Below are positions 1 to 64,000 of a stretch of DNA of 64,000 nt, piece after piece. The position numbers were made by a program, and so were the translations under genes. This stretch comes from Artemia franciscana (taxonomy: Eukaryota; Arthropoda; Branchiopoda; Anostraca; Artemiidae), in the NCBI RefSeq assembly GCF_032884065.1, contig NC_088881.1, positions 5,224,171 through 5,288,170 on the forward strand. Reading direction: 5' to 3'. The notes beneath the pieces are model-generated. The model saw only the letters and a list, made by a program, of their open reading frames with translations, was not told the DNA's origin and made no database searches. Positions within the stretch are counted from its first letter, which is position 1; each line of letters opens with the position of its first letter.

Positions 1-3000
1 GGTGTGAAATTTTAAGCCAGTATTAAGAGCGATAAGTCATCAAGTCGCAACATTTTTTCTTTAAGTGAATATCTTCCGCCTTTAATTTTATACATTAAAT
101 ATTTATTTCTGTTTTAGGTATTAAAATAAAAACTATAAAGACATACGTGGAACCTCTTAATTAAAAAATGACAAAAATGAGTTTTTAGACATTTCGTTCT
201 TCGGATTTTCCAAAATTATAATTTTCGTAATCAATGGCATGGAGTTCCAAAACTTAAAAATCTTCTCCCTACATACCAGAAGGTGGTTTCCCAGTAGGGG
301 AACGTTTGCGAATCGAATGTAGCTTAACCAGTGCCTAAAATTTACAATGATGGGTCAGTGCCAGACCCATCAAGAGACTGATATGCCACTAATTCCCTAC
401 CTACTTGAATCACTAGGTTTCAAACATCGGTTCAATCATTGAAGAAGCCAAAAAATTATTTTGAAGGGATAATCCCCCAGGAAAACGGTTCCAGATGGAT
501 GCACCAGACAAAATCTGTTCTAGATCTCTATTCTATGTATTCCTCCTCTAGGTGAATAGAGCACTGAGTCTATATATTTATCTTGTCTCCTTGACATATC
601 TTATTATATACTTGACATATTATTATTATTATTTATATTATATTATTATTTACCTGACATACGTATGATCCTTGACATAGCAAAGGTATAATCTCAAACA
701 AAACTTCTTTATAAAGATGTTATTTTTTCTATATTCATCATTATTCTTTATAAACTTCTTTGTACTTTTTAGTGCATTCAGATAAAAACCATTTTTGTTG
801 AAACACAGATTTAGAGAAAGCCTACCTCTAGTATTTACCTCTAGTATAATGGTTGGAAATTAATAGCTATTACTGTAATGATAACTGTTACAAAAAACTT
901 TAATAAAATCGCAGAAAACTGTCGGGTATGACTTCGTCTTTTCGTAAAAAAGAGGGTATCCTTAGAATTCAGATAAAAACCACTTCTGTTGAAACTAAGC
1001 CCCTTCTAAATCTAACCCCCTCCAGATTATTTAATGCAACACATGTATCTTGAAAGATTACTTCTTTCAGATACGAGGTCATATATGAACGACTCCACTG
1101 GCTGATTCCCTATGGTTCGTTCTTTACTATATTCCATCTAGGAAAAGCCGAAGGCCTTTTCCTGTGCGAGATACACATTTTGTCAAATGTTAACTGCGTT
1201 TAATCATACATGATCTAATCTTCACAATCCCTTGGAGTTATAAAGCGCCTCTATCTTTCGGTAAACCCAAACATCTTCTGTCTACATATTTGACTTATCA
1301 CCTCGACACGTGATAGCACAAAAATAAGCATAACTCTGGTTCAGGCTTAGGGTTAATAAGCAAGTAGTTATGAAACACACATATTCATGGGTAAAAACAT
1401 CCAAACCTAGTGGGGTACTTGTTAATTAATCACAACACACTCAAGAATTTTGATCTGCAAGATCTGACAAAAACACGTTTAGCTATCTGTATACACAGAC
1501 GATTAGCTTAGACTTAGTGGAAAAACTACATTGTAGGTATACTTTAATTAAATATTTAATGTATATAATTGGTATTTTGGTTAGGTTAGGTATTTAATAT
1601 ACTGCGTTCTGGGCAGCCTACTTTCTAGAATCCTTTGTTGTAGTTTCCATAATTTTGTTAATAAAATATTGTATTTCAATCATATTTAGATATATTTCAT
1701 TAGGATAAACTTCACTTCTTGGATGTGTTCTGAATAATTAGAAAGTACCGGGTTTTCTTGAGGAATAGGGTCTAAATTTTTTAAAGCATCGTTTCAAGCT
1801 AAAACAAATCAACAACCGTAAAAAATGATAATGGTCAAGAAAAAAAAATATTATAATCCGGAAAACGTGGCGTTTTTCCACCAGTCTCTGAACCAGTAAT
1901 TCTTACAAAATTAACGCGTTGTTTATGCTAACTAAATTAGTTTTGAGAGTTTGGCTTGATAAAATATATATTTTCAATGCTGGATTGTTGGAAATAATAA
2001 GTATTAAATGTAGGTTTGAGCTCGTCCAATCTAACCTAATATACTGCCAAGCCAAACGAATCTTCCTTCTTTGAGCATCTACTTTTATACACTAAAATTT
2101 TTACCATAGACCGCGGTTTTTTCTGAATAAAACTAGCTTATCTTTGCATGGGTTTACTCTTGAAATGTTAGACGAACGACCTTGTGTATCCAACAACCGT
2201 GGGGTAACGAACCGAGGGAGAACGACCGTGGGGTAAACGTTGGGGCAACTAATTTACTTCGTCGAACGTCCATGTCTTATAAATTTATTTTATTTGCCAT
2301 CATAAAGCTAGGTATTTGCGGAGAAAAGCAGGTTTATTATTCGCACGTGCATCCTCATAAAACACTACAAGAAAAGCATCTGTCCAGCCATCTATGCAAG
2401 GCATAAGGTAACGGTAGCTCTTTTTGAATGCTTTTGAATGTCCTGCACTTTTTAAGTCTTAAAATTTTTCATGAAAATACTGCATTTTAGTACTTTCTAT
2501 TAGTTGTTCATTTATTACTTGTGCGCGCACGATCTTTAAACGTTAGAAAAAAAAACACTCTGTCTATTCAGCCCTTTAAAAAAGGAATGGGCAAACGATG
2601 GCTAGGGCAAACAAACTTTCTGTTTTGAGCCCCCATGTTTTAGAAACCAAATACATCCATGAGAACAAAGTATCTAAAAAAATAAGCTTATTATTGTCAT
2701 GCATATGCTCTTAAAACGTAAAAAAAACCCACCGTCAGTCCTATCCATCACAAAAGGTAAAACCAAAACGAAAGCTTAAATATTAGCAGTTTTAGCAATG
2801 TACAGACTATCGGGTTTCATTCCTTCAACAATTTCTAGACTTGTTTCACTCCGGCAACACAGAGGAGGTATATCAGTTCTTACAGAAAGAGAAGGAATTG
2901 ATCCTTTTCACCCACATTAACCTGGTGACCCTCCCATTTAGAATATCTTGGTAAAAATTTTTGGCAATTATCTTAGAAGTAAACAGCAAAGGGTGAAGTC

Positions 3001-3205
3001 CAAGCATAAATTATGCACACGATAATAAGCTAATATAAGAAAACAAATCAGATCGAAAAGAAAAAAAATCAACTTTAAGATTAAAAGAAAGAGAAAGGAA
3101 AAGAAAGGAATTTAATTGTAAAAATCAAATAACGATAGTACAACTAAAAAAGTAACAAAACCTATGTATAGGGTGGAGAAAATAGACTTGCTTCATTTTA
3201 GAGTT
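1..3205. other. AT-rich stretch without recognisable genes
   Basis: No exon, transposon protein or long repeat was recognised. A TTATTA-rich simple stretch lies at about 602-655. Short open frames exist (for example 1075-1205 and 2182-2406 on the plus strand) but none has a protein I recognise or a convincing pair of splice sites. If the DSTYK gene to the right continues into this part, its next exons should be on the minus strand here; I looked for the conserved helical and kinase segments and did not find them. Confidence 0.5.
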
Positions 3206-3209
3206 GAAA

Positions 3210-3760
3210 AATAAATGGTAAAGACGACCGTCGGAGAAAAACGACAAAGAATATTCACCTCTGGTTAGACTGAAAAGGACCAATTATGAAAAACTTCCCA
3301 GTCGAAAAATGTTGGAAGTCGGAAATTGACTATTTGGAAAAGTTGGAAAACGACTATTCACCGCTGGTTAGATGGAAAAGGACTAATCATGAAAAACTTC
3401 CAAGCAGGAAAATGTTGGAAGTCAGAAAATGAATATTCGGAAAATTACTATTTGGAAAAGTAGGAAAACGAATATTCGCCGCTGATTAGATTGAAAAGGA
3501 CCAATCATGAAAAACTTCCCAGTCGGAAAATGTTTGAAGTTGGAAAAAGACCATTCGGAAAATGACTGTTCGAAAAAGTCTGAAAATGGCTATTCGCCAC
3601 AGGTTAGATTGAAAAGGACCAATCATGAAGAACTTCCCAGTAAAAAAACTGTTGGAAGTCAGAAAATAACTATTCGGAAAATGGCTATTCGCCGCTGGTT
3701 AGATTAAAAAGGACCAATCATGATTTCCCAGTCGGAAAATGTTAAGATTTGAAAATTACG
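3210..3760. repeat. Minisatellite, about 5 copies of a 94-118 bp unit
   Basis: The phrase GGTTAGATTGAAAAGGACCA, with small changes, recurs at about 3261, 3364, 3482, 3600 and 3694, each time followed by AATCATGAAAAACTTCC and a run of GGAAAATG/GGAAGT submotifs. Unit lengths vary because the GGAAAATGACTATTC submotif is present in different numbers. The short open frame at 3507-3707 lies entirely in these repeats and is not a gene. Confidence 0.85.
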
Positions 3761-4540
3761 CAAATGTTCACCTATCAACAATGTATCTAATTACACTTTG
3801 TGTGAAGTTGGAACGGTTGCTTCAAAAAAAAACTATAAATGACACTTTTTTTCTCATTTTGGGGACACCGTCTTAGGTCGAATTCCTTTTGGCACTGAGT
3901 GAATTTCGAAAAAAAAAACTAAAATGTAGTATAGATACATTAACGTTACTTCCAACAATAACTTCAGAGTCAAAAATTCAATTTAACCAAATTTTTTCAA
4001 CGGACATTCAATACACATTTTAAGGTTATAGAAAATAGGGATTTGTTGCGCTGATTAAGACAAGAAAAAAATTCTCGTCTCCAAGACAAGAAAAACCACA
4101 GAACAACCACAGCCATCTAGCTTCCACATCAAAATATTAAACATATACCATGAAAACCTTAAAAGGCCGCTATTTTAACTTCTTCTCTTTGTTACATTTG
4201 GCGGATGTAAAAAAAAAAGCTTTCTCAGTAGGAAATAAGGCGTTTTATTATTATTATTTAATATAGTCTACCCATTTTAGCAATTATTTCAAAATAGAAA
4301 TTTCAGAGCCTCAAAATATATACAGCATTTTTACCGCATTTCTTCACTGAGAAAATCTTGAGGTAACAGCACCAGAGCAACAAGGTGCAACCTTAATTTG
4401 TAAACCTATTTGTTACCGTCCAAGACATTAGATACTATCAAGTTACTTACAGAAATATCCTGGAATTTAGTATGCATTTTAAGATTCTTACTAATTAAAG
4501 AAACCAGGAAAATGAAGGATATTGGGGCATTTGGAGCCAG

Positions 4541-4694
4541 GGCCGTATCCAGGATTTTTTTCAGTGTGAGAAGGGGAATTTTTTTTAAACACATTAAATA
4601 TTTGTTTATATTCATTTTGTTACGTTTTTAAGAGTCGGACAAACCTTTCAAGAGGAGGCGGGTTAACCCCCCTAGCCCCCGACCCGGATACGGC
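4541..4694. mobile_element. Short TIR element, GCCGTATCC family, copy 1
   Basis: The stretch begins GGCCGTATCCAGGATTTTTT and ends with GGATACGGC, the reverse complement of the start, giving terminal inverted repeats of about 10 bases. The interior has no coding capacity and a C-rich part near the right end. Related copies lie at 5158-5430 and 19018-19203, so this is a small non-autonomous DNA element. No clear target duplication was seen. Confidence 0.6.
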
Positions 4695-5157
4695 ATTTTT
4701 GGAACTAAAAGAGATATCACACAATAGAATTGAAGCGGAGAGTATCAAAAATAATAAAAATAAAATTCAAGTTGACCTCCAAGACAAAAAAAGACAAAAA
4801 AGGACATGTAGCCTTTCGCAGCAAAATTTTAGTTGTATCACAAAAGCCTAAATAGAAATTTAGTTTTTGTTTTGTTTATATATGACCTGCATACATAAAC
4901 GATAGTTTTAAAATAATATTTAAGCTTTAGATACTCAAAATCCAAACAGTGTATTTTATTATGTTTTTTCCTCAGATCCATCATTTTAAGTGGGTTTGAA
5001 GCAATAGCATCAGAAAATTGAGCAAATGTTACTATAAAATTTATATTCATAATAGTAGATTAACAAATTTCGAACAAACAAGAGATTAAAGTTAAATTTT
5101 AAAAATGTAAAAAATTAGCTACAACACTGGCACAACATCCAAACCAATTAATTGAAG

Positions 5158-5430
5158 GGCTATTTCCAGGATTTTTTCAGCTAGGGGGGGGGGGGGGTCA
5201 CACAGTCTTTTTCGGGGTAGAAGAGTAGTGATGAACAATGGAGTGATGAACAAGAGTGGTGAACAATTTTTTGTTTAGGGGGATAGAAAATGATTTGTTT
5301 ACGAAAAAAATTATAAAAAACCTCAAAAAAAGCATTTTTTTTATAATTATTTTTGCTACGTTTATACGAGTCGGATTAACATTTTGAGGGTGGGTTCAAA
5401 CCGCATAATCCCCCACCCCTATATACGGCC
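5158..5430. mobile_element. Short TIR element, GCCGTATCC family, copy 2
   Basis: Starts with a degraded terminus (GGCTATTTCCAGGATTTTTT), followed by a run of 13 or so G, and ends ATATACGGCC. Terminal homology and the shared TTTTTTATAATT/TACGTTTATA interior link it to the copy at 4541-4694. No coding capacity. Confidence 0.5.
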
Positions 5431-5439
5431 TTGGCGATG

Positions 5440-7190
5440 AGTGAAATTAATTGATTTTCAACTGCTTTAGTAGAAACTAATTATTTGGAGTGAAAAATGT
5501 GACAGTCTGATAGACTTAACCAGTGGAATAGCTAAGGTGAGCGTTTTGGTAATTATAAAGATTTAATACCTAAAGACTGATCAAGAACATTTTAACCAAG
5601 ATCTAAATACCTTAATTATTAATCTTAGATAATATTTATACACCAAAAAATAACTATTATGAACAACGTGGTCTCATTACGTAAGACTTACACACTCAGA
5701 ATATGTCTTTACTGGGATTGGATGCCGAGGCAAAATAGCCTGGGAACGGTAATAATTAGGGTATCTAGTGTATAGAGGTACTATTGCTTTTACTTACGCT
5801 TGTAAGGCAGTGAGTTATTGAACAGCAAGTTTAAAGGGGGGCCGGACATCTTCCACCGAACTGAAAAGAATACTTACTTTTGATACCTATAAAAGGACCT
5901 TTTCCATACTCGGACCCTCCCCCCCTAAAAAATACTACTACTCTTGAAATAGGGTCCTGCCTATGTGTTTGAATTACAAAGTATCAAAACTACAATGAAA
6001 ATAAAACAGAAAAAGAAAGATGAAAGCAAAATATATACAAAGATAAACTTGTACTTATAAAAGTTTGACTTACATCTTGATCATTTTTTATTCTATTATA
6101 TCACCATCTTCTTACTAGTTAACACATGGACAAACCACGAAAAATGGACTAAAAGAAAAAAAAACCTATTTATTTATATAAACACTGTCTCATTATTGAG
6201 AAAAAGACAGCAACAAATTACATCCAAAAAAATTAGAAGAAAAAAAGAATTTCTTGTGTTACCTCTGATAAATAATTAATAGAGTGAGGCTAGGTTCTAG
6301 CAGAAGTCACATTTCACTTAAGCAGTCGGATTTTCAGTCGCCGGACGAAAAATATCGTCGCGCGGACGAATATTCGGTTCGCTTCTGTGTTACATATTGA
6401 AAAGTTAGTTTCCTAGCCGTTAAAGTTTCGATTCAAACCAATAGAGCTTCAATTTCAAAAAATGGTAATTTAAAAACAGGACGCATACATGCTACCAATA
6501 CTATTTTTAATGGTATTCAAAAGAATAATTTCTTCTAGAAATATTCAAAGAAGAATTTCACTTTAATAGGGACATAACGGCTAGAATTTACATATGGGGG
6601 GGGGGGGTCACCGAATTGGACATCCACTCGATTGTTGGCACGTGAAAAATTTGCCGTTTTCTGACATAGCCTAGCTTAAGTGTTCAGAAGTAAGGCCGAA
6701 ATATTTTTTTCTTCTTATTTTTTTAGATTAATTCTTTTCTACTGCTTAATTTTAAAACATTGACCGTATTATGTCAAATTTGTTAGTTATTAAGACAATA
6801 TAAAACAAAAGGAAAAGAAAAACCTCAGTCAGGACTGTTGCACATTTGACAAGGCGAAGTTGAAATTGACGTCTCGCAAAAATATTCAAATTAGGGAGGC
6901 TTTCAAATCCAATTACTATTTGACTGTATCCGTTTCCAGCGGAAATTTGACGTGTACGTGTCCCCGGCAACGTAATTTGGTATCCTAAAACAAAGTTGAA
7001 AATCAATTTTAAAACAAGAAACGCATTTAACAAGTAAATTTGCTAAACCTTAAATACACAATGAGCTGGTGAGAAGGTAAATTTGTTTGATACTATTAAG
7101 GAGCCGCACCCTAGGATTCATTAATCACTTTCCCTGATATACATAGTGCCTATAAGCAATTTCATTTTAAAAGGTTTATAGGCGCGTAAA
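5440..7190. other. Repeat-poor stretch, no supported gene
   Basis: Mostly AT-rich with poly-A patches and a G run at 6597-6607. A CpG-rich patch (several CG within 6325-6385) stands out from the background. One interval, 6823-6994, is open on both strands and has splice-like ends; it is described under findings because I cannot assign it. Confidence 0.4.
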
Positions 7191-7194
7191 TAAG

Positions 7195-9310
7195 GAGTTT
7201 AAGCTATATTTGTATCATTTTGATTCTGGGTGTGTCCAAAAAAATGCTAAGGGTATTAAAATGAAGCTTCAAGGAATGTTGAGGAGTATGTTAAAATAGA
7301 CCAAAAGACAATATGCGCATCCGGTTTATCAAAAAGGCGTATCTCTATTATTTCAACCCGTTAAAGGGATATTAAAAAGCGGTCAGATTGCAACTAGGCC
7401 CCTTCCCGTGCCCTCCTTTTTCACTACCTTCCCCCCAAAGACACCCGGTCAAAATTTTGAAATAGGCATCTTGTTCAAAAAAGTCTGTAAAGGTCAACTA
7501 ACTAAACGCCCCGGGATAACATAATCCCTCACAGGCCAGGGGCAAGGGTTGTAAGTCATCCAAGTTGCAATTTTTAATATTTAAGGTTGGTTATATGGAC
7601 AATGGGGTATGTTTGATCCTGGGTTTCAACAACGGCTTAGTGTATTAAGGTGACATTTTCAGAAAATGTTGAGGGATGTCGCTATATACAGGATGGTTGT
7701 CAAAATCGCATATCAGCAATATCTAAGGAACTGCTAGGTGTTTTAAGTTGAAACTTTCAGGGGATGTTGAGGAGGACTTTGAAGAATGATAGGAAGGTAT
7801 CCAGTCCCTCGTACCATTTTAGATGCCCCCACCCTCAACATTGACAGAAATTCCAAAAGGCCATTTTTACAAAATAGTCATAAGGTCAAAAAATTATGTC
7901 TCCGTGGATGCGATAGTCTCCACAGCCCCGGAGGAGGAAATGTAAATTATACAATCTATCCATTTCTTACATGCAGAATTTATCATTGGGAAAGGAATAT
8001 TTGATCTTGAGTGTGTCTGAAAAGGCTAAGGGTATTGAAATGAAGCTTCGGGGAATGTTGAGTGGTATATTGAACAGAATCAAAATACACTATGTGCCTT
8101 CAGTTTATAACAAAGGCGTATCTGCAATATCTTACGAACAGATAATGTTATTAACTTGAAAATTTCAGGGCGACTTTTGCAGGAACTGCTGTTGTGGCTG
8201 TAACTGCGATTACTTGTGATTGCAGCTAATATTATTTTCGACGGCAAGTACTTGAAACTGTAAATACTTGAGACTTCGACAACGACAACTCACGATTTTG
8301 ACTGCAATTGCTTTTACTACCGACCACTTTCTGGAAATTTGAGGGAATATTGAAAAAAAAGCAGTATGTGCATGGTGGTTGTCAAACGGGTGCACCAGCA
8401 ACATCCCAGGGACGGCTGAGAATATTAAGTCCAAATTTTCAGAGAATATGCAAGTGGGTGCTCGAAATTGACCAAAGGGTAGCCAGCTCCTGCTCCACTC
8501 TGCCCTATTTAGATGTAGCCTCCCCAACACTGTTGGAAACTTGGGGAAAATGTTTTTGTTTAAAGAAGTCGAAAGGTCTAGTACCTGCACCTCTGGAGAT
8601 ACAAAGACCTTCTCTCCCCAAAGCTACCAGGGCAAGGGGTTGCAAATTATTAAATTTGACCAATGTTAGGTACAGGGTTTATCATTGGGATAGGAGGAAC
8701 GTTTGATCTTGGCTGTATCCGAAAAAGCTAAGGATGTTAAGGAGACGCTTTAGGGAATGTTGATGGGGATGCTGAACTATATCAAAAGACACTGAGTGGT
8801 AACAACAGCGGGAAATCTGCAGTGTCTTGGGAACGGCTAAGGATATTAACTTGAAACTTTCAGGTCCACTAGTACTGCTACAACTACTTCAAACAATGCA
8901 GTACCAGCAACTTGACTGGTTGCAAAAATGACTTTAGCTACTTGCGACTGCGAAAACCTGCAACTACTTCTGCTTTTGACTGGTTTTAGGAAATTCTGAA
9001 GGTATTAAAGTTGAAACTTATCAGGGCATTTTGAACATTGCTTAAAGGACAAAGGGCCCAAAATATCCTTTTTATATACCCCCCCCCAAAAAAAAAAAAA
9101 TCGAAAATATGATGAATGATTAATATTATGAAGTTGAAAGTTTCAAGGCATATTGAAGAGGATGTCAAACTAAACCAAAATACACTAGGTGCATCCAAGT
9201 TGTCGAAAAGACCCATCTGGGCGTATCTATATTGATCTCCGAAACGGTTACGGGTATTGTGCTGAAACTTTCATGGAATACTAATGCGCATGTTAAACAA
9301 AATCAGACGC
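7195..9310. repeat. Complex degenerate tandem/interspersed repeat
   Basis: Two linked modules recur: one reading like GTGTCCGAAAAAGCTAAGG followed by ATGAAGCTT and GGAATGTTGAGG (about 7240, 8020, 8710), and one reading GGGAACGGCTAAGG then ACTTGAAACTTTCAGG (about 7730, 8135, 8410, 8840, 9240). Each pair is joined by the phrase AGACACTATGTGCATCCG or a variant. Two copies are separated by CAACTACTT-type trinucleotide-rich patches (8170-8320, 8870-8985). Open frames of up to 132 codons here (8308-8706 and its opposite strand) follow repeat units and do not look like genes. Confidence 0.75.
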
Positions 9311-9524
9311 AAATGACACTTTTATAGTTTATACATCTATATCAGTTTACTATATATATTTAATCTATATTTCATCTTTATTCATCTATATTTCATATAT
9401 ATTTCATCTATATTCATCTATATTTCATCTATATTCATCTATATAAATTTTATTTGAATACTCAATCTTTACTCGTTTTACTGTTTATTCATCTATATCA
9501 GTTTACTATATATATTAATTAAAT

Positions 9525-10722
9525 AAAAAATAGTTTTTTTTAACTGAAAGTAAGGAGCGACATTAAAACTTAAAACGAACAGAAATTACTCCGTATATGA
9601 AATGGGTTGTCCCCTCCGCAATCCCTCGCTTTTCCCCTCGTTAATACCTCGCTCTTCACACTAAATCTTAAGTTTTGTCCCGATTCTTTAAGAATGACCC
9701 CCGAATCAGAAAGGCCGTAGAATAAATAGTAGAAATTACTAAAAATACTTTAGCATAAAGAGCGAAGTATTTTTAGAACCCCTCATATGCGTAATAATCT
9801 CTGTTCGTTTTAAGTTTTAATGCTACTCCTTGCTTTCAATTGTAAAAACTTTTTCATGTTTATATTTTCATTGTTTTTTTTAATAGTAATGCTAGAAAAT
9901 CCTGTGCCCTTTTCATTGAATTTCTCTTCCCCCATGAAATATTCCTCCAAGGAAAGATCCTCCCAAATAGCCCCCTTCCCTCAACCCCAACCCTCAAACC
10001 AAAAAAAAATCTCCCTTAAAACGACGGTACACTTCCCAATAACCATTACTGTATGTAAACATTGGTCAAAGTTTGTAACTTACAGCCCCTCCCCCAGGGA
10101 CTGTGGGGGAGTAAGTCATCTCCAAAGACATAGTTATTATGGTTTTCGACTATGTAGAACAAAATGGCTATCTCAAAATTTTGATCCGTTGACTTTGAGA
10201 AAAAAAATGAGCATGGGAGGGGGCCTAGGTGCCCTCCAATTTTTTGGTCACTTAAAAAGGGCACTAGAATTTTTCATTTCCGTTAGAATGAGCCCTCTTG
10301 CAACACTCTAGGACCACTTGGTCGATACGATTACCCCTGGGGAAAAAAAACAAACAAATAAACACGTACCCGTGATCTGTCTTCTGGCAAAAAATACGAA
10401 ATTCCACATTTTTGTAGATTGGACCTTGAAATTTTTTCTATAGGGTTCTCTGATACGCTGAATGCGAAAATGTGATTTTTTTTTAAGATCCTATGACTTT
10501 TAGGGGGCATTTCCACTATTTTCCAAAATAAGGCAAATTTTCTCAGGCTCGTAACTTTTGATGACAAAGATTAAATTTGATGAAACTTATATATTTAAAA
10601 TCAGCATAAAAATCCGATTCTTTTGATATATCTTTTAGCCTCGAAGTTCCTTTTTTTAGATTTTCGTTTACTATTGAGTCGGGTCACTCCTTACTACAGT
10701 TCGTTACCACGAACTGTTTGAT
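9525..10722 (+). mobile_element. Dispersed repeat element, AAGGAGCGAC family, copy A
   Basis: About 1.2 kb, beginning near AACTGAAAGTAAGGAGCGAC and ending GTTCGTTACCACGAACTGTT. The first 300 bases form an inverted-repeat module: the start at 9540-9600 is the reverse complement of 9790-9845. The rest is non-coding. Partial or broken copies lie at 23515-24170 (same orientation) and 24590-27335 (opposite orientation). Flanks share TTAA, but that is weak evidence in this AT-rich site. I remember this repeat from brine shrimp sequences; that is recall only. Confidence 0.6.
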
Positions 10723-10805
10723 TTAATCTATATTCATCTATATTTCATGTATATTCATCTATATTTCATCTGTGTCCATCTATATTCATCTATATTTCAT
10801 ATGTA

Positions 10806-10985
10806 TATTTCAATGGTTGGGAGGATGTCATAAATAAGGATTTAAAGGAAATGGGAACTTCCTGGGAGGGTGTAAAGAGGGAGGCTTTAAATAGATTAGG
10901 TCGGAGGAGGAGCGTGCGTAGCTGTGTTGGCCTCAGGCGGCTTGGTGCTGCAGTGAGTTATTAGTAGTAGTAGTAGTAGTATATT
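10806..10985 (+). mobile_element. 3' end of an RTE-like LINE with (TAG)n tail
   Basis: The plus frame reads KDLKEMGTSWEGVKREALNR, then RRRSVRSC and RRLGAAVSY before a stop, followed by a TAG-repeat tail (10960-10980). This is the C-terminal end of a reverse-transcriptase polyprotein of RTE-like LINEs; the same end occurs in the longer copy finishing near 43010. Extreme 5' truncation is typical of LINE insertion. Confidence 0.7.
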
Positions 10986-11194
10986 TCATTTATTTCAATA
11001 CTCAATCTTTACTCGTTTTACTTTTTGTTCATCTATATCAGTAGCCGTCATCTTGAAGTTTGATATGGTCATTTATTTTAACTTCTCTTTCGAAATATTT
11101 TGCATCTTTATTTTTGCTGCCGAGTTTTTAATACTACGACGAATATGTAACTCGTTGTATGTAACTACTGTATGCACACATTGCGAAATAGTTA

Positions 11195-11430
11195 TAACGT
11201 ATTATTACACATAACTATTATACATTATTATAACTATTATACACAATCAGCTATAACTATATAAGTTTGTAACTATTAATGCATTAATCTTCTTTTTTCT
11301 CGTTCCATCTTTCTTCCTCTCCTCTGCCCCTCTTTCGTATTCTCTATTTTATAACTATTTATAACTATTTCTTATATTTTATAACTATTTATAACTATTT
11401 CTTATACCCTATTTTATAACTATTTCTTAA
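11195..11430. repeat. TTATAACTATT-type minisatellite
   Basis: Repeated TTATAACTATT/ATAACTATTTCTTA units, in two blocks (11195-11275 and 11340-11430) separated by a pyrimidine-rich stretch. No coding content. Confidence 0.7.
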
Positions 11431-11802
11431 TAGGAAATTATTATTGTCATCATGTAAAAGAGAAACAAGGAGACTACTAGTAAAAAAGGTAGAGACTAAA
11501 AAGCTTTTCCTTCTTTTACTGGCTTAAATTTCGCACAGAAGAGCCGACCAGCAGGAATCAAGACTTATTAGTACTTCTACTGTCTTAAAATTTCAGAGAG
11601 AAATAAACGAGAACCAATCAGGTTTTAAAAAGGCGAGGCTATTTGGCTTGCCTTTCTGAAATACAAGGAATAAGGAAACACAAGGAATAAGGGGATTGGC
11701 TTAGTAAAGCGCCATAAACGAAAACCAATAAAATTAGAGCACACTTTCTGCCACGAAACTATAGGAAAATCTGCTCCCTTTTTTCACTTTGATAATACTT
11801 AC

Positions 11803-11930
11803 CAGCATCAGCTACCTGCTTTACAAGTACACTGTCAACCGCTGAAGGCTTGTTGCTACGATGCTTATCAATTGGTCCATTTTGAGTCCAGGATTTCCGT
11901 CTTTCAAATGAATCGTTTGTCATCAGATTC
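11803..11930 (-). CDS. DSTYK: DSTYK-like kinase, internal exon (fourth recognised)
   Basis: A 128-base exon. The acceptor on the minus strand is a pyrimidine tract ending CCTTAG before GAATCTGATG; the donor is GATGCTG followed by GTAAGTA. Its first base completes a Gly codon with the two bases left by the exon at 18780-18907; it then encodes 42 residues beginning NLMTNDSFERRKSWTQNG and ending VLVKQVADA, leaving one base for the next exon. In vertebrate DSTYK the matching stretch is the LIDLGYLSSSHWNCG...MLVEQSEKL part, just before the long helical region. The next exon should enter in phase 1 and lie at lower coordinates; none was recognised in the remaining 11.8 kb. Exon calls rest on splice sites and phase; the family name rests on remembered similarity. 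Confidence 0.75.
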
Positions 11931-12551
11931 CTAAGGAAAAAGACAAACACCTAACTACAGTGTTTACTCGTGTTTTCCTGATGATGGTTTTCAGAATGTG
12001 TCAAAACAATTTTGTCAAACCCTCATGAAAGAGTATACGCTTTTTCATTTTATGTTTCTACTTTTCTTTCTTTTTCTTCATTCCCTTAATTTTTCAAAAG
12101 TTATTCACAATATAAATTATTTTGTTTAAAATTTATTTTAAATTGTTTAAATTTTATTTTTTATTTAATTTGGAGCTTTTTCTTCTTTTTTATTTATTCT
12201 GGTCGTACCGCTTCTACAGAATAAATTAAATGACATTTCTTACAGATAGTGCGATTAGTTTAGTTCCAGGTCAGCGTTTCCATGATACTCCTTGATCATT
12301 ATTTTCATGACTGGCTACACACATTTTATAATTAAATAGTAAAACCCCCTTGATTAACTACCTGAATAGAAACCAGCCAGTAAAATGAGAGGATTACTAT
12401 ATATGATCGGATCGAAATAAAAGTATACCACTGGAATCATCATTGCTTTAAACCTAAGACAGGAAACTTGCAACCTTTCACCTTGAACAACAAGGAAAAT
12501 TAGTTTTTGTATACGTAGTACTGATGTGTATTCTTTTTCCTTCTTTTTTGC

Positions 12552-15346
12552 CAGAGGCGCCATTTGGGGCAAACCTTGGGGTGGGCATGAACTCCATCTG
12601 CCCCCCCCCCCTGATTCACTTCGTGTCGTGTAAGAAAAATGCGGGTTTTGACAGCACGTCGATCGAATATTCCAAGTAAAAACGCAGTTTCAGCCCCCGT
12701 GTTCTTGGAAATGTACTATAACCGACTGTGGGATTCAGCCACACTGACCTCTAAGATTCATTATAACAACAAAGATTACAATTAAAGAGGTTAAGTGATT
12801 AAACTGAAAGTGTAAAATTCAACCAGACTACAGGCTGGCCTTCCTCAGTGAGAAACTTTGTTATTTAAGTAAACAATACGTCGGTGAAAGTAATCTTCAT
12901 TGTTATACTGAGGGTTGTAACCAAAATATCGGTTTTCCTTCAGCAGAAGTCTTACAGATCAAATATATTTACAAAAAGGAAAAACATAACAAGAGAAATT
13001 TTTTTTATTAAAACACTATAGGTAACAAGGGGAACCGCCGAGGTTTCATCTTTATAAAATCGTCAACAAGCTGGTCGTAGTCCAAATTTTTTACTAAATC
13101 CTTCTCGGCAAATATCAAAAGGAGGTGACGGAGACAATCATCTCCTGTTGTAGACTGCAGGCAGTTTTTCACTATTTCAAGGCTAGAAAACAAACGCCCA
13201 TTGCTTGCTTTTGTCACAGGAAGTGTGGCAGCAATACGAAGTACTTTAATAACTTCTGAGTAAGCCACTGGTAATGCTTGAAGATTGTCGACAATGTCTA
13301 AGGAGTTTCCCGGTTTTTTCTCCTCATCAAGCAAGAAACGCTCGAAAATACCAGCTTGAGATTCGAAAAGAATATCATCGATATCCAGCTCGCCGTAAAG
13401 AGCAGAGAAATGCTTGAGCAACTCTGTGTCCATAAACTTGGTCAAGCTTGGATCCAAGGCTTCGAGTGTGCTCAGCACTGGCAAGTTATCTGTGAACCTT
13501 CTGTCAAATTTGGCTAGTAGATGGTCCAAAGTCTCGAAATACTCTCGCTTCATTTCATCCGCCAAAGTTGTAGTCCGATTGCCAGATTCAATGAAGTTCT
13601 TTCCTAGCGTCGAAGTTGTCACAAATTCTTTCAGAAGTTTGGTGATCTTTTGAGTTCTTCAAGGTCGTCCTTTCTGACCAACAGAGGAGGTTCTAGTCGC
13701 GGGTTCATTCACAGCAGGTACTTCGATTTCAAGTTCTGTTACAAACTCTTTAGCCTTCTCAAAAAGCAATACGAATGAAGCATCTGAACGCAGGTCGGTG
13801 AGTTCGCCTCTTGTGGCCCAAATCAGGGTGTGCGATCGGGAAATAGCCAAGTCAACGGCCTGGAGCTGCTGAGACAGCGAGTTCGTCGCTTGCATAATTG
13901 CTTCTATATAGTGCAATTGGAAGATAACAAGGAACGAGTTCATCTTCTTCTGTAGCCCTGATGCCTCTGCCCGTGCTTTGCCGTCGGCTCCCTCGCTTAC
14001 AGCAAACAGTACAACTAAAATTCATTCATTTTGGAGTCTAAACCTTCGATATAGATCGATACCAGTAAGACCATCGTGTGGCAGCATTTCTTTCCAGCTC
14101 CAGAACTGGCAGTTCGGCAGCTTTATGGGCCTCAACAAACAACTGATGCCGACTGTTGCTGTTGGAAATGATTGTGCATAGAGTCTGGACCAGTGAGAAA
14201 AAAGAACCAACAGTGCCGACAGATTCAACGAAGCTCGCAACGACCAAATTTAGATTATGTGCAAGGCAATGAATGTAGATTGCCTGCGAAAATTTCGCTC
14301 TCAAACGAGCTTGAACACCGGAGAACCATCCACTCCTTACGCTTTCTCCGTCGTAGAACTGTGCGACACAGTAGTTTCCAATCGATTCCAATTCTTGTCA
14401 CTGTGTCATGAATGAAATTTGCTAGACTTTCAGCATCCACGCTCTTTATGTGGTTGCATCCAATCAGTCTTTCTTTTACTTTTGCTTCTTTGAAGTAACT
14501 AAGAAGAATGGGAAGCTGCTCTTTCTTTGAGTTGCCCTTCGTTTCGTCGACCAGAATGGCAAAGTATTTGGCGCTTTTTAATTCTTGCACTATTGTGCGC
14601 TAAAGCCTGGAACCGATCACCAAAATAAGATCGTTCTGGTATTCATGGGATTTGTAGTGACCGTACCGTCTCTGCAGCTTGTTGAAGATCGTAGGAGAGT
14701 ACTCTGCAAGAAGATTGCATGTCTTGACGAAATATCCCTTGTTTGTCGAGGATTCTGTTTCGTCGTCCCCCCTAAAGGCAGTTCCGAGTCGCATCAATAG
14801 AGCTTTTACTTTTAATAAGGCTTTTACATGCTCTCTGTTCTCCTTGATTTCCTTGTTTCTGTCTGTCATTAAAACTGACGTGAGTGGTTGCATCTCCTTG
14901 GGTTGTATGGCTTTGAACTTAGTCCATGAAACTGCCTTGTCTTTGTGGCGGTCACTTTTAGTATGCTGTTCGTGAACGTTAGATATGTTTTTCCATTTCT
15001 TCATGCCGATGTCTATGAAAGGTCTAGACCTGTACCTGTACCCGGGAAGAGCAGACGTGCCGCCACAATGTCTGTAGCAGAAGCAGTAAACAGAATCATC
15101 CTGTATGGAGTACTACAGCCATGGGTGCTTTTCATAATATGAAGCATTGAATGACCGTTTCACCTTGCCGTTTGTTGTCACTTGCGCAGGGTATTGTACT
15201 AGTTTCTTGGACAGAATAGATTATACTGGACGTAATAAATAATTATGGTCGGAAAAGGGCCCTTTGTGGTGGAAGCTTGGGCCCCCCTGGAAAATCTGGG
15301 GTGGGCGTGTGCCCATCCATGCCCCCCCCCCTAAATGGCGCCTCTG
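12552..15346 (-). mobile_element. hAT-type DNA transposon, decayed
   Basis: A 2,795-base element. Termini are inverted: CAGAGGCGCCATTTGGGG at the left and CCCCTAAATGGCGCCTCTG at the right, the CAGRGGCGC type common in hAT elements, each followed inward by a G/C-rich run. The flanks TTTTTTGC and TTTTTTTT are at best a decayed 8-bp target duplication. It carries a broken transposase on the minus strand (13008-15190) and lies in a DSTYK intron in the same orientation as the gene. Confidence 0.85.
13008..15190 (-). pseudogene. hAT transposase (ZMYM1-like, TTF zinc finger), broken
   Basis: Pieces in order along the minus strand: a TTF-type zinc finger remnant around 15000-15180 (YEKHPWL then CFCYRHCGG and MKKWKNISNVHEQH), a linker (14600-15004), a segment with the first catalytic Asp (KYFAILVDETKGNSKKEQLP, about 14510-14570), the second acidic region and HCLAHNLNLVV (about 14240-14380), a helical insertion (13659-13943), and the C-terminal dimerisation domain with ATLPVTKASNGRLFSSLE (about 13170-13240) ending KRRRFPL-like. 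At least one nonsense codon (in the zinc finger, after HPWL) and several frameshifts separate the pieces, so no functional enzyme can be made. Family knowledge: these cut-and-paste enzymes use an RNase H-like fold and create 8-bp duplications. Confidence 0.85.
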
Positions 15347-15699
15347 TTTTTTTTTTTCTCCACTGTTAGTGGGGCAATGGAAGATTATACACACCTGTTT
15401 AAGGGCTCATTTTAAGGGAAATTGCTACATCTACGTGCTTATTTAAGTATCAAAACGTAATATTCAAAATTAAATACATTTTTAACTAAACACAAAAGAC
15501 ACTAGATAAAAAAATTTACTTGGATTCAGGTTTTTTTTTAACAGAAACAACTTTCATGATTTTGGCTTAGGCCGTAAATAAATTACCCTATTTTTTAAAA
15601 CATCAGGTCAATAAATTACAAACGATTAAATGCACTAACGAAAAAGGATGAAAAGGGTTCATAAACGATTGGTACAACGTCTCAATGGACTGAGTCTAT

Positions 15700-15775
15700 T
15701 CCTACTTCGGGTAGGCAGACAGGGAGGTTCTTACAGGGAGGTAGTTTTCGCACCTCCCTGGTCGTGATTTTCGCA
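15700..15775. other. Small palindrome
   Basis: GGGAGGTAGTTTTCGCACCTCCC can form a short hairpin, preceded by another GGGAGGTTCTTACAGGGAGG. No associated gene; purpose unknown. Confidence 0.35.
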
Positions 15776-15984
15776 ATTCAATATTTAATGGAAAACACAT
15801 CCGTATTCAGTTCTAGAGAATAGGTAGTAGCGGACACTAAGTTATAAGAGAAACGAAATACCTTGAAGGGGGATAGACTCTAATAGAAACACAGAGGCAT
15901 ATTATATCTATTTTTGAACGTCATGAATCGATACAACCTAATTTTGACAATATTGTTCGTCTTTATTAAATATTTCTTGGCCCT

Positions 15985-17640
15985 AACAAAATGTAAATCT
16001 AAAGCCAATCAAAAAATACTTATCCAATGTTGTCCAATTTTGAGTTCGGATGATATTTTTGACCCCCCGTTTGGGACCGTTTGTTTTGGGCCCCATTTGG
16101 ACCGGCACATTTTTTTTTATTAGACTCATATTCCAACGGTGCAAAACGGTACAAAAACTACAGTGTTTTCCATGGGACTAAATCCTCCTTAAGTACCATC
16201 TAAAGAGAAAATGTGAGCCAATAAGTCCGGCTATGTTCACTGGACATAGCCGGCTATATTAAAGTTCTCTTAGACCAAACAAAATGTAGCTCTAAAGCCC
16301 ATCGGAAAATACTAATCCAGTGTTGTCCAAATCTAAATTCGGAAGATATTTTTGACCCCCCGTTTGAAACCGGCACATTTTTTTTTTTTTTTTTACATCA
16401 GACTCATATTCCAACGGTACGAAAATTACAGTGTTTCCATGGGACTAAATCCTCCTTAAGTACCATCTAAAGAGAAAATGTGCGCCAATAAGTCCGGCTA
16501 TGTTCGCCGGACATAGCCGGCTATATTAAAGTTCTCTTAGACCAAACAAAATGTAACTCTAAAGCCAATTAGAAAATGCTAATCCGATGTTTTCCAAATC
16601 TGAAATCGGAAGATATTTTTGACCCCCCGTTTGGGACCGGCACATTTTTTTTTTTTTTTTTTACATTAGACTCATATTCCAACGGTGCAAAACGGTACAA
16701 AAATTACAGTGTTTTCCATGGGACTAAATCCTCCTTAAGTACCATCTAAAGAGAAAATGTGCGCCAATAAGTCCGGCTATGTTCGCCGGACATAGCCGGC
16801 TATATTAAAGTTCTCTTAGACCAAACAAAATGTAATTCTAAAGTCAATCGGAAAATGCTAATCCGATGTTGTCCAAATCTAAATTCGGAAGATATTTTTG
16901 ACCCCCCGTTTGGGACCGGCACATTTTTTTTTTTTTTTTACATCAGACTCATATTCCAACGGTACGAAAATTACAGTGTTTCCATGGGACTAAATCCTCC
17001 TTAAGTACCATCTAAAGAGAAAATGTGCGCCAATAAGTCCGGCTATGTTCGCCGGACATAGTCGGCTATATTAAAGTTCTCTTAGACCAAACAAAATGTA
17101 ACTCTAAAGCCAATTAGAAAATGCTAATCCGATGTTTTCCAAATCTGAAATCGGAAGATATTTTTGACCCCCCGTTTGGGACCGGCACATTTTTTTTTTT
17201 TTTTTTTTATTAGACTCATGTTCTAACGGTGCAAAACGGTGCAAAAAGTGCAGTGGTTTCCATGGGACTAAATCTTCCTTAAGTATCATCTAAAAAGAAA
17301 ATGTGCGCCAAAAAGTCCGGCTATGTTCGCCAGACATAGCCGGCTATAACAAAGTTCTATTGGACCTAACAAAATGTAATTCTAAAGTCAATCGGAAAAT
17401 ACTTATCCGATGTTGTCCAAATCTGAGTTCGGAAGATATTTCTAATCCCCCCGTTTGGGACCGTTTGTTTCGGAACGCGCTTGGACCGGCACATTTTTTT
17501 CTTTTTTACATTAGATTCATGTTCCAACAGCGTAAAATGGTACAAAAAGTACAGTGTTTTCCATAGGGTTAAATTCTCCTGAAGTACCATCTAAAGAGAA
17601 AATGTTCGCCACTAAGGTTACAACTTTTCAAAGATTTTGA
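15985..17640. repeat. Satellite with alternating ~268 and ~278 bp units
   Basis: The anchor AACAAAATGTAA recurs at about 15987, 16279, 16547, 16826, 17093 and 17370. Every unit holds GACCCCCCGTTTGGGACCGG, a poly-T run, CCATGGGACTAAATCCTCC and the palindrome CCGGCTATGT...ACATAGCCGG. Units alternate: those starting at 15987, 16547 and 17093 carry GCAAAACGGT(A/G)CAAAAA, those at 16279 and 16826 carry the shorter GGTACGAAAATT. This is a two-unit higher-order repeat of about 546 bases. A degraded further unit lies at 18110-18290. Confidence 0.85.
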
Positions 17641-18680
17641 TTGTGTAACTGGTAATATTCTATTTTAAAGAATAAAACACAAGTAAAATTTAACAAACAT
17701 AAAGGATTAGCTCAGTAAAGCCTAGGAGATATCCCAAATAAAAAGTAGTTAGGAATTCTCAGGCGCCTCCTTCCTAGATCTTTCTACATGACACCACATT
17801 TTGATCATATATTTATATATTATATTTTGTATTTTAACAAAAGATTTTCGACGGAATCTCGAGCAATGTCGATAAATGTATCACTCGCCACTTTTGTTCT
17901 ATTTCATGCGTTTTGTATTTTGTAGCTTACTGAATCTAGAATAAATAGAGGATATTATAAAGGCTCTGTCAAATATATTTAAACAGAAGTTTTCCTCTGA
18001 TTCTCCTCAATTTTCGGCGTTACACTCAGCTCCACCAGCGTCATGGAACCTTCACTGCACATGACCATCTAAACGAGTCTATAACACTGCAGAAGCATAA
18101 GATTCTGCAGAAGCATAACGATAAAGATATTTTTGATCTTGTTTCAGGCTCCGTCTGGCCTGGCACATTTTTTTTTTACATCAGGGCACGTTTGGGCACA
18201 TACGGCACATTTTTTTTACATGTGCAGTGTTTTCTGTAGGACTAAATCCTCCTGAAGTGCACCTGAAGAAAAATGTGCACCAAAAAGTGCTATTACTTTT
18301 CAAATATTTTTATTGAGCAACTGGTAATATTCTAGGTTGAAGAATAAAACACCAGTAAAATATTTATATATTATATTTTGTATTTTTTTCATAAGATCGA
18401 GGAAATTTCGAGCGATGTCGACAAATGTATTATTCGCCACTTTTGTTCTATTACAGGTGTTTTGTACTTCGTAGATTTACTAAATCTAGAAGAAATAGAG
18501 GATATTATGAAGGCTCTGTCTAATATATTAAAAACAGAAGTTTCCCACTGATTCTCCTCAATTTTCGGCGTTACACTCAGCTCCACCAGCGTCATGGAGC
18601 CTTCACGACACATTACCATCCAAACGAGTCAGTAATACCACAGAAACGTAAGATTCTGCAGAAGCATAACCATAAAAAAT
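17620..18680. repeat. Tandem duplication of a ~400-500 bp segment
   Basis: 17620-18125 and 18283-18680 match along most of their length: both contain TTGGTAATATTCTA-like starts, TATATTTATATATTATATTT, GCCACTTTTGTTCTATT, GAGGATATTAT, and ATTTTCGGCGTTACACTCAG followed by CTCCACCAGCGTCATGGA. Between them lies a worn unit of the neighbouring satellite. A 76-codon open frame in the right copy (18389-18619, minus) is interrupted in the left copy, so it is not treated as a gene. Confidence 0.7.
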
Positions 18681-18779
18681 ATATAAAAACAGTCAATTTT
18701 CAAAGTCAAATTGCGTGCGTAAAACAGCTACTAATAAAAAAAAATGTAAGGGAAGGAAAAAAGGAAAGGTAATTCTCAC

Positions 18780-18907
18780 CCCATGTTGTATTCAAATTGA
18801 TCTTGATCCGACTCCGTTAGATCAGGAGGAGCCAGCCAAACGGAACTGACAAAGCATATTGGAATACTTCCAAACGCTCTTCGTAGCTCACGAACTTCTG
18901 CTAGCTC
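18780..18907 (-). CDS. DSTYK: DSTYK-like kinase, internal exon (third recognised)
   Basis: A 128-base exon with acceptor TTTTCTAG before GAGCTAGCAG and donor AACATGGG followed by GTGAGAA. It encodes 42 residues starting ELAEVRELRRAFGSIPICF and ending DQFEYNM, plus two bases that join the next exon to make Gly. Vertebrate DSTYK has ELQEIRKYFSFPVFFFKVPKL at this point, in the same position relative to the preceding LPVITYALHKDELSE segment. It begins in phase 0, as required by the exon at 23058-23237. No frame break. The part encoded is in the N-terminal GTPase-like/regulatory region, not the kinase domain. Confidence 0.8.
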
Positions 18908-19017
18908 CTAGAAAATTCATTTTCATCAGACAAGTTAACTTTATTCCAGCTACCCACCTTGAAGGTAAGACAACACATATATTTCTTCTTTGACGTTAAT
19001 TTATAATAACCTACCTC

Positions 19018-19203
19018 AAAGGCGTGTCCAGGACTTTTTGCTCGGGGATGAAGGGAATTTCGTTCGGGGGTGGACGAGGGTTTACAAAAAAAATCCCTAC
19101 AAGACACAACAAAAGTTTGTATATATGTATTTTTTTAAGGGGGCGGACAAAAATTCCAGGGAGGGTCATACCCAGTACCCCCAACCCTTGATACAGCTTT
19201 GGC
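19018..19203. mobile_element. Short TIR element, GCCGTATCC family, copy 3
   Basis: Starts AAAGGCGTGTCCAGGACTTTT and ends CCCTTGATACAGCTTT; the termini are imperfect inverted repeats of each other and resemble those of the copies at 4541 and 5158. No coding capacity. It sits about 110 bases upstream of the DSTYK exon acceptor, in the intron. Confidence 0.5.
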
Positions 19204-19435
19204 CTACCTTATAAATGCTAAAATTGTCCCTTGAATGCAAACAAGCTTTTAGTCTCTATATAATGGTTGGCATTGTCTCTTAACTCCAGTCTGTCAAAAC
19301 CGTTTGACGTTAAGCCCTGGAGATTTCAAGCCAACCCTCGTTTGAGTTAACTTTGGAGCGCATTGAAACATCTTTTATCCAACCTATCCGATTAGACTCA
19401 AGTTCCCTGGGTGTATTCCATAAAAGACAAAAGAT

Positions 19436-20170
19436 CAAATATCGATAAATAAAGCACCCCTTCAGACACTGAAAGGCTTAAGACGCCTAGAACCTCTTTC
19501 ATTCATTTAAAATCTATAGCCTTTTAAAAGTATCAACATTCAATATTAATAGGGGTATGTTTATGAAATTTCGACCAATAAAGCATCCCTTCAGACACTG
19601 AACACTTAAGGCTAAGACACCTTGAACCTCTTCGATACACCTAAAATCCCTTGTCTTTCCAGAGGTTCTAATATTCTTGTAATCAGAAAATATTCCAGAA
19701 GTGGTATGTTTACCAAATCTCGACAAATAGAGCATCCTTATGCATAAAGCATAACCATTAATGCATAAAGGCTAGAACATCTTTCATAAACTTAAAATCA
19801 TTAGTCTTTTAAGAGGTTTCAATATTCTTGTCCTCAGAACATATGACAAAAGGGGTATGTTTATCAAATCTCGACCAATAAAGCACCCCTTCAGACACTG
19901 AATACTTAAAGGCTTAAGTAGAACCTCTTTCACACACCTAAAATCTTTAGTCTTTTCAGAGATTTCAGTATTCTTGTCATCACAACATATGCCAGAAGGG
20001 GAATGTTTATCAAATCTCGACCAATAAAGCACCTCTTTATGACACTTGTTAAAGGCTTAAAACCCTCTAACCTCTTTTATACACTTAAAATCTCTTGTAT
20101 TTTCTGAAGTTAAACATTCTTGTCATCAAAACAAATGTCAGAAGGGGCAGGTCATCATATCTCAACCTAA
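19436..20170. repeat. Tandem repeat, about 5 units of 130-150 bp
   Basis: The anchor AATCTCGACCAATAAAGCA recurs (with changes) at about 19436, 19566, 19713, 19867 and 20013, and more weakly at 20155. Each is followed by CAGACACTGAA, AACCTCTTTCA, TTAAAATCTTTAGTCTTT and CAGAAGGGGTATGTTTAT. Two minus-strand open frames (19514-19735, 19784-20032) are the same repeat read twice. Confidence 0.85.
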
Positions 20171-20595
20171 CTTAGTGCCAACACTTAGACCAAAAGAGCC
20201 AATATCCTTATGATACCTACGGGCATCAGGACCTGGTCCAACCTCTATTGGAAAAGGGAGACTTGGGGAGGGGTATTTTAATTACTTTTCAGTTATCTAA
20301 AATGTGTTTATAATCCACCCTTCCCCTATTTTACAAGGCGTTTCAATGTTTAATCCATCTATCAATTTCAGCCTTTAATTATTTTTGTGTCTAACTTAAT
20401 TTGATTATTTTTTCTTAATTTGAACGACTTTCACCAGCTTACTCCTATTTAACTCACTCCTAATTGAATTTTTCATTAATTTATTATTTCAATTGATTTG
20501 AATTAGTTAAAAAAATTTGCGCCCTAGCAACTCAAATGAATACGGTCTCAATGGTCAAAGTTGATAGTAGCACTTGTATTTTTCTTAGCTTTCAG

Positions 20596-20596
<1 letters not shown>

Positions 20597-20664
<68 letters not shown>
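20597..20664. repeat. (TA)n microsatellite, 34 dinucleotides
   Basis: An uninterrupted run of TA from about 20597 to 20664. Confidence 0.97.
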
Positions 20665-20667
<3 letters not shown>

Positions 20668-21004
20668 GTTTTTTCTTAATTTTTGATGCTCAAGAGAGAC
20701 AATGAATGCACGTCCAAAATATCTGTTCTATATTTATTAGCCCAGTCTTGCTTGGCGTATTTTGAAATGCTGCTACTTTAGGGACCAGACCAGTACACCA
20801 GTCAGCCTATTGACACTGTACCGCCAAAACATTAACCTTACTCTTAAAGAAAAACTAAAGACAAAATATAGATGAAATAAAAAAATTATAGGAAACAGGG
20901 TAAATAGATCTGGACCTGAATCCATCATTCAAATATATCTTTTGTCGATAGGGGAGGGATCTGCCTTTCAGGAAAAGGTAAGAATACGGCATATGACTTT
21001 ACAG

Positions 21005-21332
21005 TCCCTACCGGCGGTGCCGACGTCCGTTTCTTGGCCCTTCAGCTAGGAAGTGCAATGGCAGGTTGGGTGCCAACCATCCTGTGCTTTCGCACACCGT
21101 TCCTGTTTACCTTCCCCAGATTTCTCCAGGTACCCAATTAGAGCTGGGTCGACTCTGGCTGAGCTTACAGAGTCACGCCACTGACCCCCGTCCCAAACCA
21201 CATAATTGGATAAACTAGTTCAAGTTCATTTATTTATTAATCGCACATACATGTATATATAAATGACATAGGATTCCAACCCTCGCGCTCTCGGACAAAT
21301 CCAGCGTACCAATCCACTCGGCTAGGGCGGCC
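21005..21332 (-). mobile_element. tRNA-derived SINE
   Basis: Read on the minus strand from 21332 it starts GGCCGCCCTAGCCGAGTGG, with an A-box-like TAGCCGAGTGG and, 35-40 bases on, a B-box GGTTGGAATCC (21271-21281), the layout of a tRNA-derived internal RNA polymerase III promoter. It is followed by a body containing GGGGGTCAGTGGCGTGACTC and CAGCCAGAGTCGACCCAGCT. A second, more worn copy with the same head and body is at 57495-57760. Confidence 0.7.
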
Positions 21333-22031
21333 TTTTCTGGAAAAGAGAGCAAGTTTTTCGAAAGAACAAATAAAAGGCACGTTGTACCGAGATTAAAAAT
21401 AGGTTCTTACTGCCACTTTTTATGCGAGCCGGGCCCAAGTCCATTTATATTATTCATCAAAAAGAAAAGAGTTGACTTCTATAAAAACTATACATAAAAT
21501 CGTAGAAATCATGGGATCCCGCTCCCCTTGCTTCTGAGCGTCCTTGCTCTAAAAATTTAAAATTTTCCTCACTAACATCAAATTTAACAGTACGCAAGGT
21601 AATTTAAGTTTGCAGAAAAAAAACTGGAGTAACACAAATGTTGCATGACCAACTCATTAATGTTGTGAAAATAAACTTTGTGCAATTACACTGACATCCA
21701 CAAACCGATTGTGCTGACATCTTCTCTATTTCTCTTCTACCAAAAAATGACTTATGTACACAACGAAAACAATCAATATCTTTTAATTCCATCAGGAAAA
21801 CACACCACCGTTATTACTTCCGAACACAAACTTAAAAACAATCATCTTTACAATGGTAAAATTTTTTATTCCCCCTCTGAAACGTTTCATTTTCTCATCA
21901 TATGAAGCGTACACGAAGCAGCCACAAGACATATTTATACTTGTTGAGTCCCGGGAAAATGCCTTCTTCAAATCTATCCGTTAAGACTGTTCTGATTAGC
22001 TTCGCATGACTCTAAAAACAAATTAGAGTAT

Positions 22032-22445
22032 GTAACAGCCAAGGCTGTGGAGTCGGAGTTTTAATAAAGTTTTCTTGAATGAAGTCGGGAGTCGGTGTTG
22101 GAGTTGGTATATTGAAATGACATCAGTTAAAATGGGTTATAACTTATAAAATCTACTGAAATGAAGCCTTAACAGGGATGTAGAGTCGGAGTCGTGAAGT
22201 CAGAGCTGTAAATTTTGCTGAATGGATTCATACTCATACTTTATTTTTAATTTTCAATTTTTTGTTGTTTAGGTCCTCAACAAGTTCGCTTCCAGGATCC
22301 TAATTACTATCGGTGTTATGTTTTATTTTTTTTTATTCGAATAAATTGAATTGAATTGGAATCGGCCGGAATTAAAGTCGGGATATTGAAAACACCTGGA
22401 GACGGTTATAATTTATAACCAACTCCGCAGACTCTACGGCTGTTA
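22032..22445. mobile_element. TIR element with GGAGTCGGAG-type ends
   Basis: Left end GTAACAGCC...GGCTGTGGAGTCGGAG, right end CTCCGCAGACTCTACGGCTGTTAC: inverted termini of about 20 bases. The interior repeats GAGTCGG motifs near both ends and has a coding-free AT-rich centre. 414 bases in all; a MITE-like element in a DSTYK intron. Confidence 0.65.
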
Positions 22446-22589
22446 CTAACAGCCGTATCCTTGGATGTTTTCATAAATGAACTCAAATATTGGTAGGATT
22501 AGATAAACCCTGGATTTTGCTTCGTGACCCACGTTGACATAAATTGTTTAACCTTGTTGGGAAAAAAACTAGATTCATCCTAAACTTGT

Positions 22590-22875
22590 GCTAAATTCGC
22601 CCTAACAGCCAGATAAAAAGTATGGCATGTGAAAATCTTTGGAAGTCATGCAGAAATGAGAGATCTTGAGGGACATGGTCAGACTAAATTTGCCCTAATA
22701 GCCCAATAAAAGGTATGCCATGTGAAAATCTTTGGAAGTCGTGCAGAAATGTGAGATTTTGAGGGACATGATCAGACTAAACTTGCCCTAACAACCCAAT
22801 AAAAGATGTACCATGTGAAAAAATTTGGAAGTTGAGCAGAAATAAGAGATTTTGAGGGACATGGTCAGACCATTA
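22590..22875. repeat. Tandem repeat, three units of ~95-100 bp
   Basis: GCCCTAACAGCCCAATAAAA, then ATGTGAAAATCTTTGGAAGT, GCAGAAATGAGAGAT and TTGAGGGACATGGTCAGAC, three times in a row at about 22590, 22685 and 22785. Confidence 0.85.
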
Positions 22876-23057
22876 CCGACCCCATTCCGAGATCGGCGCT
22901 GCATTTGCCAGGGTTCACATTAATAATTGTGATATGGAATGTAATAGGCTTTTTTTTTGACCAATGATCTTTCTTACTAGCATCATTGGCCAAATTGTAG
23001 TAAGTAGTTTTCTATATATATATAAAAAAAAAAAAAACAAAAAAAAAAGTGACTTAC

Positions 23058-23237
23058 AACTTCAGACAATACAGAGCCTTTGACAACATATACAAAAACA
23101 GGGGCAGATTTCTTGACAAACTCAGATATTGAATTTGTAACTTTACCAGTTAGCTCTGGAACAACAAACATCTTTCCATCATCCCGAAATAAAAGATGAG
23201 GGACATGTACTTCTTTGTATTCCACCCTATTGCCAAC
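23058..23237 (-). CDS. DSTYK: DSTYK-like kinase, internal exon (second recognised)
   Basis: A 180-base, 60-codon exon in phase 0 at both ends. Acceptor: ATGTTTCAG before GTTGGCAATAGG; donor: GAAGTT followed by GTAAGTCAC, a strong match to consensus. The protein runs VGNRVEYKEVHVPHLLFRDD, then GKMFVVPELTGKVTNSISEF and VKKSAPVFVYVVKGSVLSEV. It lines up with vertebrate DSTYK LEVTMHHALLQEVDVVVAP followed by VLGDLVNDFLPVITYALH, i.e. a beta-strand/helix part of the N-terminal GTPase-like region. The match continues without gap into the next exon (LSEV then ELAEVRELR), which is the main support for the gene model. Confidence 0.8.
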
Positions 23238-23514
23238 CTGAAACATCCGTATAAATTAGAGAGGATTAGACAGACTATTTTAGTCATAAAACCATAAAGA
23301 AACTAAAGAAAAACAAGTAGAACCCATCTGAAAATAGCATATGTACGAATATGTATTCTTAACTTACTTTATTATGTGTGTAAAGAGGGGCTGCCCCTTC
23401 CTCTACCTTCACTCTCACACCATGTCTTAAAAACATTTTTAACGATAATTCTCTTCCAAATTCAATGACACTTCATGTTTCACGAGTCGTTTTCAACAAA
23501 TTGTAACAAAAAGT

Positions 23515-24170
23515 TAAACTTTAGCCTAAGAGCAAGGGGCAGCCCTCTCATATACAGAATAATGTCTGTTCATTTTAGGTTTTAATGCTACTTTTCACTT
23601 TCAGATGATAAAAAAATTAGTTGATTTCTTCAAATCATACCTGAAAATTTCCCACCCCTCCTCCTCCCCGTTTAATATTTCCTCTTCTACGATCTCCCTT
23701 TTAAAATCCTCTTAGGAAAGTTTATGTATATTTCCCAAAAACAGATGCTATATGCAAACAATAGGCAAATTGCGTAACTTAAATCCCTTCCCCAAGGACT
23801 ATGGGAGGGCTATATGATCCCCAAAGGTATAGTTACTGAACCTTTCTACTATACTGAATCAAATTGCTATCTCAAAATCATGATCGGATATCTTTGAAGA
23901 AAAAGGGGACGTTGGAGGGAGGGCTTCTTGTCCTCAAATCTTTTTGGTCACTTAACAAAGAGCACTAGAAGTTTTGATTTCCGTTCGAATGAGCGATTTC
24001 CTGATCTTTCAGGATCACTGATTCGATACGATTACCCCTAAGAAAAAACAACAAAACAAAACAAAAAAACGTGCATCCGTGATCTTTCTTCTTGCAAAAA
24101 ATATAAAATCCCATGTTTTTGAAGGTAAACCTCTACAGAATTTTTTTTTCGGTACTTTCCTTTAAGCAGA
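23515..24170 (+). mobile_element. Partial AAGGAGCGAC-family element, copy B
   Basis: Parallels 9660-10420 of copy A: AATGTCTGTTCATTTTAGGT, the C-rich AAATTTCCCACCCCTCC region, GGACTATGGGAGGGCTA, CTCAAAATCATGATCGG, and GATACGATTACCCCTAAG followed by CGTGCATCCGTGATCTTTC. It lacks both true ends. Non-coding. Confidence 0.65.
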
Positions 24171-25086
24171 GAACTGTTTTTATAGTTACAAAATAAACTA
24201 AATAGCTGAAAAAAGTGAGAATTTTCGGTAGCAGCAGGTGCGATGTTAAAAAAAGAAGGAAGTGAGTGAAAAATCAGCCAAAAAAAGTCAGAACTTTTGG
24301 TAGTGGCAGGTGTGATGTCTTAATACAAGCAGATAACTGAACACTCTGATTTCCTAACTGTGCGCATCCAACATCACCGAAAGATTTGCCAAAAGCAAGG
24401 ATCTCGCTATTCGGAGTATTAAAATTGAGAACAATTTCGAAATATTCCGTACAAAGCACAGAAATTTTCTCAACAGACGATACGCTTCTACTTAGATTCA
24501 AAATGTTGCCAGCGTAATTGAGCATGGAAAGGTCCAAACATTTAAAAATAAAACTAATTCTAATCTTTTTCTGAGGTACAACCATATCAAACAGTTCGTG
24601 GTAGCGAACTGTACTAAGGAGCGACCCGGCTCAATAATAACCGAAACTCTAAAAAACGGAATTTTGATACCAATAGTCACATCAAAAGAATCGCATTTTA
24701 ATGCAGATTTTAAATATAAGTTTCATCAAGTTTAGTCTTACCCATTAAAAGTTACGAGCCTGAGAAAATTTGCCTTATTTTTAGAAAATAGGGGGGAAAC
24801 ACCCCCTAAGTCATAAAATCTTTGCGTATCAGAGAACCCTACTGTAGAAGTTTCAAGCTCCTATCAACAAAAATTTTGAATTTTTTGCCAGAAGACGGAT
24901 CACGGATGCGTGTTTGTTTATTTGTTGTTATTTTTCAGGAGTGATCGTATCGACCCAGTGGTCATAGAATGCCGCGAGAAAGCTCATTCTAACGGAAATT
25001 AAAAGTTCTAGTGCCCTATTAAGTGACCAAAAAACAGGTGAGCACCTAGGTCCCATCCCACGCTCTTTTTCCCAAAGTCACCGGAC

Positions 25087-26749
25087 TAAGCATCGGCACT
25101 GTTTCTGTTTTTGAGAAAAACAGAAACAGAAAAAAACAGTTAGAAAAAAAAAAACAGAACAGAAACAGAAACAGGTCAAACAAAACAGGTGACCTGTTTC
25201 TGTAATCTATTCTGTTTTTTGAAAAAACAGAAAACAGCTGTTTTTTTAAAAAAAACAGCTGTTTTAACAGCTGTTTTTCCTGTTTTTTCCTTACTTCTTC
25301 TATTTCTAATAGGAAAGAAAACATCTTCTTGTTAAATCCTTGTAGTCACATACAAAAGATGAGCAACTTCGTGTAATTCAACACACTAGCGTATTTTTAG
25401 GGGGGGGGGGGCAAAATTTGTCATAAAATGTGTCCAATCGGGTGATACCAACGCTATATTCCTTTCAAGCTTAAATGTCATTTATAATTGACAATTTACC
25501 GTAGTTGCTCTTAGACCGTTGCTTTAGCGGTAAACCATTGCTCAAAGCATATACCAACACTATATTCACCGCTTAAAGCACGGATGCTTTCAAGCCGAGG
25601 CTACTTAGACCGCTGCTTGCTAATATATACCAGACAGACACAGAGTCATCCCATCTAGCTTATGTCCACCGCTTAAGTTAGAGGCTATTTAAACCGTCGC
25701 TATAGCGGTAACCCATTGCTCTAAGCAAATAACAACGCTCTATAACGCTCTATGGTTAGACCATTGCTCAAGTGGTAATAACCCTCCGCTACACAAATAC
25801 CAAGGTGTCTAGGTTCACCGCTTAAAGTACGGATGCCTTCAAGCCGTGGCTTGTTGGACCGCTGTTCTAGCGGTAACCCATTGCTCTAAGTAAATACCAA
25901 CGCTATATTCCTCTTTTATATGGGGTTTCATTGAGCCCATGTTTGCCGCTTAAAGCACGAATCCTTAAAGCCGTCAATGGTTAGACCGTTGCTCAAGCGG
26001 TAATAGCCATCCGCTACACATATACCAACAGTAGAGACATTGTCATATGGGGTTCCCATCTAGCCCATGTCCACTGTATAGCGTTCAAGCTTCTCTCTCT
26101 TTCTCTATCTCTCTCTTTCGCTCAGATTTACCCCGCCGTGAATTAGCATGAGAGGTTGACTCTAGTTGAGCATTGTGGAGTGACATGCATGAGAGGAAAA
26201 TTTACAAGTAGTCAACCCGTAGTCAACGGGTTGACTCTATTTCGGCATTGTCAAGGGACATGCATGCACGGAGAGGTGTAGCATAAATGGGAGACAGTCA
26301 CAACGGCAATCAAAGGGGTAAAATTAACCTTGACTGGGTTGCCCACTTAATTGGACAATCGGTCTTAGCTTTTTTCTACAATTGGCCATGACTTTGACTT
26401 TTCCCACAACTATTCCCTTTTTGTTTAAATTCAAAAATCAACGGTATCATGGTATCATGCCCGCTAGATGTGCGTTTCGGTACGGTAGGTACGGGTAGGT
26501 ATCATGCGTTTCGGTATCATGCCCGCTAGATAGCGCGGCATTTGAAAAAAAAAACAGAAAACAGATAAAAAAAAAACAGAAACGGAAAAAAACAGATGAA
26601 AAAAAACAGAACAGAAACAGAAACAGGTAAAACAAAAACAGGTAGCCTGTTTCTGTTTTCTGTTCTGTTTTTGTAAAAACAGAAACAGAAACAGGCAGAA
26701 ACAGGCAAGAAAAAACAGAAACAGAAAACAGAAACAGTGCCGATGCATA
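25087..26749. mobile_element. 1,663-bp non-autonomous TIR element with 8-bp TSD
   Basis: Flanked on both sides by CACCGGAC (25079-25086 and 26750-26757), a perfect 8-bp target duplication inside a known dispersed repeat. Termini are inverted: TAAGCATCGGCACTGTTTCTG and, at the right, CAGAAACAGTGCCGATGCATA. Within 230 bases of each end the motif CAGAAACAG or its complement occurs many times and forms hairpins (for example CTGTTTCTGTTTTTGAG with its complement, and AACAGGTGACCTGTT). The middle is a worn tandem repeat (25500-26060). No transposase is encoded; long minus-strand frames are translations of the low-complexity ends. An 8-bp duplication suggests a hAT (or less likely P) transposase acting in trans. 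Confidence 0.85.
25500..26065. repeat. Degenerate internal repeats (ACCGTTGCTCAAGCGGTAA type)
   Basis: The phrases GACCGTTGCT..AGCGGTAA, CCATTGCTCTAAGCAAATAC, CACCGCTTAAAGCACGGATG and TTCAAGCCG recur three to four times each with a spacing of about 150-170 bases. AGCGGT and ACCGCT alternate, so the units contain short inverted motifs. Forms the core of the 1,663-bp element. Confidence 0.65.
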
Positions 26750-27335
26750 CACCGGACCAGAATTTTGAGATAGCCATTTTGTTCAGCATAGTCGAAAAAA
26801 CTAATAACTATGTCTCTGGGGACGACTTAGTCCCCCACAGTCTCCGGGGGAGGGGCTGCAAGTTACAAACTTTGACCATTGTTTACATATAGTAATGGTC
26901 ATTAGGAAGTGTACAGACGTTCTCAGGGGGACTTTTAAGCGTTGGGTTGGGAGTAGGTCGGGGTCACGGGGTTACGTGGGAAGATCTTTCCATGGAGGAA
27001 TTAATCATGAGGGAGAAGAATTTCCATGAAGGGGGCGCAATTCTAGCATTATTTGAAAAAATGAGAAAATAAATAAAAAAAAGTATTTTCAACTGGAAGT
27101 AAGGAGCAGCATCAAAACTTAAACGAACAGAAAAGATTACATATATAAAGCGGGATCGTCTCTTCCACAATACCTTGCTCTTTACGCTAAAGTATTTTTA
27201 GTAATTTCAACTATTTATTCTACGGCCTTTGTGATTCAGAGGTCATTTTTAAGAAATGGAACAAAATTTAAACTTTAGCGCAAAGAACGAGGTATTAACG
27301 AGGAGGCGAACCCACTCATATACGTAATAAAAATA

Positions 27336-27725
27336 TATGAATATAGAGGTTCGTTATGTAAGTTAATTCGTAAGTTAAGTATATCCATTACTAATAAAAA
27401 ACGCTTATAGATAAAGTTAGAAGCTGTAGTGACCTTTTTAAGTAACCAAAAAAATTGAAGGGCAACTAGGCCCCCTCGCCCACTCCCTTTTTAATCGAAA
27501 TCGTCCGATCAAAACTACGAGAAAACCATTTAGCCAAAAAAAAGAGTAAAATTAATATGCTACTTTCGTTTTAAGTATTCATGTACGGTGAGCCAAAATC
27601 AAAACCAGCATTAATTCAAAGACGTTCAGATATTAAACCTAAAAAAAACAAGTTTTTTTTTAAACTGCAAGTGAGGAGCGACATTAAAACTTAAAACGAA
27701 CAGAAATTCCTCTGTTCGTTTAGTT
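27336..27725. repeat. Fragments related to the AAGGAGCGAC family
   Basis: AAGTAACCAAAAAAATTGAA, then GGGCAACTAGGCCCCCTC, matches the body of copies A and C, and GTGAGGAGCGACATTAAAAC at 27675 matches their terminal module. A rearranged partial copy leading into the next array. No coding content. Confidence 0.5.
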
Positions 27726-28975
27726 TTTCTATCCAGTTTCATCACGATCCCTCCACTCTAAGCGTTTTCCAAGATTTTAGGTTTCCCCCACCAACTCCCC
27801 CCCCCCAATGTGACCGGATCCAGTAGGGATTTAAAATAAGAGCTCTGAGACATGAGTTCCTTCTAAATATCAAATTTTACTATGATCTGGTCACCCGTTA
27901 TTAAGTTAAAAATACCTCAATTTTTCCGAATTAACACCCCCTCCCCACTCCCCCAAAGAGATCGGATCCATTCCAATTATGTCAGTTACGTATATAGAAC
28001 TTGATCTTATTCTTCTCATCAAGTTTCATCCTGATCTCTCCACTCTAAGCGTTTTCCAAGATTTCCGGTCCCACCTAACTCCCCCCAATGACACTGGATC
28101 CAGTCGAGAATTAAAATAAGAGAACTGAGTTAAGAGATCCTTCTAAATATGAAATTTCATTATGATCTGATCACTCCTTCGTAAGATAAAAATACCTCAC
28201 CTTTTCTAATTTTTCAGAATTAACCCTCCCCTCAACTCCCCTAATGAGAGCAGATCCGTTCCAGTTAGCTCAATCATGTATTTAGGATTTGTGCTCATTC
28301 TTCCCATTAAGTTTCATCCCGATCCCTCCACTCTAAGCCTTTTCCAAGATTTCTGCCCCCCTCCAACTGCCCCCAATGATATTGGATCCGGTCGGGATTT
28401 AAAATAAGATATCTGAGTTACGAGGTCCTTCTAAATATGAAATTTCATTAAGGTCCGATCACTCTTTCGTAAGTTAAAAATAGCTCATTTTTTCTAATTT
28501 TTCAGAATAACCCCCCCCCCCATCCCTACTCCTCCGAAGAGAGCGGATCGATTCTGGTTATGACAATCACGTATCTAGGCCTTGTGCTTAGTTTTCCACC
28601 AAGTTTCATCTCAATCCTTCCACTCTAAGCGTTTTCCAAGATTTTAGGTTTCCCCTCCAACTCCCCCACCCAATGTCACCGGATCCGGTCGGGATTTAAA
28701 ATAAGAGTTTTGAGACACGGTATCCTTCTAAATATCAAATTTTACTGAGATTCGATCACCCGTTCATAAGTTAAAAATTCCTCATTTTTCCAAATTAACC
28801 GTCCCACCCCCTCCTCCCAGATGGTCTAATAGGGAAAATGATTATTTTTAATTTAATCTGTTCAGGTCCCTGAAACGTCTGCCAAATTTCATCGTCCTAG
28901 CTTATCTGAAAGTGCCTAAACTAGCAAAACTGGGACAGACAGACAGACCAACAGACCAACCGACAGAATTTGATC
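27725..28975. repeat. Tandem array, four ~290 bp units
   Basis: The anchor AAGTTTCATCCCGATCCCTC followed by CACTCTAAGCGTTTTCCAAG recurs at about 27729, 28018, 28306 and 28598 (spacing 289, 288, 292). Each unit also holds CACCGGATCCGGTCGGGATT, ATCCTTCTAAATATCAAATT and CCAACTCCCC. The array ends with GGGACAGACAGACAGACCAA near 28935. No coding frame is conserved across units. Confidence 0.85.
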
Positions 28976-29530
28976 AAATGTCACCAAGTTACGTTAAAAA
29001 TTTGAATATTTTTGTGTAATTTTAGACTGAATTCAGAAACCGAACCTGCAATACACGGAAGAAGTTAGGAGAAAACATAAAATATAAATTTTGAGAACAG
29101 AAGAAAGAGAATAATAAGAAAAAATAATAATCACACGTAAGAAGGATGGAAACACACGAAAAAAATAACAGCATCGTTAACCCCAGGCTTTGAGAAAATG
29201 TCACCAAGTTACTTTAAAATTTGAATGTTTTTATGTAGTTTTAAAATCAAGTTGCACGATACAAAAGAAGAAAGAGAAAAGTCAAAATAGAAATAAATTA
29301 CAGAACAGATGAAAGAAAACAAAAAAGAACATTATTAACCCCAGGATTGGCAAAAATGTCACCAAGTTATTTTTAAAGATTCGAAAATCTTTATGGAATT
29401 TAAAACTGGATTCACCAGCTAGAATTGCATGATACAGAAGAAGACAGAGAACAAACAAAAGAGGAAAAGGTTAAAGAACAGAAGAAAGAGAACAAAAAAG
29501 AAGAAACAACAATAGTATTAACATTTGGAC
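28975..29530. repeat. Tandem repeat cut by a LINE insertion (left part)
   Basis: GTCACCAAGTTACTTTAAAA then TTTGAATATTTTTGTG begins units at about 28979, 29197 and 29355; each carries an A/G-rich tail (GAAGAAAGAGAAC) and AACCCCAGG. The next unit of the same kind is found at 33855-34020, after the LINE, so the LINE entered this array. Confidence 0.75.
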
Positions 29531-29613
29531 TTTTCTTGTCAGACTCAGTCTTCCGTCAACCCATCCTATACTCTGAACACCACCATTGGAAAATTACGCA
29601 CCAGCTCACGTGA

Positions 29614-31006
29614 GTGAGCTGGACCAAACCTGAGTCACTGAGTCAGACCAAACCTTACTCAAATGTTACCAGAGAAAATTTAACGTATCCAAATCCCTGT
29701 GTTAAAGATTTTGCTTGCCAGACAAATGTTGATATTCTTAAACCAGTAAAAGACAGACTAGAAGAGTTATTAAGCTATATTTCGACCGTAATTTCTGAAC
29801 CCCTATCTGTAACTCAAAACAGTGATATAAAAAAGAATAATGAAGTCAAACAAGTGAAAATAAAAAATTCAGAAAATGCTATATTACCCTTCGTAAATTC
29901 ATTTGAGAGGTCAAGGGCGTTTGAACCAGTGACAAACCAGGTGATTAGCAATGACATTGACCGGAACGGTCAAGTTAATAATGTTGAAATGAAATCAATT
30001 ATTCATGAACGTAATCCCACTGACAAATCTTCTATTAGTATGGTAGAGGATCAGGCTCTCGAATACAGGAATAACATAACGGCTTCCGGTTGTATGCTGA
30101 ATTTGAAAGAGGATAATGACACTTTTGTTTCAAAGACTAATAAGGTTACTACGAAATCCGATGCAGATATTGGCTCGTTTGACCATGTTTCAATTTGTTC
30201 TGTTTTTATGTCTGGTCTTTGTTTCGGTTGTGAAGAGTATCATGTTTTTATACCAAAGTCTTTTAGTAGGTTATTCTCTAAGCCACAAGCTATACCTTCG
30301 CATGGGTACGATGTTAGTTCTAAGAATTTGACAAAAACGGGGATAGATTTCGGGAGGACCATCCTTTCCGATTATGATTTCAGGACGCCGCCCCCTGTAC
30401 CAAGATCATTGCAATTCGGTTCCCCCCCCCCCCACGCGTCCGACTTCTCCCGTGTACCAAGGGCTGGAGTTTTACATGCCCACCCAAATTCCCTCGCACA
30501 CTTTGTCATTCCCCCTCCGTGTCTACCCAACCCACTCCCCTCCCCCCTCAGTCTCGTTTACAACACCAGACAGCACTCCCATTGAACAACAGCAACTCAC
30601 AGCAGCCATCCCGCTTAGTAACAGGTTTTCGCTATTAGAAGAAATTGATTGTCTTATGATAAATCCTAATTGTTTTCCTCGTGCTTCATCCATATCATTG
30701 CCCATCCCCCCACCTCCAAATCCCCAAGACAAATCCTTCTCTTACTCTAATAATTCACCTATCGATGTTGACTCCAATAGTCATCCCATAAAAGTCAAAT
30801 GTGCTCCTTCAGTCCCTTGTTCTGACTACATTAATCTGGCCCCCGCTACGAATCCCACCACACCCCCAGTACCCATTTGTTATTTAAATAAAGTCAAGTG
30901 TAAAAATGGTACCTTTACAGGTCGTTTTAAATTTCCCACACTTTTGTTAAGCAACGCTGATAGTCTTAATTTTCAAAAACTTAATGAATTAAGACTCATT
31001 TTCTAA
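29614..31006 (+). pseudogene. LINE ORF1-like region, frameshifted
   Basis: Starts at codon 29614 and reads 270 or so residues to GSPPP at about 30430, where a long C run shifts the frame; the second frame continues from PTRPTSPVYQGLEF to LLLSNADSLNFQKLNELRLI, which already belongs to the start of the endonuclease domain. The middle is rich in proline. There is a Cys cluster (SICSVFMSGLCFGCEEYH, about 30188-30243) but no standard zinc knuckle. Reading straight into the endonuclease suggests ORF1 and pol were one frame in the parent element. Confidence 0.65.
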
Positions 31007-31019
31007 AATATATAGATCA

Positions 31020-31690
31020 GACATAATCGCTATTATAGAAGTACACGCTCAAAATACACACATGTTAAAAATGAATAATTTCTCCCAGTTTATTAAACTC
31101 AGACCCGAAACCCACCCTCTGGGTAAGAAAGGAGGTGAAATTCTTTTCTTTGTCAGTAATGATTTTTATCCTTCAGAAATATTAGTTCCTTGTCTTACTC
31201 CCTTTGATGAAATTTTGTGGGTTTGTGTTCGACCTAAGGTCTTACCACGTCCTTTCAATTTGATTGTCCTGTGTTGTTTTTACTACTCCCCTGGGCAGAG
31301 AGCGGCTGAAATAGTTAATTTTATTGAAAAATTGCATGGCAGTGCTAACTATGTACTATCTAAATACCCAAATGCTGGAATTTTCCTCTTAGGTGATGCA
31401 AATGAATTAAAACTTGGGTCTACATGTAATACTTTTAGTCCAAAACAAATTGTAAAAGTCCCTACTACCAAAGGCAATTCTACTCTTGATTTAATATGTA
31501 CCAATATGTCAAATTTCTATAGACCCGTCACCATTCTTCCCCCTCTCGGAGGTAGTTAGTACTTTAGCCTACTCCTATCTCTACTAGATACACTTAAACA
31601 TTCCTTTACTATTACTGAAACCGTCTTTAAACCTCTAATTGACTCGGGACTCTACAATTTTGGCTCTTGGATTACTAGTGAAAATTGGTC
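31020..31690 (+). pseudogene. LINE APE-type endonuclease, broken
   Basis: Reads DIIAIIEVHAQNTHML (31020-31070), GGEILFFVSNDFYP, FLLGDANELKLGS (the GDxN site) and TLDLICTNM, then GGS followed by a stop where the conserved SDH motif should be (31557). After that a linker continues (GLYNFGSWITSENWS). Loss of the SDH motif would inactivate cleavage. Family knowledge: this domain nicks target DNA for target-primed reverse transcription. Confidence 0.75.
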
Positions 31691-32066
31691 CACGGGGTAC
31701 CAAACAAATGATGTCGACTCCAAGGCTTTGTCCCTCCAAAATTTATTGAGGAGTAATTATGAAGCCCATTTTCCGGTGAAAAAAAAATTAAAATATGCTC
31801 TACCGATAAACGTTACATTACTGCGACTTTTAATAAACTAATAAGGAAAAAAAATCAATTTGTTCAAGCAAGGACATATCACACAGGCTAATGATCTAAG
31901 AAAGTTCCTGAAGAGAAAATTGAGAAAGGCAGCTTCTGAGTATTACAATAGTAAGGTTAAGGATTTGTATTCTAACAAGCTCAAACAATGGTACAGGAAA
32001 ATTATAGATTTGCGGAAAAACCCCTGATGAAGTTAATTCTCATCTCCCTGAGCCCCCTTACAAGAT

Positions 32067-33583
32067 TTGAACCTGCATCTTGCGTCCATAGTACAAAGTC
32101 TCCCCCTTTCACTGGCTCAGGTCAAACTATTCCTTCCTCCACCTCTTTCCCCCTCTGATGTTATAAATAAAATCCGAAAGCTCAAAAAATCAAGTACTTG
32201 CCCATTAGACCTCCCAATTGACTTGATTAAAGCCTTTTCAGACACAATTGCTGGACCTTTATCTGATATTTTTAACCAAATTACAAAATCTGATAAATTC
32301 CCAAGTTGATGGAAACAAGGTTTTACAACTCCCATCCCAAAGAAATCTTCCAGTCTGACTATAACCAACATGCGTCCTATTACACTCACTCCAGCTTTTT
32401 CTAAGCTTTACCTTGGGTTCCTTTGTGACAGGCTTAAAATTATAGCCTACCACGCATTGACATCCAACAGTTTGGTAATTTAAGAAAAGCCTCCACCACC
32501 CATTACCTTGTACACTTGATTCACACGATCCTAAGTGAACTAGAGAAACCAAATGTTTGGCTAAACCTGGTTTTAGTCGATTTACAAAAAGCGTTTGACT
32601 TAGTTGACCACAATATCCTAATTCGTTTACTACATGATAACTTTGAAATTGACCCACTTTTAGTAAATATTGTTATATCGTTCCTTTCAAACAGATCACA
32701 AGTTGTAAAGTACAAAAATACCTTCTCTAACCCCCTCCCCAGGTACTATGGAATACCTCAAGGAACCTTATTGGGACCACTATTATATCTTGTCATGATT
32801 AACGAAATTGGCAAGGAATTCCCCCAAAGATGGAAATATGTGAATGACTTGTCGATCCTTGAAGTATGTCATAGGAATATTAAAAATGACCCTGTTGATA
32901 TCCTAACCCAATGTTCGGATGAATCTAAGAATCTAAATATGACAGTAAATCCGACTAAATCACAGATAAAGACGATCAACTTCATGAAATCTATTCCTGC
33001 TTTTTGCGACCCGATCCCACGCGAAATTCTAGTGAAACATGTAAAGCTTCTTGGTGTCACAATTTCTAATGATCTCAGGTGGGACACACATGTTTCCAAC
33101 ATTGTCAAACAAGCAAACGTTTCACTATCCATTTTTAAGCTGCTAAACAAATTCAATTGTCCTACGATACATTCCCTCCGTGTTTACTTGTGCTTTATCA
33201 GGCCGTTATTGGAATATGCATGTCCAGTCTGGCATACGCAACTTTCAAATGAACTTACTGACAAAATCGAGTCGGCCCAAAAGCGTTCGCTCAGGATCAT
33301 TTACAAAGAAGGCAAAATTCCATACTCCTTCCTCCTTAAAGCTGCACCCATTACCACCTTAAAAGAAAGGAGGGAAAAAAATTGCCTGCTTTTCGCTAAA
33401 TCAGTCATTTCCAATCCCCGTACTGAGGACTTACTCCCTGATTTTCACAATCCCATTAGACTCCGACTCCCCCCGTCAGCCTCCTTAGCAGTCCCAACTT
33501 ACTTTCCGATCCATGCTGTTACAGAGAGGTTTCGTAAAAGTTTTATTCAATTTATTATGGAACACCTTGATAATAATACATGA
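32067..33583 (+). pseudogene. LINE reverse transcriptase with altered YVND box
   Basis: First piece (32067-32309) has the LKKSSTCPLDLPIDLIK region and ends at a TGA where WKQGF should follow; a shifted piece continues to about 32480; the last 355 codons (32516-33583) contain VLVDLQKAFDLVDHNIL (motif A), YYGIPQGTLLGPLL (motif B) and, at 32837-32848, YVND in place of the catalytic YVDD. Thumb and C-terminal RT-associated parts (LLGVTISNDLRWDTHVSNI, RPLLEYACPVWH, AQKRSLRIIY) are intact. The Asp-to-Asn change would abolish catalysis if translated. Confidence 0.85.
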
Positions 33584-33854
33584 TGATGTACCTGCCAAAT
33601 TTCCCTTTTCATCTATTGCCGTTTTTATTTTTTTGATTTACTGCAATGTTTTTGTAATTTAATTGTTAAGTTTACTGATTTACCCTTTATCTTTGATGAT
33701 TTTGCTTTTTTAATTTCTTTTTAATTTTAAGTGTTTGACTTAATGTAATGTTTTGAATATTTTTTTTTTTTAGCTTTTACTGACATATAAAGCGAATTCG
33801 GCTCTATAGAGCTTGTGATAGTCTTTTTAAAATAAATATTATCTTATCTCTTAT

Positions 33855-34020
33855 CTCACCAAACTACTTTCAAAATTTGAATATTTTTGCATATTCTTAA
33901 ACTGGGTTCAGAGATTGAAGCTGCAAGATACAGAAGAAAAAAGAGAACAGAAAAAAAAGAAACAACTTGTATAGCAAGAAAGACAACAAGAAAACATTAG
34001 ATTCGCCTGAATTCCAGTTA
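33855..34020. repeat. Tandem repeat unit to the right of the LINE
   Basis: TCACCAAACTACTTTCAAAA followed by TTTGAATATTTTTGCAT and GAAGCTGCAAGATACAGAAG matches the units at 28979-29530, marking the right-hand side of the array that the LINE entered. Confidence 0.7.
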
Positions 34021-34146
34021 GGACTTGGACACAAACCTGTGACCCTTTGAAAATTTTTTAAAATGTTATCCTTATTTTTTTTCTCTTGGCAACTCTTTCC
34101 TATCTCCCAATGTACCCATATGCTTAATGGTTATAGTAACCAATAC

Positions 34147-34442
34147 CTCTGATTCTTCCATCATAATCTCACTCCATGTAAGTGGAGTACAGTTTTTTGA
34201 TAAAGTCTCAATGATGTTGGGTGGTATTTTTCCATCTTGCTTTAAGACAAGAACTTTCAGGGGTGCAGTAGCTTCTTGAGGAGTAGATAAAAGTGGTAAT
34301 AGCTGTCTGCCAAGTATTTCATTGACTAGAAAATTCCTACTTGCCCTTGACTGGCCAAAAACAAATATTGCAGGAGGGCGATCTAGAATCCGATTCATTT
34401 CATGCAGTTCAGTTGGAGAAACCTCAAGTTTTCCATCATTAT
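34147..34442 (-). CDS. DSTYK: DSTYK-like kinase, internal exon (first recognised)
   Basis: A 296-base exon entered in phase 1 (one base from an unseen upstream exon) and left in phase 0. Acceptor: TTTGTTTTCAG before ATAATGATGG. Donor: ESE codon GAG followed by GTATTG, weaker than consensus but the only one that keeps phase with the exon at 23058-23237. The 98 residues run NDGKLEVSPTELHEMNRILD, RPPAIFVFGQSRASRNFLVN, EILGRQLLP and on to SEIMMEESE. Vertebrate DSTYK has [20 protein letters not shown] then LLLGVQVLP here: a P-loop-like FGQ position in a GTPase-like fold, without a standard GxxxxGK[ST]. DSTYK is a cytosolic/membrane-associated kinase linked in vertebrates to FGF-ERK signalling. The open frame continues past the donor for 25 codons, so read-through is an alternative. 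Confidence 0.75.
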
Positions 34443-34449
34443 CTGAAAA

Positions 34450-35025
34450 CAAAGAATTGATTTAATCTATTGCAATTTTTTTTAAGGAATCAAAAGAATA
34501 GCAAACTGATTCTAGGGTAGGGGTGTAGTGATAAAATAAATTTCTCTCAGGCATAAATTACCATATGTTTTTTTTACAGTTTATCAATGTTTATGAGATA
34601 TTCCTAGTTGGAAGGCTCAATTTACCTAGCGGTAAAAGAGATCCACTAGAATATCTTAGGGAGGATAATCTACGTAATTCCAGGAGAACTGGGAACATTT
34701 TCTTGGGAAGGGGGCCTAATGGCAATAGAGAACCAGTTCACAACCAGTCTTTTTTCTATGTGTGTTAAATGCCCGAAATTGAAACAGAAGGTTTTCATAC
34801 TTAGGGAGAGTCCCTTGCTATAAACACAAAAATAAATAGTATGCTAGAGTCAAGAATTTTCTCCTTAGTTCTTGTTAGTATTAATAAGGTTTCAAGAAAA
34901 GGCAGATTTTTTAGTGCTATATGTTTTCCAGAGAAATTGCCTATGAATTGTTTTAGGTACCCAACTGACTGACTGTTCTCAAACAGCAGGCTGTTCGGAA
35001 AGTGAGGTCCCACTTTTAGGGCTAT
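34450..35025. other. Intron or upstream sequence, nothing assigned
   Basis: Plus-strand open frame 34565-34768 has no recognised similarity. If DSTYK starts inside this window, its first coding exon should be on the minus strand to the right of 34442 and end one base into a codon; I could not identify it. Confidence 0.35.
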
Positions 35026-35029
35026 AATG

Positions 35030-37415
35030 AGAGGAAAGTTGAGATGGCTAGGGCTTGTTTTCCTCAGGTCTCACAGAAAAAAACAGTTACATCATTATAT
35101 AAGTCCTCTTCCATAGGCAGGCTACAAAAACTAAAGATTTTCTGTAAGTATACTAGTTAGGTCTTTTATAAGTCTGACCTTCACTGATTAATCAACCACA
35201 CCATCTCATGAGTAATATTATTAAGAATTATTGGGCAAATTGTCCAAAGCTTTTGCAAACTTCCCTCCACTGCATTTGAACAGTCAAATAATTTCCAGTT
35301 ATTTCTAAGCTGTTGTACAGTGTAGCCTTTAAGCTTTTGTAGCATTAGATATGAGCCTTTAACATTTGTGCCTGATTTTTGTTTCTGAAAAGGAAAGGGA
35401 ATAATTGGTTTAGGTTATGGGAGATTGACATTTGAGGATTGATATTCTTCAGCAGGGTGAATTGCAAGGTCTTCTATATTGTAGACTAGAGGTTTTCTTC
35501 TATGTTTAACGTCTACAGTACTTGAGCCCCGTTTTTACGCCAAACAAATCTAATATAGAGTTTGATAAGATTGTGCAGATCATTATTTTGAGGGCTGTGT
35601 TCAATCAGGGGTTTTGTCTTCGCAGACCCCATGTTTAGCGATGCTATTTGGGCACATTACAATTTTGAAGAACCATGTCCAGCACGCTTGGAACTCGTAA
35701 GACAAAAACGTTTTACAGTTTGGCTGGGTTAAACATAGAGAACCTGAAAACGATTTTTTTCAAACCGTTTTAAATCCTATATCTGAAAACACAACTTTGG
35801 TTGTACATACCCCCCCCCCACCCCCAATAAGATTATTTAGCAAGATTTTGTGCATCCTAAAGGCAGGAGCACAATAAAAGAAAAAGAAAAATTCCAGTAT
35901 TTCACTAGTTCTGTGGTTCTTTAGAAGTTTGATGACAAAAGTTGGGTTAATACCAAGAATCAGGTGCAACTAGATAGCACAACCATACAAAAGGTTAAAA
36001 TGAGGCTGATGACTGAGGCAATCAGTGATGACTTAAAACAGCAGCCAATTGACAGAATATGAGTGCATAACAAGAATAGCAACACAAAATGTTGATCATG
36101 AGGTTATAATGACAAGAAAAGCAAGGTAGGGAAAATGAGGTAGGTAGTCAGGTAAACCTTGCAGGGTAGGAAAAATTAGGTAGGTATACCTCAAAGTTAT
36201 TCCAATTAAATAGAAGAGCTTCAGATTTTTCAGGGTTAAATTCCAAACCCAGTTTAGCATTTTCACTCTCAAGAATGCCCAAGTTTTCTTAATATGCTGC
36301 ATTGTCCTGCTAAAATCAAGAATATCATCAACATAAGAGACAAGTGTCACCTTTGTTGCTTCCTCAATACATGAGGATACGTATTTTGCAAGAGCATCTA
36401 AGACGCCATAGTTAAATAGAGCAGGCAAAGCGATAGAACCTTCACGTGTATCCCTATAAACAGAGGCAAAATCGTCCAGATCATTTGATTGGCTACTGGG
36501 ACCAGTATATGTGTGTAAATGGTAACCAAAGTGGATTTGTAATTTTAATGCATGTTTTGAGCTGCAAATGTAAGTTTCTCAAGGTGCAGATAACACAGGT
36601 GGAATAGATCAAGAACGTTGATCAAGATGAAAAATGGTTCTTTTTGCCATGTGAAGAGGCATGGCTTTGCATACCAATGAGTCAAATACACACATAACAT
36701 TATATACTGCTAGAACAAGATTTTCTCCAGCCAGTTCAACTTCCGTCAAGACCTGAGCTACAGCCCTAAGTATTTCAGCCCACCCTATTTTGTTTTGAAA
36801 ACCAAACTGGTTAGACAGAATGATATACTTCTCCTTTAATTCATGAATAAAAAGCAGCTCAGAAACTTTACAAAATGTAATCGAGATTTTTATACGCCTA
36901 TAGTCCAAACAAAGAATGTTAAATTTGCAATTCTTGATAGAAACAGCATCACCAGAGAAAAAAGGTGAAGATAATATAAAATTATCGACGATCATCTGCG
37001 CAAGAAGATCCAGGTGCAAAATGAGCAAAGGGGTTCATAGGGTAACATGTAACAGACTAATCTTATCAATACCAAACAAAACATTCTGTTTCAGCTTGGA
37101 GATCACTGTTAGTATAGCTTGCACTGTAATAATGTAATGAGACTTAAGGCAATAATGTAAAAATTCAATTAGGATTCAAATTTGGACTCATAATTGAATC
37201 TGGTGCAGCAAATTCATCTGCAAAAAGCAGTTTTCCTATCAGATAGGGAGATATCAGAAGCATTGGAAGTATTTAAATATGTGGAGTTTGGTGGAGAAAG
37301 GAGCTTTCTAAGAGAATTGAGCAAAGCAGAATCTCTAAATAAGTATGAATCAACAATGCTAGCAGAATGACGAGCTAACTCAATTGGAAAAGCTTTTTTG
37401 TAGAAAGCCAAATAT
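35030..37415 (-). mobile_element. Decayed LINE of a second lineage
   Basis: Minus-strand pieces in order: a linker (37214-37411), the reverse-transcriptase fingers and palm (36609-37028, with FGFQNKIGWAEILRAVAQVL and LVLAVYNVMCVFDSLV), motif B (VYRDTREGSIALPALFN, about 36420-36475), an intact YVDD box (36324-36335) followed by ILDFSRTMQHIKKTWAFLR, and a worn C-terminal end with LFDCSNAVEG and LWTICPIILN near 35220-35330. Motif A has Asn for its first Asp. Many stops and frameshifts. The RT differs clearly from the two LINEs at 44.8-49.7 kb. Confidence 0.75.
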
Positions 37416-37802
37416 CATTCAAAACACTCAACCTAAGACAATCTATATTCGAAAGCCCCAGAGTTACTTAATATTTCAAGCTGCAACAGATAAACAGGTA
37501 CACAGTAATTTAGAAAGAAAAGAAAGATTAAGAAGACTCAGAACATGTTTAGGTCAGCTAGGATACTCTTTCAATGAAATGCTTTCCCGAAAACATTTTA
37601 GCCTACTCTGAATATGTAGGCAGTGTCATATCTAACCTCTAGCTTAAATCTTTTTTACTTAAACTTATTCCTTAGTTATTAATAATTATCATCCTTAAAT
37701 TTAATCATTAATTAAACTTAATTATTATTCTGAAAACTTATTAGATCTTGAGTGCATATACAGCTTAAACTATATACTCTGGAATGGCATATTTGTAGAT
37801 AT

Positions 37803-38190
37803 GTTATAGTGAATGTCTGGAAATTGGTTAATGTTGACATTCACTGGTGAATGTCCGCAATACCTTTTTTCTCCTTGGATCAGTGTTGTCAGTCAATTTT
37901 TCAATTTAATACAAAGTTTGATGATGACACATTAGCTTAGATTAGCTTAGGTTTGGTTAGACGAGGTTAGGTTGGTTTAGGTTAGCTTAAGCTAGGTTTT
38001 TAACCCATTTCTGATATTTAGAACCAAATATAACCTAAACTAAACTAATCTAAACTAACAAAATCTAACCTAACTTTTACCATCATAGATTGCATAAGAC
38101 TAAAAAAGCTGACTCACAAAGCTAATTGAATCGAAGCAGAGAAAAACGAATTTTGAACAGTCACCAGTGAATTTTGACATTCACCATAAC
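37803..38190. mobile_element. TIR element with TTAGGTT-rich interior
   Basis: Left end GTTATAGTGAATGTC and right end GACATTCACCATAAC are inverted repeats; flanks AGATAT and AGATAC may be a target duplication. A second inverted pair (TTCACTGGTGAATGTC and CACCAGTGAATTTT) lies just inside. The interior has GGTTAGGTTGGTTTAGGTT on one side and AACCTAAACTAAAC-type sequence on the other, so the whole 388 bases can fold back. No coding content. Confidence 0.7.
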
Positions 38191-38370
38191 AGATACCAGC
38201 ACCATACACACCACACACACACCAGATACGCATACCATAACAGATACAGATGCTAGCACTTGCACTGTTTTGAAGCTAAGGAAATAAACTATACGGCTGA
38301 AAAAATCTTTATCTTATGTCCTGTTCTCTAGACCCTAGTGGTTTCTAGGGTTTCAAGAATTTGCATGTTT

Positions 38371-38692
38371 TAGGAAAAACGAAGAAAAACATTAAACAAT
38401 TAAGAAAACCAAGAGATCCAGGGTTTTTTTTAGCTAGTTGAAAAAGCAAAGCAAAAAGACCAAAACAGATATTTCAGCAAGGACCTCTGCAATGTTGTCC
38501 TTAGTGGTCAAACACAGCATCAAAAAAAAGAAATTTTTTTCCATGTCTCAGCACCAAGAATGGCTTGGCAAAAATCATTGATAAAATATCTGTTTTGTTG
38601 CTCTGCTTCGTTTTATTTTGACTGGCTGAAAATCCTCTTTGTTCTCTTGTTTTTCTTAATTGTTTTATATTTTTTCGTTTTTCATCAAACGT
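38371..38692. repeat. Imperfect palindromic element
   Basis: AAAAACGAAGAAAAACATTA and AACAATTAAG on the left are mirrored by CTTAATTGTTTTATATTTTT and CGTTTTT on the right; AAAACAGATATTT (38462) is mirrored by AAATATCTGTTTT (38584). The centre holds CATGTCTCAGCACC. MITE-like; termini not sharply defined. Confidence 0.5.
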
Positions 38693-38699
38693 TATGGTA

Positions 38700-39480
38700 T
38701 AGCCAGTGTGGTCTTCAAACGTTTTTACAAAAAGGATATACAAGACAATAGTCCCAATTTAGTGTTTATTAACTCAATATATTAAATATTACGGATGTAG
38801 TCATTTCAAGAAATGGGCTTTGTTCTTAAAAAGAATTTGTTTTTTATGATTTTATGATTTACTGAGTGAAGCTGACAGGGTAAAATAGAATTTATATAAG
38901 CTTGACTGACCTTAAACATATCAACTCCTCAGTAACATTAAACATGCGTTATAAAGAAAATAGCATATAGCTTGATAAATATACCAAGCCATTGACCACT
39001 CCCTAAATACTTAAGTCAGGTCTAGTGTCTTCAATATTATCTGAAAACCACTATCTAATCCAAGCATTGATCTTATCAATAGCCTATGGGATTTTTTAGC
39101 AGCAAAAAAGGTGCTCCAATTGGTTAGTGGATGACAGGATTTCTTATACCAAACCAGGGGATGCCTCCCCTCCCTGCTGAATTTACCACTGTTAGGAGTT
39201 ATAGATTAACCTACTTATTTTTGACAAAGATGTCATTTCAGGTGTATCACCAAGGTAATCGGCCAGAAGATATAAAAGGACCATATTCGATATTTTTAAC
39301 TGCAAGACCATTTTTGGAATTGTCAGGTAACAACTAGATAGCTCTTTTCTACCAGAAGAGCATGCAGCAACTAGACTTTGACAGATGGAAAATACCTTAG
39401 ATTGCAGCTTGGAGCGAATCTTGGGGATTTTCCATCCTTGTCATGCTCTGTTATGACTTCTTTAGGTTGTTTGATGTGGT
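38700..39480. other. No gene recognised
   Basis: AT-rich, no clear repeats seen. The part nearest 39480 is probably 3' UTR of the LINE fragment that ends there. Confidence 0.35.
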
Positions 39481-39489
39481 TGCTTGCTA

Positions 39490-39745
39490 TATTTGGGTTG
39501 AGGACTAAACAGCTTCCCAGTTGTACAGGAACTCTTGCTGTTGCCATTCTTTGTCTTGCTTGAACGCACCTGTCAAATCAGTAGCCACTGTATCTTTGGA
39601 CTGTTGATTCCACAAGTTTGTTACTTGTTGGCTGAAAAAATGGCTTCTTTTTCGGATTGAGGAGTGTTTCTTGAAGATTTTCTTGGAATGCCTCTTGTCA
39701 CAAAACGTTCTGGGGAGAGGGAAGGGGAGGGGCAAGGAGACCAGG
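39490..39745 (-). mobile_element. C-terminal end of a CR1/Jockey-like LINE
   Basis: The minus frame reads KRHSKKIFKKHSSIRKRSHF then FSQQVTNLWNQQSKDTVATD and DKEWQQQEFLYNWEA, the characteristic last domain of the same kind of LINE as at 44.8-46.7 kb (FFSQRVVNNWNQLSQETVSA and LDKEWEAK there). 5'-truncated. Confidence 0.7.
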
Positions 39746-40294
39746 GAAAATATTTTTGGAAATAATTGTGGGCCATAATCATTTCGCCACGTTTCCTCCG
39801 GTTTGTGGAGTAGGAAGCTTCAAGTGACGTAACGGTTCTTCATATGAGAAACTCTTTGTATGTTCTTATATGCACATATAAGAATTCCTGACTGCTAATA
39901 AAGTAGTCAACTAACTTGGCAAAGTAATTCTCAATGTTATCCCCTGCTTCTTTTTAAAAAGGGCTTAGGACAGTCCAACCAACCGCAATATTCTTTTTTG
40001 GTTTGGGCCAATTATTAACACTATACAGCATAAAGAAAGACATCAATGATTACTTTTTTTAATGACAGTCTATACTACTATTAACTGCCAAAAAATCATA
40101 CAGTGTCCTGTAAGTCCCTATGACTTCTTGCTGATTGGTTTTAAGCTGGTTTAATTGTTTTGTTTTGACTTGACAGCAGGGATAGGGCGAAGTCCCTATT
40201 TCACTTTTGGATGGAAAAAGCCACTTTTTACAAACTCCTGAAATAAGACTTAGCTACAGCACTCATTCACCAGATACACACACCTTTGAGGTGC

Positions 40295-40815
40295 AATTTA
40301 CAAGATGTAAAAAGAGATTCAGAGATTTTAACATTGCTTTTGTCAATGCAGTAATGTCATCAAGACAAATTTAATAACTAAAATATCAGATGATTTCTTG
40401 GAAGCATTCATGTTGATGTCACGTGAGTGCAAGCTGGTTGATTCATGGCAGTTTGAACATTTTTTAGAAGATGTGAAAAGATATTCAAAGACTTTAACAT
40501 TGCTTTTGTCAATGCAGTAATCTCATTAAGACAAATTTAAGAATTACAATATCGGATGATTTCTTGGAAGCATTCATATTGATGTCATGTAAGGAGGACT
40601 GCTTGATTCAAGGCAGTTGGAAGATTTCTTAGAAGATGTGAAAAGAGATTCAAAGAATTTAACATTGCTTTTGTCAAATATCAGGTGACCTCTTGGAAGC
40701 ATTCATGTTGATGTCATGTGAGCAGGAGCTGACTGAGTCATGGCAGACTGAAGGTTTTACATGGCAGTTTGAAGATTATAGCATGGCAGATTCATGGTAC
40801 TTTGAAGATTACAGC
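40295..40815. repeat. Tandem repeat, three ~167 bp units
   Basis: AAGATGTAAAAAGAGATTCA, TTAACATTGCTTTTGTCAAT, GATTTCTTGGAAGCATTCAT and TTGATGTCATGTGAG repeat at about 40303, 40470 and 40636; the third has lost about 45 bases. It ends with short GGCAGTTTGAAGATTA repeats. Confidence 0.8.
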
Positions 40816-41699
40816 TAAAAATATAATGCCTGGCACACAAAATGATTAGCAGTATCTGTCCCTTTCCTACTTTAAGCCTACCTTTTACCAGTTTGCCAGC
40901 CCTAGAGACTTATCACAATTTCTAGTGATTTTTTATGTTATCTAAGCCCAAAAATCGCTAAAGCAGGTTGTAAATCACTAGATTATTGAAGAAAAACACT
41001 AAACCAACGAATAAATCACTCAAATCTAGTGTTTTGTTTTACTGGGTGGCAACCCTGCATCTTACTAAGCAGGTAGTACTAATATACCTAGTTGTGCAAA
41101 TTTCAGCACAAATGACACAGCCCACTTTCCACCCATTATTCAAGGCCTTTTCTGATTAAAAACGAATATACAAAACAAATTCCTTCTAGGTAGGGCTGTC
41201 TAACCCAAATGCCCCCTTAGCTTTTCAATCCCAGTCCACCTATGCTCCTAGTTAAAATTTATGGTAATCCCTTCTGCTGCATTCTATTTAAAATTTAATT
41301 TTACCAGTAATATATCAAAATGCAGTAGGAATACTGTGGCCTATTTTTGTTTAAGAGTTTGTAAAAAGTGATTTCTTCCATTTAAAAGTGATTTGAGCCA
41401 TTCCTTGTGGCCAATTATACATAGAGCATTTAAGCCAACTGAGAATCAGACAGCAAGAAGTAAAAAGGATCATCAGTTGAACGTAGTCTCTGTGTAAACC
41501 TTGGCAACACCTAGGTCACAGCATAGTTTCTCACTTGGGAATATTCTTCTATTATAGCCCTATCATGGGCTATAATAGGGATACCAGATATAATCCTGGG
41601 CTATCTACAAAAGTTGGCTGAGTTTTTCTTTTTTTCAAATTAACTTTATGGAAAAAGTTTTGATGAGAAATAAGCACCAAAATAATGCAAAACTTTTTT

Positions 41700-43015
41700 T
41701 TAGGCCTTATAGACAAATACATTAAAGTGATTAGTGCTATGTACAAGGATAACACTGATATAGTTAAGGTAGGAAATGAGGCTAGCAGTGTTTTGTATTA
41801 AACCAGGAGTTAAGCAGGGTTGTGTTCTTACCCCCTTTATATGGATCATTTTGATGAACTTTGTCTTGAGGAGCACAGGAAAGGCAATGGGAGAATACAG
41901 AATCAAATGGGGAAGAAAAACTTTCCTGAACTTAGATTATGCTGATGATTTAAGCCTCCTAGTTGAAAGTTTCAGCAAAATGAATGAACTTTTTTTGTAT
42001 GTGCTAGTGGTTAGTGCTGTTTTATTCATTTATTCTTCCAATAGCTTCTAAGCTAAGAGCTTAAAAGCTATTCTTGTAGTAATTAGTGCTAGACAGAAGC
42101 ACCTCATTGCTGTAATCATGTTAGGAAATGAGGTTAGAAGCTGGTTGTGTATTGAATCAGGAGTTAAGGAGAGTAGCATTCTATCCCAACTTATATGGAC
42201 CATCTTGATGGACTTTGTCTGCAGAAAATCAAAAATGCTACGGGTGATCACGTAATCAAATAGGGAAGTACAAACCTCTTAGACTTATGGTATGCTGATG
42301 ATTTGAGTGTCATAGACAAAAATATTAGCAAAATAAATGATTTTTCAGATGTTTTTAGGACTTAGGGCATGGGAATAGACATGAAAATTATTATCAGAAA
42401 ACTAAGGTGCTTAGCATAGGAATAAGTAATGATGTTGGGTAAGAATAAGATTGATCAAGTGGACAGATTGACTTACTTAGGTAGCATTATTATTAAAGAT
42501 GGTGAGGGTACAATAGCCAAGACCCAGGGTGTTTTTTTATACATTTGAAAAAAGTTTGGAAGAATAGGAAGATAAGTCTGCAAACCAAGATTAGAACAAT
42601 GGGCAATGATGACAGTTGTCAAGTATTACACTGAAACGTGGATAACTTGTGGTTCTTTCCTGCTTTGTGGGCTATGTTGAGATAGCCCAGATATGTTGGG
42701 AGATATGTGTAGATATGATAGCCTGTGTGTAGATATGTCCAGTGGATGAAGGATGACAGACTGCCAGATATTATCATTTTAGGCTGGCCTTCTACAGCTA
42801 AACAAAAAGCAGGTGGTCCCTAAAACGGATGGGAGGAGGTTGTAAGGAAGGATTTAAGGGAAAGTGGAGCTTTTTAGGAGGGTGTAACGAAAGGGGATTA
42901 AAAAATATCAGGATGGAGGAGTAGCATATGGAGCAGTATGGAGGAGTAGCATACACAGTTGTGCTGACCTCAGGCAGCTTGGTGTTGCAGTGAGTTGTTT
43001 ATAGTAATAGTAAAA
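41700..43015 (+). mobile_element. Two tandem RTE-like LINE 3' fragments
   Basis: Fragment 1 (about 41700-42020) reads CIKPGVKQGCVLTPFIWIIL then FLNLDYADDLSLLVESFSKM, motifs B and C of a reverse transcriptase. Fragment 2 starts about 42060 and reads through the same region again (SWLCIESGVK..., LWYADDLSVIDKNISKIND), then on through IDQVDRLTYLGSIIIKDGEG to a 3' end at 43010 whose DNA (TTGTGCTGACCTCAGGCAGC) matches the fragment at 10806-10985. Both are full of stops and shifts. Confidence 0.75.
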
Positions 43016-43619
43016 CAACACCTGCAGCATATAACAATTCCATGGAATTAGAATAAAACCTAGATAACATCCACTATAGTACACTTAGATAGAATTTGAT
43101 ATTGGCTACCATGACATGTAGTTGGAGTCAGGGTGCACATATACATGTGTGACCAAGTGAAAAAATATACATGGGGACAAAAACCTCATGAAACCTAGAA
43201 ATGGTAGTTCTTTAGTACCTTCTATACTGAGGAATGCCCATAGACTAATTCAACTAAAATCTAACATCACACAATGAGATAAAAAATTCTAATAAAAATT
43301 ATTTTGTAATAGACTGACTTAAGCTGAGTTAAAATTTTCACAAACAAAAACCACTCTCTGCAACCTAGGGATGTGTCCAAACAAATAAAATCAACTACAA
43401 AGAAGCAGTGATCACTGGAAGCCATTAAAGAAATTCAAATCATACAGCCTCTGGAGAAGAAGCAAGTTGTACCTTTTCAAGCAACCAGGCAGAATATGTA
43501 ATTAACAAATCAATTTAAGCAATAGATGACAAGTTTTACAATTAACTATCATGTTACTATCTACTGCATTAACTGTCAATTTTTGGAAATGTGTGATTGT
43601 AGAATATCAACTTAATCCT

Positions 43620-44770
43620 ATAGGCCCTTGTTACTAAGGAAAGCTAAAGATAACAGCTTGACAAAACCTTCTCAGTCAAGGTCCTGGATTCATTCTTGAA
43701 AGTTTAATTCACCTAACCTCAACTGATATTGATGAAATTAATAAACAGAAAAACGCCTAGGAAATACATAATTTGAACTAAATATTTGGGATAAATTATA
43801 ACCTAGAGAAAGCTCCTTCAAAATGTGTTAACTACAGTTTTTCCATATATTATAAAGTAAGAATTATTTTCTTTACATGTTTCCTTCTCAATTGCCTTAA
43901 TTTTAGGCTAATACCACAGCCAATTTGAGATTAGGAACCAGACTGTCCAATTAAACCTATAAAAGACATATTTTGATTGAAATAGGGTCAATAAGCCTGA
44001 GTTGTTTAGACACAAGATACTACCCCATATACATTTTTAACAGAGAGTCTTCTAAGCCCTTGATACTAAGGAAAGTTAAAGATAGTAGCTTCACAACACC
44101 TTCCCAGTCAGGTTCCTGGATTCATCCTTGAAAGTTTGATTCACCTAACAAAACCACAGTAATTTTCAGACAAGCTAAGTTGTGTTATCTTAGAAAGTGG
44201 TTAGGAAAATAAGACTTTGAATAATGAATCAAGGGCCAAAAATATTACACTGGGAAGGTATTACAAAGTTATTATCTTAACTCTCCTATGATTTCTAAGT
44301 CTTATTACCCCCATTGCAATTTAAAATTGTACTTTAATTTTCAGTTTTCTTTTTCTTTGATTTCAGTTGTGAAACTGTAGTTCCTGTTGTTGAAGTAGAA
44401 TTTTAAGCTATATGAATATTTTTTTTTTAATCTAGGAAATGTCTTTGCAGATCTTTGAAACTTCATAAATTTGGAAATTGGGATTGAGCATGGTTGTGAA
44501 GCTGAAAATACTTTTCTTTGACTTCATTTGGCTAAACAAAAGACTTATATTCCAAGGTTTCACTTTTATACAAAGTTTTAATAAGCTTGTCAAAGATCAG
44601 TACCCTCAAAAGGGAGAAGGGGTGGATATGGGTACTTCTTCCTTGGACAGACTTTAGACTGTAGATCCATCCCCAATTTTTTTTTCTAAACTGACCACAT
44701 TCCAAGGTAGCATAAAGCAGCTCATTTAGAATTTTGTCAAAGACATTTCCAAAATGTGACTTAAATACAC
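43620..44770. repeat. Direct repeats and copy of the 53-55 kb repeat family
   Basis: TACTAAGGAAAGCTAAAGAT then GGATTCATTCTTGAAAGTTT at 43630-43725 recurs at 44060-44150. 44330-44770 (TTTCTTTGATTTCAGTTGTG, GGAAATGTCTTTGCAGATCT, GTGAAGCTGAAAATACTTTT, GTAGATCCATCCC) matches the family at 53.1-55.5 kb. Confidence 0.65.
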
Positions 44771-44786
44771 CTTTACCAGAGTGAAT

Positions 44787-46681
44787 AGGAAAAAAGAGAT
44801 AAGCCTGGTCACTATGAAAAGTATGTTCAAGCTCGGAACAGACTACGAAAATTAACTAAACAACTGTACCAAAATTTTGAGCTTGGACTTGCCAATGAAT
44901 GCAAGAGTAACCCAAAAAAGTTTTGGAATTACGTCTCTAGTAAAGACCACGCTAGGTGCTGTGTTAAACGCCTCACTACTGATGATGGAGGAGAAGTGAC
45001 TGACACCCAGAAACTAGCAAACTTACTAAACAACCAGTTTGGTTCTGTCTTCACAACAGAACCAGATAGTGAGCATCCACCCCCTCCTAAATATCTCATA
45101 CCGTCTCCCATGAGTACGGTTGTTATCACTGTACCTATGGTGGAAAAGAGGCTAAAAAACCTTGATGCCAACAAATCGGCCGGCCCCGACGGAATCCACC
45201 TGAGGTTGCTCAAAGAAACAGCCACCGAGATTTTCCCTGCTTTGTGCCATCTATTTCAGTTTTCTCTTGATTGCAGAGTTGTTCCCTCACAATGGAAGAC
45301 TGCTTATGTTACACCCATATTCAAAAAGGGTGACTGGTCTAAAGCTGAAAACTACAGACCTATAAGCCTTACATCTGCTGTCACTAAGGTTTTAGAGAGA
45401 ATTGTCAATGACACACTTCTCAAGCACCTAGTTTCCAACAGCATTATCTTGGACAACCAACATGGTTTTCTCCCCGGGAAGTCAGTCGAAACCAACCTAC
45501 TTGAAACTTAAGAGCTAATTACTCAGCTTCTTGACAGAGGATTTCCTGTCAACCTAATTCTACTAGACATTGCCAAAGCTTTTGACCAAGTCCCCCATAG
45601 TTGTTTGCACTCCAAACTTACAGCCGTGGGCATTGATAAGAAACTAGTCAACTGGCTAATGGACTTCCTTGGTGGCAGAACGCAAAAGGTTTGGCTCTTT
45701 ACCACGGACGGAGAAAAGATCTATTCAACACCTTGCCAAGTTCTGAGTGGCGTCCCTCAAGGAACTGTCCTTGGACCGACCTTATTCCTCATCTATATCA
45801 ATGACCTGGTAGCTGAAACAAAAAACCATTTGACTCTTTACGCTGACGACTCCAAGCTATTTGGTACTGCAGAAAACATTAGCCTACAAGCCAATTTCAA
45901 CCAAATTCAAGCATGGGCAGATAAATGGCTTCTGTCCTTCAACATCTCAAAGTGCATCACTCTTCATTTCAGCCGTGGTAATCCGCAGCACCAGTACACT
46001 ATGTACAATGGCAAAACGTCATCAACAGTCTTGATTCCTACTTTTAGTAGTGGTAGAGACCTGGGAGTCCTGTTGGATAACAGCTGAAAATTCCACAAGC
46101 ACACTGCTAAAGCAGTTTCAAAGGCAAATGCAAATTTGGGACTCCTGAAAAGAACCGTCAGTAGTCAATTCTCCAAAGTTTTTCTGAAATTATATAAAGC
46201 TCTGGTCAGGCCAATCCTAGATTTTGGAACATGCCTTGCTGGTCCTTTTTACAAGAGTGACATCCAGCTTGTTGAGGGTGTCCAGAGGAGAGCCACCAAA
46301 TGCATCGATGGTTTATGCAGTCAGCCCTACTGCAGAAGATTACAATCTGTTAACCTCCCAACACTCGTTTTTCAGCGTAGGCGTAACAACATGCTGCTCA
46401 CCTACAGGTACCTCCAGCAAGCAGATCAGAAGCTGTTCACTTTCTCTCCCCACCAAAAGCAAACATGAGGACTTTTCAAAAAGCTGTTCAAATCCAGTGT
46501 TAACACCAAAGTCCAACTAGATTTTTTCAGCCAGCGAGTGGTGAACAATTGGAACCAACTAAGCCAAGAAACAGTCTCAGCAACCTCACCCAAGGAATTC
46601 AAAAAGAGGCTCGACAAGGAATGGGAGGCCAAACCATGGAGATTCCAGTGGGAAAATCCCTGCCAGCCCTCACTACCATAA
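44787..46681 (+). pseudogene. CR1/Jockey-like LINE reverse transcriptase, three stops
   Basis: One frame runs from just after a TAG at about 44785 to a natural stop at 46681, interrupted only by TAA at 45509-45511, TGA at 46085-46087 and TGA at 46466-46468. Domains in order: linker helix (EKYVQARNRLRKLTKQLYQN), NKSAGPDGIHLRLLKE, WKTAYVTPIFKKGDWSKAEN with YRPISLTS, motif A LILLDIAKAFDQVPHS, motif B VLSGVPQGTVLGPTLF, intact YADD at 45839-45850, thumb, and the C-terminal FFSQRVVNNWNQLSQETVSA. The endonuclease is absent (5' truncation). Few disabling changes suggest a fairly recent copy. Confidence 0.9.
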
Positions 46682-47030
46682 CAGTTGTGGAAGACAATAG
46701 AGTTGGCTTGGAGGATGATGTGGCTTGTCATACCCAACCATCTCACACCTCTGTCTGAAGTTGCTGTTGTGTGGTGGTGCCAACTCTAAATCGCTGGAGA
46801 ATGGTCCTTGAACCATACCTACCATGTGATCACCATTACCAAGTGGGCTTAAATTACACCTCTCCAGCACTCTCTAGTCCCTATGGTTTGTCGCTTGACC
46901 TTAGCACAGCAACCAGATCTATCACCATCATCAACTACAGAGCATCACAGTTCTCACAACAAATTTGCTCTGAAGTGCAAATTAAGGTAATTAAGATAAT
47001 ATACATAAATAAGCTACTTCAAAATGCCTT
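46682..47030 (+). other. 3' UTR of the LINE at 44.8 kb
   Basis: Non-coding sequence ending CAAATTAAGGTAATTAAGAT, which matches the 3' end of the neighbouring LINE (CAATTTAAGGTAATAAAAGT at 49720), as expected for related non-LTR elements sharing a 3' end. Confidence 0.6.
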
Positions 47031-47439
47031 CTTGTAACCTACTTTAAGTCTAGGCTCTTGTTCTAAGGTAAGACCCCTAGTACTTCTCCAGTGCCCAATC
47101 TTGGCCAGATATTATAATTAATTTTCCCTATACATTGACAATAGGCTCCTAATCTTGACAGCAGGCTGTATATTTCCTAGGGTAAAAGACCAATTTTTGG
47201 GAAAGACCCCTTTTCTTTGGCATTCTGGAAAAATAGAAATAGGTTTCAGTACCACCCCTATTTTACTACAGCATCATGCAATGGGAGGGTAATAACAATA
47301 GCCCTACCTTCTTTGTGAAATTTTCACCAAAAATTTGTCAGCATGAATTTAAAATGTGGTCTCACTTTTAACAGGCAATTAAAAAGAAAAAATTATACTA
47401 GTGATTATAGTGATGTTAGAGAATATTAGTGATTTTTAG

Positions 47440-49745
47440 AATAAATATCATGCAATAATCATGAATCGCGCTTGTCTACTACTCAACCTCTTCCTAAACA
47501 ACACAAAGTTATTGATTACAGGCGTATCTCTGAAAGACTTGCTGACTTTGATTGGGATACCATATTCACTTCAGATATCAAAGAATCTTGGCAGAAATTC
47601 AAAGCTGTATTGCTGGTTTTTGAAAAGGCTCACACTAGAACATTTTGGAGGAGACAGGCAAAAACACTACCCTTCATGACTTGTCTAACTAGCAAACTAC
47701 TGAATAGGAAGAATCAAGCCTGGAAACACTTTAAGAAAAAAGAAAACAGATGCAAACTATCAGAAGTATCAAAAGGCACAGAATGAGGCCACCAATTCCA
47801 TCAAACAACTGAAGAAGAGACATGAAGAAAGGTTAGCTGAAAATATAAAAAATAATCCCAAGCTGTTTTGGCAGTATGCTTCTGTTAAATGTCAAAATAG
47901 GCACTCTGTCCCTGATTTGACTCATCATGGTCAGACAGTTTCAGACCCAGCTATAAAAAGCCAAGATCCTAAATAACCAATTTGCATCAGCTTTTACATC
48001 AGAAACTGCTAGTAAGCTCCCAGCTCCCCCCTCATATATTGTTACTCAACCAATGCCACCTCTATGCCACCAATGCTCTCCTGAGCTGACTGAGGAGACT
48101 GTTATGAAACAGCTAGCTTTGTTGGATGTAAATAAATCTGCAGGGCCAGATGGCCTCCACCCCCATCTCTTGTATGAGTGCAGAACAGAAATAGTATACC
48201 CACTCTCAAAACTCATTAGACTATCTCTTGATAGCTCAAAGCTTCCTGCTGAGTGGAAAGTGGCATATATTACCCCCATTCACAAAAAGGGATGGAAAGA
48301 TTCTGTGGAAAATTACTGGCCTATTAGTATTACCTCTGTTGTTGTTAAGCTTCTTGAACGTATTGTCAACAAAGCAGTTATTGAGCATCTTGATTGGAAT
48401 CATCTTCTTAACAGCTCTCAACATGGTTTCTGATGCAACAGATCAGTTGACACTAATCTGCTTGAGTCATATGACTATATTACAAAACTACTGGAGTTGG
48501 GAATCCCTGTTGACATGATCCTCCTTGATTTTTCAAAAGCATTTGACAAAGTTTGTCATAGGAGACTTGAGCTTAAGCTACAATCTATTGGTTTGGAGGA
48601 AACATTCTTAAATGGATTCTTGATTTCTTGAGGAATCGTGTTCAGCATGTAAGACTGTTTGATGAAGATGGCAATCCTATTCTATCCTCCTCTCAGAATG
48701 TTATAAGTGGGGTTCCACAGGGTAGTGTTCTTGGCCCCACCATGTTCAATATTTTCATAAATGATGCTCCTCTAGCGCTTAAAAGCAGGATGACGTTATA
48801 TGCTGATGATTCCAAGGTAATTGGTCCAGCTAGCACTCTTGAAGATACTTCCCAACTTCAAAATGACCTTGATCTCCTTAGCGTGTGGGTGAAATCTTGG
48901 CTACTCACTTTCAATGTGTCAAAATGTCATGCTTTACACTTTGGGCACAAGAATATCAATACAACTTACTCTCTTTACGGTCAGCTCCTTTCTCCAGTGT
49001 TGGAAGAACGTGACCTAGGAGTAATTGTTGACAATGATCTTAAATTTAGCACTCATGCTAAGAAGGCAGCAGCATCAGCTAGCTCATCAGTAGGGCTCAT
49101 AAAAAGAACAATTTCCTCCCGTTCTCCTAAAATTCTGAGCCTTTTGTATAAGGGACTTGTTCAGCTGAGGCTTGAGACAGGCATGGTCCTTGCGTCCCCC
49201 TTTTTTAAAAAAGATGCTAAAATTCTTGAAGATGTCCAGAGAAGAGCTACTAAGATGGTGAGTAAACTGCATGAGCTCCCTTACCCTACAAGGCTATGCA
49301 AGCTGAAACTCCCAACACTGGTTTACAGAAGAAGACAGGGTGATGCCATTCTGGTTCATAAACTTATTAATTCAAAGGCAGTTCCTGGTCTTCTTCCTCT
49401 GGCATCTCAGGGTTCTTGTACAAGGGGACATAACTTGAAGTTATCCAGGCATTTCTCCTCAAAGCACCCATTTTCTTACCAACTGTGTTGCCAACCTCTG
49501 GAACAAATTACTGCAAGATACCATTGCCGCCCAAACCACAGACAGCTTTAAGAACCATCTTGACAACAAATGGTCAAAACAAGAATGGAAGTATAACTGG
49601 GAAGCACTCAAATCAGAAACATCAAACCACTAGTCAAGTGTATGTATTCAACTATGTGTCATGTGTTATCAACTCTGGAGTTTCTACAAGGAAAAATCCT
49701 TATATTGCTCCAAGCTGCAATTTAAGGTAATAAAAGTTATATTTT
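47440..49745 (+). mobile_element. Second CR1/Jockey-like LINE copy, 5'-truncated
   Basis: Starts in the linker after the endonuclease (FDWDTIFTSDIKESWQKFKA, RRQAKTLPFMTC) and carries the whole reverse transcriptase and a 3' UTR. It lies in the same orientation as the copy at 44.8 kb and shares its 3' end but differs throughout, so it is a relative rather than a duplicate. Confidence 0.85.
47472..49730 (+). pseudogene. CR1/Jockey-like LINE reverse transcriptase, broken
   Basis: Frames in order: 47472-47786, a shifted continuation (AQNEATNSIKQLKKRHEERL, FWQYASVKCQNRHSVPDLTH), 48053-48433 (DVNKSAGPDGLHPHLLYECR, WKVAYITPIHKKG), a TGA at 48431, DMILLDFSKAFDKVCHRRLE (motif A, about 48512-48570), then 48628-49551 with VISGVPQGSVLGPTMF, intact YADD at 48799-48810, and ERDLGVIVDNDLKFSTHAKK. 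A last shift near 49400 affects the tail. About four disabling changes. Confidence 0.85.
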
Positions 49746-50810
49746 TAGAATCAGAAGAAAATCAGCTTTATGTTAATATATGAATAAAACTGAAATACTG
49801 AAAGGATATATATGTCAAAATAAGATAATTGTTCCAAAAAGAGGTCCTTGTAGGTAAGTCAATAAACTAATAATTTCAAATAGCCTATTTGATCTTATGG
49901 TTTATAGTATGGTTTAATAATAACCATACTGATACATAGCTTAGATTTTTAGCTATTCATTGATATATATAATTCTTTTCAATTTCTCTTTGGTAACAAG
50001 GCGTGTGGTTTTAGTTTTACATAATATTTCTAAATTACATACTGTTTTTTTACCCTATAGGCTACATAGATGGCAACCTTCTAATCTTGGACATTATTTA
50101 CCTGGGGTTAGATAGTTGTGATTGGCTGATGGTAAGGACTTGGCCAGTCAAGACTGGCTGACTATAATCTTGGAACATGTCTAGTTTTTCTACATTTGAA
50201 TTTAGACAAAATACCTCTACACTTATTTATATATATTCATTCTGTTTCAAAACATTTGTCTTAGATCAAATCTATCCAAGGGTATGTGGTTTGTTTTCTA
50301 ATTTTGGTTGTCAAGGTCTGTGGTTTGGTTGTTCTAACCTTAAGAGCCTATCAAGCTCTTAAAATGCTGATCAGACAGTATTTTCTAAGATGAGACTTGA
50401 GTTTTAAATGTATGGCCAAGATTAAGCTCTATTGTTCTCTATCAGCATAACTAAAATTGCAGATATTGTCCTAAGTTAAACTATTAAAGCTAATTAGATA
50501 ATATTTCAGAAAACTTTGACACATTTAATGATGAAACAATCCACTTTCTAGGTAGTATGATTGAGATTTTACAATGATTTATCTAATAACAAATATATTA
50601 AATGGCTGACTATTGGGTATCTTACACAATTCTATCATTGATACTTTTATTTGACAAACAACTTTCCTAGATATCAAAAAGCCCCTCATCAAGAAATTTA
50701 TTTAGCCTATAAAATAGTTAGGTTAGGAATAGTTAGTTAGGGAAAACTAGACCTACGTTGCCTGGGCAACGTGAAGTGTTGCGGCAACCTTTGTTCGGCT
50801 TTGCCGATTA

Positions 50811-52980
50811 AAGTGTTGCGAGAGCAACACTTTGGTTTTGTTTCTTTGCTATCGGTTAAATGCTGAAGTTGTCAAAATTATCAAAGCTTTCAAAACAGCA
50901 TATTCAAAGAAGAACACAATCAGTAATCACATGATCAAATTCTTTCGCGTTGAAAAAACAACAGCAAAAGAATATTGGAAAAAGGGACTAAATTGAGTTT
51001 TCAGCCAGTTGAACTTTATCCTTTTCAATCGTAGACATCGTGACGGATGGAAACTTGGAACATTATCTTATATAATCTAGTTGGTATTATAAAGCTATCC
51101 GTAACTTTTCAGGATCAAATACCATAGATGTTCACCAATTTGCACAAATTTGTAGCCCCTCATGAACCTCCTCTAGCAACCCATTCTTGCTTACAAGTCC
51201 CTCTTCCATGAGAGACAAAGAATAACACAATCAGTAATCAGATGATCAAAGGCTATTCCTCAGGGTTGAAAAAAAAAAAAAATATTGGAAGAAGGGACTA
51301 AATTGACTTTGCAGCCAGTTGAACTTTATCCTTTGCACACCATAGGCTCTGGCTCGAGGACAAGCAAAAACCATCCTTTTTGGCCCCAGGCAAGAGTCGT
51401 ATGGAGCTTTCCAAAATATAATGTCATATTCATCAATCCGGCCCGAGGTCCACACTAACAGCCGATTATTACTTACTAGGCCCCTAAATGTCACTTTGCA
51501 GCCGGTTGAACTTTATCCTTTTCAATTGTAGACATTGTGATGGATGGAAACTTGGAACATTATCTTATGTAATCTAGTTGGTATTATAAAGCTATCTGTA
51601 ACTTTTCAGGATCAAAATACCATCAGGGACCCATAAATTTCCTGTAATGACTCGCCATCCAGGATTGCTTATTATTGGATGGTGAGTCATTACAGGAAAT
51701 TTATGGGTCCCTGATTCCATAGATGTGTACCAATTTGCACAAATTTGTAGCCCCTCGTGAGCCTCCTCTAGCAACCGATTCTTACTTACAAGTCCCTCTC
51801 CCATGATATACATCCAAGTTCACTGGAAACAAATAATGGGTACACCAACTAGCAAAAGTTCCAAACCCCTTGTCACTGAAGTCATTGTAGCCTAACAGCC
51901 GATTATTACTTACAACTCCCCTACATGTCTTACAATCGGGAACCAAGTTGTTCTTACCATCAATTACACCAGAAACAGATAATAGGTACACCAATCAGCA
52001 AAAGTTGCAAACCCCTCATTGCCAAAGATGATTATAAGCTAATAATCGACTGTTGCTTGGAAGTCCCCTACATATCTCACAATTGGTATCGTCCTATTTT
52101 TGGTTCAAGTGTGTACCTTACCACTGAAGTTGTCAACCCCTTGAAACTTTCAAACTGGTGTATGTCATGAAGGAATTTTTGTTGAGCTCATCAAGGTCTA
52201 TCGATTGTCATTGAAAAAAAGATTCTATCTGTCTTAGTTCAAAAGTTGACTTTTTTGCTGGAGGCCAACTTTCTAACACCACCACTTAAAAAGGAGCAAA
52301 GGATAAGCTCTAATTTCTTTAGCAATGAGAGAACTTTTAAAGTTTAAGAGGTATATCTGATACCATTTCTCTATTGCAATCCCAAGTAGAAAAAAAAGAA
52401 TGGTAAAGTCAGCTGAAATCACGAACAGAAATGGCTAGAAACAATAGATGGCAGCACTTTCAGACCTGTGGGAAAATTACACTTTTTTGTTTCTGTAAAT
52501 TTTTATATTTATCACTCAAAGAAGATATATTGGCTGTGGGACTGGGGAACTACCGCATATATTTAACACTTATAGATTTTAGTCCATCTTCAATTTGAAA
52601 CTGGTGCCTGCCTGCTTGCCTGCTAGAATGGAGCTTTCCACTTGAAAGCAGAAACGTGGTTTGATGAAACAAAAGCTTGGCTGCACAACTTCAGATACTC
52701 CTCTCTGACATAGGCTATATAACTCCACTTCACTTTGCACACCATAGGCTCTGGCTCGAGGACAAGCAAAAACCATCCTTTTTGGCCCCAGGCAAGAGTT
52801 CTATGGAGCTTTCCAAAATGGAATGTCATATTCATCAATCCGGCCTGAGGTCCACACTTTCTGTAAAAACCGCACAGGTTAGACCCTTACCAGTTTCCAG
52901 GAATAACCTGAGATCGGCAGCATAGGAAAAAAAAAAAAAAAAAAACGGGACAAAACCAAAGTGTTGCTCTTGCAACACAA
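50811..52980. repeat. Composite repeat bounded by GTGTTGC hairpin termini
   Basis: Left end: AAGTGTTGCGAGAGCAACAC then TTTGGTTTTG; right end: CAAAACCAAA then GTGTTGCTCTTGCAACAC. The ends are inverted copies (one mismatch over 28 bases), and each is itself a hairpin. Between them: a ~490-bp unit present twice (about 50900-51190 and 51225-51800, with AGTTGAACTTTATCC and TGGAAACTTGGAACATTATC) and the segment CACACCATAGGCTCTGGCTC at 51339 that recurs at 52738 in the same orientation. A poly-A run of 20 or so at 52927-52945 lies just inside the right end. Open frames here (up to 82 codons) are not recognised. Confidence 0.65.
51624..51713. mobile_element. 90-bp foldback insertion with known empty site
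   Basis: Arms 51624-51661 and 51676-51713 are complementary over 38 bases with a single G/T pair and enclose a 14-base loop. Left arm starts CAGGGACCCATAAATTTCC, right arm ends GGAAATTTATGGGTCCCTG. The other copy of the surrounding repeat reads AAATACCATAGATGTTCACC at 51117-51136 without the hairpin; here ACCAT is followed by the hairpin and then ATTCCATAGATGT, so CCAT may be a target duplication. Confidence 0.85.
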
Positions 52981-52999
52981 TGAAACTTCAAGGATGGGT

Positions 53000-55900
53000 C
53001 TGCAGGCTAAAGTATGTCCTGGGAAGGTATTTTGAAGTACCTACCTCTATTCCTTGCCCCTATAGAGAACCTGAAATATGCCTATATGACAGATCTATAA
53101 CAATTGAAATTTTGACAGAACAACATTTTACCTTAATTTTCACTTACCATTCTTTTTCTTTTAATTTTCTTTTTCTTTGACTTTAGTTCTGAAAAATTCT
53201 TGGGTAGAATTCTAGTTAATTGACTTCTTGCTATCTCAGAAAGGGTTTAGGTTAGGAAAATGAAACTTTCAGGGACAAATCTACAGACTAAAGTATGTCC
53301 AGGAAGGTATTTTAAAGCAACTACCTCCACTCTTCCTCCCTCTAGAGGGCCTGACATTTGATGACCTTTAAAAATAAGTGTGTTATAAAAGTGAAACCTT
53401 GCAATATAGATCTTCTGCTTAATTGAAGTATATCAAAATTGTTTTCAGCTTCATAATTTTGTTCAATTCCATTTTATAAGGTTTTAAAGATATGCAAATA
53501 GCCTATATTTAATAAATTATGAAAAAAAAATATTGATATGGCTCAAAATTCTAGGCTACTCAAATAACAAGAATTGCATTTTAAGAACTAAAGGCAGAGA
53601 AAAAGCAACTGGTAACTGAAAATTAAGGTAAAATGTTGTTTTGTCAAAATTTCAATAGGTATAGACCCATCATTTAGGCAAATTTCAGGGCCCTCTAGAG
53701 AGAGAAGGAGTGGAGGTGTGTACTTTAAAATACCTTCCTGGAACATAGTTTAGCCTGTAGACCCATCCCTGAAAGTTTCATTTTCCTAACCTAAACCCTT
53801 TCCAAGATAGCAAGAAGTCAATTAGCTAGAATTTTACCAATTATTGTTATCAGAGTAGAATTTTAAGCCATATCAATGTTTTTTTCAAAACTTAGGAAAT
53901 GTATCTCCATATCTTTAAGACCCTATAAATTGGTATTGAGCAGCTGTGAAGCTGAAAACAATTTTATTGCAGCCTACTTCATTTAAGCACAAGATCTATT
54001 TTGCAAGGTTTCACTTTTATACTACAGATTTTCTGTAGATCTCTAGAGGGAGAAGGAGTGGAGGTAAGTACTTCAAAATACCTTCCTGGGACATAATTTA
54101 GCATGTATACCCATCTCTTAAAGTTTCATGTTCCTAACCTAGCCCCTTTCCAAGATTGCAAAAAGTAACTAAAGTACAATTTTACCCTTTACAAAGCTTA
54201 ATTTAATGGACAGTGGTGTCTTACCCTACCTTTGTGAAAGAACTTTTCTTTGGTGATTTCCTCCAAATGATTCAAGGTATCTTTAAGGATCCTTCGTAAG
54301 TATCTACAATTTTTAGAATATTTTAAAACTTCATTTGCAAGGTGAGGTACTCCCATTGATGTTTTAAATCTTATCTTCTCTAGTAATCAATGGTATCATA
54401 TAAGTTTTCAAATTTATTCCTGATTCTTCAAAAGCAAATATTGCTGAATTCTCATCGATTTCTTCGAAAAGTTACGACATTATGCATCATATATTTTGCC
54501 ATCTGAGAAACTTTTGTTTGGTTCATTAACCCTTCCCTGGGTTTTAAACGGGCGTTTTTACGCGATCCGTCAATTTTCCCGCTTTTTGCTGCAAGTAGAT
54601 GCGTCACATGGGTCCAACGGCTGCGTTTAAATAGTTAAATGCAACCGTTAAAAAACACATGCGGCATTTTGAATTTAAAACCTATTGTTGAGTCAAATGG
54701 ATCTTTCTCCAGTTCCAAAAACCTTTGATTTTTCTTACTGAGAAATTAATTATATTTGTTAGAAGTCGTCCCTTAATTTACGACAAAAAAATGAGGGCCA
54801 CTGTAAAATATATTTAGTCTTGAAGGCCCGCAAAGATATTTCAAGAGAAATGAACATAGGAGGTAAAAACTGAATTATTACTTTGCTAAGGGTAATAGCC
54901 TACAGGCTCCACTTTTAATTATTAGAATTCTAACACATTCCTATACAGTTCCCATTCTGAATACAACCCTTTTAGCAAGATTTTCATGGTGGGGCCCAAG
55001 CTAAAGTATGGGTAAAATTCTAGTTTAGCTACTTTTTGAAATTTTAGAAAGAGGTTTGGTTAGGGAAATTAAACTTTCAGTAATTAATCCAGGGCCAACA
55101 AAAAATCTGAGAAGCTATTGCCAAGCTTCTAGATTGACCTTATTCTGCTTTCCAAATCTTAAAAAAAACTTGCCTAATTGACAGATCTATATTTTCCTTT
55201 ATTTTCATTCATTAATGTTTTATTATCTTGCTTCAGTTCTGAAAGTGCAATTTCTGTAATTTGAGTAGAATCTTAGGCAAAATCAATGTTTTTTTTTTAT
55301 AAATTTAGGAAATGTCAATTTAGGAATGTCACTTTTATAATGCAAAGATTTTAAAAGGTTATTAACAGTCACTGGCCTCTAGAGGTAGAAGTAGTGGAGG
55401 GAGGTGCTTAAAAATACCTTCTCAGGACATATTTTAGTCTATAGACCCGTCCCAGAAAGTTTTATTTTTCCTAACCTAACCCCTTCCCAAAATAGCAAGA
55501 AGTGATCAATTAGAATTTTACCTCTTTGTTTATAAAACTAAAACCTTACAAAACGAATTTTAAGGAAATTTCTGAGGCATGAAACTTTTCTAGATTCTGA
55601 TTTATAAGGATTCAAAGAATTTTGAAAACTAATTTTAGTTTAAAAAAAATCACTGTGAGGCTTAATATTCTACTACAATTGTTACAAAGTGTTTTTAAGA
55701 AGAGAGTCAAAGAAAAGGAAATTAAGTCTAAAATTAAAAGGAAAAATAGTTATTTCCTGTGATTAAAACAGTCCTTTTTGTTTTTCCTCTATTCCTTATA
55801 AGTATTGAAACATTTGAGGTAGGACCTTAGAAAAATACCTTTTAAGGCTTGAATCTATTCACAAAATTTTTATTTTCCCAACTAAACCATCTACCATGAG
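53000..55900. repeat. Interspersed repeat family in both orientations
   Basis: Forward: GGAAAATGAAACTTTCAGGG then GTATGTCCAGGAAGGTATTT and CCCTCTAGAGGGCCTGA (53000-53370, and 55060-55160 partly). Reverse: CCTTCCTGGAACATAGTTTA, GTAGACCCATCCCTGAAAGT and CCTTTCCAAGATAGCAAGAA (53590-53850, 54040-54170, 55370-55520). Forward and reverse copies at 53.0-53.35 and 53.6-53.85 kb form a large inverted repeat. Another copy is at 44.3-44.8 kb. No coding frame is shared. Confidence 0.65.
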
Positions 55901-56193
55901 GCCAAATCTCTTAGACTTAATTTTTACATAGATAATTTGTACAGAAAGCTATTGTATTCCCTTTCATATTTATACGTGGTCTAATTTTTATTATTATTGT
56001 ATTTAGTTTGTGCTGTCCTTATGTAATATATTTTTTTTAAATATTTTTTACCTTGATTTTTTTTTCAAAGGATTTTAAACATTTACATCTCTACAAAAAA
56101 CCTTAAGTTGATATATGAAAATATATAATTTGGGAAATATATTTGCAAATTAGGCAGGTTGGGAGTAAATTTTTTGTTTTTTCATATTTTGAC

Positions 56194-56723
56194 TTACAAA
56201 TAAAGTGAACATACTATTTGATGCCTTTTTGTATGTTCTTTACAAATATAATATTTGCTTATATTGCTAATTTAAATTTAAGCACTTTTTGACCTTACCT
56301 AACCTAACGAATTTTGGCAGTGAAAAACATACATTATTTTGTCAAAAATGAACAAAAACACATACTTTAATTGAAAATTTGGCTTCAAAGAAGAAGAAAA
56401 CAGTATAATATTGTAAAATTTATAAATCCAACTTAATTGTGGAAAATCAGTGCTTGTGGATTATATAACATTTAAAAAAAATGGATTTATTGCGGAAAAT
56501 CAGTGCTTGTGGATTATATAACATTTAGAAAATGGATTAAGAACGAAACAGTAAGTTTGAGACCAATGTTTTAAGCTTTTTTCATACCCAAAAACTAGAA
56601 ATATTTTGGTCATTTTCAAGAGCTCAAAAAGCGCTTAAATTTGAACTTGCAATTGAAGCACTTATTATGTTTGTAAAGAATATAAAAAAGGCATCAAGGG
56701 GTATGTTCACTTTATTTATAAGG
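56194..56723. mobile_element. Long-TIR element, about 530 bp
   Basis: TTACAAATAAAGTGAACATAC, TTTGATGCCTTTTTGTATGTT and TCTTTACAAATATAAT on the left are mirrored by the right end (CTTTGTAAAGAATAT reading region, AAGGCATCAAGGGGTATG, TTCACTTTATTTATAAGG). Arms are about 110 bases. The centre contains a direct duplication of about 60 bases (GGAAAATCAGTGCTTGTGG and TTATATAACATTTA at 56449 and 56499). No coding content. Confidence 0.75.
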
Positions 56724-56729
56724 TTTATT

Positions 56730-57490
56730 TATCACTTTATTAACAACAAAAAATTTACCAATTATTAGTATAGATTTTCATGATTTTCTCCTGGGTATGT
56801 AGGCTAAATGGAAGGTCACTTACACTTTCAAAGAAAGTTCCTATTGAAAAGGAAAGAGCCCAAAAGTGAGATTGAATTTGTCATAGCTTGGAGGTTTTCC
56901 CATTCAGTCTGTTTAAAGAAAAGAGATTCATAATTGAAGCTTTGATCATTTCAATCTTAAGGGTGAAATATATTTGTGACACTTCATTAATGGTTGTAAA
57001 GGGATACTTGTTGTTATTTGTCTTGTTTGTTTTCTACATGATTGTTTTTTTAATCTTTAAATTGATATACATTTCTTACAAGTTAATTAGTCACACCACA
57101 GTTCATTTGCAAGTTTTGACCTACTTTGTAACCCCTGGTCTCAAACTTGCATATAAATTTATTGAAGCTAGGAAACATAGAACTCCTGTCTGATTAAAGA
57201 AAATGAATAGACATAAGCAGGTTTTAATACACTAAATTTCTAAGGCCATGGCAATTAAAACAAAGCAATGAAGATTAACTTTAAAATACTTGACAATACA
57301 TAAATATAACAGTCACAAAGAAAAACCATTCACGCAATTTCACTTTTGTGCTCAGTTGCCAACCTGAGCAATTGTCCTAAATTTTTAAACTTTGCAAAAC
57401 ATTCACCAGCCATTGAAAGGGAAGGACCACCTTACTGGCATCTTTTCCTTTGTACTTATATTTAATGGGTTTAAAAGAAAGCTTCTATGG
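56730..57490. other. No supported gene
   Basis: The plus-strand open frame 56888-57193 would encode 101 residues with two hydrophobic stretches, but composition follows the T-rich DNA and nothing was recognised. No splice or promoter evidence. Confidence 0.4.
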
Positions 57491-57494
57491 CTAA

Positions 57495-57760
57495 GTCAGA
57501 AGCCCAGTAAAGGACCAGGTGGTCCTTTAGCCAGAAAGTGCAATAGGAAGCTAGGGACCAGTCATCCTATGCTTTTGCATGCCCTTTCTGCTTACTGACC
57601 CTAGATTTCTCTAAGTAACCTTTCAAGGTTGAGCCAGTTCTGGCTGAACTTACAGAGTCACATCACTGACCTTTGTCCCAAACCAAGTAAACTGGTCATG
57701 CCAGGAATTAAACCTGTGCCCTTTGGACAAAGTATTCTCAACCTAGAGTGCCAGCCACTT
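57495..57760 (-). mobile_element. tRNA-derived SINE, second copy
   Basis: Minus strand from 57760: worn tRNA-like head with B-box-like GGTTTAATTCC (57702-57712), then the same body as the copy at 21005-21332 (plus strand: GTTCTGGCTGAACTTACAGA, CTTTGTCCCAAACCA, GCTTTTGCATGCCCTTTC). More diverged than copy 1. Confidence 0.6.
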
Positions 57761-58610
57761 AGGAAGGAACACAAATGTGACCAGAAAACAAAAATTATTT
57801 GAAAAAAGAAAATATTGGAAAAAAAAAACTCAAGTCATAGTTCCTATAATTTTTCACTGCTGTCCTATAAACAATATGTATTTTATTTAGACAAAATAAT
57901 TTTGAGACAGGTATCAACAAAACTCCATGGGAATTGTATTTACTCAAGATATAATCAGCACTATGAATGCTTAGTTTTGTGATACTCTAGTCTTGAAATA
58001 ATAAAAAAAGAAAAATTATATGTTCTATTTGTTTTCCACCAGCTCACTTGAGCAAAACCATTTGTGACAGCAATATACCCATGGTTGGCTTAGAATCTCC
58101 CTAAAATGCTTTAAACAGAAAGAATTTCAAAAACAATTATACTGATCAGCAAGAAGAATATTAAAATAACTCTAAACTTGGCACTTTTTTAAGACAAAAT
58201 TTTAGCACAGCAAATGCAAAACTTTAATGGTGACCTATGTCTTCTCAAAAAAAAAAACATCAAAATATGTCAGATGTATTTTGATATAAGATGCCCCAAA
58301 GACTTTTATTTAAATCTATGAAATGAAAGGCCGGGCCTTCTTTACATTTCATACAACGTATAAAAAGAAAAACAATTCAAATTTTTTCACAAAAGAAGAA
58401 GCTTGATTTAAAAAAGAAACAAAAATTCATGGAGAATAAATAATATCTGCCAAATATTTAACCTACAATGAGGTGGCATAAAAGATTATTTCTAAATTTA
58501 GAAAACCCAGTGTTATAACAAGAACAGTATGGCAAATCAACAGGAATTGTCTTTTCAGAACTAAAGCCAGAGAAAAAGAAACTGATAACCAACGGCAGCC
58601 CCCAAACTGC

Positions 58611-58642
58611 CTCTCCTAATTCCTGTACGAGGAGTACAGGAA
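58611..58642. other. Small perfect palindrome
   Basis: TAATTCCTGTAC and GTACAGGAATTA, 12-base arms around GAGGA. The same AATTCCTGTAC sequence is part of the large inverted repeat just to the right, so this may be a remnant of that family. Confidence 0.5.
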
Positions 58643-58686
58643 TTATTAAATTACATCCACCATGGATTGTAGAAAAACGTACAGAA

Positions 58687-59168
58687 ATAATATGAAAAAA
58701 ACTTCGTTTTCTTAAAGAGTTAAAGAGGCTGCGTCCCAAAGTCGAACCTTCAAACGTACAGGAATTAGGAGAGGCAGAAGGGGGGCTGCCGCCCCCCAAA
58801 CCTCCCGCTTTTAAAGACTCTTTTGGACAGGTTTTTTGTTGTGGGGGGCTGCCGTCCCCCTAACCCCCCGCTCTTGGCTTCGGAAAGGCCCTCTTTTAAT
58901 TAACAAAAAATTGAAATGAATGAATAATGGAATAACTTCGAAAAATGTTAAACACAAGAGGACAGGAGAACCATTGCGCCGAAACTAGTAATTAGTAACA
59001 ATGAAGTCCCCCCACAACAAAAAACCTGTACAAAAGAGTCGTTAAAAGCGGGGGGTTTGGGGGGCGGCAGCCCCCTTCTGCCTCTCCTAATTCCTGTACG
59101 TTTTAAGGTTCGACTTTGGGACGCAGCCTCTTTAACTCTTTAAGAAAACGAAGTTTTTTTCATATTAT
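58687..59168. repeat. Long inverted repeat, arms ~161 bp
   Basis: Arm 58687-58848 (ATAATATGAAAAAAACTTCG to GTTTTTTGTTGTGGGGGG) is nearly identical to the reverse complement of 59008-59168, with a 159-base spacer. Arms include GAGGCTGCGTCCCAAAGTCG and a GC-rich GGGCTGCCGCCCCCC block that is itself palindromic. No coding content. Confidence 0.85.
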
Positions 59169-59500
59169 ATAATATAGGCATTGACCTAGTCATTCTAATT
59201 TTTTTCAACTAAAAATTATAGATTGGTTTATAAACTAGACCTGTTTGATTTGGTAATATTTGAATAACTCACCAATGTGACAGCCGCTTTCCTCAGAACC
59301 AACGTTTTTAACAACATAAAAATTTTCTTCTGATTCCTAATTAAGCTTAGCCAATGCAAGATGGGCCTAGGATACCAAAAACCCTTTAAATCCTAAGGAA
59401 TATGCATAAGATTACTTAAAGGTCACTGAAAAGCTAAGATTATTTCCACTATTAATAGTTTCCTTGTCTTTTCTTTAGACTAAACAATTTCACATTTCTA

Positions 59501-61933
59501 CAGTGTTTCCACTTTCTTTTTTGAAAAATCCCGAATCAGAGACGAAAAATCCCTAAAAATCCCCTTTTGGTTAAACAATAATCCTTTGAAAAATCCCTCT
59601 CATGCTAATCACGACAGTTAGCTACTGGTTTCCTGATCCACGAAGTCCATCAGTGTGCTTCTGTCTGAGCACCCGATTGTTTTAAATAAAAATCTCTCCG
59701 AACGAACTGAAAAGCACGGGAAGATGCAAACACTATAATTTTAAAAAAAAAAAACTTCAATACTAAGTCCCAAAATTTGCATTCTCCTATCTAGAGCATG
59801 GATACTAACGAATGCAGAATTCAACCTCTCGTTCAAGAGTCAAAGAACAGAACATTATTTTTGTTTGTTAAACGTACAATACAAAAATATTTGCCACATT
59901 CGCCCGAAAGGTGAAAGCACAGGATGAAAATAGACAAACGATCGAACATGACCTTCAAATGTGCATGCTCTTACACATCGCAGTCAAAGTAAATATCATG
60001 TTTATATTTTGTTTTTATTAATCAAATATATCACAAATTAGGTAATGGTTTCAGTTTGATTCAGGACAATTAAAAACGCTCTAATTAAAGACACTAGCAC
60101 TGGGACCTGGCTGGGATACGAGTTCAGCTGCCTCTTTTGAGGTAGCGCTTGCCTTTACAGCTTTCAGTCGTTTTTGCATCTCGGTATCCAACTTCATGGA
60201 TATGGCACTAGTGCCAGCTCTTTTCATTCCGTATTTACACTGCAACAGACCCGCTGTTGTCGACTGTCCCAAACGGTTGCGGTGATCTGTTTTAATATTT
60301 TTCAAATCACTGAAAAGCCTCTCGACCATAACGCTGCTGAATGGAAGGGTCAAGAACCACTGTATCACCTGTTTAAGATGGGCAAGGCGCAAGTCCCCAG
60401 CACCATTCTTCAGGTTCAATATGTATCCCCAGTACTCCTTTGCTGACGAAATGCCAAGACTCAGATTTTCTGGAAGATCAACCATGGCCTGGCGTCTCCA
60501 CTTTGCGTCGATTGTCGCTTTGTCCCACCCCGGCATGCTAAATTTGTCGAGATATGGAGACAGAGTTCGCACACTCACCTCTCTTGCAACTTTCGGGTCC
60601 AACACTTTTGTAAACTCAAAAATAGGGTCTTCGAATTTGAACCTTGCCTTGATTTGTGCTATGGCTTCGACGTAAAAATCACGGGCAGCCCTGTATACCA
60701 AGTCCAGCTCTGTTTGCTTGACACATCGGTCACATGACAACAAAGCCATGCTGTTATGAGCTTCCATCCCCAGGTACACTTGACGAAGTGGTAGGTATTG
60801 AGGTTCATTCTTTTCGTCCAGTTCTAGAATGTTGGAAAAGGTCCTTATGTATGATAAGTTCATGAAGCTACTAGCAAAGGTTCTTACCAGCTCTTCTGCC
60901 TCCTGTCTAATGCGATAGAACAACCCATCCTCGGTCTGGAATAGACAGTTGAATTCATTAAAGAGGCCGAGTGCGAAGGACACAAACTCGAGTAACGTCT
61001 TCATCAGTGGGTTCTGTAGGGTTTCCAAGACCTTATCATGGCCATGGGTTGGGTCTTCAAAAACCACGTTCGTGAAATATAGCTTCAAGGCATTCCACTG
61101 CTGAAGGAGTCTTTTGAAACAACCTTCAAGAGAAAGCCACCTAGTTTGCCCTGGTGACAGGATCTTGTGTGGTTTGAGATTGCAGTAGTCCTGAAATTCT
61201 TTTAGGGCTCTCCCTCGCTTAGCACTCATGCTAAAATGTGAGTAGACCGTTCTACAGAGGTCTTCCAAGCTTTTTGGGAGTTTTTTACACGCATATGAGG
61301 CGCATATGCGTGCTGTATAACCTGTCTGCTGTATAACCTGACCCTGGTACTGTATAGCTTGAGACATAGGTACAACTTGTGGAATAAATGTTGTGTACAT
61401 GGGGGCCTGCCCCTGCTCATTATTTGGACCTACTGCATTTGGCCCCATCATCACTCCAGGAGAGTGATGTGGATCCCAATTTACCTGCATCTCAGGTAAA
61501 ACACACCACTATACCCAAAAAATTAACAAAAATATCAAACCCTCAATTCAAAAATAATATATCTTACTTTTACTTTCCTTTTGTTTCTTCTTATTCAAAT
61601 AGCCAATTCCAATTGCCGCTATTGAATTTTGAAACAGTTGCCAAGCAATTTTGAAAAAGTTGGCGCGTAGCTCACTATATCGCTCATACTGACAAAAAAC
61701 AAAATCCTTACAGGGAAAGATAAAAAATTCTGGAAGCTGCACGAAACACCAACAAAAATCCTTGAATACACCATCAAAACTGAAAATCGTGAATATCTCT
61801 ATTTTAATAGGGAAAATCCCTTAATGTCTCAATTATCCCTGAAAAATCCCGTATCCCTTTTTAGAGAAAGTAATCCCGCGGAAGGCCTAGAAATCCCTCA
61901 GAAAGGGATAAATCCCTCAAAGTGGAAACACTG
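59501..61933 (-). mobile_element. hAT-type element with perfect 8-bp TSD
   Basis: 2,433 bases with inverted ends CAGTGTTTCCACTTT and AAAGTGGAAACACTG, flanked on both sides by CATTTCTA (59493-59500, 61934-61941). Subterminal regions on both sides hold many AAATCCC motifs. It carries one uninterrupted 469-codon frame on the minus strand. Perfect termini and duplications indicate a recent insertion. Confidence 0.95.
60081..61490 (-). CDS. hAT transposase C-terminal half with foreign leader, intact ORF
   Basis: 469 codons without a break, ATG at 61490. Residues 1 to about 58 are rich in Gln, Pro, Met and Gly (MQVNWDPHHSPGVMMGPNAV, APMYTTFIPQVVPMSQAIQY) and resemble no transposase I know. From about residue 62 it is hAT: CASYACKKLPKSLEDLCRTV, LSPGQTRWLSLEGCFKRLLQ, a helical middle, and the dimerisation domain WFLTLPFSSVMVERLFSDLK followed by HRNRLGQSTTAGLL. 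The N-terminal zinc finger and the first two catalytic acidic regions are missing, so it cannot be an active transposase. At the join (61311-61340) a TGCTGTATAACCTG repeat occurs twice. The sequence before the ATG reads LPE and then meets a TAG; a splice acceptor there is possible. Could be a captured host exon, or a DNA-binding repressor in the making; neither is proven. Confidence 0.8.
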   Translation of the reverse strand: MQVNWDPHHSPGVMMGPNAVGPNNEQGQAPMYTTFIPQVVPMSQAIQYQGQVIQQTGYTARICASYACKKLPKSLEDLCRTVYSHFSMSAKRGRALKEFQDYCNLKPHKILSPGQTRWLSLEGCFKRLLQQWNALKLYFTNVVFEDPTHGHDKVLETLQNPLMKTLLEFVSFALGLFNEFNCLFQTEDGLFYRIRQEAEELVRTFASSFMNLSYIRTFSNILELDEKNEPQYLPLRQVYLGMEAHNSMALLSCDRCVKQTELDLVYRAARDFYVEAIAQIKARFKFEDPIFEFTKVLDPKVAREVSVRTLSPYLDKFSMPGWDKATIDAKWRRQAMVDLPENLSLGISSAKEYWGYILNLKNGAGDLRLAHLKQVIQWFLTLPFSSVMVERLFSDLKNIKTDHRNRLGQSTTAGLLQCKYGMKRAGTSAISMKLDTEMQKRLKAVKASATSKEAAELVSQPGPSASVFN

Positions 61934-62450
61934 CATTTCTAATTTTTTTTTCCAATGAAACGTTCGATTGGCAATTCTTGGTCGACTTCTTACTAAATAA
62001 AATGGCAGCAGAGAAAAAAGTCAACTTTTAAGTTAACTTTTGCGAGTCAAATCAAACGCAACTCTGAAATCGCAAGAAATTCAAATCCAGTAAAGCATGA
62101 GCTTTGAATGTGACCTAGTAGGGAGTGATGAATATAAAAACTTTCGAGCATCTGTTCCTTTAAGAAAAATATCTGTTGATAATGATCCATCTAAGGTGTT
62201 CTTATCAAATTGTAGGCCTATAGTCGGTTGTCTTTAAGGTTGCTAAACCTATTTTTTTTTTTACCAAAATGAGTTTGGTGTAGGCCATCAAATGCTGTAA
62301 ATAAGCACGGTAGTTAAAAAATACATTTTCGCTCAAGATAGGAGTCGGGTAAAACATAAATACGGTCAATGTTGATATTATCTGAACTATTGTTTTGGGT
62401 CATGAAACTATTGTTAATAGATGCATTTTGACATTTGGAACATCTTTTAT

Positions 62451-62773
62451 CTCTTGCAAAACTACCACTAACTCACCATTATGGAGTTATTATATATTTG
62501 CACATTAGGGGGGGGGAGCATAGCATATATTAAATACAGCAATGGTTAGTTTACATAGCCTATTTAATATATGCTATGCTTTACCCCCACCCCTCTAATG
62601 TGCAAATATATAGCCCAAATTCGTTTTTAAACTATTACAGATTCCCAATTTCAAATATCCAATCAACAAAAGCAGAAATGATTGCAATTCTATATGTGTA
62701 AATACAAGAATTTTTGGGCCAGAATAACTCCATAACAGTGAGTTTGTGGTAGTTTTGCAAGAGAGAAAAGATG
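62451..62773. mobile_element. Palindromic TIR element holding a smaller insertion
   Basis: Left arm 62451-62535 (CATCTTTTATCTCTTGCAAA, ACTACCACTAACTCACC, AGTTATTATATATTTGCAC, AGCATAGCATATATTAAAT) is mirrored by 62560-62612 and 62724-62773. The right arm is split by 62613-62723, which itself starts GCCCAAATTC and ends TTTTTGGGC. Non-coding. Confidence 0.8.
62613..62723. mobile_element. 111-bp insertion inside the palindromic element
   Basis: Sequence absent from the opposite arm: the arm reads ATATATAATAACTCC on the left strand, but on the right ATATATA and ATAACTCC are separated by this segment. Its ends GCCCAAA and TTTGGGC are inverted. Confidence 0.75.
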
Positions 62774-62789
62774 AATTGCTTCTGATGTG

Positions 62790-64000
62790 AATTCCACTTT
62801 GAGCTCTTAATAGAGCCCCAAAAGTGTGACTTATTACCTTGGCTGTATGGTAACTTATTACCATGACTATAGTTTTAAACTGTGATGCAAAGTTACAAAA
62901 TTAGTTGAAATCTAATTAGGTATGAAAATTAGCTTTTAAATGAGACCTTTGACAACTTCTTATGATGCTTCAGTGCCCCTTTAGCAACAAAGAAAAAAAA
63001 ATATTACAGAAAGAAAGGAAAAGAATACACATCAGAAGCTCCTCTAAGTATTGTGTTGCATATTATTAACATCTAGAACTTCAATTTAATGGTATATAAA
63101 TGCCAAGATAAAAATTTCAGCTGTAAATAAAGTAGAAATATATTAAAAGAAAAGTTATTCAAGTTTTGTTATATGACTATTGTTTGTATATTTTAAGTTA
63201 TGCAACAATGATAGAAGGATGGGCACAGCTAATTGCTTATGTCTGAAATTTTGAAAATTACATTTTGACTAATTTCAAAAATAATTATATCAAACCCAGT
63301 AGGGTTATATTTACATTTCCAAGCTTTTGAACTAAAGCTAATTTTTGAAAATAACAAATGGATTTTGAATCCTTTTTCTTTTCAAGATGGCCACTATTTG
63401 GTACACAGATAACCTCTTACTTTAGGGTAGCTACATTTGTGGCACAAATTTTTATGAAAAAAAGCATGAGAGCTGCTCATGCAAAAATGTGAATTTCCTT
63501 GTTGTTCAAAGGGTGGGGGCTGTAAGTTTCCAATTTAGGTTTTTTGAACAATTTAGGTCTATAGTTATTCCATTGGTGTAGCATTCAACATATAGCAAAT
63601 TTGCTAACATTTTCTTTCATATTGTTAGCCATGTTCCTTAGGATTTTGTCCATCAAGATAACCATATAAAAGGAGTTTGAACCTCTCCACCACATTGTCT
63701 GTTCCCTTATTTTCAATTTTTATTGTAATTATTTGGTTGTTAACAAATTGGGTTTCCACAGTAAGCAGAGTTTTCTCCCCTCCTTGACACCTATTTTGAA
63801 CATTTTGCCAAAATATGTCTTTGCTGTGATGTAACAAGGCTATTTTTTTCAACAATGGTGTAACTTTTGTTTTGCTATAACACCTTTTTGGCTGCATGTA
63901 TTATGCTCTTCCCTGTGGTACATTTTTAAATCTCTAGACCTTTATTGTAAAAATTAGGCCTACCATCTGCAATTATGATCTAATGCTATAGGTTCTGGTA
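62790..64000. other. AT-rich end of window, nothing assigned
   Basis: A 90-codon minus-strand open frame (63625-63897, with CQGGEKTLLTVETQFVNN and VVERFKLLLYGYLD) reads somewhat like protein but matches nothing I recognise. No clear repeats apart from a short GCATGAG/CTCATGC pair near 63465. Confidence 0.35.

Follow-up and report, generated by a model that had tools for sequence, protein, structure and literature searches.

A young, non-autonomous hAT element of Artemia franciscana with an open frame that joins a LINE ORF1 start to the back half of a transposase

Introduction

Capture of host-gene pieces by Pack-type transposons is known in plants, and the P element has truncated transposases that serve as repressors. 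In the cited part of an account of maize Ac/Ds (PMC3260210), capture of this kind is called rare in hAT elements, and Ds-del and Ds2 are presented as hAT derivatives with internal deletions and filler sequence. A retroelement can also sit inside a DNA transposon, as in MER6/MER6A, which the relevant section of PMC6887750 describes as a mariner-derived MITE with an inserted V-SINE. Precedents for composites and for filler were found in a literature search by title that returned no LINE-ORF1/hAT fusion, a result that does not prove that none has been reported. Here we describe such a fusion. It lies in a 64,000-nucleotide stretch of the Artemia franciscana genome (GCF_032884065.1, NC_088881.1, positions 5,224,171 to 5,288,170, forward strand), which we call the window and whose own numbering is used below.

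Results

The fusion is carried by a hAT element at 59501-61933, delimited by its sequence, its terminal inverted repeats (TIRs), and its target site duplication (TSD), with the gene on the minus strand. Copies of the perfect 8-bp TSD (CATTTCTA) are found at 59493..59500 and 61934..61941, and the perfect 15-bp TIRs occupy 59501..59515 (the 3′ element end in gene orientation) and 61919..61933 (the 5′ end). An uninterrupted 469-aa frame runs on the minus strand from 61490 to 60081, stop included. A preliminary description of this DNA had listed the TSD, TIRs, and 469-codon frame, all of which are present in the sequence. The C-terminal part of the fusion matches Dimer_Tnp_hAT (PF05699) with E 2.5e-05 and 24.4 bits against a Pfam cut-off of 21.4, and Hermes-type transposase chains give weak matches (E 0.033-0.045 and 0.095). 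With its 8-bp TSD, short TIRs, and C-terminal dimerisation region the element belongs to the hAT superfamily, and the earlier view of it as a recent hAT copy is supported.

Read in gene orientation (all segments on the minus strand), the element begins with a hAT 5′ end at 61564..61933, equivalent to positions 10-379 of a reference copy, L015, up to a LINE insertion site. The 5′ end of a LINE follows at 61323..61561 (positions 26-264 of the reference copy L036, 99.6% identity), of which 61323..61490 is the start of LINE ORF1 and encodes fusion residues 1-56 from an ATG identical to the LINE's own. An 18-bp filler at 61305..61322 encodes residues 57-62 (GYTARI). The remainder, 59501..61304, is the hAT 3′ part (L015 positions 3598-5399, 97.6% identity), in which 60081..61304 encodes the C-terminal part of the transposase, fusion residues 63-469 plus the stop corresponding to residues 307-710 of the L015 transposase. 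The chimaera proposed earlier is genuine and is composed of a LINE ORF1 start, filler, and a hAT back half. Its join had been placed at 61310; that position does fall inside the filler, and the exact join is 61304/61323 with the 18 bp between. A 49-bp pattern of the join, allowing ≤3 mismatches, occurs at two sites in 1.27 Gb and its reversed control at none, so the join is not a chance arrangement. The N-terminal residues had also been described as unlike transposase, and this holds for the first 56, which are non-transposase; searched alone, this leader has no match in PDB or Pfam.

The segment 60081-61490 was compared with the window's own genome (1.27 Gb), and 44 matches were listed with 40 of 108 candidates scored, so the counts are minimum values. 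Both halves are covered by only two of the 44 listed matches, the window itself and C8:7553488. Nine of them end at the join (query 1221-1224) and 18 contain the leader alone (query about 1243-1410). The remaining 15 are partial: 12 are back-half pieces, one of them a 70% relative on C1, and three are very short back-end pieces, each beside a leader match. Because nine of the listed matches stop at the join and 18 hold only the leader, the leader and the back half evidently occur separately in this genome.

Extension of the leader-only loci revealed that the leader continues into a repeat of ~5.83 kb with sharp ends and with flanks that differ between copies; seven of the copies are near end-to-end. 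Its ORF1 is a 525-aa stop-to-stop frame (519 aa from the ATG) that opens with the leader (MQVNWDPHHSPGVMMGPN...) and gives a sub-threshold Pfam match to zf-CCHC (18.9 bits vs a cut-off of 20.8). Its ORF2 (1216 aa) matches Exo_endo_phos, RVT_1, and RNase_H, all above the Pfam cut-off. The repeat is a non-LTR retrotransposon (LINE) with an APE-type endonuclease. A query of the 121 N-terminal residues of ORF1 returned 73 listed matches in the same genome, eight of which are a stop-free 525-aa frame as in the LINE; the list grades through broken relatives to one chance-level entry (E 3.2), with one-by-one inspection confined to entries with fetched sequence. The preliminary description had allowed for a leader confined to the element, and the many matches outside it exclude this.

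The parent hAT is seen in L015 (on C20), where the TSD is GTTGCAAG and the transposase is a single 710-aa frame that begins with an N-terminus of its own and lacks the leader; a second hAT copy, L016, is likewise without it. The possibility that full-length copies all carry the leader had been raised as an objection, and the 710-aa frame of L015 does not carry it. Relative to this transposase the fusion is without the first 306 of 710 residues, in agreement with the earlier claim that the front of the enzyme is lost. The missing part contains IIDETTD (203-209), CADTTNTMMG (269-278), and CTCH (299-302; L015 numbering), stretches that we take to include the enzyme's first catalytic acids and its CxxH motif. 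A single-sequence fold of the L015 transposase had a mean pLDDT of 35.4, too poor to place the catalytic acids. Since the front 306 residues are missing and the transposase is incomplete, the window element is non-autonomous, and it probably moves only in trans, on intact hAT transposase. If translated, the fusion protein should not cut DNA, as the front of the catalytic domain is missing; the most it might do is interfere by way of its dimerisation region.

How LINE and hAT came together can be read on C16, where one copy (L011 and L012) runs as hAT to position 379, then LINE 26-5824 with a (CAA)n tail, after which the hAT resumes. An 11-bp repeat, AGTAAAAGTAA, lies on both sides of the nested LINE, which is without its first 25 bp, and the arrangement reads as a LINE insertion by retrotransposition. 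Locus L041 has the same segment order; an exact-string search found no nested joins there, so that the exact joins are read in the L011/L012 copy only. The hAT/LINE boundary itself (window about 61562) recurs at 14 genomic sites with ≤3 mismatches, compared to 0 for the reversed control. Ten of the 14 sites were examined, and as L041 and L011 apparently lie inside one C16 element these represent nine insertions. Perfect and mutually different 8-bp TSDs flank six of the nine: CATTTCTA for the window (C19), TTACGATC on C8, ACTGAAAG at L009, GCTGTAAG at L021, GCTCAAAT at L039, and TCTGTAAC for C16:735044-758223, whose ends are in L041 and L012. The 8-bp flanks of L022 and L023 are unmatched, and a single end was found for L020. 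The different, perfect TSDs at six of nine insertions indicate that the composite moved as a hAT unit. We note that the C16 interval (~23 kb) holds two hAT-LINE composites in a row within one TCTGTAAC pair, with 1.1 kb between the loci unread, an apparent internal tandem duplication.

Different internal stretches are missing from the composites at L009, L020 and L021, L022, L023, and L039. In the window lineage the loss extends from LINE 264 to hAT 3598. The filler is templated: taken together with its edges, it reproduces LINE sequence in direct orientation (CAGGTTATACAGCA) and then neighbouring hAT sequence in inverted orientation (CACGCATATG). Direct and inverted copying of local sequence at joins is expected of polymerase-theta-like joining or of abortive gap repair. 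Templated joins of this sort would point to end joining in which short stretches were copied as the break was repaired, for example, in a failed gap repair after excision; internal deletions could alternatively arise without excision. Retention of the reading frame across the join would be a matter of chance, an event of about 1 in 3. L020 and L021 constitute a further internal-deletion derivative, in which LINE 361 is joined to hAT 4741 with inverted-copy filler; the inverted copy, GAGGTAGCGC/GCGCTACCTC, was identified by eye. From the match listing, G000:C19:1128312 has a 91-residue leader match, a 94-aa frame, and a stop, all as in L020/L021.

Only two copies of the fusion were found, that of the window on C19 and that on C8. 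The join is shared by one further copy, a point that the preliminary description had proposed to check. The two have different TSDs (CATTTCTA vs TTACGATC); 4 substitutions and one 2-bp indel separate them, and their proteins differ at one residue. Segmental duplication can be eliminated as the source of the C8 copy because the match ends exactly at the TIRs and because nothing in the C8 sequence examined matches the 1000 bp on either side of the window element. A decayed relative of about 70% identity at L043 (G000:C1:40789000-40795000) has hAT 21-160 adjoining hAT 3634-4607, which is another loss of the transposase front with a breakpoint close to that of the window.

The hAT lineage also contains a second, older LINE piece ahead of the transposase (L015:3305-4477, minus strand), in which part of a coiled-coil frame is accompanied by a frame for an APE-type endonuclease. 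The latter matches Exo_endo_phos in Pfam (E 4.9e-11), and the reverse transcriptase part is missing. The piece is present in all five loci that cover the region (L015, L016, L011/L012, L041 in part, and L042/L013), with the endonuclease frame unbroken in two, L015 and L011/L012. At least 40 places in the genome, hAT copies among them, match the endonuclease region (40 of 133 candidates scored). In two of these, L046 and L047, the hAT is matched only as far as about 2479 and then once more from 2477 to about 2569. The ~1.8 kb in between has no counterpart in the hAT, and in L046 it is crossed by a long frame that looks by eye like a reverse transcriptase. The ~1.8 kb that these two loci carry and the hAT lacks imply that the hAT took in a LINE twice and that the older one has lost its middle as well.

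Other repeats occur elsewhere in the window. A broken hAT-like remnant at 13008-15112 (minus strand) matches Dimer_Tnp_hAT and, below threshold, DUF4371. Several non-LTR reverse transcriptases have left fragments, with adjoining frames assigned by eye, on the plus strand at 32438-33583, 44789-46468, and 47957-49551; RVT_1 is matched at 32438-33583 and 48577-49551 and falls below the cut-off at 44789-45511. At 16110-17463 a 267-bp unit is repeated five times in tandem and contains CAGTGTTTCC, which is like the start of the hAT's TIR. A foldback at 62441-62773 with 51-bp arms of 92% complementarity is possibly a small inverted-repeat element.

Discussion

Taken together, we put at roughly 95% the probability that the window fusion is a non-autonomous internal-deletion derivative of a hAT-with-LINE composite transposon. 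The surviving nested copy shows that a LINE first retrotransposed into the hAT ahead of its transposase gene, and the TSDs show that the resulting composite then relocated as a hAT unit to several places. Internal deletions, seen in several copies and plausibly a result of repair after excision, took out most of the LINE together with the transposase front. Local sequence was copied both directly and in inverted orientation at the window join, perhaps by polymerase-theta-like joining or abortive gap repair. One derivative is joined in frame and has since transposed on at least one further occasion, which produced the C19 and C8 copies. Nothing in our searches pointed to capture of a host gene or to a function under selection.

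Another explanation is that the fusion is expressed and maintained, either as a dominant-negative repressor of hAT transposition acting through its C-terminal dimerisation region or under host co-option. The frame is open in both copies, whose proteins are one residue apart, the dimerisation region is retained, and the truncated repressors of the P element provide a precedent. Against this, only two copies were found, the nested LINE's first 25 bp are missing, and the sequence changes are compatible with neutrality. Of the 11 copies tested, 5 have an open back-half frame, namely, both fusions and 3 of 9 others. The changes common to both fusions relative to the majority of seven other copies are 3 synonymous and 8 nonsynonymous; 8.6 nonsynonymous changes are expected under neutrality (p 0.71), with little power at n = 11. 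Stop-making changes account for 4.6% of those possible, and, indels uncounted, a frame that has taken 11 changes would still be open with a probability of 59%. An open frame needs no function, because the 11 common changes are consistent with neutrality and this half is also open in 3 of 9 sister copies. The preliminary description had found the intact frame unexpected unless the copy were very young or useful; in so young a copy it is unsurprising and fits neutrality, with counts small enough to be compatible with weak selection as well. We consider maintenance for a function very unlikely. An extended form, in which the translated fusion would act in trans as a two-part regulator (ORF1 N-terminus plus dimerisation half) that damps hAT movement, in a hAT lineage with at least two LINE intakes both reshaped by internal deletion, seems to us a long shot.

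The preliminary description had raised the possibility of a Pack-type hAT element with an exon captured from a host gene for a low-complexity protein. The leader is indeed foreign to the transposase, and exon capture has the plant precedents mentioned at the outset, rare as it is said to be for hAT elements (PMC3260210, in the part cited). However, a Pack-TYPE element contains a captured host-gene fragment, and the fragment here is LINE ORF1: 8 of the 73 listed ORF1 matches show the LINE's 525-aa stop-free frame, and a nearly whole nested LINE is visible in the sister elements. The host-exon claim must be given up in favour of a LINE ORF1 N-terminus brought in by nested LINE insertion, and the odds of its being correct are slight indeed. 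That the leader is an ordinary spliced first exon of the hAT transposase is barely conceivable, for although longer hAT copies also carry it upstream on the same strand, L015 and L016 are without it, the L015 transposase is a single 710-aa frame with its own N-terminus, and independent LINE copies start their ORF1 with it.

The internal-deletion origin looks like an ordinary mechanism, with two common jumping genes involved and the fusion frame as a by-product. It leaves a clear and recent record of a retrotransposon riding in a DNA transposon and of internal deletions that create new open frames by chance, and it cautions against taking an unbroken chimaeric frame, when the element is young, as evidence of host-exon capture or of a useful gene. 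The value of the case is its legibility, as a single genome still contains both parents and the composite along with several deletion derivatives and the fusion.

Compared with known systems, the window element resembles Pack-TYPE elements, as characterised in the cited part of PMC8903248, in being a non-autonomous DNA transposon with foreign coding sequence, and differs from them in that the foreign piece comes from a retrotransposed LINE and not from a host gene. As in maize Ds-del and Ds2, the hAT ends and the 8-bp TSD are kept while the interior is lost or replaced by filler, and some Ds elements likewise have retrotransposons inside; in the maize cases covered by the cited part of PMC3260210, the inserts are LTR retrotransposons, other transposons, and gene fragments, whereas here a LINE ORF1 start is in frame with the transposase. 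MER6 shares with our element a retroelement inside a DNA transposon, multiplication of the composite, and a variant that is internally deleted. As described in the relevant section of PMC6887750, MER6 combines a mariner with a SINE, is non-coding and old, and has parents that amniotes lack; the Artemia element combines a hAT with a LINE, is young, and has both parents in the genome.
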